Part shown: piece by piece, positions 1-64,000 of the stretch
How positions within the stretch are numbered: position 1 is the first letter of the stretch
Layout: every line of letters begins with the position of its first letter
DNA from: Flectobacillus major DSM 103
Lineage (GTDB): Bacteria; Bacteroidota; Bacteroidia; Cytophagales; Spirosomataceae
Assembly (NCBI RefSeq): GCF_000427405.1
Contig: NZ_KE386491.1
Location: 4,225,812 to 4,289,811, forward strand
Direction of reading: 5' to 3'
Length of the DNA: 64,000 nt
Position numbers and translations under genes: made by a program
Notes under the pieces: generated by a model
The model's database searches: none
What the model was told of the DNA's origin: nothing
What the model saw: only the letters and a program-made list of their open reading frames with translations

Positions 1-693
1 CTGATTTTTATTGGCTCGAATGCCCCGCATTTTTTTAGAAGCGACCCTCATTATTTTGAACAAAGTATGGACTTGCAATCGAGGTCAACGGTGATTCACT
101 TTGATGCTAACTTTTGGGGAGAAGGCTTTTTGAAAATGCCCGAAGCAGTTGTTTTGAATGACTTATTTATTCGAGCCAGAAAAGGCTTGTTAATTCGGGG
201 CGAAGCTAGAGACGAAATAGGAGTACTGATGGCGAGTATGCTAGATGCCACCAGTATAGATAGAGTAATACTGTTGTTGAAAGTACTTCGCCGAATGGCC
301 AATGCCAGCGATGTACAAGAATTGTCTAAAACCGACGATAGTGCGACGCTCGATGAGCAAAACACCAAACGCATAGACCAGATTTATTCTTTTTCGCTCA
401 ATAATTTTACAAGAGAAATAACATTGGAGGAAGTGGCAGAGGTGGCCAATATAAGTGTTAATTCATTTTGTAGATATTTTAAAACCCATACCCGCAAAAC
501 CTATTTTCAGTTTTTGTTAGAATTACGGATTGGTCATGCCTGCAAACTATTGGCAGAAGAAAAACTGAGTATTTCGCAGGTAGCTTACGAAAGTGGTTTT
601 AATAATTTATCGCATTTCAATCGTTCGTTCAAAGCCATTATGCAACTCAAACCCCAACAATATCAAAAATTATATCGGCAAGTTGGGGTTTGA
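1..693 (+). CDS. AraC-family transcriptional regulator (5' end outside window)
   Basis: The frame is open from base 1, so the true start lies upstream and about 230 residues are visible. The first residues (LIFIGSNAPHFFRSDPHYFE) resemble the cupin-like sensor half of AraC regulators. The last 85 or so residues form the double helix-turn-helix domain, with ITLEEVAEVANIS as the first HTH and ISQVAYESGFNNLSHFNRSF as the second; the latter is the family signature. It probably senses a small ligand and activates a nearby operon, but the target cannot be told from this end. The gene stops 10 bp before the converging yifB stop. Confidence 0.9.
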   Translation: MIFIGSNAPHFFRSDPHYFEQSMDLQSRSTVIHFDANFWGEGFLKMPEAVVLNDLFIRARKGLLIRGEARDEIGVLMASMLDATSIDRVILLLKVLRRMANASDVQELSKTDDSATLDEQNTKRIDQIYSFSLNNFTREITLEEVAEVANISVNSFCRYFKTHTRKTYFQFLLELRIGHACKLLAEEKLSISQVAYESGFNNLSHFNRSFKAIMQLKPQQYQKLYRQVGV

Positions 694-703
694 TAAATCT
701 ATA

Positions 704-2242
704 TTACCCTGCCCAATTTTCTCGGTCGAGGCTTCTGTACTGAATGGCTTCGGCCAGATGTTCGGTGCGTATTTCGGGTGTACCCGCCAAATCGGCAATG
801 GTACGAGAAACCCTCAAGATACGGTCGTAGGCTCTTGCTGAAAGTTGTAGTCTTTCCATGGCTTTTTTGAGCAGTAAAATACCAACGGGTTCGAGTTGGC
901 AAATTTCCTTGACCATCTGCGAGGGCATCATGGCGTTGGAATGTATTTCTGGATAAGCTTTAAATCGTTCGGTTTGAATACCCCGAGCTTTAATCACTCG
1001 TTCACGGATTTCGGCACTAGACTCCGATTTTCTGTTGGATGATAATTGTTCAAAATTAACAGGTGTAACCTCTACGTGTAGGTCGATTCGGTCGAGCAAT
1101 GGCCCCGAAATTTTGTTCAAATATTTTTGAACCGTACCGGGTGCACAAGAACAATCTTTGTCGGGATGGTTATAATAGCCACAAGGGCAAGGGTTCATGC
1201 TAGCAATCAGCATAAAATTAGAAGGAAATTCTACCGCCCATCTTGCCCGTGATATACTCACTTTTCGTTCTTCTAAAGGCTGTCGCATGACTTCCAAAGC
1301 TGTTTTTTTGAATTCGGGCAATTCGTCCAAAAATAACACACCATTATGAGCCAACGAAATTTCGCCAGGCTGCGGATTGCTACCACCACCCACAAGGGCA
1401 GCATCCGAAATAGTATGATGTGGCGAACGATAAGGACGAGTTGAAATCAAACCCGTTTTTGAACCTAACTTACCTGCTACCGAATGTATTTTTGTGGTTT
1501 CCAATGCCTCGTGCAATGTCAGCGGTGGCAAAATTGAAGGAAGCCTTTTGGCCAACATGGTTTTTCCAGCCCCTGGAGGGCCAATCATAATAGCATTATG
1601 CCCACCTGCGGCGGCAATTTCTAAGGCTCTTTTGATATTTTCTTGTCCTTGAACATGCGAAAAGTCGGCATCATAATCGTTTTGTGAGTTAAAGAAAATA
1701 TCTCTGGTGTCGGTTACAGTTGGAGCAATCGCCAATGTACCTTTGAGAAAATTAATCGCCTCTTGGATATTTTTGACCCCAATAACATCCAAATTATTGA
1801 CAATAGAAGCCTCTGCTGTATTTTCTACAGGCAAAATAAAACCTTTAAAATTTTTCCTACGAGCTTCAATTGCAATAGGCAAAACCCCTTTAATTGGGCG
1901 TAAAGCCCCATCCAAAGCCAGTTCGCCCATAATAACATATTCTTCGAGGGGAGCAAGGTTTGCTTGTCCAGAAGCATGGATAATCCCCAATGCAATGGGC
2001 AAATCATAAGCAGAGCCTTCTTTTCGGATATCGGCAGGAGCTAGGTTGACAACCACTTTGGTACGTGGAAAAAAATAACCAGCTTGTTTGATGGCCGATT
2101 CTACCCGATGAGCCGATTCTTTTACAGCTCCATCGGGCAAGCCTACAATGAATAAATTTTGTCCTTGTCCTTCACTGACTTCGACAGTTATAATAGTGGC
2201 ATCTACGCCCTGGACGGCACTTCCGTAGGTTTTAGCAAGCAT
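704..2242 (-). CDS. YifB/ComM-family Mg-chelatase-like AAA+ ATPase
   Basis: This 512-residue protein has the full ComM/YifB layout. An N-terminal ChlI-like domain carries the DIRKEGSAYDLPIALGI signature (about 71-87). The AAA+ core has Walker A GPPGAGKTM at about 221-229 and Walker B LFLDEL at about 303-308. A cysteine-rich insert follows (NPCPCGYYNHPDKDCSC), then a C-terminal helical lid. ComM proteins are hexameric helicases that promote branch migration during integration of transformed DNA; in non-competent bacteria the role is unclear. It is a single gene, transcribed toward the AraC gene. The start gives the family-typical MLAKTYGSAVQGVDA. Confidence 0.93.
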   Translation of the reverse strand: MLAKTYGSAVQGVDATIITVEVSEGQGQNLFIVGLPDGAVKESAHRVESAIKQAGYFFPRTKVVVNLAPADIRKEGSAYDLPIALGIIHASGQANLAPLEEYVIMGELALDGALRPIKGVLPIAIEARRKNFKGFILPVENTAEASIVNNLDVIGVKNIQEAINFLKGTLAIAPTVTDTRDIFFNSQNDYDADFSHVQGQENIKRALEIAAAGGHNAIMIGPPGAGKTMLAKRLPSILPPLTLHEALETTKIHSVAGKLGSKTGLISTRPYRSPHHTISDAALVGGGSNPQPGEISLAHNGVLFLDELPEFKKTALEVMRQPLEERKVSISRARWAVEFPSNFMLIASMNPCPCGYYNHPDKDCSCAPGTVQKYLNKISGPLLDRIDLHVEVTPVNFEQLSSNRKSESSAEIRERVIKARGIQTERFKAYPEIHSNAMMPSQMVKEICQLEPVGILLLKKAMERLQLSARAYDRILRVSRTIADLAGTPEIRTEHLAEAIQYRSLDRENWAG

Positions 2243-2288
2243 ATTTATATGATGTAGTAAATGTTAAATCTTCTTCTGTCAACATACC

Positions 2289-3197
2289 CTAAGCTATAGT
2301 TTCGGTAAGGGTTGTGTGTTGTTCCAAGACCGTCAGGCAAACCTCACGCCCTAGTGGTAATGCCCAATTTTGGGCTTCGTGCCCCACAGGAAAACCGAAA
2401 CATACAGGATACTGATAATCGGCAACGGCCTCATTGATGATTTGATGAGCGTTTTTGCCATAAAGGGTTTCACTGTCGAGTAAATCCGAAAAATGCCCCA
2501 CTATTAATCCTGCCAATTTGGCCAATATCCCTGTTCTTTTGAGCTGAACCATCATTCTGTCGATAGCATAGTGGTGTTCGCCAACGTCTTCTATAAATAA
2601 TATTTTTCCACTAAAATCTGCTTCTGATGCCGTACCTATAATATGTACTAATATGGCCAAATTGCCGCCCACAAGTTGCCCCAGAGCTTTTCCTTTATGA
2701 TTAATAGGTAGGCTATCAATTTGATAATTAATAGCTTGTCCAAACAATACATTATAAAGCGATGCTAAGCTAATAGCCCCATTTTCTTGTAGAAAAACCT
2801 TCGGCATTACCCCATGGATACTCTCGATATAAAAGTTATTGATATGGCACAAAACCCCCGTAATATCAGAAAACCCTATTACCCATTTAGGATTTTGGCG
2901 AAAATAAGTGAAGTCAATCAGGTCGATAATTCGGGTACTCCCATATCCACCACGAGCCGAAAATATGGCTTTGATAGTGGGATTATCTAACATTTCCTGA
3001 AAATCTTTAGCACGAACAGCATCAGGAGCTGCATATTGAAAATAATTTCCCTCAAGCGATGTTCCTAAAACAACGTTTAACCCCCATTCATTTTCCAGCA
3101 AGGCAATAGCGGGTTTTAAATCTTCAAAATCAACTTTCCAAGCAAGGGCCACTATACCAACGGTATCGCCTTTTTGTAAAAATGGAGGTTTTTGCAT
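2289..3197 (-). CDS. LD-carboxypeptidase, peptidase family S66
   Basis: The 302-residue protein matches the LdcA/MccF family in length. The expected Ser-Glu-His triad can be placed at S110 (VIGFSDITG), E203 (FIEDVGEHHYAIDRM) and H273 (FPVGHEAQNW). Family members cut the L,D peptide bond before D-alanine in tetrapeptide muropeptides during cytoplasmic murein recycling; the MccF branch instead inactivates microcin C-like compounds. No signal peptide is visible, which fits a cytoplasmic recycling enzyme. It lies 46 bp upstream of yifB on the same strand, so the two may be cotranscribed. Confidence 0.9.
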   Translation of the reverse strand: MQKPPFLQKGDTVGIVALAWKVDFEDLKPAIALLENEWGLNVVLGTSLEGNYFQYAAPDAVRAKDFQEMLDNPTIKAIFSARGGYGSTRIIDLIDFTYFRQNPKWVIGFSDITGVLCHINNFYIESIHGVMPKVFLQENGAISLASLYNVLFGQAINYQIDSLPINHKGKALGQLVGGNLAILVHIIGTASEADFSGKILFIEDVGEHHYAIDRMMVQLKRTGILAKLAGLIVGHFSDLLDSETLYGKNAHQIINEAVADYQYPVCFGFPVGHEAQNWALPLGREVCLTVLEQHTTLTETIA

Positions 3198-3249
3198 TTT
3201 TTTTTAATTAAAATCGAAACTTGTTTAATCCTGATGGTAAAATTACAAA

Positions 3250-4272
3250 TCACTTTGGTTTTTCTGTGCTGTTTTCTTCTTCTACCTCAGGGAATAATGG
3301 ACTTGCCAATGGCACATCGAAGGTTTGCGAAAGTTTTCGTAAATCGAGGTGTACCATTCCTGTATCGCTGATGTCGCTAAACATTGACTTAAATTTAGCT
3401 CCATAAACAATTTCACGAGCATGATACGAGTTGCGAGAATGTACCGTTTGATTAAAAGTATCTTCTGTACCTTTAATCAACACCAGTAGTTCGGCTTGCT
3501 TTTCCAAGAGTTGCTCTTGGGTAAGCCCAAAAATTGGGCTATCGTCGGTAATAGGGTGTACAATTGTCCAGCTTCCTGGAAAAAAATTAACCCGACTTCT
3601 TTCGAGGTGTAGCCTTGTATAAGTACGATTTTTTTTGCCAGTTTCGTCGGTTTCAAGTACCGACAAATTAACTTCTACCGACAAATCAATAATTTGATTG
3701 GCTCGCTCATTGACAATTCTAAACATCAAGCCTGTCATGTCCAAATACGGAGCAATAACCGCTTGTTCGGAGTACAAAATAAAAGCAATGGGTCTCGAAA
3801 ACCTACCATACAACAGCCCCGTAGCAATAGCAAACCCCATTAGCCCCAAAAGCGATTCGACAGAAGCCACTGTACTCATGAGTAGCCCCGTAGGAGCAAT
3901 ACGGCCATACCCTACAGTAGTTAGGGTTTGAGCCGAAAAAAAGAAAGCATCCATAAACCGCATGGTAGGCGTACTGATGTCGGCCCCATGCAGAAACTCC
4001 ATGCCAATCAAATTATAAGTAGTAGCAAAAAGGAGATTGACAACAATGAAGTAAATCACCACAACCATAAAAAAACGATACCACGAACAAGTAATAAGAC
4101 GATGATAAATATTGATTTGACTCCAAAAAGAGCCTCCAATACGTTTTACATTGAAGCTTCCATCTTTATTAATCAATCTAGTATTTGTGTTGATTTGTTT
4201 GCCAAATCCCAACTCCTGGCGATTTTCTTCAGCCTGAAGGTATTTGTCGTTTCGGTAATGCTTAAAAGCCAT
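3250..4272 (-). CDS. Inward-rectifier-type potassium channel (KirBac-like)
   Basis: This is a two-TM channel of 340 residues. An amphipathic N-terminal stretch precedes TM1 (about 66-87). A pore helix and the canonical filter TTVGYG (118-123) follow, then TM2 (about 129-155) and a long beta-rich cytoplasmic domain typical of IRK C-termini. The sequence GYGRIAPTG after the filter is characteristic of bacterial Kir channels. Four subunits would form a K+ channel in the inner membrane, with the cytoplasmic domain gating it. The gene is 52 bp upstream of the LD-carboxypeptidase on the same strand, with no obvious functional link. Confidence 0.92.
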   Translation of the reverse strand: MAFKHYRNDKYLQAEENRQELGFGKQINTNTRLINKDGSFNVKRIGGSFWSQINIYHRLITCSWYRFFMVVVIYFIVVNLLFATTYNLIGMEFLHGADISTPTMRFMDAFFFSAQTLTTVGYGRIAPTGLLMSTVASVESLLGLMGFAIATGLLYGRFSRPIAFILYSEQAVIAPYLDMTGLMFRIVNERANQIIDLSVEVNLSVLETDETGKKNRTYTRLHLERSRVNFFPGSWTIVHPITDDSPIFGLTQEQLLEKQAELLVLIKGTEDTFNQTVHSRNSYHAREIVYGAKFKSMFSDISDTGMVHLDLRKLSQTFDVPLASPLFPEVEEENSTEKPK

Positions 4273-4459
4273 AGGTTGTTTTTATCGGAGAAATATGTTT
4301 TTTAATAGATTACTAGACCTAACAAATAAAACTAGTAGAATCGTTTCACGACAATCCATAAGAATACCCTACAATACCTTTTTTTTCTTCATGTAATTTC
4401 AATAACTTTCCCTGTTCCAACAAGAAAATTACCAATAAACAATTTAACAATCAATATCC

Positions 4460-5416
4460 ATGAATTCACGTCGTGACTTTTTAAAAACATTTGCCGCTAC
4501 AAGTGGTATGTTAGCTATTTCGCCAGAAATATTAATGGCCAATGATTCATCTAAAAAAATGTTCTTTGAAATTTCTTTAGCCGAATGGTCGTTACACAAA
4601 GCTATTTTTGGTGGCCAGATGACTAATTTAGATTTTCCAGTGAAAGCAAAAAAAGACTTTGGCATTGGGATTGTAGAATATGTAAACACTTGTTTTAAGT
4701 CGGCTACCAAAGATTTTAAAGAGAATGGCAAGGATTCGGCTTATTTGAAAGAACTTTTGATGCGCTGTAACGACAACGGTGTAAAAAATCACCTGATTAT
4801 GTGCGATGCCGAAGGCGAAATGGGCGACCCCGATGAAAAGAAAAGACTTCAAACAGTAGATAATCATAAAAAATGGGTAGAAGCTGCTAAGTTTTTGGGT
4901 TGCAAAACCATTCGTGTAAATGCTGGCGGAAAAGGTACAGCCGAGGAGGTAGCCAAAAATGCAGCCGACGGTTTGGCCAAGTTGAGTGAGTTTGCCGCTA
5001 CCATGAATATCAATGTTATTGTAGAAAATCACGGAGGGTATTCGTCAAATGGCCAGTGGCTTGCTGGTGTAATGAAAGCCGTTAATATGAAAAACTGCGG
5101 TACTTTACCCGATTTTGGTAACTTCTGTATCAAGCGTGACCCTGCCAATTGGAAAGTTTGTACAGAAGAATACGACCGCTACGAAGGTGTAAAAGAATTG
5201 ATGCCTTTTGCCAAAGGTGTAAGTGCCAAAACCAACGTATTTGATGCCCAAGGCAACGAACGCAATATTGATTACGTAAAGTTGATGAAAATCGTGAAAT
5301 CGACAGGATTTAAAGGCTATGTCGGAATCGAATTTGAGGGCGACGAACTAAGCGAAGACGAAGGAATTAAGGCGACATTAAAATTACTGCAAAAAGTTGG
5401 AGGAATGTTGAGCTAA
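4460..5416 (+). CDS. Tat-exported TIM-barrel protein (sugar isomerase/epimerase-like), copy 1
   Basis: The 318-residue protein starts with a Tat-type signal, NSRRDFLKT (residues 2-10, matching S-R-R-x-F-L-K) followed by a hydrophobic stretch. The rest resembles AP-endonuclease-2/xylose-isomerase-like TIM barrels, with strand-end motifs VENHGGYSSNG, TLPDFGNFC and GYVGIEFEGDEL that supply His/Asp/Glu metal ligands in the family. The substrate is unknown; relatives act on sugars or inositols. It is closely related to the copy at 12438-13385. A short gap separates it from the thioredoxin-like gene downstream, so cotranscription is plausible. Confidence 0.88.
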   Translation: MNSRRDFLKTFAATSGMLAISPEILMANDSSKKMFFEISLAEWSLHKAIFGGQMTNLDFPVKAKKDFGIGIVEYVNTCFKSATKDFKENGKDSAYLKELLMRCNDNGVKNHLIMCDAEGEMGDPDEKKRLQTVDNHKKWVEAAKFLGCKTIRVNAGGKGTAEEVAKNAADGLAKLSEFAATMNINVIVENHGGYSSNGQWLAGVMKAVNMKNCGTLPDFGNFCIKRDPANWKVCTEEYDRYEGVKELMPFAKGVSAKTNVFDAQGNERNIDYVKLMKIVKSTGFKGYVGIEFEGDELSEDEGIKATLKLLQKVGGMLS

Positions 5417-5487
5417 GGCTTTAACTTTGTGGAAACTGAATCAATCAGTTCAACTAGCAAAGAAAATCAAATCAACTTCCTAAGGTT

Positions 5488-6027
5488 ATGAAAAAAATAT
5501 TATTGGGAGTATTATGTGTATTGTTCTTTTCAAAAACAAATGCACAAACAGCAGCGGTATCATCTGGTAAAATCAACTGGATGACCCTTGAGCAAGCATA
5601 CGCCGCTGTACAAAAAGAGCCAAGAAAAATTGTAATTGATGTGTACACAGGCTGGTGTGGCTGGTGTAAAGTAATGGACCAAAAAACTTTTACAGACGCT
5701 AAAGTAGCCGAATATGTGAATCAAAAGTTTTATGCTGTTAAGCTCGATGCAGAACAGAAAGACGATATCGTAATAGGAACACAAAAGTATATTTGGCAAA
5801 ATGGCTATAATCAAGCAGGTGTAGCATTGCTACAAGGCAAAATGAGTTTTCCAACGATGGTGTATCTGGACGAAAAATTCAATATGATTCAGCCAGTGCC
5901 GGGGTATCAAGAAGCCAAACAGTTTCATCAAATTATTACCTATTTTGGTGATGACCATTATAAAAAAGGAGAATGGGAGAAATACCAAAAGGAGGTATAT
6001 CCAAAACAATATGGTGGAACAAAGTAG
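5488..6027 (+). CDS. Exported thioredoxin-fold protein
   Basis: The 179-residue protein has an N-terminal signal peptide (MKKILLGVLCVLFF, cleaved near NAQ at 18-20) and a thioredoxin-like domain with active-site CGWC at 57-60 inside DVYTGWCGWCKVMD. A second family hallmark, the cis-proline FPTMVYLD, lies further on. It is likely a periplasmic disulfide oxidoreductase of the thioredoxin_7/DUF255-like group; the partner is unknown. The gene is 71 bp after the TIM-barrel gene and ends before a 19-bp perfect hairpin terminator. Confidence 0.88.
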   Translation: MKKILLGVLCVLFFSKTNAQTAAVSSGKINWMTLEQAYAAVQKEPRKIVIDVYTGWCGWCKVMDQKTFTDAKVAEYVNQKFYAVKLDAEQKDDIVIGTQKYIWQNGYNQAGVALLQGKMSFPTMVYLDEKFNMIQPVPGYQEAKQFHQIITYFGDDHYKKGEWEKYQKEVYPKQYGGTK

Positions 6028-6046
6028 TTTTTTTGACTATTGTGTA

Positions 6047-6095
6047 AACAGACAAAGAGCTTCAACCTATTTTGAAGCTCTTTGTCTGTTTTTAG
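6047..6095 (+). terminator. Rho-independent terminator with 19-bp perfect stem
   Basis: Arms 6047-6065 and 6072-6090 pair perfectly (AACAGACAAAGAGCTTCAA and its complement) around a 6-nt loop, followed by a T-rich tail. It closes the TIM-barrel/thioredoxin transcription unit. Confidence 0.88.
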
Positions 6096-6286
6096 TGAAA
6101 AGCAACGTTTACTAAATTCTCATAAATAAAGCAGACTTCAAATGACTTTTTTTGTAAATTTCCGTAGAAATACAGCGACTTACCAATTTGAAATAAACCT
6201 AGGGATATAATTCTCTCTAAAAATTTAATCAAGTAGCAAATTATATTGAGTATCCAACCTTAACATTTATTGTGAAAAACCAGAAC

Positions 6287-7780
6287 ATGAGAAAAAGCCT
6301 ATACGGATTGATTGCCATAGTATTATTAATTACCGCCACTGCTTATAACCCTATCAAAGATGATGCTGATGAGCTAGAGGAGATTTTTCGTCAGATTAAT
6401 AAAGAGGTAATAACCAATGGAAAAGCATACGAAACGCTTGGGTATGCTTGTAAAACAATTGGACACCGCCTAACGGGTAGTTCCAATGGTAAAAAAGCAG
6501 AAGAGTATGTACATAACCTGCTTAAATCTTACGGATTTAAAGATGTAAAGTATCAACCTTTTCAGGTAGAGGCTTGGTCAAGAGACACCGTAAGTTTGTC
6601 TATTGCTCCTCGCAAAAGCGACAATTTTCGTGATGTAGAAGTAGTTTCTTTAGCCATGACTCCTGTCGAAGCAAAAGTAACTTCCGAAATTGTGGATGTT
6701 GGCAATGGCCTAGAGGTCGACTTTCAGGCCGTAAAAGATAAGCTTCCAGGCAAAATAGCCTTGGTGAATATTGGCTTACTTGCTCCAATCAAAGGGCCCC
6801 GTAACTTGCACCGTTCTGAAAAAACCGCATTGGCTACTCAGTATGGGGCAGCGGGCGTTATTTTTGTGAATACCGTAAAAGGAAATGTTTTGTTGACAGG
6901 TACAGCTTCGGTAACAGGAGGGTTAATAGAAATTCCTGCGGTATGTGTCTCGTTAGAGAGTGGAATGGAAATAAGAGCATGGCTAAGTCAAGAACCCAAC
7001 CTTGTAGCTATGATCGATATGAAAAACTTTAGTCGCATGATTAAAGCTCGTAATGTTATTGCTACTATCAAAGGCGATAGCAAGCGTTTTAAGGATGAAA
7101 AAATTGTAATTGGTGGCCATTTAGATTCGTGGGATTTAGCTCAGGGAGCATTGGATAACGGTATTGGCTCATTTTCTATCCTAGATGTAGCTCGTGCATT
7201 TCAGGCCCTAGGTATCAAACCTAAACGTACTATTGAATTTGTGATGTTTATGGGCGAAGAAGAAGGCCTGTTAGGCTCAAAGGCTATGATTGAGAAAGCC
7301 AACAAAAGCAATACCCTCGATAAAATCGCCTTCATGTTTAACCTTGATATGGCTAACAATGCCAATGGCTTCAACACATCTGGTCGTGGAGAAATGGTAG
7401 ACTTGTTTACTAAAATAGGAGCGGTGATTCAAAAGGTAGACCCAGCTTACAAAAACACAGTTATTAATCAAGCGGGCCTACACTCCGACCACCAAAGCTT
7501 TATGCTAGAAGGTATTCCGACGGCTTCGCCTATTGGTAGTATTGCTCCTGATGCCGTAGGGTGTTATCATGCCAACTGTGATAGCTTTGATTTAATCAAG
7601 AAAGATGAAATGCTAAATACTGTGCGTTATACCGCTATGATGCTGTATGCCATAGCCAATACCGAGGCAATTCCTGCAAAAAAACTAGACTATTATGCAA
7701 CTCGTGACTTTTTTATTAAGCAAAACTTGAGAAAAGAATTAGAGCTAGGACGTGAGTGGAAATGGGGAACAGTTGAATAA
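6287..7780 (+). CDS. M28-family zinc aminopeptidase with PA domain
   Basis: The start is taken at the ATG at 6287, which gives a clean signal peptide (MRKSLYGLIAIVLLITATAYN); a GTG 15 bp upstream is in frame. The protein is about 497 residues. A PA-type insert occupies roughly 120-245. The M28 catalytic domain shows the metal ligands and catalytic residues in order: GGHLDSWD (His), GALDNGIGS (Asp), MFMGEEEGLLGS (Glu pair), FNLDM (Asp) and HSDHQSF (His). It is likely a periplasmic or lipid-anchored di-zinc exopeptidase for peptide uptake. It stands alone between two promoter-containing gaps. Confidence 0.9.
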   Translation: MRKSLYGLIAIVLLITATAYNPIKDDADELEEIFRQINKEVITNGKAYETLGYACKTIGHRLTGSSNGKKAEEYVHNLLKSYGFKDVKYQPFQVEAWSRDTVSLSIAPRKSDNFRDVEVVSLAMTPVEAKVTSEIVDVGNGLEVDFQAVKDKLPGKIALVNIGLLAPIKGPRNLHRSEKTALATQYGAAGVIFVNTVKGNVLLTGTASVTGGLIEIPAVCVSLESGMEIRAWLSQEPNLVAMIDMKNFSRMIKARNVIATIKGDSKRFKDEKIVIGGHLDSWDLAQGALDNGIGSFSILDVARAFQALGIKPKRTIEFVMFMGEEEGLLGSKAMIEKANKSNTLDKIAFMFNLDMANNANGFNTSGRGEMVDLFTKIGAVIQKVDPAYKNTVINQAGLHSDHQSFMLEGIPTASPIGSIAPDAVGCYHANCDSFDLIKKDEMLNTVRYTAMMLYAIANTEAIPAKKLDYYATRDFFIKQNLRKELELGREWKWGTVE

Positions 7781-7850
7781 TAGATTTTTTTTATTAAATT
7801 TATCTCAAACAATGCCACTGATAAGGTTACGAAGAACTTAATTTTATTCG

Positions 7851-7858
7851 TAAATTTG
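7851..7858 (+). promoter_or_regulatory. Bacteroidota -7 promoter element upstream of ftsZ-like gene
   Basis: TAAATTTG matches TAnnTTTG and lies 88 bp before the ftsZ-like ATG. No clear TTG partner was found at the usual distance, so this is a partial match. Confidence 0.4.
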
Positions 7859-7945
7859 AAAATTAATGAAGTAGAATCCCATAAAGTCCTACAATTAGCA
7901 TAACTCCTTACTTAAAACAGTATAATCCTTAACCTTTATAAAAGT

Positions 7946-9316
7946 ATGGCATTTTTTGATCATAATATCGAACTCAAGGATGATAAGCCTTCAAACATTA
8001 TCAAAGTCATAGGTGTAGGCGGTGGCGGTAGTAATGCCGTTCGCCATATGTATGACATGAAAATTCAGGATGTTGATTTTATCGTTTGTAACACCGACTT
8101 ACAAGCCTTGAACGACAATTCTGTTCCTACCAAATTACAATTAGGAGCAATATTGACAGAAGGTTTGGGTGCGGGAACAGAGCCAGAACAGGGTAAATTA
8201 GCTGCCGAAGAAAGTGCTGCCCAAATTACGGCCTTGCTAGAAGGAAATACCAAAATGGTATTTATTACAGCAGGTATGGGAGGGGGTACTGGAACGGGGG
8301 CTGCTCCTGTAATAGCAAAAATTGCAAAGAGTTTAGATATTTTAACGGTTGCCATTGTTACAGCCCCTTATTCTTGGGAAGGAACAGAAAAAATTGATGC
8401 CGCTATGCGGGGTATCGAGGAGCTACAGCGTACTTGCGACACAGTGTTGGTAGTCTTGAACGATAAATTGCTAGAAATCTATGAAGATTTGAATATACTC
8501 GAAGCTTTTGAACATGCCGACGATGTATTGGCCAATGCCGCAAAATCGGTTGCAGAAGTAATCACAAAGTCTGGTAAAATCAATGCAGACTTTAAAGATG
8601 TGAAAAAAGTACTCAGCAATGCAGGACAAGCTGTCATGAGTACTGCTTCATCTAAAGGACAAAATAGAGCGGCAGAAGTAATTAAAAGTGCCTTGGATTC
8701 GCCTTTGCTCAACAACAAAGATATTAAAGGTGCCAAACGTATTCTTGTTACTGTGGCTACAAGTAAAGCCAAAGTAATGGGGGTAAAAGAGCAACAAATT
8801 ATCACTGATTATATCATGAAAGAAATTGGTGATGCCCCTGCTGGTTTTAAATTGGGCTTTATTATCGACGATGATTTGGGCGAAGAAATGCGAGTGACGG
8901 TTATTGCAGCAGGATTTGACCTACCCGAAGATGCACCACTCCCGATTAATTTGAATAATATCAAAGAAGAGGAAAAGAAAACGGTGGTAAAAGCAAAAAC
9001 TGAAAAAAAGGAAGGTGAAAAAGTAATAACTCCAACACATGTTGTATCAAAACAACCTGTAGTTGTGTACGAAGAAGAAGAGGAGGAAGAAGAACTTGTT
9101 GTAGAGGATAAACCTGAAGCAAAACCTATTATGCAATTCAATTTCAAACATGAGGACGATTCGCTGCGTATTCGCAAAATGATAGATGCTTTTTGCCAAA
9201 AAACGCCAGCTGAGGCAGATTTAGAAACACCTGCTTACTTGAGATACAAAGTCCAATTGTTGGATATTAGCCAAGTACCAGAAGTTGAGCTGTTTGACCA
9301 ACCTTTGTACGGATAA
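7946..9316 (+). CDS. ftsZ: FtsZ-family cell-division GTPase (divergent, outside a dcw cluster)
   Basis: The 456-residue protein carries the tubulin signature MGGGTGTGAAP (about 111-121) and the T7 loop NADFKD (213-218), which keeps both acidic residues, so GTP hydrolysis should be possible. A flexible linker contains a run of glutamates (about 377-385). The tail has TPAYLR, followed by some 25 further residues. FtsZ polymerises at midcell to form the division ring. Its neighbours are an M28 peptidase and RecQ, not ftsQ/ftsA/mur genes, and segments such as VLNDKLLEIYEDLNILEAF differ from usual Bacteroidota FtsZ. It may be a relocated or a second ftsZ. Confidence 0.9.
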   Translation: MAFFDHNIELKDDKPSNIIKVIGVGGGGSNAVRHMYDMKIQDVDFIVCNTDLQALNDNSVPTKLQLGAILTEGLGAGTEPEQGKLAAEESAAQITALLEGNTKMVFITAGMGGGTGTGAAPVIAKIAKSLDILTVAIVTAPYSWEGTEKIDAAMRGIEELQRTCDTVLVVLNDKLLEIYEDLNILEAFEHADDVLANAAKSVAEVITKSGKINADFKDVKKVLSNAGQAVMSTASSKGQNRAAEVIKSALDSPLLNNKDIKGAKRILVTVATSKAKVMGVKEQQIITDYIMKEIGDAPAGFKLGFIIDDDLGEEMRVTVIAAGFDLPEDAPLPINLNNIKEEEKKTVVKAKTEKKEGEKVITPTHVVSKQPVVVYEEEEEEEELVVEDKPEAKPIMQFNFKHEDDSLRIRKMIDAFCQKTPAEADLETPAYLRYKVQLLDISQVPEVELFDQPLYG

Positions 9317-9682
9317 ATACCGTTGTAGTGAAAATACATACCCTTGTTTAATGTATTTCCATTTTGTTTATCTGCCAAAATCAGTTTGGGTTTTAACTTC
9401 AACAGTTATATGATGAAGCTATTAAAATATGGCATTGCAACGGCAAACCGTTCGTAATTCAACCTTCTTATTACAGGTGGTAAAATTCGCTTCTTAGAGT
9501 CGAATTTTACCACTTTTTCATTTTCTAATACGCTTATAATTTACTTTGTCAAAAGTGCTAAAATCAAGTGTATCTAAAAAAGCATTTGAAAAATCTGTAA
9601 TTTTACCAAAGAAAAGACGCTATTCTGCACTTTCGGAGCTACTTTTTGGTAATCATTCACCTTCTAACGTTTGCTGCAAACA
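9317..9682. other. Intergenic region between ftsZ-like gene and recQ
   Basis: This 366-bp gap holds a possible 15-codon ORF (9410-9457) and a strong hairpin terminator (9477-9518), then AT-rich sequence that probably contains the recQ promoter. No longer gene was recognised. Confidence 0.5.
9477..9518 (+). terminator. Rho-independent terminator downstream of ftsZ-like gene
   Basis: A 13-bp perfect stem (GTGGTAAAATTCG at 9477-9489, complement at 9501-9513) with an 11-nt loop is followed by TTTTTC. It lies 160 bp after the ftsZ stop, so the transcript has an unusually long 3' part. Confidence 0.8.
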
Positions 9683-11821
9683 ATGCCACTAACAAAAGAA
9701 CAGGTACTTAAACAGTATTTTGGATATGATAAATTTAGACCTTTACAGGCCGATATTATAGATTGGGTGCTGTATGGGCAAGATTGCATGGTGCTAATGC
9801 CCACAGGTGGGGGCAAATCGCTATGTTTCCAGATTCCGGCATTGATGATGCAGGGACTCACCATTGTGATTTCGCCTTTAATTGCCCTCATGCACGACCA
9901 AGTACAGGCTTTACAAGCCAATGGTGTACCTGCCGCATATATCAACTCGTCACTTGGTAGTTCTGAAAAATCGGCTATCGAACGACAATGCCGTTCGGGC
10001 GAGCTGAAGCTCCTGTATATTTCGCCCGAAAAATTATTTGCTAATGGCTATTTAGAATGGATTAAGTCGCTCAATATTAGTATGATAGCCGTAGATGAGT
10101 CGCACTGTGTATCGGTGTGGGGGCATGACTTTCGGCCTGAGTACACACAACTTCATGTCTTGAAAACTGCTTTTCCAAGAGTACCTGTTATAGCACTAAC
10201 AGCTACCGCCGACCGTGTTACTAGAAAAGACATTCTGATGCAGTTGGGTATTCCTGATGCCCGTATTTTTATAAGTTCTTTCGATAGGCCCAACCTCTCT
10301 TTGGCTGTTCAGCCAGGCAGAAATAGGCTGAAAACTATACAGAAATTCATTGCTGAACGTCCTCGAAAAGCTGGTATAATCTATTGCCTAAGCCGAAAAA
10401 ATACCGAACAAGTCTCTGATGCCTTATTGAAAGTAGGTATATCGTCAAGGCATTATCATGCAGGTATGAGTACCGACGAAAGAGCTCAAGTACAAGACCA
10501 GTTTTTACGAGACAATATTCAGGTGATATGTGCTACAATAGCCTTCGGTATGGGTATCGACAAATCCAATGTGAGGTGGGTAATCCATTATTCGTTGCCA
10601 TCCAATATCGAAAGCTTCTATCAAGAAATTGGTAGGGCTGGTCGTGATGGCGTTCGTTCAGATACGTTGCTTTTTTATTCTTATAATGACCTTTTGGTAA
10701 GAAAAGACATGATTGCCCAGTCTGAATTACCCTTAGAAATGAAAGAGGTGCAAGGGGCAAAATTAGAAAGACTCAAGCAATACGCCGAAGCAGAAATATG
10801 CCGTCGTCGTATTCTTCTGAGTTATTTTAATGAAGAAGTAACCCACGATTGTGGAAATTGTGACGTTTGTAAAAACCCTCCTATTCGTTTTGATGCTACC
10901 GTTTTGGCACAAAAAGCCCTTTCTGCAATAGCCCGAACCAACGAGAATGTAGCTATGGGTATGCTAATTGATATTTTGAGAGGCTCAAATAACCGCAGAA
11001 TTATCGAACACAAATACCACGAAATCAAAACCTTTGGAGCAGGAAAAGACCTGAAATTTGAGGAATGGGCCGATTATCTTCAACAAATGCTCAACTCGGG
11101 TATTATGGATATTGCTTATGACGAGCAACACGTTTTCAAACTAAATAATGCTTCTTGGGCTGTTCTGAAAGAAGGCCGACAAGTACAGTTAGTTAGGTTT
11201 AGACCCTTTGAAGAAAAACAGGCCGAACGAGAAGCGAGTATTACGAAAGATAAAACCAAAAAAGAAATTATTCGGGACGAACTATTTGAACGTCTTCGAG
11301 CTTTACGAAAACGTATTGCCGATGAAAGAGATATTCCTCCTTTTGTGGTATTTTCAGATGCAACCCTTTCGGATATGGCTCAGAAAAAACCACTAAATCA
11401 AACTGAAATGCTCAATGTTTCGGGGGTCGGAGAACAAAAATACACCCAATATGGAGAAACTTTCTTGACCGAAATTCGGGCTTTTATCAAAACAATTCCC
11501 AAAAGTTCGGTAGCCGCAGGAATTAACACCGCACAATATTCGTATCAGCTTTACCAAGAAGGAAAATCATTAGAACAAATTGCTCAACAGCGAGAACTCA
11601 ATCCTGTTACTATCATATCGCATCTGATAAAACTTGAGGAAGAAGGCGTCGCTATCGACTGGTGGAAATTTATTAGTAAAAAAGAGTACTCCGATATTGT
11701 GGCCGTAGCCAATAGCTTGGGTATAAAAAAAGGGGAAGCTGTAAAACCTATTTTTGAGGCAATGAATGGAAAATACGATTATTACAAAATAAGAATAGCC
11801 TTGTCGATAAAATACCAATAA
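9683..11821 (+). CDS. recQ: ATP-dependent DNA helicase RecQ
   Basis: The ATG at 9683 is preferred over a TTG 12 bp upstream, giving about 712 residues. Motifs follow the RecQ order: Walker A PTGGGKS (about 40-46), the DESH box with the RecQ loop SVWGHDFRPEY, SAT-like LTATAD, and motif VI QEIGRAGRDG. A zinc-binding region (CRRRILLSYF, then CGNCDVC) and an RQC winged helix follow. An HRDC domain (LRALRKRIADERDIPPFVVFSD) and a C-terminal HTH_40-type segment (YQEGKSLEQIAQQRELNPVTI) complete it. It acts as a 3'-5' helicase in recombination and fork repair. The GreA-like gene starts 22 bp downstream, suggesting an operon. Confidence 0.95.
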   Translation: MPLTKEQVLKQYFGYDKFRPLQADIIDWVLYGQDCMVLMPTGGGKSLCFQIPALMMQGLTIVISPLIALMHDQVQALQANGVPAAYINSSLGSSEKSAIERQCRSGELKLLYISPEKLFANGYLEWIKSLNISMIAVDESHCVSVWGHDFRPEYTQLHVLKTAFPRVPVIALTATADRVTRKDILMQLGIPDARIFISSFDRPNLSLAVQPGRNRLKTIQKFIAERPRKAGIIYCLSRKNTEQVSDALLKVGISSRHYHAGMSTDERAQVQDQFLRDNIQVICATIAFGMGIDKSNVRWVIHYSLPSNIESFYQEIGRAGRDGVRSDTLLFYSYNDLLVRKDMIAQSELPLEMKEVQGAKLERLKQYAEAEICRRRILLSYFNEEVTHDCGNCDVCKNPPIRFDATVLAQKALSAIARTNENVAMGMLIDILRGSNNRRIIEHKYHEIKTFGAGKDLKFEEWADYLQQMLNSGIMDIAYDEQHVFKLNNASWAVLKEGRQVQLVRFRPFEEKQAEREASITKDKTKKEIIRDELFERLRALRKRIADERDIPPFVVFSDATLSDMAQKKPLNQTEMLNVSGVGEQKYTQYGETFLTEIRAFIKTIPKSSVAAGINTAQYSYQLYQEGKSLEQIAQQRELNPVTIISHLIKLEEEGVAIDWWKFISKKEYSDIVAVANSLGIKKGEAVKPIFEAMNGKYDYYKIRIALSIKYQ

Positions 11822-11843
11822 TATACCAATAGCTCAAGAAATA

Positions 11844-12287
11844 GTGAAAGAACAAGTATTAGAAAAAATAAAGGCCCAAATAGAGGAGCGAATGAATACT
11901 TCTTGGGAAGCTATGCAGGCAGCACAGGCTTCGGCCAATGAAGAAAGCAAAAGCTCGGCTGGTGACAAATATGAAACTGCCCGTGCTATGGGGCAGCTCG
12001 ACCGCGATATGCACGCTCGACAATACGAACAAGCCCGACAAGAACGTGTGATTATTGAACGCATAGATGCCAATTTGATACTCAAACAAGGCTCGTTGGG
12101 AGCATTGATAACTACCTCGATGGGTATTTTTTTCTTGGCTGTTAGCGTAGGGCAAATCAAGATTGAGAATCAAATAGTGATGGTGGTATCGCCACAGTCG
12201 CCTATTGGTAGTATTCTTATGGGAAAGAAGGTTGGAGATACGTTTGAGTTTCGAGGAAAAAACTGTGTAATAGAACAACTCCAATAA
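11844..12287 (+). CDS. GreA/GreB C-terminal-like protein of unknown function
   Basis: The start is a GTG at 11844; no upstream ATG fits. The 147-residue protein has a charged, helical N-terminal part (about 1-75), resembling the Gre coiled coil in outline. Its C-terminal segment SPIGSILMGKKVGDTFEFRGK closely resembles the end of the GreA/GreB C-terminal domain. Gre factors bind RNA polymerase and rescue stalled transcription; here the two acidic tip residues of true GreA are not evident, so a role in RNAP binding is inference. It follows recQ by 22 bp. Confidence 0.7.
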   Translation: MKEQVLEKIKAQIEERMNTSWEAMQAAQASANEESKSSAGDKYETARAMGQLDRDMHARQYEQARQERVIIERIDANLILKQGSLGALITTSMGIFFLAVSVGQIKIENQIVMVVSPQSPIGSILMGKKVGDTFEFRGKNCVIEQLQ

Positions 12288-12437
12288 ACAAATACCGTTG
12301 CACAATTACTAAAAACTCCCTACAAATACCGATAGCTTAAAAAGCCAATGTCAATATCTTGGCAAAATAAAATATCAATCATTTACTCAATAAAAGCCAT
12401 ATTGGTTGATTCAAAACTATTTAACTACAGAAAAAAC

Positions 12438-13385
12438 ATGCAAAATTCAAGAAGAGACTTTTTGAAAAATATATCCCTCAGTGCATTGGCTATGGGTATT
12501 GGTTCGGGTGATTTATTGGCAATAAACGAAGTTGAACATTCTTCAAAACTGTTTTTTGAAATATCACTTGCCGAGTGGTCGTTGCACAAAGCTATTTTTG
12601 GAGGAAAACTAAGTAATCTTGATTTTCCAAAATATGCAAAAACAGAATTTGGTTTAGAGATAGTGGAATATGTCAATCAGTTTTTTCCAGATAAAGCCAA
12701 AGATAAAAAGTATCTGAAAGAACTACTGACAAGGTCGCAAGATGCAGGTGTGCGAAATCACTTGATTATGATCGACAACGAAGGCGAGCTAGGAGAGGTC
12801 GATGCCAAAAAACGATTGAAAAATGTAGAAAATCATTATAAATGGGTTGAAGCTGCTCAGCTATTAGGATGTAAAACCATTCGGGTAAATTCAAGGGGCG
12901 AAGGCTCGCCCGAAGAAGTGGCCAAGCGTTGTGTAGAAAGTTTAAGAAAATTGAGCGAGTTTGGTCAGCAACACAATATCAATATTATTGTCGAAAATCA
13001 TGGAGGATATTCAGCTAATGGAGCATGGTTATCTAGTATCATGAAAAATGTTGGACTCAAAAATTGCGGTACATTACCTGACTTTGGTAATTTTTGTTTG
13101 AAATGGAGTGGCGAAGAGTGGCATAGCCAATGTAAAGAACAATACGACCCCTACAAAGGAACAGCCGAAATGATGCCTTATGCCAAAGGCGTAAGTGCCA
13201 AAACGTTCAATTTTGATGCAAAGGGAAACGAAATAGATATTGATTATGTAAAAATGATGAAAATAATCAAAACATCAGGTTTCAAAGGTATTATTGGTAT
13301 TGAGTATGAAGGTGACAAAATAGGAGAAATAGAGGGTATCAAGAAAACCATTGCATTATTGAAAAAAGCGACAGCACAAGTTTAG
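12438..13385 (+). CDS. Tat-exported TIM-barrel protein (sugar isomerase/epimerase-like), copy 2
   Basis: The start at 12438 is chosen over an in-frame ATG at 12348, because it puts the Tat motif NSRRDFLKN at residues 3-11 exactly as in copy 1. The 315-residue protein follows copy 1 (4460-5416) along its whole length, with shared blocks such as FFEISLAEWSLHKAIFGG, VENHGGYSANG and CGTLPDFGNFC. It is probably a metal-dependent isomerase or epimerase in the periplasm. The substrate is unknown. It is followed by a bidirectional terminator shared with the DUF721 gene. Confidence 0.88.
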   Translation: MQNSRRDFLKNISLSALAMGIGSGDLLAINEVEHSSKLFFEISLAEWSLHKAIFGGKLSNLDFPKYAKTEFGLEIVEYVNQFFPDKAKDKKYLKELLTRSQDAGVRNHLIMIDNEGELGEVDAKKRLKNVENHYKWVEAAQLLGCKTIRVNSRGEGSPEEVAKRCVESLRKLSEFGQQHNINIIVENHGGYSANGAWLSSIMKNVGLKNCGTLPDFGNFCLKWSGEEWHSQCKEQYDPYKGTAEMMPYAKGVSAKTFNFDAKGNEIDIDYVKMMKIIKTSGFKGIIGIEYEGDKIGEIEGIKKTIALLKKATAQV

Positions 13386-13390
13386 TATAG

Positions 13391-13430
13391 AACAGTAGGT
13401 GATTATCCATTGGTATAATCACCTATTGTT
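13391..13430. terminator. Bidirectional terminator between TIM-barrel copy 2 and DUF721 gene
   Basis: Arms 13391-13406 and 13415-13430 pair over 16 positions with a single G-T wobble. The hairpin sits exactly between two converging genes and overlaps the DUF721 stop. Confidence 0.8.
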
Positions 13431-13755
13431 ATAAAAATACCACCTCACTAATAAGCTCAGCACCGATTTCCTGATTAATAAGGGTGATAATTTTATGTTT
13501 GGCCATAAGTAATTCATTTCTAAGAGGAGCCGAATCTAAGGCAATAAACAATTTTCCCTCCTTTACATAGATTTGGGTTGTACGCACCGCAATAGGCGAA
13601 CCCATGATTTTCTCCCAATGAGCCGCAATATAAGTCTCATCAAACTTAGTACGAAGCCTATAAAATTCCAACATCTCATCAATAGCCTCTTTCAAAGAAG
13701 AAGACGTTGTTTTTCTTTTCGCATTTTCACGACTATATTGATAATATTGTGCCAT
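13429..13755 (-). CDS. DUF721/DciA-like protein
   Basis: The start is set at 13755 (MAQYYQYSRENAKRK), not at the longer in-frame ATG at 13845. A -7 element (TACCTTTG on the minus strand, 13777-13784) lies just upstream of 13755, and the longer N-terminus would overlap the neighbour's promoter. The 108-residue protein has the DUF721 pattern, with WEKIMGSPIAVRTTQIYVKEGKLFIALDSAPLRNELLMAK split by strands and helices. The family includes DciA, which loads the DnaB helicase in bacteria lacking DnaC. Small size and context fit, but the role here is inferred from the family. Confidence 0.85.
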   Translation of the reverse strand: MAQYYQYSRENAKRKTTSSSLKEAIDEMLEFYRLRTKFDETYIAAHWEKIMGSPIAVRTTQIYVKEGKLFIALDSAPLRNELLMAKHKIITLINQEIGAELISEVVFL

Positions 13756-13797
13756 TTTCGTTGATTGTTTAAAAACCAAAGGTACATTATAAGCACA

Positions 13798-13805
13798 TAA
13801 TTTTG
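13798..13805 (+). promoter_or_regulatory. -7 promoter element for the 13844 gene
   Basis: TAATTTTG matches TAnnTTTG, 38 bp before the ATG at 13844. It supports that start over the ATG at 13814, which would be almost leaderless. Confidence 0.45.
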
Positions 13806-13843
13806 GTGATATAATGGCAAGATATAATAAAAAAATACCCATC

Positions 13844-14245
13844 ATGAAATTATTAATGCTTTACATTCAGATAACACCAAGCCTCGAAACAGTCCGTTTT
13901 CAGAATCCACTATTGGGTTATTTATCCAATAATATTACAGATTTTACGGTATACGATGTCGATAATCATTCAGAAGGATTGGTCATAGAATACGCCAAAC
14001 GCTTAATCCGAGAAGCCGAAAATATCATTGTTTTACTAGATGCCCAAGCCAGTGGACAGCTCAAAGGAGTTACTAATTTACTGACACAATTAGCTGATAA
14101 ATCAGAAAATACGAGTGTTGTATACCAAGGAGAGCATGAGGGTTTGAAAAAAATGATAAGTATTTTTACTCATATATACAATATTGGAAATACTTACGAT
14201 TTAGACGAAATAGCAAGAATCCTTGATAAGATTTACCCGAAATAA
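13844..14245 (+). CDS. Hypothetical protein, about 133 residues
   Basis: No family is recognised. The protein starts MKLLMLYIQITPSLETV and alternates strands and helices. The segment EAENIIVLLDAQASGQLKGV looks like the core of a small Rossmann-like or toprim-like alpha/beta fold, and there is no signal peptide or membrane segment. An in-frame ATG at 13814 is an alternative start. It is transcribed divergently from the DUF721 gene; the two might share regulation. Confidence 0.65.
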   Translation: MKLLMLYIQITPSLETVRFQNPLLGYLSNNITDFTVYDVDNHSEGLVIEYAKRLIREAENIIVLLDAQASGQLKGVTNLLTQLADKSENTSVVYQGEHEGLKKMISIFTHIYNIGNTYDLDEIARILDKIYPK

Positions 14246-14549
14246 GATATTGCTTAAAAAATTATACATTTTCTTGTAAAAATCAAATTCTTTGAAAAGT
14301 ACATTGAAAAAGACCTATTAAGGTATAAAATATTAACATAATACAATGTTGTATGATTAATGAATAATTTGTTAAAAAAAACTTGATGTACAAGTTGTAA
14401 AAATTGAGAGAATTTTATGTTAGTTTTGTCATTACTAGAAAACATACAACAATCGAAATAATCTTTTGTATCTAAAGAGTTTTCTATAGATTTATTTTAA
14501 AAAATCACCTAAAAATTGTTTTTTAACTTAAACCCAAATTACCAAACTA
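14246..14549. other. Promoter region of the ExbB/ExbD/TonB cluster
   Basis: A 304-bp AT-rich gap with no ORF. It includes a candidate promoter: TTG at 14395-14397, a 23-bp spacer and TAGTTTTG at 14421-14428, within the N17-23 range described for Flavobacterium promoters. Transcription would start about 115 bp before the exbB ATG, leaving a long untranslated leader. Confidence 0.55.
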
Positions 14550-15392
14550 ATGAGTACACAACAAGCAAAACCAGCTGCTCCAAAGCCAGCAGCACCAGCA
14601 AACAAAAAGTCAGGCGGTATTCCAGCAGGAGTTATTCTCCTAATCCTTTTTGGCGTTGCATTATGTCTTTACAAATTTGTAATGGGAGATCCATCACACT
14701 TTGAAAACAACAACCCAGAAGGGCACCCAATCCCAGGCGATTACTTCGGTATCGTTTACAAAGGAGGCGTTATCGTACCAGTATTGATGACATGTTTCCT
14801 TACTGCATTAACATTCTCAATTGAGCGTATTCTTACAATCAGCAAGGCAAAAGGAACAGGTGACATCAACGCATTCGTTCGTAAAATCCAAGCTCTTCTT
14901 GACAAAGATGATGTTGAGGCTGCATTGAAAGAGTGTGACAAACAAAAAGGTTCAGTAGGTAATGTTACATTAGCTGCTGTTAAAAAGTACAAGCAATTGT
15001 CTACAGATGCTTCTTTAGACAAAGAACAAAAATTAGCTGCTCTTAGCAAAGAGGTTGAAGAAGCTACTTCATTGGAATTGCCAATGTTGGAGAAAAACCT
15101 TACAATCATTGCAACATTAGCGTCAGTATCAACCCTTATCGGTCTATTAGGAACGGTAATCGGTATGATTAAAGCGTTCTCGGCTCTTGGTAACTCAGGA
15201 GGTTCAACAGATTCAACAGCTCTTGCAAACGGTATCTCTGAAGCCCTTGTAAACACTGCATTGGGTATCGGTTCTTCGGCTATTTGTATCATTGCTTATA
15301 ACTTCTTCACTTCGAAAATTGACGAATTGACATATAGCATCGATGAAATTGGCTTGAGCGTTAACCAAAATTATGCTGCTCACCATAATTAA
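14550..15392 (+). CDS. exbB: MotA/TolQ/ExbB proton-channel family protein (ExbB)
   Basis: This 280-residue inner-membrane protein begins with an Ala/Pro/Lys-rich cytoplasmic tail and has TM segments near 27-43, 68-92 and two at the C-terminal half. The TolQ/ExbB signature is GLLGTVIGMIKAFSAL, with the second channel helix in ALVNTALGIGSSAICIIAYNFF. ExbB pentamers around ExbD turn the proton gradient into motion that drives TonB-dependent outer-membrane uptake. It heads the ExbB-ExbD-ExbD-TonB series on the plus strand. Confidence 0.93.
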   Translation: MSTQQAKPAAPKPAAPANKKSGGIPAGVILLILFGVALCLYKFVMGDPSHFENNNPEGHPIPGDYFGIVYKGGVIVPVLMTCFLTALTFSIERILTISKAKGTGDINAFVRKIQALLDKDDVEAALKECDKQKGSVGNVTLAAVKKYKQLSTDASLDKEQKLAALSKEVEEATSLELPMLEKNLTIIATLASVSTLIGLLGTVIGMIKAFSALGNSGGSTDSTALANGISEALVNTALGIGSSAICIIAYNFFTSKIDELTYSIDEIGLSVNQNYAAHHN

Positions 15393-15498
15393 TAGTTTGA
15401 AAATTGGGCAATTTGAAAATCTGAAGAGTTAATCTTCGTGTTACCCTAATTATTATTTTCAAATTTTAGTTTTCTCAAATTTTCAAATTTTAATCATT

Positions 15499-16107
15499 AT
15501 GCCAAAGGTAAAAGCAAAAAGACAGAGTGTGTCTTTGGATATGACAGCGATGTGTGATGTGGCATTCTTGTTACTCACCTTCTTCATGTTGACGGCAAAA
15601 TTCCGTCCAGAAGAGGCTGTTACCATTACACCTCCTACGTCGATCTCTGAAAAAGCCCTAAGCACTGAAAAAGGAGTAATCACCATTTCAGTAGCTACTG
15701 ATGGTAAAATTTTCATGGGAACTGACGACAAGGAAGCACAACAGTTGATGTTGGAAAGAATGGCAAATCGTCTTGGTATTCCAGTTTCGGCTACAATGCA
15801 GAAAAACTTTATGGCTTCTGAAATTGTAGGCTATCCGGCTGGTGCAATGAAACAAGTGTTGGAAGAAAAACCATCTAACTGGAAAGCAAAAGGATACTAC
15901 ACAGGTATTCCATGCGACTCAGTGAACAACGAGCTATTTCTGTGGGTAACTTATGCTAAATTGGCTAACCCAGGTTTGACAGTAGCGATTAAAGGTGATG
16001 GCAATTCGAACTACAAAGTGTTCAACCAAGTCGTGGGTACTTTACAGCAACAAAACATCAACGTTTTCCAGTTGGTAACTGGTCCTGAAAACAAACCCAG
16101 AAATTAA
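15499..16107 (+). CDS. exbD: ExbD/TolR-family biopolymer transport protein, first copy
   Basis: The 202-residue protein has the ExbD plan: a short basic N-terminus, VSLDMTAMCDVAFLLLTFFMLTAKF as the single TM helix with its channel Asp (about residue 20), and a periplasmic domain. It is longer than a typical 140-residue ExbD because of an insert in the periplasmic region (about 85-150). It probably partners ExbB as the proton-carrying subunit. The following gene encodes a second, more typical ExbD. Confidence 0.92.
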   Translation: MPKVKAKRQSVSLDMTAMCDVAFLLLTFFMLTAKFRPEEAVTITPPTSISEKALSTEKGVITISVATDGKIFMGTDDKEAQQLMLERMANRLGIPVSATMQKNFMASEIVGYPAGAMKQVLEEKPSNWKAKGYYTGIPCDSVNNELFLWVTYAKLANPGLTVAIKGDGNSNYKVFNQVVGTLQQQNINVFQLVTGPENKPRN

Positions 16108-16227
16108 TTAAGTTGTACTCAGTAGTTTATTAACCCTGCCCTGCATTGTGGGGTAGGGTACTCATAAACTTCGCAAGGCAATTAAATTGATATCAGCTTT
16201 AACAACTATTAAACTACTCAAAAGACT

Positions 16228-16740
16228 ATGGCAGAAATAGACCAGTCCGGTGGGGGTAAAGGTGGTAAAAAGCGTAGTAAGAAAGCGTCAACCAAAATTG
16301 ACATGACACCAATGGTGGACTTAGGCTTCTTACTAATCACCTTCTTTATGCTAACAACTACGTTGGCAAAGCCCGTGACAATGCAGCTAAGCATGCCTGA
16401 TAAAACTGAGACAAAAGATACGTCTCCTGTAAAATTGTCTGAAACCTTAACAGTATGCCCTGACGAAAATAAGGTGTATTACTACCAAGGTATTCCAGGT
16501 GCGTCTGACGCAGTTTTACAAGTTACTGATTACTCAGATAAAGGCATCAGACAAATATTATTTGATTTTAAGAAAAGAATTGGTAATAACTTCACTATCG
16601 TTATTAAAGCAACCAAAGGTGCTAAATACAAAAATATGGTGGATATGCTAGATGAATGTGCTATTACAGACAACAAGCGTTATGCCCTTCTTGAAATCGA
16701 CCCTGCTACTGAAGAGATGATTAAAAAGTCTGGTAAGTAG
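16228..16740 (+). CDS. exbD: ExbD/TolR-family biopolymer transport protein, second copy
   Basis: The 170-residue protein has a Gly/Lys/Ser-rich start, then KIDMTPMVDLGFLLITFFMLTTTL as the ExbD transmembrane signature with the conserved Asp. A periplasmic domain follows. Two ExbD genes behind one ExbB is a common arrangement in Bacteroidota and suggests a heteromeric ExbD dimer. It lies 120 bp after the first exbD. Confidence 0.92.
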   Translation: MAEIDQSGGGKGGKKRSKKASTKIDMTPMVDLGFLLITFFMLTTTLAKPVTMQLSMPDKTETKDTSPVKLSETLTVCPDENKVYYYQGIPGASDAVLQVTDYSDKGIRQILFDFKKRIGNNFTIVIKATKGAKYKNMVDMLDECAITDNKRYALLEIDPATEEMIKKSGK

Positions 16741-16857
16741 AAGTAAAGAAATTAAAATAAAACTAACAGATTAGTTGTATAACTAAAAAAATAGTTTTAT
16801 CTTAGTTCTGTAATTCTGAAAACAAGGAATTTCAACAGAGTTAACTTAACGAGAAAT

Positions 16858-17688
16858 ATGTCAAACGTAATTAGCCCAAATGCAACGCTTGATGACATAA
16901 TTTTCAAGGATAAGAACAAAGAATACGGTGCTTATTTTTTGAGAAAAAATTATCAAACTGTCGTCAAGAGGTCAGTAATGATAGGCTCAGCTCTCTTCGC
17001 TAGTGCGCTTGCTCTCCCTTTTATCGTGAGCAGTTTGACGCCAAAACAAGATGAGAAGCGAGAGGTGCTTGCTGAGGTGATGAAGGTGGATACTCCACCT
17101 AAAAATGAGGTGAAACCACCACCACCACCACCACCGCCGCCACCACCACCACAAGATATTCCTAAGGTAACAACTACTAAGTTCTTACCACCAGAAATCA
17201 AACGTGATGAGGAAGTGCAAAAACCTGAACCTCCACCAGAAGAGGTAAGAGGTAACACTGCTAGTGAAACTGTAAAAGGTACAACAGACGACATCGCTCC
17301 TCCTGTTGACCCTGATGCAAGACCTGCAAAAGAAGAAGCTCCTGTTGAACCACCAAAGCCTGTTGAAGAGGAAATCTTTACAGCGGTTGAACAAAATGCT
17401 GAATTCCCAGGTGGTATCGGTGCCTTTGCAAAATTCTTGCAGAAAAACCTTAAATACCCTGCGGCTGCTCAACGTGCCAACGTACAAGGTAAAGTTTACG
17501 TTCAGTTCGTTGTAAATACAGATGGTTCTATCCAGAACGTTGATGTATTGAAGTCTGTAGGTTTTGGTTGCGACGAAGAAGCTGTTCGTGTAATCAAAAT
17601 GGTTCCGAAATGGAATCCTGGTAAGCAGTCAGGACGTGCTGTTCGTTCTAGATTTACAGTACCTATCAACTTCGTATTGTCGGAGTAG
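16858..17688 (+). CDS. tonB: TonB-family energy transducer
   Basis: The 276-residue protein has a short cytoplasmic part with the KNKEYGAYFLRKNY motif common in Bacteroidota TonBs, one TM helix (about 40-60) and a proline-rich spacer with a 12-proline run (about 87-98). The C-terminal TonB domain runs from AEFPGGIGAF to the end. It spans the periplasm and pulls on TonB-dependent receptors using ExbB/ExbD. It is followed by a terminator, so exbB-exbD-exbD-tonB is the core operon. Confidence 0.93.
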   Translation: MSNVISPNATLDDIIFKDKNKEYGAYFLRKNYQTVVKRSVMIGSALFASALALPFIVSSLTPKQDEKREVLAEVMKVDTPPKNEVKPPPPPPPPPPPPQDIPKVTTTKFLPPEIKRDEEVQKPEPPPEEVRGNTASETVKGTTDDIAPPVDPDARPAKEEAPVEPPKPVEEEIFTAVEQNAEFPGGIGAFAKFLQKNLKYPAAAQRANVQGKVYVQFVVNTDGSIQNVDVLKSVGFGCDEEAVRVIKMVPKWNPGKQSGRAVRSRFTVPINFVLSE

Positions 17689-17717
17689 TTTGGTATGTAA
17701 TCATATCTTACAATTTT

Positions 17718-17750
17718 GAAACCTGTCAGGAAACTGGCAGGTTTCATTTT
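17718..17750 (+). terminator. Terminator after tonB
   Basis: Arms GAAACCTGTCAG (17718-17729) and CTGGCAGGTTTC (17734-17745) pair with one wobble and are followed by a T-rich tail. Read-through to the next gene, 32 bp away, is possible. Confidence 0.75.
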
Positions 17751-17776
17751 TCAGAGGGAGTCAAACAAAAATTCTT

Positions 17777-18064
17777 ATGCCCAGAAGAGAATCTCAGAAA
17801 TTATTCCAACAATCGGTCATTATTATTAGTGCATTGATGTCTTTGGCCTATGTTGGCATTGGAATATTCTTAGTTATTTTTCCGAAATCAGCTTTTGCTC
17901 AGGTATTTTTCCCTTCCGATTGGTGGTCTTATGCTTGGGGAGCGGTTTTAATTATTTATGGTATTTATAGAGGGTGGAGAGCGTATGAAAAGTATAAAGA
18001 GGATTCGTCCGACGATGAGGACGACACCACACAGTATCGTTATTATGATGGGAAAAAAGGCTAG
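17777..18064 (+). CDS. Small two-TM membrane protein of unknown function
   Basis: The 95-residue protein has a basic N-terminus, two hydrophobic helices (about 15-38 and 50-64) and a charged tail with an Asp/Glu run (DSSDDEDDT). No named family is recognised. Its conserved-looking place between TonB and the PstS-like lipoprotein suggests an accessory envelope role, which is inference only. Confidence 0.75.
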   Translation: MPRRESQKLFQQSVIIISALMSLAYVGIGIFLVIFPKSAFAQVFFPSDWWSYAWGAVLIIYGIYRGWRAYEKYKEDSSDDEDDTTQYRYYDGKKG

Positions 18065-18172
18065 GGCTTATTGCTTAGGCAGATAAGTATTGGTAAAAAC
18101 ATTATTACGCTGAAAGTATATCGAAGCATTTTACCGCTTCGTTAATGATATAAATCTCAAAAAATTAAAGCC

Positions 18173-19135
18173 ATGAAAAAGTATGCTAAGCTATTATCGA
18201 TTTTGGGAGTAGTAAGCACAATCGTATCGTCGTGTGGTGGTATTGGAAACCCTCGAAATGAAAGTGTTCAAGATGATACTCCTGCTAAAGGTGAAATAAC
18301 GGTTGCGGTAGACGAGTCTTTTCAGCCTATTTTAGATGCCGAAAAGTCGGCTTTTGAACAAAGCTATAAATATACTAAAATTAATCTGGTATATAAGCCC
18401 GAAACACAGGCTATCAATATGATGCTCAATGATAAAGCACGGCTTGCTGTTGTAGCTCGTGACCTTACCAAAGAGGAAATGAAGGTGTTTGAAGATGCTC
18501 GAATTACCTATCGTAGTTATAAGTTTGCGGGTGATGCCCTAGCATTGATTACTAACAAGGCTAATAAAGATACCTTGATTAGTGTAAACGAATTAGAAGC
18601 TTTGATGAAAGGTAAAAAGAAAAAATGGGCTGAAATTGGTAAAAATGGAAGCAACGACGAAGTCGTGTTGGTTTTTGATAATGCCAATTCGAGTAACCTG
18701 ACCTTTTTGATGCAAAAGTTTGGTATTAGTACCAAAGATAAAGTGCCTTTCTTTGCTATGAAGTCTAACAAAGAAGTACTAGAGTATGTAAAAACACATA
18801 AAAATGCTTTAGGAATTATTGGTACAAACTGGATTAGCGATGGCGACGACCCAGCTTCTTTAGGTTTTATTCGAGGAATCAACGTTATGTCTGTGACTGA
18901 AAAACCTAACCCAACAGTCGATGATTACATTCAGCCATTTGGCTATAATTTAGCACTGAAAAAATACCCATTAACACGTATTATCAAGTGTATTTTGAAA
19001 GAATCGCACATGGGATTGGGTACAGGGTTTATCAACTATATGTGTATGGATCAAGGGCAGCTTATTGTACTAAAAGGAGGCTTACTTCCATTGACACGCC
19101 CTATTCAGATTCGTACCGTAAAAATAGGAGGATAA
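18173..19135 (+). CDS. PstS-like substrate-binding lipoprotein
   Basis: The 320-residue protein has a lipoprotein signal with lipobox ending at Cys21 (IVSSC). The rest resembles the phosphate-binding PBP-like domain: GEITVAVDESFQPIL near the start, then AVVARDLTKEE and LALITNKAN in the ligand-pocket region. PstS proteins normally deliver phosphate to PstCAB, but no pst permease genes are nearby. In this setting, beside exbBD/tonB and a TPR protein, it may serve another ligand or a structural role. Confidence 0.82.
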   Translation: MKKYAKLLSILGVVSTIVSSCGGIGNPRNESVQDDTPAKGEITVAVDESFQPILDAEKSAFEQSYKYTKINLVYKPETQAINMMLNDKARLAVVARDLTKEEMKVFEDARITYRSYKFAGDALALITNKANKDTLISVNELEALMKGKKKKWAEIGKNGSNDEVVLVFDNANSSNLTFLMQKFGISTKDKVPFFAMKSNKEVLEYVKTHKNALGIIGTNWISDGDDPASLGFIRGINVMSVTEKPNPTVDDYIQPFGYNLALKKYPLTRIIKCILKESHMGLGTGFINYMCMDQGQLIVLKGGLLPLTRPIQIRTVKIGG

Positions 19136-19411
19136 AATCCTTAGTAATGAGCCACATAACTGGCTATAGCTTCAGATAGCATTTTATTTCAACAAAATAA
19201 TTTAAGGTGCTTTTAATAAATGTTAAATTGTCATTATAAAGAATATAATTTTGTCTTTTTATTACAATTTTTAAATTAATTTTGTGTTGAAACTATAAAT
19301 TAAAAGATTTATTCAGTTATAGTTTTGCTTTATTTTGGAATAAGAAACATAAATACTAAATCAAATAAAATTATTTTATTAATCTTAAATCCCAACTAAC
19401 TAATTACGCAA
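19136..19411 (+). promoter_or_regulatory. Tandem promoter elements upstream of TPR gene
   Basis: Two copies of TAATTTTG, at 19246-19253 and 19277-19284, match TAnnTTTG. The second has TTG 23 bp upstream; the first has TTG 15 bp upstream. The TPR gene may therefore be expressed on its own as well as with the genes before it. Confidence 0.45.
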
Positions 19412-21136
19412 ATGAAAGTAAAGATGAAATCTCTGTTGGTGGCTGTTAGTTTGTTGTTTGCAGGCACTGCAAACGCCCAAACTGTTCAGCAAGGTTTGTC
19501 GCAGTTGGATGGAGACCAGCCAAGTAAAGCGAAGGCGACTTTTGAGAGCTTGGTAGCGGCTGCTCCGACGGCAGAGAACCAATATTATTTAGGTTATTAT
19601 AACCTTCGTTCAGGCCACTTAGATGCTGCTAAAGCAGCGTTTGAAAAAGGTCTTTCAATCGATGCGAAAAACCCTTTGAATGCAGTGGGATTGGCTTCTA
19701 TTAAAGTTGCAGAGAAAAATGTAGGTGCAGCCAAAGTAGAATTTGATAAAATCATTGCTGATACTAAAGCTAAAAATGCCGATGTCTTATATCGTATTGC
19801 CGAAGCGTATGTAATGTTCTATGATGTGAACAATGGCGAAGATGCTAACAAAGGAAATAACGACCCAGGTGAAGCTATTCGTTTGATTGATATGATTCCG
19901 GAGAAAACAAAAGTAAAACAGTTAACTCCTGAAATGTATACAGTAAAAGGGGATGCCTTCTTGATTAAAAACGATGGTGGCCCTGCTGTATCGGCTTACG
20001 AACAAGCAAACTTTATTGCAAAAAGTGCCAAGATTTTTACTAAAATTGGTGTAGTTTATCTTCGTGGTAAAAACTACCAATATGCTGTAAACTCGTACCA
20101 AAGTGCTGTTGAAACCGACTCAAACTACGCTCCGATTTACAAACGTTTTGGTGAGTATTATAACATCTTTAACCGTTATAAAGAAGCTTCTAAATACTTT
20201 AGAAAGTATGTAAGCAAGGCTGAAGCAACCCCAACTATCCTGTTGAGTACAGCTAAGCTTCTGTTCTTGGCTAAAGACTACACTGGTTCGATGGAATTTA
20301 CTAGTCAGGCTGAAGCAGGTGGTGCTAAAGACAATGATATTTACAGAATGAAGGGTTATTCGTTTATTGAATTGAACAAATGCCAAGAAGGGTTGAACAA
20401 CCTTGAGCAAATGGTAAAAGCTGGCGTAAAACCTTACTTCCTTGATAATGTTTATTTTGCAAAAGGATATCAGTGTTTGAACAACGATTCGTTGGCAGCT
20501 TATTACTATGAACAAGCAGCTCCTATCGATACTAACAACAACCACTATACAACTATCTACGGTATCCGTTACAAGCAAAAGAAATATGACTCTGCAGCTG
20601 ATGTTGCCTTGAAAGCGATTGAATGGAAAACTAAGAAAAAAGCTCAAATCACAAGTGGCGACTGGAACAATGCTGCTCTTGCATATTATTTCTTGACAGC
20701 TTATACGCCAAAAGAAGATTCGTTGAAAAGATATGACTTGGGTATGAAAGGTGATTCGGCATTTGCGAATGCTATCCAAATCAACTCAAAATGGCCAACA
20801 TTCCACTTATATCGTGCTAGAATCAATAACTATGCCGATTATACTGGAACTAAGTGGGCTGGCGTGCCTCATTACGAAAGCTTCTTGGCCGCTGTAGATG
20901 CAGCCAAAGCTGATGCCGCTTCTACTTACAAAGAAAGAAAAGAGGATACTTACGAGGCTCTAAGATATTTGGCAGGCTATCATATTACAGTTTCTAAAGA
21001 CTTGACAAAAGCTGAAGAATATGTAACTAAAGCTCTTGCTATTAAGCCTGAAGACCCAGACGGACTAAAAGCAATGTTGACAGGTACACCTGCTGCTGGC
21101 GCTTCTGCTACAGCAAAACCTGCTCCTAAAAAATAA
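19412..21136 (+). CDS. Exported TPR-repeat protein
   Basis: The 574-residue protein has a signal peptide (MKVKMKSLLVAVSLLFAGTANAQ) and then tetratricopeptide repeats for most of its length, for example QYYLGYYNLRSGHLDAAKAAFEKGL, shown here only in part. A short Ala/Pro/Lys tail ends it. TPRs are scaffolds for protein-protein contacts, so a periplasmic assembly role near the TonB machinery is likely; partners are unknown. A second ATG four codons in is an alternative start. Confidence 0.88.
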   Translation: MKVKMKSLLVAVSLLFAGTANAQTVQQGLSQLDGDQPSKAKATFESLVAAAPTAENQYYLGYYNLRSGHLDAAKAAFEKGLSIDAKNPLNAVGLASIKVAEKNVGAAKVEFDKIIADTKAKNADVLYRIAEAYVMFYDVNNGEDANKGNNDPGEAIRLIDMIPEKTKVKQLTPEMYTVKGDAFLIKNDGGPAVSAYEQANFIAKSAKIFTKIGVVYLRGKNYQYAVNSYQSAVETDSNYAPIYKRFGEYYNIFNRYKEASKYFRKYVSKAEATPTILLSTAKLLFLAKDYTGSMEFTSQAEAGGAKDNDIYRMKGYSFIELNKCQEGLNNLEQMVKAGVKPYFLDNVYFAKGYQCLNNDSLAAYYYEQAAPIDTNNNHYTTIYGIRYKQKKYDSAADVALKAIEWKTKKKAQITSGDWNNAALAYYFLTAYTPKEDSLKRYDLGMKGDSAFANAIQINSKWPTFHLYRARINNYADYTGTKWAGVPHYESFLAAVDAAKADAASTYKERKEDTYEALRYLAGYHITVSKDLTKAEEYVTKALAIKPEDPDGLKAMLTGTPAAGASATAKPAPKK

Positions 21137-21156
21137 TTTTAGGCAAAAAGATAACT

Positions 21157-21187
21157 CAAAGCCCTGCCATTTGGTGGGGCTTTGTTA
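21157..21187 (+). terminator. Terminator after TPR gene
   Basis: CAAAGCCC (21157-21164) pairs with GGGCTTTG (21177-21184), with further pairing in the loop, and a T-rich tail follows. Confidence 0.75.
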
Positions 21188-21322
21188 ATTTTGGGCGTTT
21201 TAATTACTAGAACAACAGTGATCTATCATAACCAATAAGTGTTTGATATTGGTCTTTGAGGCAATACTCCAAGACTTACAACTATTTTAATCAACTACTG
21301 AACATTCTTAATTTTATAAAAT

Positions 21323-22099
21323 ATGTCGTACGCATTAGTTACAGGTGCTAGCAAAGGTATTGGAAAAGAAATAGCAGCCGAATTGGCCAGTCGCAAATAT
21401 GACTTAATCTTGGTAGCGCGTTCTGCTGAACAATTGGCAAAAGTTGCCAACGAACTTAGTACAAAATACAAGGTAAAAGTCGACTTCTTGGCCATTGATT
21501 TGGCCACTATTGGTGTTGCACAAGCTGTTTTAGACTGGGTTCAGCAAAAGCAATATGAAGTATCGGTGCTGGTCAATAACGCAGGATATGGCTTGGTGGG
21601 CCCACTTGGCGAATACTCTATCGAAAAAAATAGAGACATGATGCAGCTCAATATGCTTACTCTTACTGAAATGTGCCAAATATTTTTGCCTATGCTCAAG
21701 CGTCAACCCAAAGCATATATCCTTAATATAGCAAGTTCTACGGCTTATCAGGCACTGCCTCACATGGCTATTTATGCCGCTACAAAAGTATTTGTGCTGA
21801 ACTTTACCAGAGCCCTCAAACACGAGCTTAACGATACCTCTGTATCTGTAACAGTGGTTAGCCCTGGCTCAACAGCTACAGATTTTAACGAACGTGCCGA
21901 GGTTGGAGAGAAAGCACTAAAAGCTGCTGAAAAAGTGATGATGACTCCACAGGAGGTAGCCAAAATTGCGGTCAAAGAAATGTTTGCAGGCTCAACCGAA
22001 GTGGTTACTGGCTTAGTCAATAAATTAGGAGCATTTATGGCTTGGCTCGTTCCTAAAGCTATTACCGAAAAAGTAGCCAAAGGCATTTACGAAAAATAG
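21323..22099 (+). CDS. Short-chain dehydrogenase/reductase (SDR)
   Basis: The 258-residue protein is a classical SDR. The cofactor loop TGASKGIG is at 8-15, NNAGYG near 88, and the Ser-Tyr-Lys catalytic set is in NIASSTAYQALPHMAIYAATK (Ser about 138, Tyr and Lys in Y-A-A-T-K). The Arg in LVARSAE suggests NADP(H) preference. The substrate is unknown. It lies 27 bp upstream of the PPK2 gene and probably shares its transcript. Confidence 0.92.
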   Translation: MSYALVTGASKGIGKEIAAELASRKYDLILVARSAEQLAKVANELSTKYKVKVDFLAIDLATIGVAQAVLDWVQQKQYEVSVLVNNAGYGLVGPLGEYSIEKNRDMMQLNMLTLTEMCQIFLPMLKRQPKAYILNIASSTAYQALPHMAIYAATKVFVLNFTRALKHELNDTSVSVTVVSPGSTATDFNERAEVGEKALKAAEKVMMTPQEVAKIAVKEMFAGSTEVVTGLVNKLGAFMAWLVPKAITEKVAKGIYEK

Positions 22100-22126
22100 C
22101 ATATCTCTTTAATAAAAAGTACCAAT

Positions 22127-23017
22127 ATGAAAGATAAATTGGACGCACTTGAGTTTGACGGACAGTCAAAATTTGAAACAAAAAATACACCGACCAAGAT
22201 AGATGATTGGTACACTTCCGAGGAAGAATACCAGCTTATGCTTGGGCAAATTCGAGCCAAAATAGATAAGCTTCAAAGCCAAATGTATGCCCATGACAAA
22301 TATGGAATGGTTTTGATTTTTCAAGCCTTAGACGCTGCAGGCAAAGATGGCACTATTAAAGCCGTTTTATCGGGTATCAACCCCGCTGGTGTGGTAGTAC
22401 ATAGTTTTAAACGCCCGTCCGACGAAGAGCTAGGCCATGATTTTATGTGGCGAAATATGCAGAAAATGGCATCACGTGGACAAATCGCCGTTCATAATCG
22501 CTCATATTATGAAGAAGTATTGGTAGTAAAAGTACACCCCGAAATACTGACGGATACCCAAAAAATCCCCGCTGAATTTACCAACGACTTGTCAAAAGTG
22601 TGGGATAATCGTTATGATGATATACGCCATTATGAAGAATACTTACATCGAAATGGGATATTAGTTGTTAAGTTTTTCCTGAATGTTTCAAAAAAAGAAC
22701 AGAGTAAACGACTTATTGAGCGAATACAAGACCCAGAAAAAAATTGGAAATTTGAGGAGCAAGATGTGAGAGAAAGAGCTTTTTGGAAAGATTATCAAAA
22801 GGCTTACGAAGAACTTATCAATAAAACAGCCACCAAATCGGCACCATGGTATGTTGTGCCTGCCGACGACAAAAAAAATATGCGTCTGATTGTGGCATCG
22901 ATTGTTCTTGAAAAACTTAAAGGGCTGAAAATGGAATATCCCGAAAGTACGCCCGAAAGACGTACCTTCTTACAATCATTGGTTTCGATAATAGAAGAAC
23001 AAGATAAAAAGAATTAA
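22127..23017 (+). CDS. Polyphosphate kinase 2 family protein
   Basis: The 296-residue, single-domain PPK2 protein has Walker A ALDAAGKDGTIKAV (about 66-79) and the following SFKRPSDEELGHDF, NRSYYEEVLVVKVHPE and FFLNVSKKEQSKRL blocks typical of the family. PPK2 enzymes use polyphosphate to phosphorylate nucleotides. Which of AMP, ADP or GDP is used cannot be decided by eye. The gene ends before a Rho-independent terminator. Confidence 0.93.
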   Translation: MKDKLDALEFDGQSKFETKNTPTKIDDWYTSEEEYQLMLGQIRAKIDKLQSQMYAHDKYGMVLIFQALDAAGKDGTIKAVLSGINPAGVVVHSFKRPSDEELGHDFMWRNMQKMASRGQIAVHNRSYYEEVLVVKVHPEILTDTQKIPAEFTNDLSKVWDNRYDDIRHYEEYLHRNGILVVKFFLNVSKKEQSKRLIERIQDPEKNWKFEEQDVRERAFWKDYQKAYEELINKTATKSAPWYVVPADDKKNMRLIVASIVLEKLKGLKMEYPESTPERRTFLQSLVSIIEEQDKKN

Positions 23018-23024
23018 ATAAAAG

Positions 23025-23055
23025 AGCCTTTCTGACCCCACTGAAAGGCTTTTTT
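23025..23055 (+). terminator. Terminator after PPK2 gene
   Basis: AGCCTTTC (23025-23032) and GAAAGGCT (23043-23050) form an 8-bp stem followed by five Ts. Confidence 0.85.
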
Positions 23056-23168
23056 AGGTAAATACAAAAAGAAATAAGGAAGATTCCCGAAAAATTGGGA
23101 ACTTTGCACTTTCAACAACCCGTTTTGAAGACAATCTTTCAAGATTGAAATTCAGCCGTAACAATAAT

Positions 23169-23888
23169 ATGCGAATAAAATTTAAAGACATAATTCTTTT
23201 TGAAAACGAAGACTTTATTGTAATCAACAAACCTCCTTATATAGCATCGCTCGACGAACGTCAGGCCGATAACTCATTGAGTATTTTGCGTATGGCCAAA
23301 GAATATTCGTCTGATGCACAGCTAGCTCACCGTCTTGACAAAGAGACATCGGGTATTTTGGCAATTGCCAAAAATCCAGCCGCTTACAGACACCTTTCCA
23401 TGCAATTTGAACACCGTCAGGTAGCCAAACGCTATCATGCTGTAGCCAATGGTATCCATGATTTTGACATGGTATCGGTATATTTGCCTATTGCCCAAAA
23501 ACGTGATGGTACACAGGTTGTTATTGACCGCCAAAAAGGAAAAGAAGCCGAGACAATTTTTAATACTATCAAGGTGTTTCGTAAACATACTTTGGTCGAG
23601 TGTATGCCCATAACAGGAAGAATGCACCAAATTAGGATTCACTTAACCTGTTTGAAAGCCCCAATTGTAAGCGACCCAACTTATAATGGCGATACCATCT
23701 ATTTATCGGATTTAAAAAGAGGTTTTAATCTCAAGAAAGATACCGATGAATTACCATTGATGAGAAGAGTAGCATTACACGCACATTCATTAACTTTTAG
23801 CTTAATGAACGACGAGCGAGTGACTATTGAAGCACCATATCCTAAAGATTTTGAGGTTTTGATGAAGCAGTTAGAGAAGTTTTCTTAA
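23169..23888 (+). CDS. RluA-family 23S rRNA/tRNA pseudouridine synthase
   Basis: The ATG at 23169 is preferred to an in-frame TTG at 23145, giving about 239 residues. The catalytic motif is AHRLDKETSGIL, where Asp attacks the uridine, and the conserved GRMHQIRIH block follows later. No S4 domain is visible at the N-terminus. It isomerises uridine to pseudouridine in rRNA or tRNA; the site is not predictable. Its stop codon overlaps the promoter of tRNA-Arg. Confidence 0.92.
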   Translation: MRIKFKDIILFENEDFIVINKPPYIASLDERQADNSLSILRMAKEYSSDAQLAHRLDKETSGILAIAKNPAAYRHLSMQFEHRQVAKRYHAVANGIHDFDMVSVYLPIAQKRDGTQVVIDRQKGKEAETIFNTIKVFRKHTLVECMPITGRMHQIRIHLTCLKAPIVSDPTYNGDTIYLSDLKRGFNLKKDTDELPLMRRVALHAHSLTFSLMNDERVTIEAPYPKDFEVLMKQLEKFS

Positions 23889-23893
23889 TTTTG
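23886..23893 (+). promoter_or_regulatory. -7 promoter element of tRNA-Arg
   Basis: TAATTTTG matches TAnnTTTG, overlaps the pseudouridine synthase stop codon and ends 17 bp before the tRNA. It allows the tRNA to be transcribed independently. Confidence 0.55.
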
Positions 23894-23910
23894 CAGTCCA
23901 AAGACACAAT

Positions 23911-23982
23911 GGCTTCGTAGTTCAATGGATAGAATGTAGGTTTCCGGTACCTAAGATGAAGGTTCGATTCCTTCCGAGGCTA
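23911..23982 (+). tRNA. tRNA-Arg (anticodon CCG)
   Basis: The 72-nt sequence folds as a cloverleaf. The acceptor stem GGCTTCG/CGAGGCT has two G-T wobbles. The anticodon arm is TAGGT-TTCCGGT-ACCTA, with CCG at the anticodon position. The T arm is GAAGG-TTCGATT-CCTTC. The discriminator is A, and no CCA is encoded (CAA follows). Its 3' end is the attachment site of the integrative element, which restores the tRNA intact. Confidence 0.93.
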
Positions 23983-23985
23983 CAA
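23970..23985 (+). repeat. attL: 16-bp direct repeat at the 3' end of tRNA-Arg
   Basis: CCTTCCGAGGCTACAA occurs here and again at 30224-30239 in the same orientation. This copy covers the T-stem 3' arm, acceptor 3' arm and first bases after the tRNA. Confidence 0.9.
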
Positions 23986-23987
23986 CT

Positions 23988-24030
23988 AAAACACGTAAAA
24001 TATTGATTGTCAATATTATACGTGTTTTTT
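23988..24030 (+). terminator. Element-borne terminator just behind tRNA-Arg
   Basis: Arms 23988-24006 and 24010-24028 pair at 18 of 19 positions around a TTG loop, with a T-run ending at 24030. It begins 3 bp after the attL repeat and would end the tRNA transcript in place of the chromosomal terminator now at 30252-30290. Confidence 0.8.
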
Positions 24031-24040
24031 GCTTTACAAT

Positions 24041-24061
24041 TGTTACGCAATATGTTACGCA
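24041..24061 (+). promoter_or_regulatory. Candidate integrase arm sites, left end
   Basis: Two direct copies of TGTTACGCA start at 24041 and 24053, 12 bp apart. The same motif recurs in the same orientation with the same spacing near the right end (30063-30083), as expected for arm-type sites of a tyrosine integrase. Confidence 0.6.
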
Positions 24062-24435
24062 CCAGAACAATTTGAGCCATTTTTAATAAAAAGCACTTTG
24101 GTACAAATCTTTTCAATATTGGCTCTCCTCCTCCACTAAGACCCTCCCAATCAAAATAAAAATCTACTTAAACGCCATTTAAACACGATTTAAAGAATTA
24201 TTTTAAAAAACCTTGTCTAAATCACTCTAAATAGAATCCAAGTACGTAGAATAAAAACAAATACTCTACTTAATCTATAATAAAAGAAGTATTAAAAACA
24301 TACCAAATGGTAGTATCACAATTTCAAGCTTATTCACCTCCACAACCAGAAATAAGCCTAAAACGTATTTTAAAGGTGTTTTAAACCACAAAGTACACTG
24401 TTTACTTATTCTCCTCCACTAAGCACCCCCTAACG
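24062..24435. other. Repeat-rich noncoding region, candidate replication origin
   Basis: No ORF is evident. CTCCTCCACTAAG occurs at 24128-24140 and 24411-24423, with a degenerate relative at 24330-24345. Between them are phased TTTAAA repeats: ATTTAAA at 24177 and 24188, ATTTTAAA at 24200, ATTTTAAA at 24367 and TTTTAAA at 24379, mostly at 11-bp intervals. Such phased repeats suggest protein-bound DNA, perhaps the origin used by the Rep protein. This is inference. Confidence 0.45.
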
Positions 24436-24463
24436 AAAAAAGCCGTACAATATGCACGGCTTT
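24436..24463 (-). terminator. Terminator of the 24486-24728 gene
   Basis: AAAGCCGT (24439-24446) and ACGGCTTT (24456-24463) form a stem; on the minus strand it is followed by a T-run. It lies 22 bp after the stop of the small minus-strand gene. Confidence 0.8.
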
Positions 24464-24485
24464 AGACAATTGACATCTTTTAACA

Positions 24486-24728
24486 TTAAGCAACTGCTAA
24501 CAACTTTTCTATTTGCTTTCCTTGCTCGTAACTAATATTAAGCTCACTCAATGCAGATTTAAGCTCTACAAACCAAAAAGTCTCATAAGCATGTACGGGA
24601 AAATCCTCATTACTCATAATCAACATTAACAACCCTGACAAAGACCTATTAATCATTTGCCAATCTTGAAAGGGACTTTCTACACTTTTAACCGTAATAA
24701 CGATTGAATCTTTTGTGAATGTTACCAT
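24486..24728 (-). CDS. Hypothetical protein of the integrative element, 80 residues
   Basis: No family is recognised. The protein (MVTFTKDSIVITVKSVESPF at its start) appears to combine two or three strands and two helices, and has no signal peptide. It is followed by a convincing terminator and preceded by a symmetry-rich divergent promoter region shared with the ribbon-helix-helix gene. That context makes it a credible gene, possibly controlled by that protein. Confidence 0.65.
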   Translation of the reverse strand: MVTFTKDSIVITVKSVESPFQDWQMINRSLSGLLMLIMSNEDFPVHAYETFWFVELKSALSELNISYEQGKQIEKLLAVA

Positions 24729-24780
24729 AGTGTTAATTTGTTTTGCATGATTCTTTAATTTAAAAATTAACTACGCACAA

Positions 24781-24870
24781 ACATACAAACAAAACACATA
24801 CAAAACACAAATAATATGTAAATTATTTGTGTAATATTAAAATATTGTATGTGTTATATGTGTAAAATAG
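24781..24870. promoter_or_regulatory. Candidate operator between divergent element genes
   Basis: Two inverted repeats nest here. The inner pair is ACACAAATAAT (24805-24815) and ATTATTTGTGT (24822-24832). The outer pair is AACACATACAA (24793-24803) and TTGTATGTGTT (24845-24855). A further TATGTGT starts at 24857. Short repeated sites of this kind suit a ribbon-helix-helix repressor such as the one encoded next to it. Confidence 0.55.
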
Positions 24871-24892
24871 TATCAATGTGACCCAAAGTATA

Positions 24893-24900
24893 TACATTTG
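24893..24900 (+). promoter_or_regulatory. -7 promoter element of the ribbon-helix-helix gene
   Basis: TACATTTG matches TAnnTTTG and lies 26 bp before the ATG at 24926. It rules against the in-frame upstream ATG at 24878. Confidence 0.55.
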
Positions 24901-24925
24901 CGTTTGTATTAATAATCATAAACAA

Positions 24926-25105
24926 ATGGAAGAAAAAAAGAATAAAACCGCTACTAAAAGAGTAGGCGTAATTATACCAGTTCCACTAATGGAGCGTGTA
25001 GAAAAAAGAACAGATTTTTTATTTACCGATTTTTCAAACTACGTAAGGCAACTAATTTTAAAGGATTTAGAAACATTTGAGCAAAGCCAAACCAAACAGC
25101 CATAA
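24926..25105 (+). CDS. Ribbon-helix-helix-like small protein
   Basis: The 59-residue protein begins MEEKKNKTATKRVGVIIPVP, giving a basic tail, a short strand (RVGVIIPVP) and two helices ending in FSNYVRQLILKDLE. This is the Arc/CopG ribbon-helix-helix pattern, also seen in plasmid copy-control and mobilisation proteins. It would bind DNA as a dimer, plausibly at the inverted repeats just upstream, controlling itself and the divergent gene. It ends before a bidirectional terminator. Confidence 0.7.
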   Translation: MEEKKNKTATKRVGVIIPVPLMERVEKRTDFLFTDFSNYVRQLILKDLETFEQSQTKQP

Positions 25106-25106
25106 A

Positions 25107-25148
25107 AAAGCCCTACAAATACCTCTTTCGGTGCTTGTAGGGCTTTTT
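25107..25148. terminator. Bidirectional terminator inside the element
   Basis: AAAGCCCTACAA (25107-25118) pairs perfectly with TTGTAGGGCTTT (25135-25146), with an A-run on the left and a T-run on the right. It serves the ribbon-helix-helix gene and the converging rep operon. Confidence 0.85.
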
Positions 25149-25183
25149 CTTTCTGGATTGCAATAAACTTATCAATTCAGCTT

Positions 25184-25426
25184 TTATTTTTCTTGAAATG
25201 CTCTTTTCTCCCAATAAGCTTTATTAGGCTTCACTTTCAATTTTCTATAGTATGGATGCTTTACGTCTCTCATGAACTTTGAATAACTCATAAAGTGACC
25301 GTAACTTTTTAGCACCACCCTGATAAAATATGTATCTGGCTTATCGTAATTTTTAACTTTCCATGAATCGTATAAACCCATAATAAAATCTAACATTTTC
25401 TGATAATTGCGTCTATTGTATGACAT
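25184..25426 (-). CDS. Small basic hypothetical protein, 80 residues
   Basis: The protein is rich in Lys, Arg and Tyr (MSYNRRNYQKMLDFIMGLYD at the start) and predicted mostly helical, with no known motif. It is the last gene of the minus-strand operon, 29 bp after rep, and precedes the bidirectional terminator. A nucleic-acid-binding role is possible from its charge but unproven. Confidence 0.65.
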   Translation of the reverse strand: MSYNRRNYQKMLDFIMGLYDSWKVKNYDKPDTYFIRVVLKSYGHFMSYSKFMRDVKHPYYRKLKVKPNKAYWEKRAFQEK

Positions 25427-25455
25427 TGTAATTTTATGTTTTAAAATGAGTAAAA

Positions 25456-26925
25456 TTATTTTATATTCCCAGCGGTCAACTCTTCCAGCACTTCAATAGC
25501 TTCTTTCCCCGTCAGTAGTTCCCCGTGGTGTTCATGGTTTACGTCTTGGTATAGTGCTTGTTCGGGTGCGTCTGGCAATATTTCAACGCTAACAATAGTA
25601 TTCAACAATCCACGATGCACGGCAATTTCTGAACTATGCAGAATATCCGAAAATGTTGGTTGCGTCGGGTCATCTAAATTTTTGTAAGTGACCCGCAAGA
25701 ATTGATTATTTACTTTGGCTCTCATTATTTGGGCTTTTAAAGTTCGTCTTTTGTTACTGTCTTTGTTTCTGCATTGCTTTGCTAAGGAATTGTATTTTAC
25801 CGAGCAGAACACACTACCTTTTCTATTTTGATTAATAGGCTTTCCACAACTAAAACAACATCTTTCAATATCCTGAAAACCGTCTTTTTTTAGGCTTTTT
25901 TCTCTCTTACTCTCTTTATTCTCTAAAAAGTCTTTTGGTGACGTTTGCACCCTATATTCAAGTGGTGTAAAAGTCACCTTTTTGTTTTTTTCAAAGTGCT
26001 TCTTTCCCTCAATAATTGGCTTTAAATATTCTGTTTTTTCTGGCTCTCTCAAAAGCGTTTCCCATTCAGATTTAAGCCTATTTTTAAAATCATCCTGATA
26101 ATCAAAAGCGTTGCACTTTTCCAATATTCTAGCCAAAGAAAATTTAGCCTTATACCGTTGTTGTTTCCCGAATTGTTGCCACACATAGGGCTTTCCCATT
26201 GCATGGAAGTTTGTAATCTGCCTTTCAGTTAATACACTTGTATCAGTATCAGGAGGCACAAATACAGTATCGTCTAAAGCATCCATGAGCAAATCAAGCA
26301 AAGGACTTACTTTGTCTTTATCTGTAAGGTCTGATAGCGTCCTAATACCGTATTCCTCTAACTCTCTCATTTTTGATACATGATATTCAAGACGCACCAT
26401 ATTACTATCTAATCCACACACAAAACCCTTATCATACACTTTAACCTCATACCCATCCCTGACGCACACAACACCGTTACGCCTGTTCTTATTGATTGCT
26501 TCATAAGGAGTATTACGATGCACCACAACCGATTGAATAAGCTTTTGAGGAGGATAGGGCAATTTGATATTAACACCGAACTCCAAAGAGTGTAAAACTG
26601 CTTTCGTGGAATCAATCCCAAAAATCATAAACAGTTCATCAATTACCCTGACGCAATCATTAAAAGTAAACCTATCATGGTTGTGCTTACCTTCGTTCCT
26701 ATACTTATGAATTGAGCCACTCAATAGCATTGTATAACCTCCTGATTTAGTGGAGGGCAAAAGCTTGAATGTCAAGCCCTGATACTCTGCAATACGTTTC
26801 TTTACCAATACTTCGCCTGTTCCTTCTATTACTTCCAAAGGAAAGCCCGAACCCTGTAAAATAGGGTTTGAAAGCCATACTTTAGGCAATAGATTTCTAA
26901 CTTCGATATTTATAAAATCGAACAT
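25456..26925 (-). CDS. Replication initiation protein, phage/plasmid gene II/X family
   Basis: The 489-residue protein resembles rolling-circle initiators of the filamentous-phage gene II/X type as found in Bacteroidota. Blocks in order are SGSIHKYRNEGKHNHDRF (about 69-86), HSLEFGVNIKL (about 112-122), VKVYDKG (161-167) and the long helix block around RLEYHVSKMRELEEYGI (178-194). The C-terminal part carries a zinc-finger-like set of cysteines (356, 357, 360, 374, 385). The protein would nick one strand at an origin and start rolling-circle replication. A clean His-x-His metal motif was not found, so the catalytic residues are uncertain. It sits third in the xis-like operon. Confidence 0.75.
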   Translation of the reverse strand: MFDFINIEVRNLLPKVWLSNPILQGSGFPLEVIEGTGEVLVKKRIAEYQGLTFKLLPSTKSGGYTMLLSGSIHKYRNEGKHNHDRFTFNDCVRVIDELFMIFGIDSTKAVLHSLEFGVNIKLPYPPQKLIQSVVVHRNTPYEAINKNRRNGVVCVRDGYEVKVYDKGFVCGLDSNMVRLEYHVSKMRELEEYGIRTLSDLTDKDKVSPLLDLLMDALDDTVFVPPDTDTSVLTERQITNFHAMGKPYVWQQFGKQQRYKAKFSLARILEKCNAFDYQDDFKNRLKSEWETLLREPEKTEYLKPIIEGKKHFEKNKKVTFTPLEYRVQTSPKDFLENKESKREKSLKKDGFQDIERCCFSCGKPINQNRKGSVFCSVKYNSLAKQCRNKDSNKRRTLKAQIMRAKVNNQFLRVTYKNLDDPTQPTFSDILHSSEIAVHRGLLNTIVSVEILPDAPEQALYQDVNHEHHGELLTGKEAIEVLEELTAGNIK

Positions 26926-26966
26926 AAATAAAGGGAATACGAAAAAAGTAAGCGGATTAATTTTTA

Positions 26967-27416
26967 TTACTCAATTGGGGCGTGGTGTAGCTCTTTTGGC
27001 TTTTCTATGATTTCTATCAAATAAATAACATACTCTAAAGCATTTTCCAAGCTTTCTTGTATTTTGTCCAAAGCATCAATTTTATGCCCACTACACAAAA
27101 TCTCACAATCAATAAAAAGTACTTGTGTCAATCTTATACATTCACCAATGTATCTAAGAATGCACCAATATTTGTTTGAAAATACATAAGGGAGTTTTGC
27201 AAACTTCATATCATGAAAACGCCCCTCAATAACGCTTAAATCTTTTCTAAAAGTCACATTCAAAGCCTTTTTACAACTAAATCGTAAAACTGTAATTTCG
27301 TCGATTATTGTCGTGAAAAGGTCTTTTTGTTGACATAGATAGTTAAGATACTTCTCTTTAGATGAATCATCTAAATCGGGGGACATTTCAAGCTTATTTA
27401 CTTTCTTCTTAGCCAT
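26967..27416 (-). CDS. Hypothetical protein of the integrative element, 149 residues
   Basis: No family is recognised. The protein has a basic start (MAKKKVNKLEMSPDLDDSS) and then amphipathic helices with several cysteines, compatible with a helical bundle. It overlaps the HTH gene by 8 bp and precedes rep by 41 bp, so it is translated from the same transcript. A role in replication or excision control is a guess from position. Confidence 0.65.
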   Translation of the reverse strand: MAKKKVNKLEMSPDLDDSSKEKYLNYLCQQKDLFTTIIDEITVLRFSCKKALNVTFRKDLSVIEGRFHDMKFAKLPYVFSNKYWCILRYIGECIRLTQVLFIDCEILCSGHKIDALDKIQESLENALEYVIYLIEIIEKPKELHHAPIE

Positions 27417-27717
27417 TATTAACCTCCTTTCTTGCCTTGATTTCTTTAAGAGAACCCATTACCTCAGATTTAAGAAAACGCACTTTGTTCCCTATACGCT
27501 TAGGTTTTAATATTTCTTTATTACACCAAGCATGGACGGTTACTTTACTAACCTGCAAAAGCTTTGCTACCTGTTCGATAGTCAAAAATGTTTCTTCCTC
27601 AGTGGGTTGTTGTGGAGGATTAAAGGACTTAAAACGGCTATCAATCAAACATCCTATTTGATTGATTAATGTTTCAGCGTCTATCTGCTGAACCTGTAAA
27701 ACTGAAATGTTTTGCAT
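27409..27717 (-). CDS. Excisionase-like helix-turn-helix protein
   Basis: The 102-residue protein has a helical N-terminus and a MerR/excisionase-like (HTH_17) domain: FLTIEQVAKLLQVSKVTVHA then NKEILKPKRIGNKVRF with the wing. Such proteins bend DNA at attachment sites to favour excision or act as small regulators. It opens a four-gene operon (HTH, 149 aa, rep, 80 aa). Its ATG directly follows the T-run of a terminator-like hairpin, which is unusual. Confidence 0.82.
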   Translation of the reverse strand: MQNISVLQVQQIDAETLINQIGCLIDSRFKSFNPPQQPTEEETFLTIEQVAKLLQVSKVTVHAWCNKEILKPKRIGNKVRFLKSEVMGSLKEIKARKEVNNG

Positions 27718-27755
27718 AAAAAAAGCATCAAGCCGTATGTTTTGCCTGATGCTTC
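27718..27755 (-). terminator. Terminator-like hairpin abutting the HTH gene start
   Basis: On the minus strand AAGCATCA (27755-27748) pairs with TGATGCTT (27731-27724) and is followed by a T-run that ends at the ATG (27717). It may end the 27822-28703 transcript, or act as an attenuator for the rep operon. Confidence 0.65.
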
Positions 27756-27794
27756 AAAGTTGACTAAATTAACTCTTTATAACATTATGGGGTA

Positions 27795-27816
27795 TAACCC
27801 AATCATGTAACCCAAT
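27795..27816. repeat. Paired direct repeats upstream of the HTH gene
   Basis: TAACCCAAT occurs at 27795-27803 and 27808-27816, spaced 13 bp. The pair lies about 80-100 bp upstream of the HTH start, just past the stop of the 293-residue gene, and may be a binding site for the HTH protein. Confidence 0.45.
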
Positions 27817-27821
27817 ATTTC

Positions 27822-28703
27822 TTAATTAATTGATTTTAGATACTCTTTAACTGTTTTTTCATGAATATAAGGATTCATAGCTTTACCCTCACTCTTTTGA
27901 GAACTAATCAAGTTTGAAATATACTTTCTTGTATTATCTGAACCAATCCCCATTATCCTATTAACTAAAGCTCCTCTACTTCTATCAGAAGGCAAGCCTT
28001 TAACAAAATCTAAATCAAAAAATCCTAGATTCCTTAAAAGCATAACAGTACTACCAATTGAATTATTTTTATCATCATTCTCTAAAATAGTATCAATCTC
28101 TTTTTTTTCATCTTCTAAATAAGAACCATCTGTATGATTTTCTAAGTATTTAACAAAATCGTAAAGCCCTAAATCAATACCAATATTAACACTTAAAGTA
28201 TCATTTTTCTCATTATCAATTACGGGTATTAAGTCCCCATATTTATATAATTCAGCCCTACCATTTTCTTCTATTTTCTGGTATGCTTCTTTTATACATT
28301 CTTCTATCAATAACTTTTTATCTTTCTTTGAAAATTCTAATCTTCTTAAAAATCTCTTTTTATCATACTCAAAACCTGTTTGCCTCAAATACTTTATAAA
28401 TTGAATATCTGATAATGTAGGAACAAAGCAAAACCTCAAATCACTATTTCCACATAATTCTTCTAACTTATACTTTAGCTCTTCTATTTGTACTTTTAGT
28501 TCATTAATCTTAGCCTCAAACTTTAGCTCTCTTTCATGCCAAATCTTATTCTCACCATGTCTAATTTTCAAGCTATGAACATCATAAGAAAGTAATATAA
28601 ACCTGTTCTTGCGTGCGTCAATTACATCTATAAGCTCTTTTAGCTTTCCAACCTCAAAAAGCATATTGGCGTATTTATCTAAATCTATATATTCTGATTC
28701 CAT
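27822..28703 (-). CDS. Hypothetical coiled-coil protein of the integrative element, 293 residues
   Basis: No family is recognised. A likely coiled coil spans about 75-110 (ELKFEAKINELKVQIEELKY). The middle part is acidic. The C-terminus, with the block GSDNTRKYISNLISSQKSEG and NPYIHEKTVKEYLKSI, looks like a small helical DNA-binding or oligomerisation module. The gene follows the integrase by 36 bp and probably shares its transcript. It could be a regulator or cargo; its function is unknown. Confidence 0.7.
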   Translation of the reverse strand: MESEYIDLDKYANMLFEVGKLKELIDVIDARKNRFILLSYDVHSLKIRHGENKIWHERELKFEAKINELKVQIEELKYKLEELCGNSDLRFCFVPTLSDIQFIKYLRQTGFEYDKKRFLRRLEFSKKDKKLLIEECIKEAYQKIEENGRAELYKYGDLIPVIDNEKNDTLSVNIGIDLGLYDFVKYLENHTDGSYLEDEKKEIDTILENDDKNNSIGSTVMLLRNLGFFDLDFVKGLPSDRSRGALVNRIMGIGSDNTRKYISNLISSQKSEGKAMNPYIHEKTVKEYLKSIN

Positions 28704-28739
28704 AGTATTGAAATTAAAAAGTCTTTAATTTTTCTAATT

Positions 28740-30011
28740 TTACTTTTGATAACCCCTAAAAATTTCAGCTTGTTTTCTCTTTGATGTTTTGATGTAAAGC
28801 AAGAATGACTTTTCCGTTTTATGGTCTGTAATAGCCATTATAGCGTTTACGGGCGTTCCTCTTTCATAGGCATTAGACGCAAACGACCTTCTAGCCGTAT
28901 GGCTTGAAACCATCTTCCAACGCTCAACGGATTCTTTCACATCTTTACCACCTTTGACATAAGAAAGAAATTCTAACGAATGAAGGGACTGGCAAAGCTT
29001 TGCAACCTCTTTGATATAGTCATTAAACTTTTGATTGCTTATTGCTTTCGGTAACTCATTATTATACTTGTAGAGGATTGTTTTAACGGTTTGATTGATT
29101 GGTACAATCACTTTCCTTTTTGTCTTGTATTGAATGATTTCGATAAATTCTCCGTCGTAGTCTTTTCTGATATTTTCGGGTTTAATGCTAGTAAAATCTG
29201 AGAATCTTAAACCAGTATTAGCACCAATAATAAAAAGGTCTCTCACTCTTTCCAGCTTTGGAGTCTCTGATAAATCAAGGTTGCACATTTCCAGTAACTC
29301 ACTTTCATTTAGTGCTATACTTGTAGATTCTTCATTACTTTTCAAAACTACTTTAAAGGCTTTTTTCTGATAGTCAAGATTTGTATTTATACCCTCCTCT
29401 GTAGCTTCACGAAGAAAAGTTTTAAGCGTTCTAACGTGCTTTGCTATCGTATCGGTTTTATAGTCCTTTACATTCACCATGTACAAACTATACTCTTTAT
29501 AAAACTCTAAATCAATGGTATCAAAATCGACGGGCTTACTATAAACTACAGAAAAATCAATCAATAAAGTTTGAGTTGTTCTAAATCGCTTAATTGTACC
29601 TTGATTATATCTTTTTACATTATCTACTAGCCTTTTCCCGTTTTCTGCTTCTAAAATAAACTTTTCAATGTAATTAAAAAGCGTTTCCGACACCTCCGCT
29701 GGCTTTGGGTTTAAATAATCTTCTATTTCCTCTTTCAAAGACTGCTTTGTTAGTGGTTCACGCATTAATTTATATTTCTCAATTGTAGAATTAATAAATA
29801 CTTTCAAGTCGTGGAGGAATACGTTTATTTCATCTTTATTGATAACAGTCGTAACATTTTTAACCTTGGTTTTCTCAAAATCCCAATGTTTTGGCAAAAC
29901 CTTCACCCCCGTTGACATTATCAATTGGTCTTTGCCAAATCTACAACCAACATAAATTAATTGTGGCGTTTTTGCGGAGGTTGTTCTTAATCTGTAAAAT
30001 GCGTTAGCCAT
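28740..30011 (-). CDS. int: Tyrosine recombinase/integrase
   Basis: The 423-residue protein has an N-terminal arm-binding-like domain (about 1-95), a SAM-like core-binding domain (about 105-210) and a C-terminal catalytic domain. Catalytic residues are visible: Arg in GANTGLRFSDF, Lys in YKTKRKVIV, His and Arg in SHTARRSFAS, His in ITDHKTEKS, and the nucleophile Tyr in LLYIKTS. It resembles integrases of Bacteroidota elements. It would recombine the 16-bp repeats in tRNA-Arg. A palindrome overlaps its start codon, suggesting autoregulation. Confidence 0.93.
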   Translation of the reverse strand: MANAFYRLRTTSAKTPQLIYVGCRFGKDQLIMSTGVKVLPKHWDFEKTKVKNVTTVINKDEINVFLHDLKVFINSTIEKYKLMREPLTKQSLKEEIEDYLNPKPAEVSETLFNYIEKFILEAENGKRLVDNVKRYNQGTIKRFRTTQTLLIDFSVVYSKPVDFDTIDLEFYKEYSLYMVNVKDYKTDTIAKHVRTLKTFLREATEEGINTNLDYQKKAFKVVLKSNEESTSIALNESELLEMCNLDLSETPKLERVRDLFIIGANTGLRFSDFTSIKPENIRKDYDGEFIEIIQYKTKRKVIVPINQTVKTILYKYNNELPKAISNQKFNDYIKEVAKLCQSLHSLEFLSYVKGGKDVKESVERWKMVSSHTARRSFASNAYERGTPVNAIMAITDHKTEKSFLLYIKTSKRKQAEIFRGYQK

Positions 30012-30044
30012 TTGCTAAAAGTATATTTGAAGTACTTAGCAAAT
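30010..30044. promoter_or_regulatory. Palindrome overlapping the integrase start codon
   Basis: ATTTGCTAA (30010-30018) and TTAGCAAAT (30036-30044) are perfect inverted repeats, and AAGTA/TACTT continue the symmetry inward. The left arm includes part of the int ATG. This is a likely operator or RNA hairpin limiting int expression. Confidence 0.5.
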
Positions 30045-30062
30045 ATAGCACTTACTTTATTA

Positions 30063-30083
30063 TGTTACGCATTTTGTAACGCA
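30063..30083 (+). promoter_or_regulatory. Candidate integrase arm sites, right end
   Basis: TGTTACGCA at 30063 and TGTAACGCA at 30075 repeat the left-end motif with the same 12-bp spacing. They lie between int and attR. Confidence 0.6.
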
Positions 30084-30223
30084 TTTATCTTTGTCAATAC
30101 AGTATTTAAGTTAATTACACTTAACTAGACTGCTAAGTAAATACTATTTAACTTATTAAATATCAGTGTATTATATTTATTTATAAGTAATTTTGGAAAT
30201 GTATAAATTAACGAGGTGGTAGC

Positions 30224-30239
30224 CCTTCCGAGGCTACAA
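30224..30239 (+). repeat. attR: 16-bp direct repeat
   Basis: CCTTCCGAGGCTACAA duplicates the tRNA-Arg 3' end at 23970-23985. Beyond it lies chromosome, including the tRNA's presumed original terminator. Confidence 0.9.
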
Positions 30240-30576
30240 ATTTTGGATAATATCCCCAGACAAATTAGATTGTCTGGGGATTTGTTTTTAGGGGCATAGG
30301 ATACACTGGCGAAGCTACCGTAAAAACTATTCTTCATTGGGCTGAGGTTTATGTATTCTAGCAATGATAATAGAGAAGATATTCAAATAGAGATTACATT
30401 AACTAAAACTTTTTGTTAAAAACAAAATATAGTGCCACCGAACAAATAAATGGTTTTCAAGAACTACTGATACCATTTTCTCCTTACCGAATATTCCAAT
30501 AACTAAAGATTTTGTTTAATAATATCTTATTTTTGTCATAAATATAATGAGCATCAAACCTTATAAATCTTTGACA
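30240..30576. other. Chromosomal gap between attR and serine hydrolase fusion
   Basis: The gap holds the displaced tRNA terminator (30252-30290) and then about 230 bp of AT-rich sequence without an ORF. A -7 element, TATTTTTG, is at 30528-30535. It supports starting the next gene at 30577. Confidence 0.55.
30252..30290 (+). terminator. Probable original tRNA-Arg terminator
   Basis: ATCCCCAGACAA (30252-30263) pairs perfectly with TTGTCTGGGGAT (30270-30281), followed by a T-rich run. It has no gene before it now. Deleting the element would place it 13 bp behind the tRNA repeat. Confidence 0.8.
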
Positions 30577-32922
30577 ATGAGAAAGGTATTTATTCTCCTA
30601 TTCACAAGTATTCAATTATTTGCCCAAAAGCCTGTTTCGCTCCCTCGAAGTACACCCGAAACGGAAGGGGTTTCTTCGCAAGGGGTTATTGATTTTTTGG
30701 AGGCTGCCTCCAAAAGCAAACATGAGTTTCATAGCTTTATGCTATTACGACATGGTAAGGTCGTAGCCGAGTCGTGGTGGAAGCCCTATGGGAGTGATTT
30801 GAAGCATACGATGTATTCGGTAAGTAAGAGTTTTACAGCTACAGCTATTGGTTTTGCTGTAACCGAAAAAAAACTAAGTGTCAATGATAAGGTTATTACT
30901 TTTTTTCCTGACGAAACCCCTAAGGTCGTTAGTCCATATTTGGCCGAACTTCGTATCAAAGATTTACTTAGTATGAGTGTTGGCCATAAAACAGACCCTA
31001 CGTTTGAAATAGCAAGTAAAAATGAAAATTGGGTGAAGGCTTTTTTGAATACACCGATTGTAAATCAGCCAGGGAGTAAGTTTTTGTACAATTCGGCTGC
31101 TACTTATATGTTGTCGGCTATTGTACAAAAAGTAACGGGTCAAAGGGTGATAGAATACCTTCAGCCAAGGTTATTTCAACCTTTGGGCATAACGGGTATC
31201 GACTGGGAAACCGACCCTAAAGGTATTAATGTTGGAGGTTGGGGGCTACGCCTAAAAACCGAAGATATGGCTAAGTTTGGACAGTTGTTTCTTCAAAAAG
31301 GGGTTTGGAAAGGCAAACAAATTTTGCCAGCAGCATGGGTAGCTGAAGCTACCTCTATGAAAATTATGCAAGACCCCGATGCCTCGCAAGAGAAAAAAGA
31401 TGCCAGTGATTGGCTACAAGGTTATTGTTACCAGATGTGGCGTTGTCGTAATAATGGTTTTAGGGCAGACGGTGCCAATGGGCAGTTTATCGTAGTATTG
31501 CCCGAGCAAGACGCTGTCGTGGTTATTACGGCCGAAGCTCCTGATATGCAAGATGAGCTAAATTTGGTATGGAAATATATTTTACCTGCTCTGAAACCGC
31601 AAAAGCAGCCTAACAACCCTCAAGGAATAGCACAATTGAAGGCTTTGGAGGCATCGCTAGCCCTCGCAATTCCACATAAGAATTCGTCGTCGAGCTTAGA
31701 ATCTACTATCTCAGGCAAAACTTTTGGGATTACTTCTACCAAAGGACTAGAAAGTGCCAAATTTACTTTTCAAGATAATAAATGTATGTTGAGTCTAAAA
31801 ACCGATTCGGTAGCACATCAGCTTTCTTTTGGTTTAGATAAATGGGAGCTGGCTGAAACTACCAAATTTGGGCCTTATTTGGTAGCAGGGGCAAAAGCTA
31901 ACCGCAAAGGGTTACCTATTTTTAAGGTGGCTGGTAGCTATACTTGGCAAGACAACAATACGTTACAATTAACGCTTCGGTATATCGAAAGCCCGCATAC
32001 CGAGACCATTGTGTGCCATTTTGAGGGTGAACATATAACATTAGATTTCCAAAATGTTTTTAATAAAGACCAAAAAAGAACCCTAATCAAAGGTACTTTG
32101 GTAGCCAATAGAGCAAATCCCCCTCTTTTGATTATCCGAGGCGATGATATGGGCTATTCGCATTCGGGCAACGAGGCTTTAATAAAATCATATACTGAAG
32201 GCATCGAAACGTCGATTGAAGTGATTGTGCCTTCGCCGTGGTTTCCTGAAGCAGTAAAGCTATTAGAACAGCACAAGGGTGTAGATGTTGGGCTACATTT
32301 TGCTATTACTAGCGAATGGGATAATATTAAATGGCGACCTTTAACCGACTGCCCAAGTTTAAAAAATGCTGATGGATATTTTTATCCAATGCTTTTCCAT
32401 AACGATAATTATCCTAAACAAGCTATTCTGGATAATGATTGGAAAGTAGAGGATATTGAAAAAGAACTGAGAGCCCAAATTGTAACAGCATTGAAGTATA
32501 TTCCTAGACTAAGTCATATTTCGGGACACATGGGAAGTACTGCCTTTACCAAAGAAGTGAAAGAAATGGCTCAAAAAGTAGCAAAAGAGTATAATCTGGT
32601 ATTGGTAGATGCTGGTTCAATGCAAAATTTTAATGTGTCTTATACGGGTTTTGATTTTAATAATAAAACAACTGAAGAGAGAATACAGGCTTTTATAACG
32701 ATGCTCGACAAGCTAGAGGATGGCAAAAGCTATGTATACTTAGAGCATCCTGGCCTCGATAACGACGAACTTAGGGCAATATCTCATATTGGTTATGAAG
32801 ATGTAGCTCAAGGTCGACAAGATGTTACTACAATTTTTACCAGTGAAAAAGTTAAGGCAGCTATTCTTCAAAAAGGTATCAGGCTGGTGAGCTATAAAGA
32901 TGTAATAACAACAACGAAATAA
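30577..32922 (+). CDS. Serine hydrolase (class C beta-lactamase-like) fused to YdjC/ChbG-type deacetylase
   Basis: The ATG at 30577 gives a signal peptide (MRKVFILLFTSIQLFAQ) and fits the promoter; an in-frame ATG lies at 30547. The protein is about 781 residues. The N-terminal half is a beta-lactamase/penicillin-binding-like serine hydrolase with SVSK (S-x-x-K, about 81-84) and LYNS (Tyr-x-Asn-like). A beta-rich linker similar to DUF3471 follows (about 365-505). The C-terminal part is a YdjC/ChbG carbohydrate deacetylase with RGDDMGYS (about 519-526), GLHF and HISGHMG metal-binding motifs. It may trim acylated or N-acetylated glycans in the periplasm. Confidence 0.88.
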   Translation: MRKVFILLFTSIQLFAQKPVSLPRSTPETEGVSSQGVIDFLEAASKSKHEFHSFMLLRHGKVVAESWWKPYGSDLKHTMYSVSKSFTATAIGFAVTEKKLSVNDKVITFFPDETPKVVSPYLAELRIKDLLSMSVGHKTDPTFEIASKNENWVKAFLNTPIVNQPGSKFLYNSAATYMLSAIVQKVTGQRVIEYLQPRLFQPLGITGIDWETDPKGINVGGWGLRLKTEDMAKFGQLFLQKGVWKGKQILPAAWVAEATSMKIMQDPDASQEKKDASDWLQGYCYQMWRCRNNGFRADGANGQFIVVLPEQDAVVVITAEAPDMQDELNLVWKYILPALKPQKQPNNPQGIAQLKALEASLALAIPHKNSSSSLESTISGKTFGITSTKGLESAKFTFQDNKCMLSLKTDSVAHQLSFGLDKWELAETTKFGPYLVAGAKANRKGLPIFKVAGSYTWQDNNTLQLTLRYIESPHTETIVCHFEGEHITLDFQNVFNKDQKRTLIKGTLVANRANPPLLIIRGDDMGYSHSGNEALIKSYTEGIETSIEVIVPSPWFPEAVKLLEQHKGVDVGLHFAITSEWDNIKWRPLTDCPSLKNADGYFYPMLFHNDNYPKQAILDNDWKVEDIEKELRAQIVTALKYIPRLSHISGHMGSTAFTKEVKEMAQKVAKEYNLVLVDAGSMQNFNVSYTGFDFNNKTTEERIQAFITMLDKLEDGKSYVYLEHPGLDNDELRAISHIGYEDVAQGRQDVTTIFTSEKVKAAILQKGIRLVSYKDVITTTK

Positions 32923-33032
32923 TACTGTATCATAACCCACTCATTTTAAACATTTAGAGCAAAAGTGTGTCCTAAATGAGGGCTATTCTTAAATCATAGC
33001 TTTTAGAATTTATAACGCTTAACTATATTGAT

Positions 33033-33797
33033 ATGTCTATTGCAACGCAAGCGGAATTATTAGGAATGAAATCGGTAAGTGAGGCTGTTGGGCTTACACT
33101 TAAAAAGATGCGCGAGTATGCCAAAGTTGGCATGAGTACCAAGCAATTGGACGATTATGGCGGACAAATTTTGAGAGAATTAGGAGCGAATTCTGCCCCA
33201 AAACTAACGTATGGTTTTCCTGGATGGACTTGTATTAGTGTCAACAATGAGGTAGCACATGGTATTCCTTCGGCAACAAGAATTTTGCAGGAAGGCGATT
33301 TGATTAATATTGATGTTTCGGCAGAATTAAATGGTTTTTGGTCAGACAATGGGGGATCGTTTGTAATAGGTACAGACCTCAACCATCATAATGCTTTGAT
33401 AGAGGTATCGAAAAAAATATTACACAAAGCTATTTATCAAATAAAAGACGGCGTAAAAATTGCCGATATTGGAAAGCTCATCGAAACCGAAGCTAGAAAG
33501 TCGGGTTATAGCGTAATCAGAAATTTGGCTGGGCATGGTGTTGGTCGAAGTTTGCACGAAGAACCTACCGAAATCCTGAATTGCTATGACAAATATAACC
33601 GAAAGCGTTTTAAGAAAAATTCGGTAGTAGCTATCGAAACGTTTATAGCTACTAAATCAAATCATGCCGATACCCTAAAAGACGGCTGGACTTTAGTTGG
33701 AAACAAAGGAGGTTTTGTAGCACAACACGAGCATACAATTGTTATTACAGAAGGAAAACCCATTATACTCACAAGTGTGAATGGAATTTGGAATTAA
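33033..33797 (+). CDS. map: Methionine aminopeptidase, type I
   Basis: The 254-residue enzyme has the five metal ligands of MetAP: Asp in INIDVSAE, Asp in FWSDNGG, His in AGHGVGRSLHEEP, Glu in AIETFI and Glu in QHEHTIVI. It removes the initiator methionine from new proteins. The gene is not in the ribosomal-protein cluster where map often sits, so this may be a second copy. It ends at a bidirectional terminator. Confidence 0.94.
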   Translation: MSIATQAELLGMKSVSEAVGLTLKKMREYAKVGMSTKQLDDYGGQILRELGANSAPKLTYGFPGWTCISVNNEVAHGIPSATRILQEGDLINIDVSAELNGFWSDNGGSFVIGTDLNHHNALIEVSKKILHKAIYQIKDGVKIADIGKLIETEARKSGYSVIRNLAGHGVGRSLHEEPTEILNCYDKYNRKRFKKNSVVAIETFIATKSNHADTLKDGWTLVGNKGGFVAQHEHTIVITEGKPIILTSVNGIWN

Positions 33798-33836
33798 AAA
33801 AAGGGCAAAGATACTGACTATCTTTGCCCTTTTTTT
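33796..33836. terminator. Bidirectional terminator between map and phosphoribosyltransferase
   Basis: An 18-bp perfect stem (33796-33813 with 33819-33836) has an A-run and T-run on either side. It overlaps both stop regions. Confidence 0.9.
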
Positions 33837-34344
33837 AGCTTAAATATACCCCCATTTTATCGGGGTTGTCTAAGATTACCTCAACGTGTTCATTAATGGT
33901 AGTGGATAAGGCATAGCCAATATAATCGGCCAAGATAGGAAAGCGACGGTAATCTCTATCCACAATTACAGCTACCTGAATTCTTTTTACATGGATACGC
34001 AAAAATGGCGATAAGCTATAAGCAAAAGTACGCCCAGTATTCAGCACATCGTCTACCACTACAATAGTTTTTTCTGCCAGAAAAGATTCGTCACAGTCAA
34101 ACTTTACGGGGGTATTATGAGGCACATCTTTGTCCATATCAATTAAAACGGCATTGGCATTGATAGGCGAAATTTCACGCAATACCTCTGCCAACATGGT
34201 GGCAAATGTATATCCTTGTCCTTTGATGCCAGCAATCACAATTTCGGTTTCCTCAAAATTGTTTTCAAAAATTTCAAACGCAATGCGACGAATTTTTTGT
34301 AGCACTTGAGTTTGGCTTAGTATTTGATTATCGGTCATTTCCAT
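33835..34344 (-). CDS. Phosphoribosyltransferase-family protein (PyrR-like)
   Basis: The 169-residue protein carries the PRPP-binding loop KTIVVVDDVLNTGRT (about 91-105), the type I PRTase hallmark, and an N-terminal part like PyrR or bifunctional pyrimidine PRTases. Such proteins bind PRPP and a nucleobase, and some regulate pyr genes. No pyr genes adjoin it, and the substrate is open. A second ATG two codons in is equally plausible as the start. Confidence 0.87.
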   Translation of the reverse strand: MEMTDNQILSQTQVLQKIRRIAFEIFENNFEETEIVIAGIKGQGYTFATMLAEVLREISPINANAVLIDMDKDVPHNTPVKFDCDESFLAEKTIVVVDDVLNTGRTFAYSLSPFLRIHVKRIQVAVIVDRDYRRFPILADYIGYALSTTINEHVEVILDNPDKMGVYLS

Positions 34345-34555
34345 ACTGCGAAGATATTAAAACTTTTTTTTTGAACCGCCACAAAGAATATTTTCTCGTT
34401 TTAATTTTTTTTGAAGCGGTAATAATAGTGATAATACGATGATTTTTTAACCAAAATGGTAAAATCTCTTTGAAAAAAATCATAGTTGATAGGGCTGGCA
34501 CAATTTGTGTTGCAGAATATCCGTATAACTGTATCAAGTTATTTTAACACACATC

Positions 34556-34960
34556 ATGAAATTACTACTTTCAGTACTCCTTACATTAATATTATGGGCT
34601 CAAAAGGTTGAATACGACCCTCAGAGCTTACTGGTTGGCAAGTTACTTACATCGCTCAAACAGGGACATGCTAGCGAGCTAGCATCGATGTTTAATGAGA
34701 ATGTAGATTTACTGATAGATACCGAACAAATTGACTTTAGCGAGATTTCCCAAACGCATGCCGAATTAATTTTGAAGTCATTTTTTAAAAGATGGCCCCC
34801 TCAAGATTTTCAGTTGGTACATCAAGGAGCTAATTCACTTTCTCAGTATTATACAGGGGTTTATAAAACCAATAGAGGTAACTATTCGGTATATATTTTA
34901 CTAAAACGCAATCAGGACAAGTTTTTGGTAGAAAGTATCCAGTTTAGAAAAGAAAAATAA
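34556..34960 (+). CDS. DUF4783 protein
   Basis: The 134-residue protein has a signal peptide (MKLLLSVLLTLILWAQK) and then a compact alpha/beta NTF2-like domain with GKLLTSLKQGHASELASMFN and YYTGVYKTNRGNYSVYILLK, as in DUF4783 proteins of Bacteroidota. It is likely periplasmic. Function is not known. A terminator follows at 35006-35043. Confidence 0.83.
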   Translation: MKLLLSVLLTLILWAQKVEYDPQSLLVGKLLTSLKQGHASELASMFNENVDLLIDTEQIDFSEISQTHAELILKSFFKRWPPQDFQLVHQGANSLSQYYTGVYKTNRGNYSVYILLKRNQDKFLVESIQFRKEK

Positions 34961-35005
34961 CCTTTTATTGAGGGTTAAAAATTATTTTCCAATAAAATAT
35001 CAACG

Positions 35006-35043
35006 GCGTAGCAAGTGAAAGAACTTAGCTACGCTTATTTTTT
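35006..35043 (+). terminator. Terminator after DUF4783 gene
   Basis: GCGTAGC (35006-35012) pairs with GCTACGC (35028-35034), with an inner AGT/ACT pairing and a T-run. The next gene's -7 element TACATTTG (35045-35052) begins right behind it. Confidence 0.8.
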
Positions 35044-35044
35044 G

Positions 35045-35052
35045 TACATTTG
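35045..35052 (+). promoter_or_regulatory. -7 promoter element for the 35108 gene
   Basis: TACATTTG matches TAnnTTTG, 56 bp before the start codon and directly after a terminator T-run. Confidence 0.5.
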
Positions 35053-35107
35053 CACTCTGTTTGCGAAGAAAATCAGAATACAATTATAACGCATAAAGAA
35101 AAACGAC

Positions 35108-35665
35108 ATGGCAAAAGGATATGCACAAGGTCAGCAGAAGCGAATGGTGCAAATGCCAGTAAATCCACTGGCTATTAAAACTAAAAAATACGCTCTTGAT
35201 AAAAACAAATTTATCACCCTAAATATGAGCCAAGTGGTAAAAAACCAGTGGTATTGGGGATTTGTTCCACTAGGGCTTATTGCTTTGAATGTGGTGCTGA
35301 ATTTAACAGGAGTATATCATAACTACTGGATTTACATTTTAACGTTAGTAGGTGCAATTGGTTATGTGGCATTCTGGGCAATTCAGTTTACGGGTGTTAC
35401 ACAATTAGAGCAATACAAACAGCTATTTGAGCGCTATCGTTATGAAATTGATAGCCGCCAAATTTTGATGAAACTCAACGACCAAGAGGGAGGCGTAATC
35501 AAATGGGATATGGTAAAAACAGCTAGAAAAGATAAAGATGCTTATATTTTGGACTTAGGTCAATATCAGTTTATTTACTTGCCATTTAATATTTTTACAA
35601 GTGACAACGATAAAAAATTGATGGAGAAAATCTTAAGAGATAAAGGTTATATCGCTGCATCATAG
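35108..35665 (+). CDS. Membrane protein with YcxB-like C-terminal domain
   Basis: The 185-residue protein has a basic N-terminus, two TM helices (about 52-72 and 77-98) and a soluble C-terminal domain. That domain, with YEIDSRQILMKL, IKWDMVKTARKDKDAYIL and FIYLPFNIF, resembles YcxB-like folds. Its function is unknown; the C-terminal domain should face the cytoplasm. It ends at a bidirectional terminator opposite ctpA. Confidence 0.8.
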   Translation: MAKGYAQGQQKRMVQMPVNPLAIKTKKYALDKNKFITLNMSQVVKNQWYWGFVPLGLIALNVVLNLTGVYHNYWIYILTLVGAIGYVAFWAIQFTGVTQLEQYKQLFERYRYEIDSRQILMKLNDQEGGVIKWDMVKTARKDKDAYILDLGQYQFIYLPFNIFTSDNDKKLMEKILRDKGYIAAS

Positions 35666-35676
35666 GCTGTAAAAAA

Positions 35677-35728
35677 TTAACAACAGAGAGGTCGCAAAAT
35701 CTAGGTTTTGCGACCTCTCTATTGTTAA
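35677..35728. terminator. Bidirectional terminator between 35108 gene and ctpA
   Basis: Arms 35677-35699 and 35706-35728 are almost fully complementary (core AGAGAGGTCGCAAAA). The right arm covers the ctpA stop codon. Confidence 0.88.
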
Positions 35729-37419
35729 TGCTTAGTCGATTGTGAAATCGTTTCAACAAGTTCGCCACGGGCTAGCTTTTCGGCTTTGTCAAACTGACGA
35801 ATAGCTTTCTGAAAGGTTTCATCTATCAAACTCATTACTTGATAGTATTCGTTGTTGAGGCCGCTATTGGCTACCTTCTTCGACCAAATATTACGAGCAA
35901 TATAGGCTTTGATTTGGAGTTTGATATATTGAGCCGAGCGTTGAAACTCTTTTTCATTATAAGTCACTTTGGTTTGTTTGGCCAATGCTTTTACGGCTTG
36001 CATCATCTCGTCGGTTACTACAAATTGTTTGTTGAAATCTTTGAATGACATTTTGGATAGTATCTCCTGTTGCTCGGTTGAGTAGTTCAACGCATATTCT
36101 CTAATGATATTTTTGCCCCAAAGTTCCGACAAATACTTCGTGAAATAAGTAGTATCTCTGGCAACAAACACATCTGGCGTAATACCGCCACCACCATAAA
36201 CAACCCTACCCCCGATGGTTCTATATTTCAGTTTTTCATTGAACTTGATACTATCTTGTACAAACAACTCGCCACTCTTGATTCTCATATCGTAATCTTT
36301 TTCATAGTCTTCTTCATGACCCATCAAATAGGGCTTTTGAATACTACGACCACTTGGAGTATAATAACGAGATATAGTTAGGCGTAATTCAGAGCCATCC
36401 GATAAGCTTACAGGCATCTGTACAAGACCTTTGCCAAAAGAACGTCGGCCAATAATCAAAGCACGGTCGTTGTCTTGCAAAGCACCTGCTACAATTTCAG
36501 AAGCTGAAGCACTATTTTCATCAATCAGTACCATTACAGCTCCTTTTTCAAAGAGGCCATCGAATTTGGTTACTGTTTGCGAATCGTATTGAGTCCCTTT
36601 TCCATCGGTATAAACAATCATTTTGTCGCCACCTAGGAGTTCATCCACAATTTTCTCAGCTCGGTCTTTATATCCACCAGGATTACCTCGTAAATCAAGC
36701 ATCAAGCGTTTTGCACCTTGATTTTTAAGACTAATCAGCGTATTTCTGAATTCTTGATAAGTAGATTCCGTAAAACGGTCGATTTTGATAAAGCCCGTTT
36801 GGTGGTCAACCATATAGCCAGCACTTACCGAATAGGTTGGAATACGGTCGCGGGTAATAGTGAAAGTACGCAGGTTTTTTTCACCATGACGCAAAATTTC
36901 CACTTTTACCTCCGAGCCTCTTTTACCACGAAGTTTATTGAAAATAATCGTAGAATTGACCTTTGGCCCCACCAACGACGTACCATCGGCTGCAATAAGG
37001 CGGTCGCCACTTTTGATACCCGCTATATCTGAAGGGCCGCTAGGTGTAGCATTTACTACATATACCGTATCGTTGAAAAGGTTATATTCAATACCAATGC
37101 CATCAAAGCCCGACTCTAGTTGTGTGCGAGCTACGGTAGCTTCGTCAGTAGCAAAATAAGCGGTATGAGGGTCGAGTTTTTCAAGCATTTTTTTGATAGA
37201 ATAGTCTACCAAAGTGTCGGTATTGACAGAATCTACGTAGCTGGTTTCTACCAAAGAAAGGATTTCTCGAAATTTATTGACCCCTTTTGAAATATTACTC
37301 ATTTTGGCCTGCCCACCAAAAAAATTTGCACCAATCAACATTCCTCCAGCCAAGGAAAGTGCAATGATAATAGGGAGTTTGATTATTAATGGATTATTGA
37401 TTGGTTGCTTATCCTTCAT
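35725..37419 (-). CDS. C-terminal processing protease, peptidase family S41
   Basis: The 564-residue protein has an N-terminal membrane anchor or signal (about 11-33), a PDZ domain (about 100-180, GFDGIGIEY to PSDIAGIKSGDRL) and the S41 core. The catalytic Ser is in the SASASE block (303-308), and K330 is in RRSFGKG. A C-terminal helical extension of about 140 residues follows. CtpA/Prc proteases trim periplasmic proteins, including peptidoglycan hydrolases. It is divergent from yqgF. Confidence 0.93.
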   Translation of the reverse strand: MKDKQPINNPLIIKLPIIIALSLAGGMLIGANFFGGQAKMSNISKGVNKFREILSLVETSYVDSVNTDTLVDYSIKKMLEKLDPHTAYFATDEATVARTQLESGFDGIGIEYNLFNDTVYVVNATPSGPSDIAGIKSGDRLIAADGTSLVGPKVNSTIIFNKLRGKRGSEVKVEILRHGEKNLRTFTITRDRIPTYSVSAGYMVDHQTGFIKIDRFTESTYQEFRNTLISLKNQGAKRLMLDLRGNPGGYKDRAEKIVDELLGGDKMIVYTDGKGTQYDSQTVTKFDGLFEKGAVMVLIDENSASASEIVAGALQDNDRALIIGRRSFGKGLVQMPVSLSDGSELRLTISRYYTPSGRSIQKPYLMGHEEDYEKDYDMRIKSGELFVQDSIKFNEKLKYRTIGGRVVYGGGGITPDVFVARDTTYFTKYLSELWGKNIIREYALNYSTEQQEILSKMSFKDFNKQFVVTDEMMQAVKALAKQTKVTYNEKEFQRSAQYIKLQIKAYIARNIWSKKVANSGLNNEYYQVMSLIDETFQKAIRQFDKAEKLARGELVETISQSTKH

Positions 37420-37500
37420 ATTAACTTTATTTTATATAGACACCATATTCAAATCTATATAAAGTTACAAAAAACTGCCACCCAGCCAACCATTTTAACG

Positions 37501-37508
37501 TAACTTTG
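37501..37508 (+). promoter_or_regulatory. -7 promoter element for yqgF
   Basis: TAACTTTG matches TAnnTTTG, 35 bp before the yqgF ATG. Confidence 0.5.
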
Positions 37509-37542
37509 TTAAAACTAACGCAGAGAGAGCATTTAACAGAAT

Positions 37543-37971
37543 ATGGCAAGAATATTGGCAATAGATTATGGTACCAAAAGGGTTGGCTTGGCCGTAACAG
37601 ACCCCCTAAAAATCATTGCATCGGCTTTGGACACGGTACATGCCAAAGATGTATTGGTATATCTAAAAAACTATACTGCAAAAGAGGAGGTGGAGGCTTT
37701 TGTGGTGGGTATGCCTGTACAGCTAGATGGTACAGATACCAACAATACATCGCATGTAAAAGGATTTGTAAAGCAGCTCAAAAAAATGTTTCCCGATACA
37801 CCTGTACACCTACACGATGAAAGGTTTACATCGGCGATGGCCTTGCAGGCAATGCTTATGAGTGGAGTATCCAAAAAAGATAGAAGTCAAAAAGGGAATG
37901 TAGATAAGGTTTCGGCAACGATTATTTTACAATCATACATGGAAAGTGTGGCTTTGACAGGCAATCAATAA
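37543..37971 (+). CDS. yqgF: YqgF/RuvX-family putative pre-16S rRNA nuclease
   Basis: The 142-residue protein has the RNase H-like fold: [14 protein letters not shown] at about 6-19 with the first catalytic Asp, [13 protein letters not shown], then [12 protein letters not shown] with Asp-Glu, and late [14 protein letters not shown]. YqgF processes the 5' end of 16S rRNA and was earlier called a Holliday junction resolvase. It stands alone between two transcription boundaries. Confidence 0.94.
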
Positions 37972-37989
37972 AAAGATTTTTATAAAAAT

Positions 37990-38029
37990 AGGTCGTAATT
38001 TTTAGCTATTGATGCCAAAACTACGACCT
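37990..38029. terminator. Terminator between yqgF and dioxygenase gene
   Basis: AGGTCGTA and TACGACCT are complementary, with extra AAAA/TTTT pairing inside. The hairpin lies between converging genes. Confidence 0.65.
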
Positions 38030-38061
38030 GATTTATTTATTAAGGCCAAGCCTTTGAATAC

Positions 38062-38877
38062 TTATTTCTGAACCACTTTGGCAAAACGGTGATAGAATGG
38101 CGTTTTGCTGTTGGCACTTTTTGGCATATATTTGCCCGTAATAATAGGTACATACATAACACGACGGCGAGACTTTTCACCTACATTTGGCGAAACCTCG
38201 ACACGGTGCCACAAACGGCCATCATGTACAGTTAAGTCGCCAGCGTTGATTTCAAAACCTACTTCACGTGGGTCGGCAGTGTGGTCGATAAATTGTTTTT
38301 TACCAAACAACAACTTCAATACGCTTTGGTTTTGTGTACCAGGCAATACTCTTAAACCGCCATTTTGGAAAGGACAATCGTCTAAGTGAATACCAACGTT
38401 TAGCATTGGAAGAATTTTTTGTCCCAAAAACAAATCTCTTGGGCTATCTGTATGCCATCCCATTTGTGTAAACTTGCTATTAGGAGCGTTTACATAATGA
38501 TTAAACACAAGGCCATCTTTTTCGTTTTCGCTGATACGACCGTCGTAAGGAGCTAGTAGCTCAACCAATAATTGTAAGCGAGGGTCTTTCAAAAATTCGC
38601 CCAACAATGTACTGTACTTGTTGGTAAAGCACATACGCTGAATCATTTTTTCGCCGTGTTCGTTTTTACCGAACTTTAACGGGATACCATTAATCTTCTC
38701 AACGCCTTCTTCCAACCATTGCTTTTCTATCTTTTGCAATTCGTCGATAAACAATTGAACGGAGTCTTGATTAATGAAGTTTTTGAACTGAATTACTCCA
38801 TAATTACGGAAATATTCCTTTTGTTCTTCGGTCAACTTCTCACCGAGTGTGAAGGTCTTATACTCAAACTTTACCAT
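38062..38877 (-). CDS. Phytanoyl-CoA dioxygenase-family protein
   Basis: The 271-residue protein resembles PhyH-type Fe(II)/2-oxoglutarate dioxygenases. The 2-His-1-carboxylate set can be placed at GWHTDSPRD (His-x-Asp) and, distally, LWHRVEVSP (His), with a later Arg for 2-oxoglutarate in RRRVMYV. The substrate could be a fatty acid derivative or a small metabolite. No operon partner is adjacent. Confidence 0.87.
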   Translation of the reverse strand: MVKFEYKTFTLGEKLTEEQKEYFRNYGVIQFKNFINQDSVQLFIDELQKIEKQWLEEGVEKINGIPLKFGKNEHGEKMIQRMCFTNKYSTLLGEFLKDPRLQLLVELLAPYDGRISENEKDGLVFNHYVNAPNSKFTQMGWHTDSPRDLFLGQKILPMLNVGIHLDDCPFQNGGLRVLPGTQNQSVLKLLFGKKQFIDHTADPREVGFEINAGDLTVHDGRLWHRVEVSPNVGEKSRRRVMYVPIITGKYMPKSANSKTPFYHRFAKVVQK

Positions 38878-39263
38878 CTTCTAAAATTGTACAAAATAAA
38901 GTTTAACGTTTGATTCTCATGGTTAGCGTATGTCGTTGGGCAGAACTACAAACGCAATTTCTTAATTTGTGATTTTCACAAAAATTAATTTGTTAAAACA
39001 CTGCAAATTAAATGAATGTAATTAAATCTTAAACGTTTTGTAAGTTTTTTATTATAAACACTAAAAAAAATTATATTGATTTAGAGAAATGTCTTATTAT
39101 GAGTTAACTAAATCTAGGAATAACTCAATATACAGAGCAAATATAAAATATATAATGCAATAAAGATATGCTCTATTGTATGTAAGGCAATAATATCGGA
39201 TTATTGGACTTTAGTAATTTTTTAAACGCCAAATCTATATAAGAAGTTCGTTCGTATCTTGTA
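38878..39263. other. AT-rich intergenic region upstream of dioxygenase gene
   Basis: In this 386-bp gap no ORF is evident. A dyad TTTGTGA-TTT-TCACAAA lies at 38966-38982, about 90 bp upstream of the dioxygenase start, and might be an operator. The remainder is plain AT-rich sequence. Confidence 0.45.
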
Positions 39264-40037
39264 TCAATGGGCAAATGTTGCCGCATAAGTACATATAGAA
39301 AGCAATAGAGCCAAAAATCCAAGCAAAATAAGTACCGTAAAAGGCCATTTTAGTTGTACCAGAATTTTGGCGAGTTGGTACGCTGAGACTGTAAAGGCGA
39401 ATGCAGCAAGTACATCAGCAGTATAATGTACGTGCTGTAAAAGTAACAAAAATGCCAGTAAGATACAGGTAATACCACCCAAAATTTTATCTCTTTTATC
39501 TTGAAGAAAAATCCATACCATTACTAAGGTGGCTGTATGCCCAGAAAAAAACAGGTCTTTGGTTATTGGCTGATTACTAACATATACCACTGCTTGGGTA
39601 AGGGGGTCGGTTAGGTTAATAAGGCCAACGGGGGCATCTAGGGGTACAAGGGCAATGGTGGTCATCCTAAAGATGGTTTCTATTACAAAGGTTGTAAAAA
39701 GTAATAGGAACAAAGGAGCGTCTTTGATGGTTTTTATTATCATATAGATAAGCATACCGTACAAAAGCGTAAATATAGGAATAGAGGCATCTACAGGAGG
39801 TAGTACATTCAATACAATATCGTTCAAAACTACCCCTGGCCGTTTTTGAATATTGTTGAGGTAGCTTGCTAACTGAGACGACCCTATGATAAAGATACTT
39901 ACAACTAAAAGAAATTTAATACGAAAATCATTCGATTGCCATTCTCTTTTCCAACTATTTTTTAGGGTTTGAGAATAATTTTCTTGAACTTTTTGCGGTT
40001 TTGTTTCCGAAGGTCTTGTTAATAAATTGTTATACAT
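39264..40037 (-). CDS. PAP2/sphingomyelin-synthase-like membrane protein
   Basis: The 257-residue protein has about six TM helices. Two motifs characteristic of PAP2-C/sphingomyelin synthase-like phosphatases are seen: FFSGHTATLVM (Ser-Gly-His) and HVHYTADVLAAF (His with a following Asp). The family handles phospho-head-groups of lipids at the membrane. The exact lipid is unknown. It is divergent from msrA. Confidence 0.82.
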   Translation of the reverse strand: MYNNLLTRPSETKPQKVQENYSQTLKNSWKREWQSNDFRIKFLLVVSIFIIGSSQLASYLNNIQKRPGVVLNDIVLNVLPPVDASIPIFTLLYGMLIYMIIKTIKDAPLFLLLFTTFVIETIFRMTTIALVPLDAPVGLINLTDPLTQAVVYVSNQPITKDLFFSGHTATLVMVWIFLQDKRDKILGGITCILLAFLLLLQHVHYTADVLAAFAFTVSAYQLAKILVQLKWPFTVLILLGFLALLLSICTYAATFAH

Positions 40038-40143
40038 AAATTACTAGAAGATTATCGAGTCTATCATTTTGAAATGTCTTGTACACGACACACGAATACG
40101 AAAAAGATTACAAACTTACATCAAGTTTTAAATGTTATCAATT

Positions 40144-40824
40144 ATGAAAAGAAAAATTAGTTTGTTTATTCTTGGAATATTTACAATGATTGTGAATGTT
40201 TCATGTGCTCAAAAGGCTGAAAATCAGAAAAATAATAAGATGCAAGACAAAGAAAAAGACAATCAAAGTAAAGCTACTAATGCACATACCGAAGTGGTAA
40301 CTTTGGGGGCAGGCTGCTTTTGGTGCGTAGAAGCAGTATTCCAGCGTTTGGAAGGAGTAGTGAAGGTGGAGTCGGGGTATTCGGGTGGAAGCGTCAAAAA
40401 CCCAACTTATCGTGAGGTGTGTAATGGAACAACTGGCCATGCCGAAGTTTGTCAAGTAACGTATGACCCTACCAAAATTTCTTTTGAAGAATTACTAGAA
40501 GTGTTCTGGAAAACCCACGACCCAACAACCCTAAACCGTCAGGGGGCAGATGTCGGTACGCAATACCGTTCGGCGGTATTTTATCACAACGACGAACAAA
40601 AGCGTTTGGCTCAAGAATGGAAAGCAAAATTGAATGCCGAACACGTATTTCCCAATCCTATTGTTACCGAAATATCAGCTTTTACTAACTTTTATCCTGC
40701 CGAAGATTATCACCAAGATTATTTTAATCAGAATGGATACGAGCCTTATTGCCAAGTGGTGATTAAACCTAAACTGGATAAGTTTACCAAGGCTTTTAAG
40801 GATAAACTAAAAAAGAATAAATAG
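40144..40824 (+). CDS. msrA: Peptide methionine-(S)-S-oxide reductase, exported lipoprotein form
   Basis: The ATG at 40144 is preferred over one at 40132, because it gives a lipoprotein-type signal (MKRKISLFILGIF ending at VSC). A Lys/Asn-rich linker precedes the MsrA domain with active-site GAGCFWCVEAVFQ, VESGYSGG and YHQDYF. It reduces methionine sulfoxide in oxidised proteins; the signal places it outside the cytoplasm. Confidence 0.93.
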   Translation: MKRKISLFILGIFTMIVNVSCAQKAENQKNNKMQDKEKDNQSKATNAHTEVVTLGAGCFWCVEAVFQRLEGVVKVESGYSGGSVKNPTYREVCNGTTGHAEVCQVTYDPTKISFEELLEVFWKTHDPTTLNRQGADVGTQYRSAVFYHNDEQKRLAQEWKAKLNAEHVFPNPIVTEISAFTNFYPAEDYHQDYFNQNGYEPYCQVVIKPKLDKFTKAFKDKLKKNK

Positions 40825-40841
40825 CCAGCATAGGTAATCAC

Positions 40842-40899
40842 AATACATGTCATAAAAAAGGCTTGCCGTTCTCAGCAAGCCTTTTTTATGACATGTATT
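40842..40899. terminator. 25-bp perfect bidirectional terminator between msrA and lptD
   Basis: Arms 40842-40866 and 40875-40899 are fully complementary, with an 8-nt loop. The core AAAAAAGGCTTGC/GCAAGCCTTTTTT works in both directions. The right arm runs into the lptD stop codon. Confidence 0.92.
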
Positions 40900-43759
40900 A
40901 GAAACCTCCACGGTCATAAAATGAGCGGCGACGAGATAACTTGAGTTCTTGAAGTAAAGATGATTTTACTCTTAGGTCGAACGAATAGCTACTGGCTCGA
41001 CCGTACAATGGGCTGGCGGCAGGTGTCCAGTTAAACTGCATTTCCCAACAGTGCAAATCGCGGTGAATACTTATATTGGTCAAAGACACGCCTTTGTTGA
41101 TAAAATCATAACCCGACTGTAGTTTGAAATCCCATTTTTCGGTCAATTTGACACTTCCCGAAAATGTTACAGCACTTACCATAGTAGCAGGAGCTAAGCC
41201 TCTTTTGCTGTAGTTGTATTGGTAACTAAACTGGAAGTCCCAAGGTACACTCCAATCTACATAAGAATCGATATTGTTGTTGATTTGTCTGAGTTGCCCT
41301 TCGGTAGCATTATTACTGGTTTTGGGCTTATTACCGCCTGGCTTAAAGCTTTTACTAACCGATAGGTTAAATGCCGATAAATTGGCCAAGCCATCGCCTG
41401 TACTAAACAGGTATTTATCTTCTTGTTTGCCAACCAAACCATAACTTGCATTTGGGGTATATAAATACGGGTCGAGTGTACCACCAATGTTAATATCGAA
41501 CTTCTTGACCCTCGACGTAGCTCCAAAACTTACAGGAGCTAGTTTGTAAGCCGTAGCAAAGAAGTTGTAGTTGGTAGAAAGCGAAAGGTTATCGATAATA
41601 GTAATTTTCTCAGATTCTTTCTGAGCCGTATCCGATTTTGATTTTACCTTGGCCTCAATAGTATTATTCAAACTAAAACTAATCCCCCCAGCTTTGCTAC
41701 CAATGTTAGTAGAAGTAGGGTTAAAGCTAGAAACACGAATTTTGTCTCCAGTATTGTTGATTTGGACGTCTTGATAGAAACCGTAGCTAGGGTCTGTAAA
41801 ATCAGGGGTATAACTAACGCTAATAGCAGGAGTCATAATATGTCGGATACCCTGTAAACGTCCTTTTTTGAACCTTAAAGTACCATACAAACGAGTGTTC
41901 ATACTCATGGTAAAGGCATACTGATAATCGTAGAATAGGCCATTGAGCGTATCAATTCTTACAGCACCGAGTTTTCTTAGCGAATCGGAAGTAGCATAGA
42001 TATTATCTTTCTCAAAAACATAATTAAATTTCTGACGATATGCATTTCCAGAAAGACTAAACCCTGGTGTTAAATTGATGTACTTTCCTAACTTAATGTT
42101 GGGCAACGAAATAGGAATCGAATACTGCATTTTCATTGGAGCATTCTTAATCAAATCGGGCAAAGTAGATAAGTTGAAAGGAACAACCCCATCTCTGGCC
42201 AAATTAGTAGTTTGGCTCAATGTAGCCACCAATGGCTTGTTAATATCAGTGTCGAGGGTATCTCTTTGTCTGTAAACGTTGTAAGGCAAACTATTGTACG
42301 AGCGGTTATCTAAGGCCACCTTGTTGGTAATACCTACCGAGCCATTGAAATCAAAACCAAAGCGAAATTGGTCGATAAATCGCTCTGTAACGGCCTTTTT
42401 CTTCTTAAATGGCTGAATTTGGTTTAGTCCAAAGTTATAGTTAATAGTGGCATTTACTTCCTTGGTAGTAGTGTTTTGCGATACATTCAAGCTTGTTCCT
42501 GTCCGAATCGACTGTCCAAAGTTTTTGGAATACTGTACCGACGAGTTAATGGCGTTTGAAATATAGTTAGAGGTATTGAAGCTATTGTATTGGTTATAGC
42601 TATTGCTGGCAATATTGACCGATGCCGAGAAACTAGATGTACCTCTGCTTTGGGGCGAGTGCGACCACTGCAACGAGAAGTCGTTTCGGGTTTGTGGAGC
42701 TACTTCGTCGCCACTAATACCTTTTCTAAACTGAAGATTGAAGTTGCCACTATAACGATAGCGTTTTACGTATTGCGAGTTGGCACCCAAGCCCCAGCTG
42801 CCTTTGGTATATATTTCGCCAGTAAGACGTAACCCAATATTGGGGCTTAATGCAAAATAATACCCACCATCACGTAAATAAAATCCCCTACCAAGGGGCT
42901 CATCGCCATAGGTAGGCATAATAATCCCCGATGTACCCGATTCTTGAGGAGGTTTGTATGGGAAAAACCCAAATGGTAAACCAATCGGCAAAGGAATATT
43001 GTTGAGCTCGATATGAAATGGCCCCGACACAATTTCTTTCTTGCCAACAATCTTGATACGAGAGGCACTAATATGAAAGTGTGGCTCGGCCAAATTACAA
43101 GTCGTATAAATGGCATTACGGATATAAAGGTTATCTTCATCATCCTTCTTTACCTTTTTTCCTTGTACATATCCTTCGCCCTGTTGGGTTACAATTCCTT
43201 GAATTAACGCCTTTTTTGATTTGAAGTTATATTTGATTTCTTCGGCGTTATATTCGTCGCTTCCTTGTTTGAAAACAGGCTTGCCCTTAGCTTTTTTGGT
43301 AGCCGAATCAAGTGTTCCTTTGGCAAATACTTCGTTTTTGTCCCAGTTGAGCCGAATAAAGTCGGCCTGTAGCGAAATATTACCGTAAGTAACCTTGGCC
43401 TCACCATATAGATACACAATTTGCTTTTCGGTATCCATTACAGTAGAGTCCTGTGCCGTGTATTGTACGGTAGTTTCGAGTTGGTCTTGCTTTTTGAGCG
43501 AATCAGGAACAGTTTTTGCAAGCTTATTATTGGCCGAGTCTAATACGTTTTTTTGCAAAGAGTCTGTAGGAAGTGGTTTGGTCTTTTGTCCCTTTTTAAT
43601 AAGATTTGTAATAGGGTTGCCTTTCACTAAGCGTTGAGCTTGTGATAAATGTGTATTAAAAAGCCCCCAACCGAGGCATATTAATAGACTGAATATGTTT
43701 AGGATTTTTTTCAGAAGACTTAAAAAATTATATTTGCCTGTTATAAAGGAATTATCCAT
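40898..43759 (-). CDS. lptD: LPS-assembly outer-membrane protein LptD homologue
   Basis: The 953-residue protein begins with a signal-like segment (hydrophobic to LSQAQ, about 23-41), then an OstA/LptA-like beta-jellyroll (VQYTAQDSTVMD, AKVTYGNISLQADFIRL) and a long beta-barrel with alternating aromatic strands. LptD with LptE inserts LPS into the outer leaflet. A low-complexity Lys/Asp/Ser stretch follows the signal. The gene is divergent from the amidase/MlaD pair, which fits an envelope-lipid locus. Confidence 0.88.
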   Translation of the reverse strand: MDNSFITGKYNFLSLLKKILNIFSLLICLGWGLFNTHLSQAQRLVKGNPITNLIKKGQKTKPLPTDSLQKNVLDSANNKLAKTVPDSLKKQDQLETTVQYTAQDSTVMDTEKQIVYLYGEAKVTYGNISLQADFIRLNWDKNEVFAKGTLDSATKKAKGKPVFKQGSDEYNAEEIKYNFKSKKALIQGIVTQQGEGYVQGKKVKKDDEDNLYIRNAIYTTCNLAEPHFHISASRIKIVGKKEIVSGPFHIELNNIPLPIGLPFGFFPYKPPQESGTSGIIMPTYGDEPLGRGFYLRDGGYYFALSPNIGLRLTGEIYTKGSWGLGANSQYVKRYRYSGNFNLQFRKGISGDEVAPQTRNDFSLQWSHSPQSRGTSSFSASVNIASNSYNQYNSFNTSNYISNAINSSVQYSKNFGQSIRTGTSLNVSQNTTTKEVNATINYNFGLNQIQPFKKKKAVTERFIDQFRFGFDFNGSVGITNKVALDNRSYNSLPYNVYRQRDTLDTDINKPLVATLSQTTNLARDGVVPFNLSTLPDLIKNAPMKMQYSIPISLPNIKLGKYINLTPGFSLSGNAYRQKFNYVFEKDNIYATSDSLRKLGAVRIDTLNGLFYDYQYAFTMSMNTRLYGTLRFKKGRLQGIRHIMTPAISVSYTPDFTDPSYGFYQDVQINNTGDKIRVSSFNPTSTNIGSKAGGISFSLNNTIEAKVKSKSDTAQKESEKITIIDNLSLSTNYNFFATAYKLAPVSFGATSRVKKFDINIGGTLDPYLYTPNASYGLVGKQEDKYLFSTGDGLANLSAFNLSVSKSFKPGGNKPKTSNNATEGQLRQINNNIDSYVDWSVPWDFQFSYQYNYSKRGLAPATMVSAVTFSGSVKLTEKWDFKLQSGYDFINKGVSLTNISIHRDLHCWEMQFNWTPAASPLYGRASSYSFDLRVKSSLLQELKLSRRRSFYDRGGF

Positions 43760-43842
43760 TGTATTGGATTAGTTCTAGTGGCGATAAAAAATCAGAAGCT
43801 CCATTGGGCAACAGTTTTTGTAAAGCCATGAGGTTTAAAATA

Positions 43843-43850
43843 CAAAATTA
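43843..43850 (-). promoter_or_regulatory. -7 promoter element for lptD
   Basis: On the minus strand TAATTTTG matches TAnnTTTG, about 84 bp upstream of the lptD start. Confidence 0.45.
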
Positions 43851-43890
43851 CTTTATTCAACGTTCTTGATAACGAACCGTCCCGAAAATA

Positions 43891-44706
43891 ATGTTAAAGT
43901 TTGTTAAAGGTTGCCTAATTATAGTGTGTTTTGGCTGGCTAAGTGGGTTTACTTTTCCGCAAATAGAGCCTGAAATAGATACGTTATCGTCAAAAATGAT
44001 GGATAATAGTATCAGAACGGTAGTCCTCGATGCTGGCCATGGTGGCAAAGACCCTGGTTGTACGGGTGTTTCGGGCCATAAAGAAAAAAACGTTGTGTTG
44101 AAAATAGTACTCGAATTGGGCAAAAAAATCAAAGAAGAGTACCCCAACGTCCGAGTCTATTATACACGACAAACGGATGTTTTTGTCAATTTACATGAGC
44201 GGTCGGCTATTGCCAATCGTAACAAAGCCAACTTGTTTATCTCTGTGCATTGCAATTCGCACCCTTCTAGCAAGTTTAAAGGAACGGAAACTTATACAAT
44301 GGGGTTACATAAGTCTAATGATAATTTAGATGTAGCCAAGCGTGAAAACTCCGTTATCTTGCAAGAACGTGATTATAAGAAAACGTACAAAGGTTTTGAC
44401 CCCAATTCGCCACTGGCTCATATCATGATGGCCAATTACCAAAGTGCCTTTATGATGAATAGCCTCAAGCTGGCTCAAAAAATAGAACGACAATTTAAGC
44501 GACATAGCGACAGAAATAGCTATGGGGTAAAACAAGCAGGATTTTTGGTGCTTTGGGAAACCGCCATGCCAAGCGTTTTGGTTGAAGCAGGATTTATGTC
44601 GAATAAGTCAGAAGAAGCTTATTTGGCTACAGCAAGTGGACAAAAAGAGGTGGCTGCCTCTATCTTTAAGGCATTTCAATCGTACAAAGAAGAAATAGAA
44701 AACTAA
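43891..44706 (+). CDS. N-acetylmuramoyl-L-alanine amidase, Amidase_3 family
   Basis: The 271-residue protein has an N-terminal signal and the zinc amidase motifs LDAGHGGKDPG (His), HKEKNVV (Glu), FISVHCNSH (His) and VLVEAGFMSN (Glu). It cuts the bond between MurNAc and the stem peptide during cell separation or turnover. No LysM or AMIN domain is visible. It is followed by mlaD, probably as one unit. Confidence 0.93.
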   Translation: MLKFVKGCLIIVCFGWLSGFTFPQIEPEIDTLSSKMMDNSIRTVVLDAGHGGKDPGCTGVSGHKEKNVVLKIVLELGKKIKEEYPNVRVYYTRQTDVFVNLHERSAIANRNKANLFISVHCNSHPSSKFKGTETYTMGLHKSNDNLDVAKRENSVILQERDYKKTYKGFDPNSPLAHIMMANYQSAFMMNSLKLAQKIERQFKRHSDRNSYGVKQAGFLVLWETAMPSVLVEAGFMSNKSEEAYLATASGQKEVAASIFKAFQSYKEEIEN

Positions 44707-44781
44707 ACTTAATGAGGTGAAGGGAAGGCTATGGAGTTCTGGGTAAGAATGATCAGCTATTACTTTTACTTTTTCAATCAA

Positions 44782-45732
44782 ATGAATATATCCAAAGAAG
44801 CAAAGGTGGGGATTTTGGCCCTAGTTTCATTTTCAGCACTCTATTTAGGTTTTAATTTTTTGAAGGGTTCTGCATTTTTCTCTTCCGAAAACACATATAC
44901 CGTTATTTATACCGACGTACAGGGCTTAGTACCATCAAGCCAAGTAGCGTTGAGTGGTATGAAGGTTGGGCAAGTAAAAGATGTGGTATTGCTCAACGAT
45001 GCTGGCCATAAAGTAAAGGTAGTATTGAGTATTCGTAAAGATTTGTCTATTCCTGCAGGAACAAAAGCTGTATTGGCTTCAGACGGTCTTTTGGGGGGCA
45101 AATTAATTCGTTTAGACATGGGGCAAGGTGCTGCATTGGCCGATGGCGGTATACTTGCTGGAGCATCAGAAACGGGTATTACTGATATTTTGAAAGAAAA
45201 AGCTTTGCCAACGTTGACACACGCTGATTCGCTTATGAGAACCCTCCGTACTGTGGCTGAAGGATTTAAGGGAACCTCGGCGGCATTGAATGCTCTTCTC
45301 AAAAATTCAAATACGACAGTAACTACTCTGGGAACATCTCTGAATAGCACTTTGGCCGACAATAAGGCTAACCTGAATGGTATTACGGCCAATTTGAAGG
45401 TACTTTCGGGCAATTTGGTTGAAACCGAAAAGCAGTTCAAACCGCTTTTGGGCAAATTCAATAAAATGGCCGACTCACTGAATGCCCTAAAAGTTAATCA
45501 GGCGTTGGCTACTACTCAAAAATCACTCGATGAACTACAGAAAGTTTTGGCGGGTATTCAGGCAGGAAATGGTACTATCGGCAAAATGCTGAAAGATGAT
45601 TCGTTATATACCAACCTCAATAGAACGATGGTCGACCTCGACAAACTATTAGTTGATTTTAGATTAGCACCTAAAAGATATGTACACCTTTCGGTATTTG
45701 GCAAAAAAGCCACGCCTCCAGTTGTAAAATAA
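44782..45732 (+). CDS. MlaD/MCE-domain lipid transport protein
   Basis: The start at 44782 (MNISKEAKVGILALVSFSAL) is chosen over the longer ATG at 44731, as it gives the usual cytoplasmic start plus TM helix. The MCE domain follows (about 35-115, with YTDVQGLVPSSQVALSGMKVGQV), then a long helical tail. MlaD proteins form hexamers that shuttle phospholipids between membranes with an ABC pump, which is not in this window. Confidence 0.9.
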   Translation: MNISKEAKVGILALVSFSALYLGFNFLKGSAFFSSENTYTVIYTDVQGLVPSSQVALSGMKVGQVKDVVLLNDAGHKVKVVLSIRKDLSIPAGTKAVLASDGLLGGKLIRLDMGQGAALADGGILAGASETGITDILKEKALPTLTHADSLMRTLRTVAEGFKGTSAALNALLKNSNTTVTTLGTSLNSTLADNKANLNGITANLKVLSGNLVETEKQFKPLLGKFNKMADSLNALKVNQALATTQKSLDELQKVLAGIQAGNGTIGKMLKDDSLYTNLNRTMVDLDKLLVDFRLAPKRYVHLSVFGKKATPPVVK

Positions 45733-45743
45733 ATACCAAGCAA

Positions 45744-45781
45744 CCTAGTGAGTGAATTAAATTGTGGTTTCACTCACTAGG
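45744..45781. terminator. Terminator between mlaD and Lrp gene
   Basis: CCTAGTGAGTGAA (45744-45756) pairs perfectly with TTCACTCACTAGG (45769-45781) between converging genes. Confidence 0.75.
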
Positions 45782-45789
45782 CTTATTAC

Positions 45790-46257
45790 TTAAATATTAA
45801 TTGGCACAGGTGTTTGACTTTTGATTTCGTTGACTACAAATCGGCTTTGAGCATTGCCAATATTGGCTAAGGTAGCCAGTTTGTGCAAAATAAAATGGCG
45901 ATATTCGTCCATATCTTTTACCAATACCTTTAGTAAGAAATCTGCACCACCCGAAATACAATAGCATTCAACTACTTCAGGCAAAAGCAAGACATCTCGC
46001 TCAAATTGAGCCAAAAACTCAGCAGCATGCTCTTTTAAGGTAACATCTACCAGTACCACCAAGCTTTTTCCAAGCTTCGATTTGTTCAGAATAGCAGTAT
46101 ATTTCTCGATAATCCCATCGTTTTCTAGTCGCTTGATTCGCTCATGTACGGGCGTTGTGGTCAAATTAAGCTTTGCCGCAATTTCTTTGTTGGTCATGAG
46201 GGCATCTTCTTGTAAAAGTTGGAGTATTCGCAAATCGGTATTGTCTAAAGCGGCCAT
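45790..46257 (-). CDS. Lrp/AsnC-family transcriptional regulator
   Basis: The 155-residue protein has an N-terminal HTH (DLRILQLLQEDALMTNKEIAAKL to TTTPVHERIKRLENDG) and a C-terminal RAM/AsnC ligand domain (VVECYCISGGADFLLKV). It probably senses an amino acid and controls amino acid metabolism. It is divergent from the 109-residue gene at 46418; its target is unknown. Confidence 0.93.
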   Translation of the reverse strand: MAALDNTDLRILQLLQEDALMTNKEIAAKLNLTTTPVHERIKRLENDGIIEKYTAILNKSKLGKSLVVLVDVTLKEHAAEFLAQFERDVLLLPEVVECYCISGGADFLLKVLVKDMDEYRHFILHKLATLANIGNAQSRFVVNEIKSQTPVPINI

Positions 46258-46417
46258 AGAAAAAAAATCTTTTTGAAACGAAAAACTACTGGTTTAATAG
46301 CTTGTTTTTCTTTATAATATAAATATATGGAATTGTATTCTAATTTATTTTAAAAAATTGGAATTATAATCTTTATTCTGGAGATTTGTTGTACTATTTT
46401 ACATAATTATAGAAAAT

Positions 46418-46747
46418 ATGGAAACATACTTGCTTACCATCGGCTTTCAGGATAACGATTTCACAGTACATTTACTGATGAACACCCTTCAAAAATATTT
46501 TGAAGAGATACAATTTGTTGAATTGACCAATAAACAAGAAGTCTCTCGTTTTCGTCAATTAAAACTGGTACTTACCACCGACTGGCCAGCTTTAGTAAAA
46601 GCAAGTCAACAACTAGAAACCCATGCAGCTGTAAGCAATATTCAGATTATGGATTTAACTTCTGGCGATACGCCAACGCTTTGTGGATATTTTGCTAAAC
46701 AGCGTATCAGAACTCAGTTTTATAGAGGAGAGGCCAATGCGGCCTAA
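46418..46747 (+). CDS. Hypothetical protein, 109 residues
   Basis: No family is recognised. The protein (METYLLTIGFQDNDFTVHLL at the start) has alternating strands and helices of an alpha/beta ferredoxin-like outline and no signal. It is divergent from the Lrp regulator with 160 bp between them, so it may be controlled by it. Confidence 0.65.
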   Translation: METYLLTIGFQDNDFTVHLLMNTLQKYFEEIQFVELTNKQEVSRFRQLKLVLTTDWPALVKASQQLETHAAVSNIQIMDLTSGDTPTLCGYFAKQRIRTQFYRGEANAA

Positions 46748-46795
46748 TCAATATAGATTTGGGGGGCGTATCATAATTGGAGCTACCTCCCAAAT

Positions 46796-47704
46796 TTATG
46801 TTTGTGGATACTGAATAGAAGCCCTAAAATCTACCGATTGGGCTGTATTTAAAAAATTATGCAAAATTGGATTGGTATCGTCTTTTCTCCAAACAAGCGA
46901 AAGTTGTGTTCTGTCGGGCAACATTTCCAAATCAATAAATCTTACATTAATAGCCGAGCCATATCGGTACGACGAAGGCAACAGACTTACCCCAAGATTA
47001 TTTTCTACCAACTTCAAAATGGTTGTACCAAAATTCGACTCATGGATAATATTGGGTAAAAAACCTTCTCTTTCACACATCTTCAACAAAATATCGTGGT
47101 AAACAGAACCTGCATAGCGAGGAGGCAAAATAAAAGGTTCATCTTTTACCTGATGTAGTCCCTTGAAATTCTCTTTGGTTAGCACATGATTGGGAGGTAC
47201 TACCAACGAAAAATACTCTTCAAAAACTAATCTCGAATTCAGATATTTGTCAGGAATTGGTTCTCTAACAAAACCCACATCTACCTGATAATTGTGTAAC
47301 GATTCAAAAAGCTTAGTTTCGAGTACTTCCGACAAAGCCGTGCGTATCTTGGGGAAATATAATTTTAGTGCCGACAACAATGTTGGCAAAACCGAGTATA
47401 CCGCCGAGCCAGGATGGGCAATTCGTAGCTCGCCTTCTTCGCCTTTATGAACCTGCTGGGTGCGTTGCTTAATGTAATCTAATTGCGAAAGTATCCTTAT
47501 GGCCTCTTTTTGAAGGTATGCACCTGCCGAGGTTAGTTTTACATTGCGTTTGTCTCTTTCAAAAAGCAAAACGTCTAACTCTTCTTCTAGCTGTTGTATG
47601 TGTCGGCTTAGGGCTGGCTGAGCAATAAAGAGCTTTTCGGCAGCCCTTGAAAAGTGCAATTCTGAGGCTACTCCTAAAAAACATTCTAACTGACGAATAT
47701 CCAT
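46796..47704 (-). CDS. LysR-family transcriptional regulator
   Basis: The 302-residue protein has the LysR winged HTH (MDIRQLECFLGVASELHFSR, AAEKLFIAQPALSRHIQQLEE) and a periplasmic-binding-like sensor domain. It resembles BenM/CatR-type members in the helix block, but the effector is unknown. It is divergent from the GNAT gene 121 bp away, the usual layout for a LysR target. Confidence 0.92.
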   Translation of the reverse strand: MDIRQLECFLGVASELHFSRAAEKLFIAQPALSRHIQQLEEELDVLLFERDKRNVKLTSAGAYLQKEAIRILSQLDYIKQRTQQVHKGEEGELRIAHPGSAVYSVLPTLLSALKLYFPKIRTALSEVLETKLFESLHNYQVDVGFVREPIPDKYLNSRLVFEEYFSLVVPPNHVLTKENFKGLHQVKDEPFILPPRYAGSVYHDILLKMCEREGFLPNIIHESNFGTTILKLVENNLGVSLLPSSYRYGSAINVRFIDLEMLPDRTQLSLVWRKDDTNPILHNFLNTAQSVDFRASIQYPQT

Positions 47705-47825
47705 AATAATGCTGAAATGTTATAAATCTATATAAATTAAGTATTTTTTATTATAAGTTCAAAGCCCTTTATTTGTATATGACTACCCAACGCCAAGGTT
47801 TAGTTATCAACGTTTGTGACTGCTT

Positions 47826-48329
47826 ATGAAAATACAAATAGCCGACCAAAGTCATCTTGACGAACTACTCAAAGTTGCATATCAGACTTTTGTGGATACC
47901 TATGGGCACCTAAACACTCCTGATAATTTACAGCAGTATGTTGCCGAAAACTTTACCAAAGAAGCACTATGGCACGAAATGCAAGAAGAAGGAGCTTATT
48001 TCTTGGTGGGTATTCTTGATGGTATAATAGTTGCCTATGCCAAGTTGCGTACCAATGAAGTGGAGTTTCCCAACCGTAATGCCTTAGAAATACAGCGAAT
48101 TTATTTACAAAAAACATTGCATGGCCTTAGGCTAGGTAGCAAAATGATGCAAGCCTGTATTGACTTAGCAAAGCAAAAAGGATATGCCGAAATATGCTTG
48201 GGTGTTTGGGAAGAAAACCCCAAGGCAATTCAGTTTTATAAGAAATGGGGATTTGAAATTTTTGATTCTCACCCATTTGTGATAGGAGAAGAAGTCCAGA
48301 ATGACTATCTGATGCGGAAAGTATTATAA
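47826..48329 (+). CDS. GNAT-family N-acetyltransferase
   Basis: The 167-residue protein has the GNAT core, with acetyl-CoA loop LHGLRLGSKMMQACIDLAK (about 99-117) and later LGVWEENPKAIQFYKKWGFE. It acetylates an amine on an unidentified substrate; RimI/PaiA-like or small-molecule acetyltransferases are possible. The divergent LysR may regulate it. Confidence 0.9.
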   Translation: MKIQIADQSHLDELLKVAYQTFVDTYGHLNTPDNLQQYVAENFTKEALWHEMQEEGAYFLVGILDGIIVAYAKLRTNEVEFPNRNALEIQRIYLQKTLHGLRLGSKMMQACIDLAKQKGYAEICLGVWEENPKAIQFYKKWGFEIFDSHPFVIGEEVQNDYLMRKVL

Positions 48330-48432
48330 CAGTATTATGCACTATTGCAAGCATTTACACGGTTACGTTATGCTTGAGGACGTGTACCCAAAAGATGAAA
48401 AACAAAATAATAGAAAAGGTTAATAACTAAAA

Positions 48433-48457
48433 AATCCTGCTAATAGCGGGATTTTTT
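48433..48457 (+). terminator. Terminator upstream of the beta-oxidation genes
   Basis: AATCCTGC and GCGGGATT form an 8-bp stem with one wobble, followed by Ts. It is about 100 bp after the GNAT stop, with a possible 28-codon ORF between. Confidence 0.7.
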
Positions 48458-48509
48458 GTTTGTAAGAAAGTTTCAAATAAAAAATAATAGTATGCTTGCA
48501 TAACAATTT

Positions 48510-48517
48510 TATTTTTG
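48510..48517 (+). promoter_or_regulatory. -7 promoter element for the 3-hydroxyacyl-CoA dehydrogenase gene
   Basis: TATTTTTG matches TAnnTTTG, 44 bp before the start codon. No clear TTG partner at the proper distance. Confidence 0.4.
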
Positions 48518-48560
48518 TTTAACTTTACTTATCGAATCAAAATACTTTAAACATATCACA

Positions 48561-50960
48561 ATGAACCGTTCAATTAAGAAAGTAGCTATCCTAGGCTCAG
48601 GAATTATGGGTAGTCGAATTGCCTGTCATTTTGCCAATATTGGTTGCGAGGTACTATTGCTCGATATTGTTCCACGAGAACCCAACGACGCTGAAAAAGC
48701 AAAAGGGCTTAGTCTGGAATCGCCTGCGGTACGCAATAGAATTGTCAACGAAGCATTCCAGAATACCCTAAAAGCCAATCCTGCGGCTTTGTATTCGGCT
48801 GCATTTGCCAATCGAATCAAGTTGGGCAATTTTGATGATAATTTGGCCGAAATCAAGCATTACGATTGGATAACCGAAGTAGTGGTTGAGAATCTGGCCA
48901 TCAAAAAGAGCCTTTTCGAGAAAGTAGATGCTCTTCGCAAGCCCGGTACTTTGATTACCTCTAATACTTCAGGGATTCCTATTCATCTAATGGCCGAGGG
49001 GCGTTCTGAAGATTTTCAGAAACATTTTTGCGGAACCCACTTTTTTAACCCACCTCGTTACCTAAAATTACTCGAAATTATCCCAACACCTCAAACAGAT
49101 ACTTCGGTAGTAGATTTTTTGATGCACTACGGCGACCGTTTTCTTGGCAAAACCACCGTGTTGTGCAAAGACACGCCAGCTTTTATTGCCAATCGTGTTG
49201 GAGTATATAGCATGATGAAAACCATGCAGGTTGTAGCCGAAATGGGGCTAACCGTAGAGGAAGTTGATAAATTAACATCGGCGGTAGTGGGTCGACCAAA
49301 ATCAGGAACATTCCGCTTATCGGATGTTGTAGGGCTTGATACCACCATCAACGTAGCCAACAATTTGTATGCTGCTCTTGCCAATGACGAGTCTAAAGAC
49401 ACTTTTATTTTGCCTGAAATGCTCAAAAAGCTACAAGAAAACAAATGGCTTGGTGATAAAACGGGACAAGGTTTTTATAAGAAAATAAAAGGAGCAGCAG
49501 GTAAGTCAGAAATATTGGCCTTGAACCTTCAAACATTTGAGTATGAACCCTCACAAAAGGTAAAATTTGCTGTTTTTGAACAAACTAAAAACTTGGCTTT
49601 GAAAGACAGATTTGCTGTATTATTGGCTGACAAGTCGAAGGCGGGCGAGTTTTATAGAAAAACTATTTTAGATGGTTTTAGATATGTAACCTATCGTATT
49701 CCTGAAATCTCGGACGAACTATACCGTATTGATGCTGCTATTTGTGCAGGTTTTGGCTGGGAAATAGGTCTTTTTGAAACTTGGGATGCAATAGGTATTG
49801 AAAAAGGTATTGCTTTGATGAAGGCCGAGGGCATGGAGCCAGCCGAGTGGGTTCATCAAATGTTAGCCAAAGGTATTACCTCTTTTTATAAGAAAGAAGG
49901 CGGTCGTCGTCTTTATTATGATATTCCTACGCAGTCGTATAAGGGTATTCCAGGAACAGAATCGTTTATCATTCTCGAAAATTTATCAGATAATGTAGTT
50001 TGGAAAAACGCTGAAAGTTCTGTTTATGATTTGGGGGATGGTATTTTGGGCTTAGAATTCCGTTCAAAAATGAATACGTTTGGGGCTGGTGTTATTGAAG
50101 GTGTTCATAAAGCTATCAACCTAGCCGAAAAAGATTACAGAGGCTTAGTAATTGGGAACGATAGCAATGAGGCTTTTTCGGCAGGTGCCAATCTAGCCAT
50201 GTTGTTTATGTATGCTGTCGAACAGGAATTTGATGAAGTAAACATGATGATTGCTCAGTTTCAGCAAACGATGATGCGAGTACGTTATTCGTCGATTCCT
50301 GTAGTAGTAGCACCGCATACTTTAGCTTTGGGGGGCGGTTGTGAGATTACGCTCCATGCCGACCGAGTTGTTGCAGCTGCCGAAACCTATATGGGTTTGG
50401 TAGAAGTAGGTGTAGGTTTGATTCCTGCTGGCGGTGGTACAAAGGAGATGGCTCTTCGTTGTTCAGACCAATACAAAACGGGTGACCCCGAACTCAATAT
50501 CCTTCAGTCGGCATTTATGAATATTGCTACTGCAAAAGTAAGTACTTCGGCACAAGAAGCCTTTGATATGAATTACTTCCGTCGTGGAGATGAAATTGTC
50601 GTGAATCGCAATAGACTTATTGCCGATGCCAAACAGGCAGCTATAGAATTGGCCGATGCAGGATATACACAACCCAAACAACGAAACGATATAAAAGTAC
50701 AAGGCAAAGCAGGGATTGCTCTTTTCAAAGCAGGTATTACCTCAATGCTGATGGGTAGATATATTTCAGAACATGATGCCAAAATTGCCGATAAATTGGC
50801 TTATGTAATATGCGGTGGCGATTTGAGTTATCCACAAAATGTTACAGAACAATATTTATTGGATTTAGAACGAGAAGCGTTCTTGTCGCTTTCTGGCGAA
50901 CGCAAAACCTTAGAACGTATTCAAAGCCTACTTAGTGGAGGTAAACCTTTGAGAAACTAA
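48561..50960 (+). CDS. 3-Hydroxyacyl-CoA dehydrogenase/enoyl-CoA hydratase bifunctional protein
   Basis: The 799-residue protein begins with a Rossmann NAD-binding domain (VAILGSGIMGSRIACHFAN), the HAD signature around HFFNPP, and a C-terminal HAD domain. An enoyl-CoA hydratase domain comes last (about 510-680), with GNDSNEAFSAGANL and GLVEVGVGLIPAGGGTKEM. This order is the reverse of E. coli FadB. Together with the thiolase downstream it performs three beta-oxidation steps. Confidence 0.92.
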   Translation: MNRSIKKVAILGSGIMGSRIACHFANIGCEVLLLDIVPREPNDAEKAKGLSLESPAVRNRIVNEAFQNTLKANPAALYSAAFANRIKLGNFDDNLAEIKHYDWITEVVVENLAIKKSLFEKVDALRKPGTLITSNTSGIPIHLMAEGRSEDFQKHFCGTHFFNPPRYLKLLEIIPTPQTDTSVVDFLMHYGDRFLGKTTVLCKDTPAFIANRVGVYSMMKTMQVVAEMGLTVEEVDKLTSAVVGRPKSGTFRLSDVVGLDTTINVANNLYAALANDESKDTFILPEMLKKLQENKWLGDKTGQGFYKKIKGAAGKSEILALNLQTFEYEPSQKVKFAVFEQTKNLALKDRFAVLLADKSKAGEFYRKTILDGFRYVTYRIPEISDELYRIDAAICAGFGWEIGLFETWDAIGIEKGIALMKAEGMEPAEWVHQMLAKGITSFYKKEGGRRLYYDIPTQSYKGIPGTESFIILENLSDNVVWKNAESSVYDLGDGILGLEFRSKMNTFGAGVIEGVHKAINLAEKDYRGLVIGNDSNEAFSAGANLAMLFMYAVEQEFDEVNMMIAQFQQTMMRVRYSSIPVVVAPHTLALGGGCEITLHADRVVAAAETYMGLVEVGVGLIPAGGGTKEMALRCSDQYKTGDPELNILQSAFMNIATAKVSTSAQEAFDMNYFRRGDEIVVNRNRLIADAKQAAIELADAGYTQPKQRNDIKVQGKAGIALFKAGITSMLMGRYISEHDAKIADKLAYVICGGDLSYPQNVTEQYLLDLEREAFLSLSGERKTLERIQSLLSGGKPLRN

Positions 50961-51065
50961 TTGAATATGAAAAGTTGATAATGCCAATTTGGAAACATAA
51001 CGCTTGTTGGTTTGATTTTTCAGCCATTACGATTTTCTAATGAATATTACTAAATAGAAACAACC

Positions 51066-52244
51066 ATGAATGCATATATTGTTGCGGGCTATCGTACCGC
51101 TGTTGGTAAAGCTCCCAAAGGTACACTTCGCTTTACTCGCCCAGACGAATTGGGTGCAGAAGTAATCAAACATCTGTTGAAAGATGTGCCACAACTAGAC
51201 CCCGTAAGAGTCGACGATGTGATTGTCGGTAATGCCGTGCCAGAGGCCGAGCAGGGTATGCAAATAGGGCGTTATGTGGCTTTATTGTCGTTGCCCAAAG
51301 AGGTTTCAGGCTTTACTATCAACCGTTATTGTGGATCAGGAGTAGAAGCTATAGCTTTGGCATCTGCCAAAATTGCGGCAGGTATGGCCGATTGTATTAT
51401 TGCAGGCGGAGTAGAGTCGATGTCGCTAGTACCTGTAATGGGCTACAAAACAGCTCTCAATTTTGAAATAGCTCAAAAAACGCCTGATTATTATATCGGT
51501 ATGGGGCTAACGGCCGAGCAGGTGGCTAATCAATATAAAATCAGTCGTGAAGACCAAGACGCTTTTGCTTACGAATCACACAAAAAAGCAATAGCGGCTC
51601 AGCAGGCAGGTTTGTTCAACGACCAGATAGTACCTATTACAATTAAAGAAACGTATTTTGATACTAACACTGGGAAAAAGAAAACACGAGAAACCATTTT
51701 TAATAAAGATGAAGGCCCTCGTGCCGACACCAATATTGAAGCATTGGCAAGGCTAAAGCCTGTATTTGCAGCGGGTGGCTCGGTTACGGCAGGCAATTCA
51801 TCTCAAACGTCCGATGGTGCTGCATTTGTAATGGTAATGTCGGAAAGAATGGTCAAAGAACTCAACCTCGAACCAATTGCTCGGATGGTGTCTTATGCTA
51901 CTGCAGGTTGTGAACCTCGTATTATGGGTATCGGTCCTGTTTTTGCTATTCCAAAGGCTTTAGAACAAGCAGGTTTGAGTTTGAAAGATATTGACCAAAT
52001 TGAGTTGAATGAGGCTTTTGCTGCACAATCTTTGGCCGTCATCAGAACGCTCGATATTGACCCAAGCAAGCTAAATCCAAATGGTGGAGCTATTGCTTTA
52101 GGACACGCTTTAGGCTCGACAGGAGCAAGGCTTTCGGTACAGCTTTTTAGTGAAATGCGTCGTCGTAACCAAAAATATGGTATGGTAACGGCTTGTGTAG
52201 GTGGAGGGCAAGGTGTGGCTGGTATTTATGAGTTACTAAAATAA
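51066..52244 (+). CDS. Acetyl-CoA C-acyltransferase (thiolase)
   Basis: The 392-residue thiolase has the nucleophilic Cys in NRYCGSGVEAIALA (about 87-100), NEAFAAQSLA, the His in GGAIALGHALGSTGAR and the second Cys in VTACVGGGQG. It cleaves 3-ketoacyl-CoA in beta-oxidation. The gene follows the hydroxyacyl-CoA dehydrogenase by 105 bp, most likely in one unit. A CoA-dehydrogenase gene is not in the window. Confidence 0.95.
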   Translation: MNAYIVAGYRTAVGKAPKGTLRFTRPDELGAEVIKHLLKDVPQLDPVRVDDVIVGNAVPEAEQGMQIGRYVALLSLPKEVSGFTINRYCGSGVEAIALASAKIAAGMADCIIAGGVESMSLVPVMGYKTALNFEIAQKTPDYYIGMGLTAEQVANQYKISREDQDAFAYESHKKAIAAQQAGLFNDQIVPITIKETYFDTNTGKKKTRETIFNKDEGPRADTNIEALARLKPVFAAGGSVTAGNSSQTSDGAAFVMVMSERMVKELNLEPIARMVSYATAGCEPRIMGIGPVFAIPKALEQAGLSLKDIDQIELNEAFAAQSLAVIRTLDIDPSKLNPNGGAIALGHALGSTGARLSVQLFSEMRRRNQKYGMVTACVGGGQGVAGIYELLK

Positions 52245-52253
52245 ACAACACAA

Positions 52254-52296
52254 TGAGCCATCCAGCTACGCAGTATTTGCGAAATAGGATGGCTCA
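52254..52296. terminator. Terminator between thiolase and oxidoreductase genes
   Basis: TGAGCCATCC and GGATGGCTCA form a 10-bp stem between converging genes, with a long loop. Confidence 0.65.
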
Positions 52297-52299
52297 ATT

Positions 52300-53301
52300 T
52301 TATAGGCTCATGACGAGCTTTTTACCGTGGGTCTGATTATTTTCTAGCATGGTATGAGCTAGCTGTACACTTGCTAAACTCAACTGGCCTACATTATGAA
52401 TAGCAGGAATGAGTTCATTTTTTGAGGCTATTAGCTCCATAAGTTGTGCCAATTTTGTACCATAATAAAGAAGGTCTGTTCGTTTGCCAGATAAAGTGTA
52501 GGCATAATTAGAAATATGAAGAATAATCGCTCCTTTATCAAATAATTCTTCTCTCGCATGGGCTGTTGATAAAGCCGTAATATCAACGTAAGTACCATTT
52601 GTTTTTAGTATATTACTACATAGTTCCGAGATTTTGCCACCAACTAAATCAATACAAATATCGAATGTTTGATGTTTATTTTCAATGTGTTGGATAAAGT
52701 CGGGGTTTTTATAATCAATAATATTATCGGGCTGAAGTCCTAATGCCAATAAACTATCAATACTTTCCTGATTTCCTGCAATCGTAATAATATCATTGAT
52801 ACCCTGAGCAAGTAATAATTTGATGACCCATGTACCAACGCCACCAGCTCCACCACTGATAAAAATAGATTGATGAATAGAAGGATTCAATCGTTCAACG
52901 CATTGTAAAGCAGTAAGGCCCACCATCGGTACGGATGTAGCTTCTTCAAAGCTTATTGTAGCGGGTTTTATAGCAATAAGTTCTTTAGGTACACTAATGT
53001 ATTCGGTATAAGTGCCATTTGAGCCTAAGCTTCCTACGTATGCAACAACATCGTCACCGACCGAAAATTCTGTTACATTTTCCCCAATTTCTGTAATTGT
53101 GCCAGCTAGTTCTCTGCCCAAAATAGGCGATTTCAATAATTTACTTTCAGTAGAACCTTGTCGCATTTGGTAATCAATCGGATTGAAGGAGGTAGCTTTT
53201 ATACGAATAAGTACATTGTTGTTGCTATTAGTAGGCATGGCAACCTCTTCTAGTTGGAAGTTTTCGATACTGCCAAAAGCTTTTAGTGTTATTGCTTTCA
53301 T
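52300..53301 (-). CDS. Quinone-oxidoreductase-like MDR-family protein
   Basis: The 333-residue protein has the GroES-like start (VLIRIKATSFNPIDYQMRQG), the MDR nucleotide loop SGGAGGVGTWVIKL and a C-terminal reductase end. Catalytic-zinc cysteines are absent, so it is a zinc-free NADPH:quinone or enone reductase. Substrate unknown. It is 12 bp from the DUF5522 gene and probably transcribed with it. Confidence 0.9.
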   Translation of the reverse strand: MKAITLKAFGSIENFQLEEVAMPTNSNNNVLIRIKATSFNPIDYQMRQGSTESKLLKSPILGRELAGTITEIGENVTEFSVGDDVVAYVGSLGSNGTYTEYISVPKELIAIKPATISFEEATSVPMVGLTALQCVERLNPSIHQSIFISGGAGGVGTWVIKLLLAQGINDIITIAGNQESIDSLLALGLQPDNIIDYKNPDFIQHIENKHQTFDICIDLVGGKISELCSNILKTNGTYVDITALSTAHAREELFDKGAIILHISNYAYTLSGKRTDLLYYGTKLAQLMELIASKNELIPAIHNVGQLSLASVQLAHTMLENNQTHGKKLVMSL

Positions 53302-53313
53302 GATAGGTTGGGA

Positions 53314-53604
53314 TTAAAATGCTTTGGGCTTTTTGAACCCATAAGGGCAGTGTTTGCATCCATTTTTACAACAATATCCTCTTTTGAGATGATATTCTTT
53401 GGTAAAAACCATAAAACCCTGTTCGTTATAATAATAGTCGCTGGGTTCTAAGCCTCTATTAGCGTTATTTTGTTCTGTAGTTTTCAATGGAATAATAATG
53501 GTTTTATGCTTGAAATGCGTATAATTTGAACAGCATACTTGTCGAAAATGTTTAAAATATCGTATTTTTGTAACAAATGCCAACAATTTTCCCATATCGT
53601 TCAA
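53314..53604 (-). CDS. DUF5522 cysteine-rich small protein
   Basis: The C-terminal part has the DUF5522 block KRGYCCKNGCKHCPYGFKK, a likely metal-binding cysteine set. The frame gives 96 residues from 53604. Known members are only about 50-60 residues, so the true start may be the in-frame TTG at 53487, giving 57 residues. Function unknown. Confidence 0.75.
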   Translation of the reverse strand: MNDMGKLLAFVTKIRYFKHFRQVCCSNYTHFKHKTIIIPLKTTEQNNANRGLEPSDYYYNEQGFMVFTKEYHLKRGYCCKNGCKHCPYGFKKPKAF

Positions 53605-53852
53605 GCCGCTTTGCTAACGGGCTGTCTGTATGTCGTCTTTTTACGACAAGCACATTGTATGGACATTTCTGCAAAATTCACAGAATTTTAGTTTCTACCA
53701 CACTTCTTATCTATGTTATTTGGCTTTTTTCTGCCGAATAATGGTTTATACTGATTTTATAGGTTGTTTAAGATTTTGTTTTCAACACAAAATCAAAGGT
53801 CTATTGTAATTGATTCAGTAATCTGTGCTACGCACACAAAACCATCATTCCC

Positions 53853-55109
53853 ATGACATCCATCGAAAAAAATATAACCGAACTTACCCCAACAGATTTT
53901 GCTATTACCCTAGAAGACCACTACGGTGCTCATAATTACCACCCCATGCCTGTAGTACTAGAGCGAGGCCAGGGGGTCTTTGTTTGGGATGTTGAAAATC
54001 GTCCATATTTTGATTTCCTTTCTGCCTATAGTGCTGTAAATCAGGGGCATTGTCACCCAAGAATTGTTCAGGCCATGGTAGAACAAGCCCAAAAGTTAAC
54101 CTTAACATCAAGAGCATTCTATAATAATCAATTAGGTATTTGCGAAAAATTCCTTTGCGAATATTTTGGTTATGATAAGGTGTTGATGATGAACTCAGGA
54201 GCAGAAGGTGGCGAAACAGCCTTGAAACTTACTCGCAAGTGGGCGTATAAATTAAAAGGTATTCCCCAAAATCAAGCCAAAACAGTTTATGCCGCTGGGA
54301 ACTTTTGGGGTAGAACACTCGCTGCTATTTCATCGTCTACCGACCCATCAAGTTATAACGATTATGGGCCATTGTTACCTGGGTATATTATTGTCCCTTA
54401 CAACGACCTAGAGGCCTTGGCCGAAGTCCTAAAAGACCCTAACGTAGCAGGCTTTATGGTAGAGCCTATTCAGGGCGAAGCGGGCGTTGTAGTACCCGAT
54501 GAAGGTTATTTGAAAAAAGCGTACGAATTATGCCGTGCCAATAATGTATTGTTTATTGCCGATGAGGTGCAGACGGGTATTGCTCGTACAGGCAAACGCT
54601 TGGCTTGCGATCACGAAGGTTTTCAGCCCGATATTCTGATATTGGGCAAAGCTCTTTCTGGTGGAACATACCCCGTTTCGGCGGTATTATGCCGCGATGA
54701 AATTATGCTGACCATTAAGCCCGGCGAACATGGCTCTACTTATGGAGGCAACCCTCTGGCATGTGCCGTAACAATGGCGGCGTTGTCGGTAGTACGTGAT
54801 GAAAATTTGGCCGAAAATGCGACCGTAATGGGCGAACTTTTCAGAGAACGTATGCGTAAAATTATAGCCCAACGCCCCGACTTAGTTACTTTGGTTAGAG
54901 GTAAAGGATTGTTAAATGCTATCGAAATCAACGACGATGAAGAAAGCGAAACCGCTTGGAACTTATGTCTGGCATTCAAAGAAAAAGGACTATTGGCCAA
55001 GCCTACCCATGGCAACAAAATTCGCTTTGCTCCGCCATTGGTAATTACCGAGAGCCAAATGAATGAGGCTTGCTCAATTATCGAGAATGTTATCTTAAAT
55101 TGGCAATAA
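53853..55109 (+). CDS. rocD: Ornithine aminotransferase
   Basis: The 418-residue class III aminotransferase has the PLP Lys in [15 protein letters not shown] and [29 protein letters not shown], and the Arg-rich substrate features typical of RocD. It converts ornithine to glutamate semialdehyde in arginine breakdown. It stands alone, with a 14-bp hairpin behind it. Confidence 0.94.
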
Positions 55110-55118
55110 AGTCATCAT

Positions 55119-55149
55119 CATGATATGCCGTTGTCAACGGCATATCATG
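55119..55149 (+). terminator. Hairpin after ornithine aminotransferase gene
   Basis: A 14-bp perfect stem (CATGATATGCCGTT and complement) with a GTC loop, but with no clear T-run. It may stabilise the 3' end instead of terminating. Confidence 0.55.
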
Positions 55150-55316
55150 TGCTATAAAAATACTTGGTGCTAAAAACACCACTAATCCCTATTGACCAAC
55201 CACTTATCCAAAAGTTCTTCATGCCTTGATTTTTCATTCGTAACATTGATTATTCAAAAAAACTCTTGTTGGCCTGTTTTAACAGAGAATGATTTATAGC
55301 AAACGAATTATCAATT

Positions 55317-56777
55317 ATGAAATCAAGCATTTACAAACTATTAATGGGAAGTATGGTTGTTTTGAGCCTTCAAGCTAATGCTCAAAACGCTGTGGAGGCT
55401 CCTAATACTAAGGCTCCTAAAATCTCTCTTCAACAAGCTGTTGATATTGCTCTTAGAAATAATATCTCTGTTAAACAATCGGAAATTCAGCTACAAAACG
55501 CCTTGTTGAATCACCAACAATCCAAAAATAATCTTTTGCCTACAGCAAGTGGTACAGTGAGTGAGTTCTTCAACTTTGGTCGAAGCCTTGACCCATTTAC
55601 CAACACTTACGTAGCCCGAAATATCAACTACAATAGCTTGAATGTCAATGCAGGCGTTACGTTGTTTAATGGCTATTTGCTAAAAAATACCATTGCACAA
55701 AACGACCTGTTGGTAAAAGCTAACCAGTTGGATATGCAGGCCATGAAAGAAAATATTTCGATGCAGGTAGTATTAGCCTATTTGAATATTCTCAATGCAG
55801 AAGACCAACTGGCAATCGGACAAAGCCAAACTGCTATTACACGCCTTCAAATCGAAAGAACTGATAAGTTAGTACGAGCAGGGTCGCTGGCTCAGTCAAA
55901 CTTGCTAGACCTAAAGGCCCAACTTGCCAACGAAGAAACAACCGTTGTAAATAGCCAAAGCACTTTGGATTTGGCCAAGCTGACACTTTTACAGTTGTTG
56001 AACGATAAAGATATTTCAAATATCAACTTGGATAGAATATCTGTACCAACTCCAACCACCACATTATACGAAGCTCCTATTGATAAAATCTACGAAATTG
56101 CAGAAGATAGCCAGCCAGTTGTAAAAGCTTCAGATTTTCGTGTAAAAAGTGCCGATAGAGGTATTGCTATTGCTAAAGCAGGCTATTTGCCTACTATATC
56201 GTTTTCTGGAACGTTTGGGGCTAACCAATCAAATGCTCAAAAAGAATATCGTGTAGATGGTACAAACGAACAAAACCTAGGAACAGTAAGCTTCAATGGT
56301 CAGGATATTCCTTTGATTGTAAAAACACCTCGCACCGTTGAAATGGGTACAGTAGGTTATTTCAAACAGCTCGAAAATACCCTCAACTATGGTTTTGGTG
56401 TAAATGCCAATATTCCAATATTTAGCCGTTTTGCCAATAAAACACGTGTTAGTCAGGCAAAATTACAAAAAACGAATGCTGAACTAGAAGCCCAAAAAAC
56501 AAGGTTGACGCTTCGTCAAAATATCGAACAGGCATATACCAATATGAATAATGCCGCCAAACGTTACGAAGCCCTAACGGTTCAGGTTACGGCTTTGGAG
56601 GAGTCTTTCCGTGCTGCCGAAAGCAAATTCAATGCAGGAGCTATCGACTTTGTGAGTTACAACCTCCAAAAAACCAACTTAGACAAAGCAAAAGCCAATC
56701 AGATTCAAGCCAAATACGACTTTATTTTTAGAACCAAGATATTAGATTATTACCAAAACAAGCCGCTCACTTTTTAA
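55317..56777 (+). CDS. TolC-family outer-membrane efflux protein
   Basis: The 486-residue protein has a signal peptide (MKSSIYKLLMGSMVVLSLQANAQ) and two repeats of the OEP coiled-coil/beta structure, with ISLQQAVDIALRNNISVKQSEIQLQ near the start and the tail KFNAGAIDFVSYNLQKTNLDKA. It would form an outer-membrane channel. It is followed by the HlyD-like gene 100 bp away. Confidence 0.92.
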   Translation: MKSSIYKLLMGSMVVLSLQANAQNAVEAPNTKAPKISLQQAVDIALRNNISVKQSEIQLQNALLNHQQSKNNLLPTASGTVSEFFNFGRSLDPFTNTYVARNINYNSLNVNAGVTLFNGYLLKNTIAQNDLLVKANQLDMQAMKENISMQVVLAYLNILNAEDQLAIGQSQTAITRLQIERTDKLVRAGSLAQSNLLDLKAQLANEETTVVNSQSTLDLAKLTLLQLLNDKDISNINLDRISVPTPTTTLYEAPIDKIYEIAEDSQPVVKASDFRVKSADRGIAIAKAGYLPTISFSGTFGANQSNAQKEYRVDGTNEQNLGTVSFNGQDIPLIVKTPRTVEMGTVGYFKQLENTLNYGFGVNANIPIFSRFANKTRVSQAKLQKTNAELEAQKTRLTLRQNIEQAYTNMNNAAKRYEALTVQVTALEESFRAAESKFNAGAIDFVSYNLQKTNLDKAKANQIQAKYDFIFRTKILDYYQNKPLTF

Positions 56778-56877
56778 CCAAACAAAACAGTGTGTAAATG
56801 ACCGAAAAACGCACTAGTACTTCAATGGTACTAGGTATGTTTCTACGTGTTTGCCCATTATTAAAACATTTAATATA

Positions 56878-58263
56878 ATGAAAAAATCTAACAAAATCTG
56901 GGTAATACTAGCTGTACTCGTTGTCGTTGTAGTGGGTGGGCTAATATTAGCAAAAAAACAAGGCTGGATAGGAAAAGAGCCTGCTACTGAAGTAGAATTA
57001 GCCAAAGCTAAAAAAGTTGATATCGTCGAACGTGTATCGGCTTCTGGAAAAGTACAGCCAGAAATAGAAGTGAAGTTATCACCTGATGTTTCGGGCGAAA
57101 TCGTAGGGCTGTATATTAGCGAAGGTGACTCTGTTGTAGCTGGACAGTTGTTATTGAAAATTCGTCCAGATAACTACGAATCGCTATTGGCTCGTGCCGA
57201 GGCTCAGGTAAACTCTGCCAAAGCATCGCTCGAACAGTCAAAAGCAATGCAATCTCAATCGGAAGCTCGTTTGCTAAAAGCAAAAGTAGATTACGACCGT
57301 AACAGAAAGCTACACGACGACAAAGTTATTTCTGATGCAGATTTTGACCAATTCAACTCACAATATGCAGTAGCCAAACAAGATTTGGAATCAGCAAAAG
57401 CTAGTGTACAAGCTGCGGCATTTAATGTAAGAAGCTCGGAGGCAGCCTTGAAAGAGGCTCGTACCAACTTAACCAAAACAACCATTTATGCTCCTCAAAG
57501 CGGTACAATCTCTAAACTTAATGTAGAACTAGGTGAAAGAGTAGTAGGTACATCTCAAATGGCTGGTACTGAGATGCTTCGTATTGCCAATTTAAACAAA
57601 ATGGAAGTTCGTGTCAATGTGAACGAAAATGATATTACCCGTGTTAGCCTTAATGATACCGTTATTATAGATGTCGATTCATATAGTGCTTCTGGTCGTA
57701 AATTTAAAGGATTAGTATACGAAATTGCAAGCTCAGCTAACGGACTTTCTTCTTCTACTGCTACATCTGTTTCTACCGATGCCGTTACTGAATTTGAAGT
57801 GAAAATTAGGGTTTTAAGAAGCTCGTATGCCGACTTAATTAAAGGCAAGCGTTCATACCCTTTAAAGCCTGGTATGACAGCATCTGTTGAAATTGTTACC
57901 GACCGTAAAAATGGCGTGTTATCTGTACCTTTAGCCTCTGTAACTACCCGTGATCCTAAAGCTGCTGAAGGAAAAGAAAATGAGAAAAAAGACGAGGAGT
58001 CGAGCAATAATAGCGAAGAACCAAAGGTTATTAAGAAAGACAAAGTAAAAGAGGTGGTATTTGTTTTAACAAAAGACAATCACGCTAAGTTAAGAGAAGT
58101 AATTACTGGTATTTCAGATTTTGAAAATATCGAAATATTGAGTGGTTTAACAGATGGAGAACAAATTATTTCGGGGCCGTACTTAACCGTTTCTAAAAAA
58201 TTAAAAGACGGAGAACTTGTTCAGAAAAAAGACCCGAATAAAGATAAAAAAGATAAAAAATAG
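56878..58263 (+). CDS. HlyD/MacA-type periplasmic adaptor
   Basis: The ATG at 56878 (MKKSNKIWVILAVLVVVVVG) is preferred over an in-frame TTG at 56851. The protein of about 461 residues has a TM anchor, a biotinyl-lipoyl hybrid (KVQPEIEVKLSPDVSGEIVGLYISEGD), a coiled-coil hairpin (about 85-180), a beta-barrel (MEVRVNVNENDITRVSL) and a Lys/Glu-rich tail. It would link TolC to an inner-membrane pump, none of which follows here. Confidence 0.9.
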   Translation: MKKSNKIWVILAVLVVVVVGGLILAKKQGWIGKEPATEVELAKAKKVDIVERVSASGKVQPEIEVKLSPDVSGEIVGLYISEGDSVVAGQLLLKIRPDNYESLLARAEAQVNSAKASLEQSKAMQSQSEARLLKAKVDYDRNRKLHDDKVISDADFDQFNSQYAVAKQDLESAKASVQAAAFNVRSSEAALKEARTNLTKTTIYAPQSGTISKLNVELGERVVGTSQMAGTEMLRIANLNKMEVRVNVNENDITRVSLNDTVIIDVDSYSASGRKFKGLVYEIASSANGLSSSTATSVSTDAVTEFEVKIRVLRSSYADLIKGKRSYPLKPGMTASVEIVTDRKNGVLSVPLASVTTRDPKAAEGKENEKKDEESSNNSEEPKVIKKDKVKEVVFVLTKDNHAKLREVITGISDFENIEILSGLTDGEQIISGPYLTVSKKLKDGELVQKKDPNKDKKDKK

Positions 58264-58623
58264 CTAAAAGGTAATAACCTTGTTGCCTTAAAGCCAAGAT
58301 AATAAAATAGATAAATTTAGTTTGGTTTAGGGTTTATGGAAAAGCCACTTCGGAATGTATGAAGTGGCTTTTTTGTGTCTGCAAATTATGAGTGAATCTA
58401 TGAGTTTTTGTGAATCTTGAATAGAGAAAATGAAACATTTCAGACTTGGGGCATAAAATGCTTTTTAGATATATTTCAAAAATGCTTAATATTGGATAGA
58501 ATGGTATAAAAATACACAGAGTTATACTAGGTATTTTATAGTGTAACTCTATGTCAATAATTATTCAGTAATTAGGGGAAGATACAAGTTGAAGTACTGA
58601 GTTCTGGGGAGACAAGTAATAGT
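58264..58623. other. Intergenic region between adaptor gene and leuA
   Basis: A 360-bp gap with the terminator at 58340-58374 and then about 240 bp of AT-rich sequence with no recognisable gene or strong structure. Confidence 0.5.
58340..58374 (+). terminator. Terminator after the adaptor gene
   Basis: AAAAGCCACTTC (58340-58351) pairs perfectly with GAAGTGGCTTTT (58361-58372), 12 bp, followed by Ts. Confidence 0.88.
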
Positions 58624-59763
58624 TTACCCTACTAATTCTTTCAAATCCTCGTCGTTTAATTGTTTACGCTCATCGGCCATCAATAAGAAACGTGTATATA
58701 ACTTGTCCAATTCAGGTTTTTCAAAATCAAAACCTAATAATTGTAAACGATGACGCAATGCCGCACGCCCCGAACGTGATGTTAATACAATAGCTGATGA
58801 AGGTACGCCTACATCTTCAGGATTCATGATTTCGTAGTTTTGAGCATGCTTCAAGAAACCGTCTTGGTGAATACCCGACGAATGAGCAAAAGCATTTGCC
58901 CCTACAATAGCCTTGTTAGCTTGTACGTTCATCCCCATCAAATTAGATACCAATTGTGAGGTTGGAAACAAATACTGAGGGTTGATATTAGAAGTATAGC
59001 CTAAGTCTTTGTGTACATTCAAAATCATGGCTACTTCCTCTAATGAAGTATTTCCGGCTCTTTCACCGATACCATTGATAGTAACCTCTACCTGACGTGC
59101 CCCCGCCTGAATACCTGCAATGGTATTGGCAGTAGCAAGGCCAAGGTCGTTGTGGTTGTGCATCGAAATAATGGCTTTGTCAATATTCGGAACGTTTTCA
59201 AATAGGTAATTGATACGCTCAAACATTTGCTGAGGCAACAAATAACCCGTAGTGTCGGGCAAGTTGACAACAGTTGCACCTGCATTGATAACAGCTTCGG
59301 TTAATTGAGCCAAAAATTGTAAATCTGCACGGCCAGCATCTTCTGCAAAAAACTCTACATCTTCAACAAAGCTTTTGGCATATTTTACCGCCCAAACACC
59401 TTGCTCGATGATTTTTTCACGAGTTGAATTAAACTTGTATTTGATATGAACATCCGACGAGCCAATGCCTGTATGAATACGTGGTTTTTTAGCATGTTTT
59501 AGAGCCGCTGCGGCTGCATCAATATCCTCTTTTTTAGCACGAGTCAAACCGCAAACGGTAGCATTCTTAACGAGTTTGGCAATTTCTTCAACTGAACGAA
59601 AATCGCCTGGTGACGAAATAGGGAAACCTGCTTCGATAATATCTACGCCAAGTAACTCTAACTGTTCGGCAACTTGCAATTTTTCTTCTGTGTTCAATTG
59701 ACAGCCAGGTACTTGCTCGCCATCACGCAAGGTTGTGTCGAATATTTGAATTTTGTGACTCAT
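58624..59763 (-). CDS. leuA: 2-Isopropylmalate synthase, short form without regulatory domain
   Basis: The 379-residue protein has the HMGL-like TIM barrel: [16 protein letters not shown] at about 5-20 with the metal Asp, [26 protein letters not shown] and [14 protein letters not shown], then the communication domain with [10 protein letters not shown]. It condenses acetyl-CoA with 2-oxoisovalerate, the first step of leucine synthesis. The usual C-terminal leucine-binding LeuA dimer domain of about 120 residues is missing. A homocitrate or citramalate synthase function cannot be fully excluded. A BCAA-rich leader peptide and terminator precede it. Confidence 0.9.
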
Positions 59764-59827
59764 GATTTTTTTAGGGAAATTGATGATTTACGTTGTTTCT
59801 TTGGTTACAAAATCAGTTGCAATGGGT

Positions 59828-59865
59828 AAAAAAAAACCTTTTCTCAGATGCTAAGTGAGAAAAGG
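59828..59865 (-). terminator. Attenuator terminator in the leuA leader
   Basis: On the minus strand CCTTTTCTCA (59865-59856) pairs perfectly with TGAGAAAAGG (59846-59837), loop 9 nt, followed by a run of nine Ts (59836-59828). It ends 64 bp before the leuA start. Confidence 0.92.
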
Positions 59866-59887
59866 CTTTTGGAATTACGCAAAATAT

Positions 59888-59910
59888 CCTTTATCTCACA
59901 CAAGTGCGAG
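59888..59910 (-). promoter_or_regulatory. Antiterminator and protector segments of the leuA attenuator
   Basis: TGAGATAAAGG (59898-59888) matches the terminator 3' arm TGAGAAAAGG except for one extra T, so it can pair with the terminator 5' arm instead. CTCGCAC (59910-59904) can pair with GTGTGAG (59901-59895), masking that segment. The antiterminator begins at the leader stop codon. Confidence 0.82.
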
Positions 59911-59955
59911 GAGTTGAATAATCAATAAAGTGTTTTTTGTGTATTTATTTTTCAT
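59896..59955 (-). CDS. Leader peptide of leuA attenuator, 19 residues
   Basis: The ORF reads MKNKYTKNTLLIIQLLALV and then TGA. Eight of the last ten residues are Leu, Ile or Val, including five Leu codons (TTA, TTG, CTC, CTC, CTT), two Ile and one Val. It lies between a consensus promoter and a strong terminator, and its stop codon sits inside the antiterminator arm. Slow translation under leucine shortage would let transcription proceed into leuA. Confidence 0.85.
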   Translation of the reverse strand: MKNKYTKNTLLIIQLLALV

Positions 59956-59959
59956 AATT

Positions 59960-59990
59960 CAAATGTATAAAAAAATATTTATTATCCAAA
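59960..59990 (-). promoter_or_regulatory. leuA promoter (-33/-7 type)
   Basis: On the minus strand TTTG (59990-59987), a 19-bp spacer and TACATTTG (59967-59960) match the Bacteroidota consensus TTTG-N19-TAnnTTTG. Transcription should start within a few bases of the leader ATG at 59955. Confidence 0.72.
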
Positions 59991-60271
59991 AGTATGAATA
60001 GGTTTTGGATAATAAAAAAAGCCTTTGAAAGTGGATTTTTAAAGAAAAATAGTCTAATTGTATGCGGTTTTTATTAGGTGTTTTAGAATAAAATTCTGCA
60101 TAAGCTTAGATTAAAAGACTAGAAATAAGCTGATATTAAGATTTTTTTTCGATTTAGAAAAAAGGGAATCTATCGTAACTTTGCTTTGAAGTTTGTAAAG
60201 TTCCAAGCCAATGATTGCTACAAAGTAAAAGGTTGGTCAATGCTACAAAAGAACATCTTCTCTATCATCCA
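59991..60271. other. Intergenic region upstream of ABC exporter
   Basis: AT-rich gap without an ORF. TAACTTTG at 60176-60183 matches the -7 element, 89 bp before the ABC exporter start. No other structure was seen. Confidence 0.45.
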
Positions 60272-62059
60272 ATGAATAAGAATCCCTATATTTCTCTGTT
60301 AAAAACGGCATGGCAATATGCCCAGCAAGAAAAAAAACGATTTATATTGGTGTATGCCATGTTTATTGTTGCCAATATCATTTTCTCTCTTAATCCTTTG
60401 TGGTACGGTTGGTTTATCGACAAGATACAACTCAAAGGTGTAGATGTACTAAAAGACGCATGGCTATATGGCTTGGGTTTTTTGGGCTTACGCTTATTTG
60501 AGTGGTCGTTTCATGGTATTGCTAGGGTTATGGAGCGAGAATTGGCTTTTAACCTAAGCCGTAATTTTTTGCATGAACTCTATCATCAAACCTTGCATTT
60601 GCCCGTAAAATGGCATCAGGATAACCACAGCGGTGCTACTATCAATCGTATCAGAAAAGCATACGAAGCTCTGAAAACGTTTTTTCAAGATGGCTTTATG
60701 TATCTTCATGCTTTTTCTAAATTTTTCTTCTCGTTTATTGCTATGCTCTATTTTTCTCCATTGTTTGGAGCTGTAGGCATTCTCTTAGGTATTCTCACGA
60801 TATGGATTATCACAAAGTTTGATAAGCCCTTTATCAAAGCCTTAGACGAAACCAACGAGCGAGAGCATATTGTGTCGTCAACTTTATTTGATAGCCTTTC
60901 AAATATTATTACGGTAATTACTTTACGCCTAGAAAAGCGTATGGAAAATAGCCTGTCCGATAAAATAGCTTTTGTATTTAAGCCTTTCAGAAAACAAGTA
61001 GTATTAAACGAATGGAAGTGGTTTGTGGCTGATATGCTGGTAGGCTTGATTTATGTGGTTATTACGATAGGCTATGTTTATCAGCATTGGGAGGTAGGAA
61101 AAGTCTTTTTGGTGGGCGGATTAGTAACGCTATTGGGCTATGTTAATAACTTCACGAGTGTTTTTCATGATGTAGCTTGGCTGTATACTCAAATTATTCA
61201 ACACAATACCGATGTTCAAACAGCGAGGAGTATTGCAGAGGCGTATCGTCAGCAACATCGCCCCGAGGCCGTTGATATTTTGCCTGAACATTGGCAAAAA
61301 TTGGAGATTAAACACTTAAATTTTTCTCATCGCGAGGTATATCAGGCCAATAGCCAGTCGCAGGCATTGCATAATCTTCAGTTGAATATCGAAAAAGGTA
61401 AACGTATTGCTTTTATTGGAGAAAGTGGGTCGGGCAAAAGTACTTTGCTGGCTTTGTTACGGGGGCTTTATGAAGCCGAAAAAGGGACAAGCATTGTACT
61501 GGATGGCAAGCCCCTCGACGACTTGGGCGTACTTTCTGAAACAGTAACATTGTTTCCTCAAGAGCCCGAAATTTTTGAGAATACCATCGAATATAATATT
61601 ACTTTGGGTTTGCCATTTGAGCAATCCGAAATTATGGAGGTATGCGAGGTAGCACACTTCACCGACGTGGTAGCTCAGTTGCCCAACGGCCTGCAATCTA
61701 ATATTCAGGAAAAAGGTGTAAACTTATCGGGAGGACAAAAACAGCGATTGGCTTTGGCAAGAGGTATTTTGGCTGCACGAACGTCTAAAATTGTATTGCT
61801 TGACGAACCGACAAGTAGTGTTGACCCCAAAACCGAAATGCAGATTTATCAGAAACTTTTCCGAGAATTTGAGGGCAAAGCTGTATTGTCTACTTTGCAT
61901 AGGCTACATTTATTGGCTCAATTTGATTATGTCTATATCTTGCAAAAAGGCATTATTGTAGATGAAGGTACGTTTGAAAAGCTACTACAAGAGAGTGCTA
62001 TTTTTCAAGAATTATGGAAACATCAAAAAGAAAGCCAGCGAGTAGCCTATACCGATTGA
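60272..62059 (+). CDS. ABC exporter, fused membrane and ATPase domains
   Basis: The ATG at 60272 is taken as the start over an in-frame TTG at 60215. The protein of about 595 residues has six TM helices (about 25-300) and a C-terminal ATPase with Walker A GESGSGKST, signature LSGGQKQRLALARG and Walker B IVLLDEPTSSVD. The order is that of lipid or multidrug half-transporters such as MsbA-type proteins. The substrate is unknown. It is 30 bp from the converging AraC gene. Confidence 0.92.
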   Translation: MNKNPYISLLKTAWQYAQQEKKRFILVYAMFIVANIIFSLNPLWYGWFIDKIQLKGVDVLKDAWLYGLGFLGLRLFEWSFHGIARVMERELAFNLSRNFLHELYHQTLHLPVKWHQDNHSGATINRIRKAYEALKTFFQDGFMYLHAFSKFFFSFIAMLYFSPLFGAVGILLGILTIWIITKFDKPFIKALDETNEREHIVSSTLFDSLSNIITVITLRLEKRMENSLSDKIAFVFKPFRKQVVLNEWKWFVADMLVGLIYVVITIGYVYQHWEVGKVFLVGGLVTLLGYVNNFTSVFHDVAWLYTQIIQHNTDVQTARSIAEAYRQQHRPEAVDILPEHWQKLEIKHLNFSHREVYQANSQSQALHNLQLNIEKGKRIAFIGESGSGKSTLLALLRGLYEAEKGTSIVLDGKPLDDLGVLSETVTLFPQEPEIFENTIEYNITLGLPFEQSEIMEVCEVAHFTDVVAQLPNGLQSNIQEKGVNLSGGQKQRLALARGILAARTSKIVLLDEPTSSVDPKTEMQIYQKLFREFEGKAVLSTLHRLHLLAQFDYVYILQKGIIVDEGTFEKLLQESAIFQELWKHQKESQRVAYTD

Positions 62060-62089
62060 TTTGGGACAAATAAGTAATACCCAGTATGC

Positions 62090-62944
62090 TTAAATCTTGT
62101 AGTTGGTAGGTGTTACGCCGTACTTTTCTTTAAAAGCCTTAATAAAGTGCGAAACACTTTCATAACCTATTTCCATGCTGATTTCTGATACATTCATTGG
62201 CGAATTTTCGAGCAAGAGCCGAGCGTGTTCAAGGCGTTTGTTTTTGAGCCAAAGAGCAGGGGAGGTGTGAAATTGTTTTTGAAAGTCTCGTTTAAAAGCC
62301 GATAAGCTACGCCCCGATAGTCGCGAAAGTTCGTCCATCGAAAGAGGTTTTAGGTAATAGCTGTCCATCAAAAACTCCAAATCTGCTTTTTCACCTTTGT
62401 AAATAGCATAAATAATAGATTTGAGTTCGCCGGTGGGGTCTATTTCCAATAAATGCAAAAGAAGCTCCTGAAGTTTGAGATTGAGGAAGTGATTGAGATA
62501 ACGTGTTTTTAGGTGAAAATAAGGAAAAATAGAGTCGATAAATTTTTCGAGGCTTTCGTTAATTCCAAAAACCAAAAGCCCTTTACTATTATCGGGCTCG
62601 TTGAGATGTTCTTCCTGAAATAAGGTTAAATGGCTAGCAACAAACTCTTTGAGTAGTTTTTCATTAAAGAAAAACACCAAACTACGATACTGCTTGTTGA
62701 TAGCCTCTTGCATCATATAGTAGCCTCGCCTGATAAAAACAACATTGCCTTTTTTTACCCGAATTTCTTGTTCGGGAGTCACAAATTTTTTTTCACCTTC
62801 CAGCACAAAAATGAGGGCATGTTCTTCAAAAAAGACTTCATTTTTGAGTGGTGGGTCTTGATTTCGATAAGCAACAAAAGTCATATCCTTGATTTTCAAG
62901 GATTGAAACTCTCCAGCATGAATAAAAGACGGAACTCGGATCAT
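62090..62944 (-). CDS. AraC-family transcriptional regulator
   Basis: The 284-residue protein has an N-terminal cupin-like sensor (about 15-100, VFVLEGEKKFVTPEQEIRVKKG) and a C-terminal double HTH: LSMDELSRLSGRSLSAFKRDF and NVSEISMEIGYESVSHFIKAF. The target is unknown. It lies between ilvA and the ABC exporter; a terminator separates it from ilvA. Confidence 0.93.
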   Translation of the reverse strand: MIRVPSFIHAGEFQSLKIKDMTFVAYRNQDPPLKNEVFFEEHALIFVLEGEKKFVTPEQEIRVKKGNVVFIRRGYYMMQEAINKQYRSLVFFFNEKLLKEFVASHLTLFQEEHLNEPDNSKGLLVFGINESLEKFIDSIFPYFHLKTRYLNHFLNLKLQELLLHLLEIDPTGELKSIIYAIYKGEKADLEFLMDSYYLKPLSMDELSRLSGRSLSAFKRDFQKQFHTSPALWLKNKRLEHARLLLENSPMNVSEISMEIGYESVSHFIKAFKEKYGVTPTNYKI

Positions 62945-62957
62945 GTTTGTAGGAAAG

Positions 62958-62987
62958 GCCGCCTCATTATTGGGCTTTTGAGGCGGC
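62958..62987 (-). terminator. Terminator between ilvA and AraC gene
   Basis: GCCGCCTCA (62958-62966) pairs perfectly with TGAGGCGGC (62979-62987), 9 bp, GC-rich. On the minus strand it follows ilvA; the T-run is weak. Confidence 0.65.
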
Positions 62988-62999
62988 TCTTAATTGAAA

Positions 63000-64000
63000 T
63001 TACACCAAAAAGGTAAATAAGTCAGGTTTTTCGTTGAGTAACTGAAACTGAATTTTGTGGTCTTCCATGCGTGTAATAAGCGATTCGTAGTCTTCTTTGC
63101 GTTTCAGCTCGATACCAAGCAATACTGGCCCCGACTCACGGTTGGTTTTTTTCTGATACTCAAAGTGCGTAATATCGTCGTCTTCTCCTAAAACATTATT
63201 CAGGAAATTTCTCAAAGCACCAGCCCTTTGAGGAAAACGAATAATAAAATAGTGTTTTAGCCCTTCATACAACAACGAACGCTCTTTGATTTCTTCGGTA
63301 CGGGTAATATCGTTATTGCCACCCGATACCAAGCATACTACATTTTTTCCTTTGATTTTTTCTTTCATAAAGTCCAATGCTGCAATGGTTAATGCACCAG
63401 CAGGCTCGGCTACAATAGCCGATTCGTTATAAAGTTCGAGAATGGTTGTACAAACTTTTCCTTCTGGAATAAGAATAATATCATCGAGTGTTTCTTTACA
63501 AATTTCAAAAGTTTTGTCGCCAACACGCTTTACTGCCGCACCATCCACAAACTTGTCGATGGTGTCGAGTTCTACAACATGGCCAGCCCGAATACTTTCT
63601 TTCATCGACGGAGCTCCCTCTGGCTCGATACCAATAATTTTGGTATGTGGCGAAAGTTGTTTGAATACCGTAGAAGTACCCGCTGCTACACCGCCACCAC
63701 CAATAGCGAGTAAGATATAATCAATTTTTATATCGGCATCTTTAAAAATTTCAAGGCCAACAGTACCCTGCCCAGCAATCACATCCATATCGTCGAAAGG
63801 GTGTACATACGTAGCATTCTGTTCTTCGCAGTATTTTTTGGCAGCATTAGAGGCATCGTCGTAGGTGTCGCCTACAAGCATGATTTCGATATGTTCACGG
63901 CCAAACATTTTAACAGATTTTATCTTTTGATTGGGGGTAGTAGTTGGCATAAATACCGTTCCTTTTACTTTCATTTTGTGGCAAGCATAGGCCATTCCCT
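63000..64000 (-). CDS. ilvA: Threonine dehydratase (start outside window)
   Basis: The frame continues past the end of the window, so about 80 N-terminal residues are missing, including the PLP lysine. Visible are the fold-type II features LLAIGGGGVAAGTSTVF (glycine loop), VAEPAGALTIAAL and VCLVSGGNND, then one ACT-like regulatory domain (FIIRFPQRAGALRNFLNNVL). It makes 2-oxobutyrate for isoleucine. With leuA it marks a BCAA region. Confidence 0.93.
   Translation of the reverse strand, partial: GMAYACHKMKVKGTVFMPTTTPNQKIKSVKMFGREHIEIMLVGDTYDDASNAAKKYCEEQNATYVHPFDDMDVIAGQGTVGLEIFKDADIKIDYILLAIGGGGVAAGTSTVFKQLSPHTKIIGIEPEGAPSMKESIRAGHVVELDTIDKFVDGAAVKRVGDKTFEICKETLDDIILIPEGKVCTTILELYNESAIVAEPAGALTIAALDFMKEKIKGKNVVCLVSGGNNDITRTEEIKERSLLYEGLKHYFIIRFPQRAGALRNFLNNVLGEDDDITHFEYQKKTNRESGPVLLGIELKRKEDYESLITRMEDHKIQFQLLNEKPDLFTFLV

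Follow-up and report, generated by a model that had tools for sequence, protein, structure and literature searches.

How is leucine synthesis controlled in a bacterium whose 2-isopropylmalate synthase has no feedback domain? The question is raised by leuA in the 64-kb stretch of Flectobacillus major DNA analysed here, hereafter called the window (Table 1). HMGL-like and HCS_D2 are the only Pfam domains of its product, and the C-terminal regulatory (leucine-binding) domain of LeuA was not found in a Pfam domain search of the protein. Since the usual leucine-binding domain is lacking, a switch in front of the gene may be the main end-product control. The initial annotation had proposed such a switch, a ribosome-mediated attenuator of the classical design. 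The analysis reported below indicates that the leuA leader is very probably a transcription attenuator of this kind, controlled by leucine supply; the case is made of its parts, their conservation and covariation, the match between leader codons and pathway, and the computed geometry of ribosome stalling. The gene upstream of the leader is divergent, so that the terminator can only affect leuA; the gene downstream of leuA is convergent.

Table 1. Features of the leuA region in the window, and attenuator-like leaders at other loci
Feature	Position	Strand	Remarks
leuA, 2-isopropylmalate synthase, 379 aa	58624..59763	-	matches 2-isopropylmalate synthase models
Intrinsic terminator CCTTTTCTCA(CTTAGCATC)TGAGAAAAGG + T9	59828..59865	-	arms 59865-59856 and 59846-59837; nine Ts 59836-59828; fold energy, covariation
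Segment 3 GCCTTTTCTCAC	59855..59866	-	common to antiterminator 3' side and terminator 5' side
Antiterminator 5' arm (segment 2) TGTGAGATAAAGG	59888..59900	-	overlaps leader stop codon; energies, covariation
Protector hairpin CUCGCA(CUUG)UGUGAG	59896..59911	-	6 bp
Leader ORF MKNKYTKNTLLIIQLLALV	59896..59955	-	19 codons + TGA; TGA = 59898-59896
Bacteroidota-type -7 promoter box TACATTTG	59960..59967	-	consensus TAnnTTTG
-33-like TTTG	59987-59990	-	19-nt spacer to TACATTTG
Palindromic operator-like copies TAGTCTTTTAATCTAAG, CAGAATTTTATTCTAAAA, TTAGACTATTTTTCTTTAA	60030..60125	-	putative regulator sites
Predicted second attenuator, same genome, upstream of ilvD-ilvB-ilvN	L082:8430-8554 (G000:C6)	-	leader MNISKLVNIVLVVILLSCIV
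Leader MTYSVAILVWLNLLISKD + terminator before EamA/DMT transporter gene, same genome	G000:C6:3174604-3174685 (L175)
Leu-leader loci, Patescibacteria	L065, L066, L069, L072, L286, L288, L289		upstream of leu genes

A short ORF and competing hairpins precede leuA

Three of the proposed parts, all on the minus strand, are present as the initial annotation described them: a 19-codon ORF with branched-chain codons at its end, an antiterminator arm that begins at the ORF stop codon, and a perfect 10-bp terminator followed by nine Ts. The control codons of the ORF are Leu 10, 11, 15, 16 and 18 (TTA TTG CTC CTC CTT), Ile 12 and 13, and Val 19, which makes five Leu, two Ile and one Val in the last ten codons. 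Taken alone, the Leu enrichment of this leader is modest (5/18, p=0.02).

Only 4 nt separate the -7 box from the leader ATG, the G of the box sitting 5 nt before it. The offset of the box from the leader, -12, is identical in 5/5 leaders of the genus Flectobacillus, and TAnnTTTG, the consensus quoted for the Bacteroidota -7 box (PMC7366714), occurs in the 60 nt preceding nearly every Bacteroidota leader examined. Because the box lies so near the ATG, at a constant offset, the leader mRNA probably has little or no 5' UTR, if the promoter is used as the box would predict. In Bacteroides thetaiotaomicron, 5' UTRs shorter than 10 nt amount to only ~3.7% (PMC7366714).

The terminator hairpin, with its flanking A-T pairs, has a computed energy of -16.2 kcal/mol, and its T-tract ends 64 nt upstream of leuA. 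The first base of the antiterminator arm TGAGATAAAGG (59898-59888) is that of the leader TGA; the arm pairs with CCTTTTCTCA, leaving a single U bulged. The two folds were said to exclude each other, and they do have segment 3 in common, the final base of which falls in the terminator loop; the covariation and arm-swap energies given below support the antiterminator. In isolation the latter folds with -13.9 kcal/mol (z=-3.4), close to the terminator, and the whole leader folds far better than shuffled sequences (z=-5.2).

The remaining part, a 7-bp protector of CTCGCAC and GTGTGAG, stands in modified form. The hairpin exists but is limited to 6 bp, because a seventh pair would leave a 2-nt loop; in addition, an outer stem had been missed, CUUUAU/AUAAAG, which surrounds the protector, involves the codons ACT-TTA-TTG upstream and bases after the stop, and thereby includes the first Leu codons. 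This outer stem may help the protector. The protector fold has z=-1.6 in the window and a mean z of -1.2 over 46 leaders and, by free energy alone, the antiterminator is the preferred fold of a leader that carries no ribosome, as long as segment 4 has yet to be transcribed, with the protector not clearly winning. A role for the protector stem in the leuA leader, where it would restore termination when translation is lacking, is thus weakly supported by the computed folds.

The spacer between the antiterminator arms (59867-59887 in the window) often carries, there and in relatives, a T-rich TTTGyATA-like motif and a mini-hairpin, which might serve as a pause site or folding aid.

Computed stall positions fit a leader-peptide switch

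To model the effect of translation on the leader, a ribosome was placed at one codon after another, with a polymerase that had not quite reached segment 4. The antiterminator keeps about -14 kcal/mol (-13.9) when the ribosome stands at Leu codons 10, 11 and 15, falls to -10.1 kcal/mol at Leu codon 16 and is reduced to -0.6 kcal/mol at the stop codon; the main run of control codons ends about where the antiterminator starts to be covered. The ilvD leader of the same genome and an Emticicia leader behave in the same way.

In the mechanism that these positions suggest, in which the use of the promoter, the stalling, the efficiency of termination and the role of leucine as the signal are all predicted, RNA polymerase would start just before the leader ATG. 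With charged Leu-tRNA plentiful, the ribosome would reach the UGA inside the antiterminator 5' arm and cover the arm; segment 3 would be left free, the terminator would form and transcription would halt before leuA. With Leu-tRNA scarce, the ribosome would stall at Leu codons 10/11 or 15/16, leaving the arm TGTGAGATAAAGG free to pair with segment 3 (CCTTTTCTCAC), which would prevent the terminator and allow leuA to be transcribed. In the model a stall at Ile12 or Ile13 likewise leaves the antiterminator intact and, like the mixed composition of the last ten codons, this would also suit a switch that answers to all three branched-chain amino acids, or to generally slowed translation, and not to leucine specifically.

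Leader codons follow the pathway of the downstream gene

The occurrence of such leaders was assessed with a structural detector that requires a terminator, a strong antiterminator and a nearby ORF stop, and ignores amino acids. On both strands of the window it matches exactly once, at the leuA leader. Beyond the window, 1.62 Mb of this genome gave another 28 matches, the ilvD leader among them; most have no gene start close downstream and encode no biased peptide. A match with tRNA-like sequence (L304) was judged by eye and taken as a chance match.

The detector was applied to the regions preceding 129 leuA genes, most of them from the same family, and found the structure and ORF in 50, representing 19 genera. 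The last 14 residues of these leaders are 32% Leu, 7% Ile, 3% Val and 0.4% His, compared with a Leu share of 9% in the coding sequence of the window; examples are ..SLLLLLSFTV of Emticicia, whose leaders have a run of five Leu codons, MVQNLPLQLLLLSLSA, MANYLINRQNLLLLFTYS and MIINPNILSLILILGLLGVTG. The same detector yields 29% His and 6% Leu in hisG leaders (e.g. MQALVHIHHHHATATRVAVH and MKQFTHIHHHHTFP), and 21% Ile, 25% Val and 16% Leu in ilvD leaders (e.g. MNRNTSINLSLLDIISVVVVPSRA). That the codons match the pathway is the strongest argument for the leader peptide as the sensor. It also makes unlikely a switch that responds to the three branched-chain amino acids alike, or to slowed translation at large: the leuA leaders are Leu-dominated across the 19 genera, up to the five-codon run of Emticicia, and it is in the ilvD leaders that Ile, Val and Leu occur together instead. 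Control by leucine is accordingly the reading retained for leuA.

The attenuator is not found before every leuA. At some loci leuA directly follows a leuB-like coding sequence, so that no leader is expected, and it is absent altogether from the leuA upstream regions of Arcicella, Aquirufa and Pseudarcicella, though these are close relatives.

The alternative stems covary

Covariation was computed on an alignment of 31 sequences. In the antiterminator 85% of the cells are paired, two-sided changes occur in 7 of the 10 pairs, and the covariation score was reached by none of 500 shuffles. The pairing is specific for its register, since sliding the register lowers it to 41-64%. The terminator, with 94% of cells paired, covaries as well; in many genera the antiterminator also takes in bases of the terminator loop, on which the terminator itself imposes no constraint. 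When energies were computed for 20 representatives with the terminator loop included, cognate antiterminator arms gave -17.2 kcal/mol versus -15.1 kcal/mol for arms swapped between genera (p=0.001), and over 46 leaders the antiterminator fold has a mean z of -3.3. Leader ORF, Leu codons and stems thus recur before leuA in 19 genera, and both alternative stems covary, with cognate antiterminators better than swapped ones; together with the codon-pathway match, this comparative evidence strongly supports the classical attenuation design that had been proposed.

Palindromes upstream of leuA

The palindromic copies upstream of the promoter are possibly sites of a transcriptional regulator that would act before the attenuator; the strict palindrome motif, in the window alone, is not above chance. 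Palindromes of the form TTAGAnTnnnAnTCTAA are repeated upstream of leuA in Arcicella, Aquirufa and Pseudarcicella (e.g. L003, L006, L013 and L043). Several copies are present in the leuA promoters of Arcicella and Aquirufa, where the attenuator is absent. Loose copies average 2.3 in attenuator-less loci versus 0.5 in loci with the attenuator (0.6 in the shuffled control), and it looks like attenuation has been swapped for a DNA-binding regulator between loci.

Could such a regulator control leuA in the window too, the hairpin being a constitutive leaky terminator and the ORF incidental? The palindromes present here, and more numerous in the attenuator-less relatives, speak for this idea, which is nevertheless very improbable: it leaves without explanation the coevolving antiterminator arms, the position of the stop codon at the antiterminator arm, and the codon-pathway match. 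A regulator bound to the palindromes may act in addition to the attenuator. A metabolite-binding riboswitch or a T-box in place of a translated leader has a negligible probability: both classes likewise use alternative terminator and antiterminator folds, but an Rfam search of the leader region gave no family at threshold (all matches with E<=10 lay far below the gathering scores), no conserved ligand core was seen, and the codon run is the recurring feature outside the stems.

Relation to known attenuators

That leu and ilv operons of proteobacteria are controlled by leader-peptide attenuation is textbook knowledge. The leuA leader resembles the leuL, ilvL and ilvB leaders of gamma-proteobacteria, such as that of the E. 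coli leu operon, in its short ORF with a run of end-product codons, its competing antiterminator, its U-tailed terminator and the same-pathway gene downstream. It differs from them in being compact (~128 nt from leader ATG to the end of the T-tract), in having its stop codon inside the antiterminator arm and, at a TAnnTTTG promoter, a start predicted to be near-leaderless, and in preceding a single leuA, whose product is without the leucine-binding domain; it also has no Rfam match. Bacteroidetes/Chlorobi attenuators are said to have been mentioned by Vitreschak et al. in 2004. In Actinobacteria, the LEU element of leuA likewise comprises an ORF that lies upstream of the gene and contains a run of Leu codons (PMC1262725). 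Naville and Gautheret (2010) stated that, to their knowledge, nobody had shown leader peptides beyond Proteobacteria and Actinobacteria until their own case in Firmicutes. Within the phylum, the transcriptome of Flavobacterium psychrophilum, a member of another order, gave strong clues for leader-peptide attenuation before amino-acid biosynthesis operons, with hisG and pheA 5' elements conserved in the family; the main text of that study offers neither a leuA example nor a sequence model or covariation (PMC9723704). No closer Bacteroidota report was found in the open-access literature, where absence is weak evidence.

The attenuator class is therefore already known, and one Flavobacterium has given hints of it; the leader in the window is a well-supported new example. 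It brings a design familiar from textbooks into a phylum whose promoters differ and in which such switches are barely described, and suggests how leucine synthesis could be controlled where LeuA has no feedback domain. I lean, with some reserve, towards a broader view, in which leader-peptide attenuation (Leu, Ile/Val, His, Met/Cys) would be Bacteroidota-wide, present also in Patescibacteria, and exchangeable with promoter-operator control between close genera such as Flectobacillus and Arcicella. The 19 genera offer a compact, alignable set in which the gain, loss and replacement of attenuators can be traced.

Other attenuator-like leaders

The ilvD attenuator of the same genome is predicted to consist, besides its leader ORF, of the arm TGAGACGGG and the terminator AAAGACCTTTCTC/GAGAAAGGTCTTTT; palindromes AGCGAAnnTTCGCT lie upstream of it. 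The leader before the EamA/DMT transporter gene was looked for in relatives and not found there, and is unproven as a third attenuator.

The most novel by-products of the search come from further afield. In at least seven genomes of Gottesmanbacteria-type Patescibacteria, leu genes are preceded by Leu-rich leaders that have terminator/antiterminator pairs; among the leader ORFs are MKNLFLLNLFLLLPGEF, MPGFSLLNLDLGLLLKA and MNMNLSNLSLLLLGEGEFVV, and the L066 locus also has a 10-bp protector-like stem, CTCTTAAACC/GGTTTGAGAG. These cases suggest that bacteria with small genomes, too, control genes by sensing starvation. The other by-product is a Met/Cys-rich leader in another family, seen in two genera (L403, which is the same gene as L217, and L405): the ORFs MNNTVVNKMMMCCKMPMCIPIYCCRK and MIRRICNMMMCMMGTGSAAHPIA lie ~400 nt before an O-acetylhomoserine sulfhydrylase-like gene and are followed by terminators with possible antiterminator pairing, which makes a sulfur amino-acid attenuator possible.
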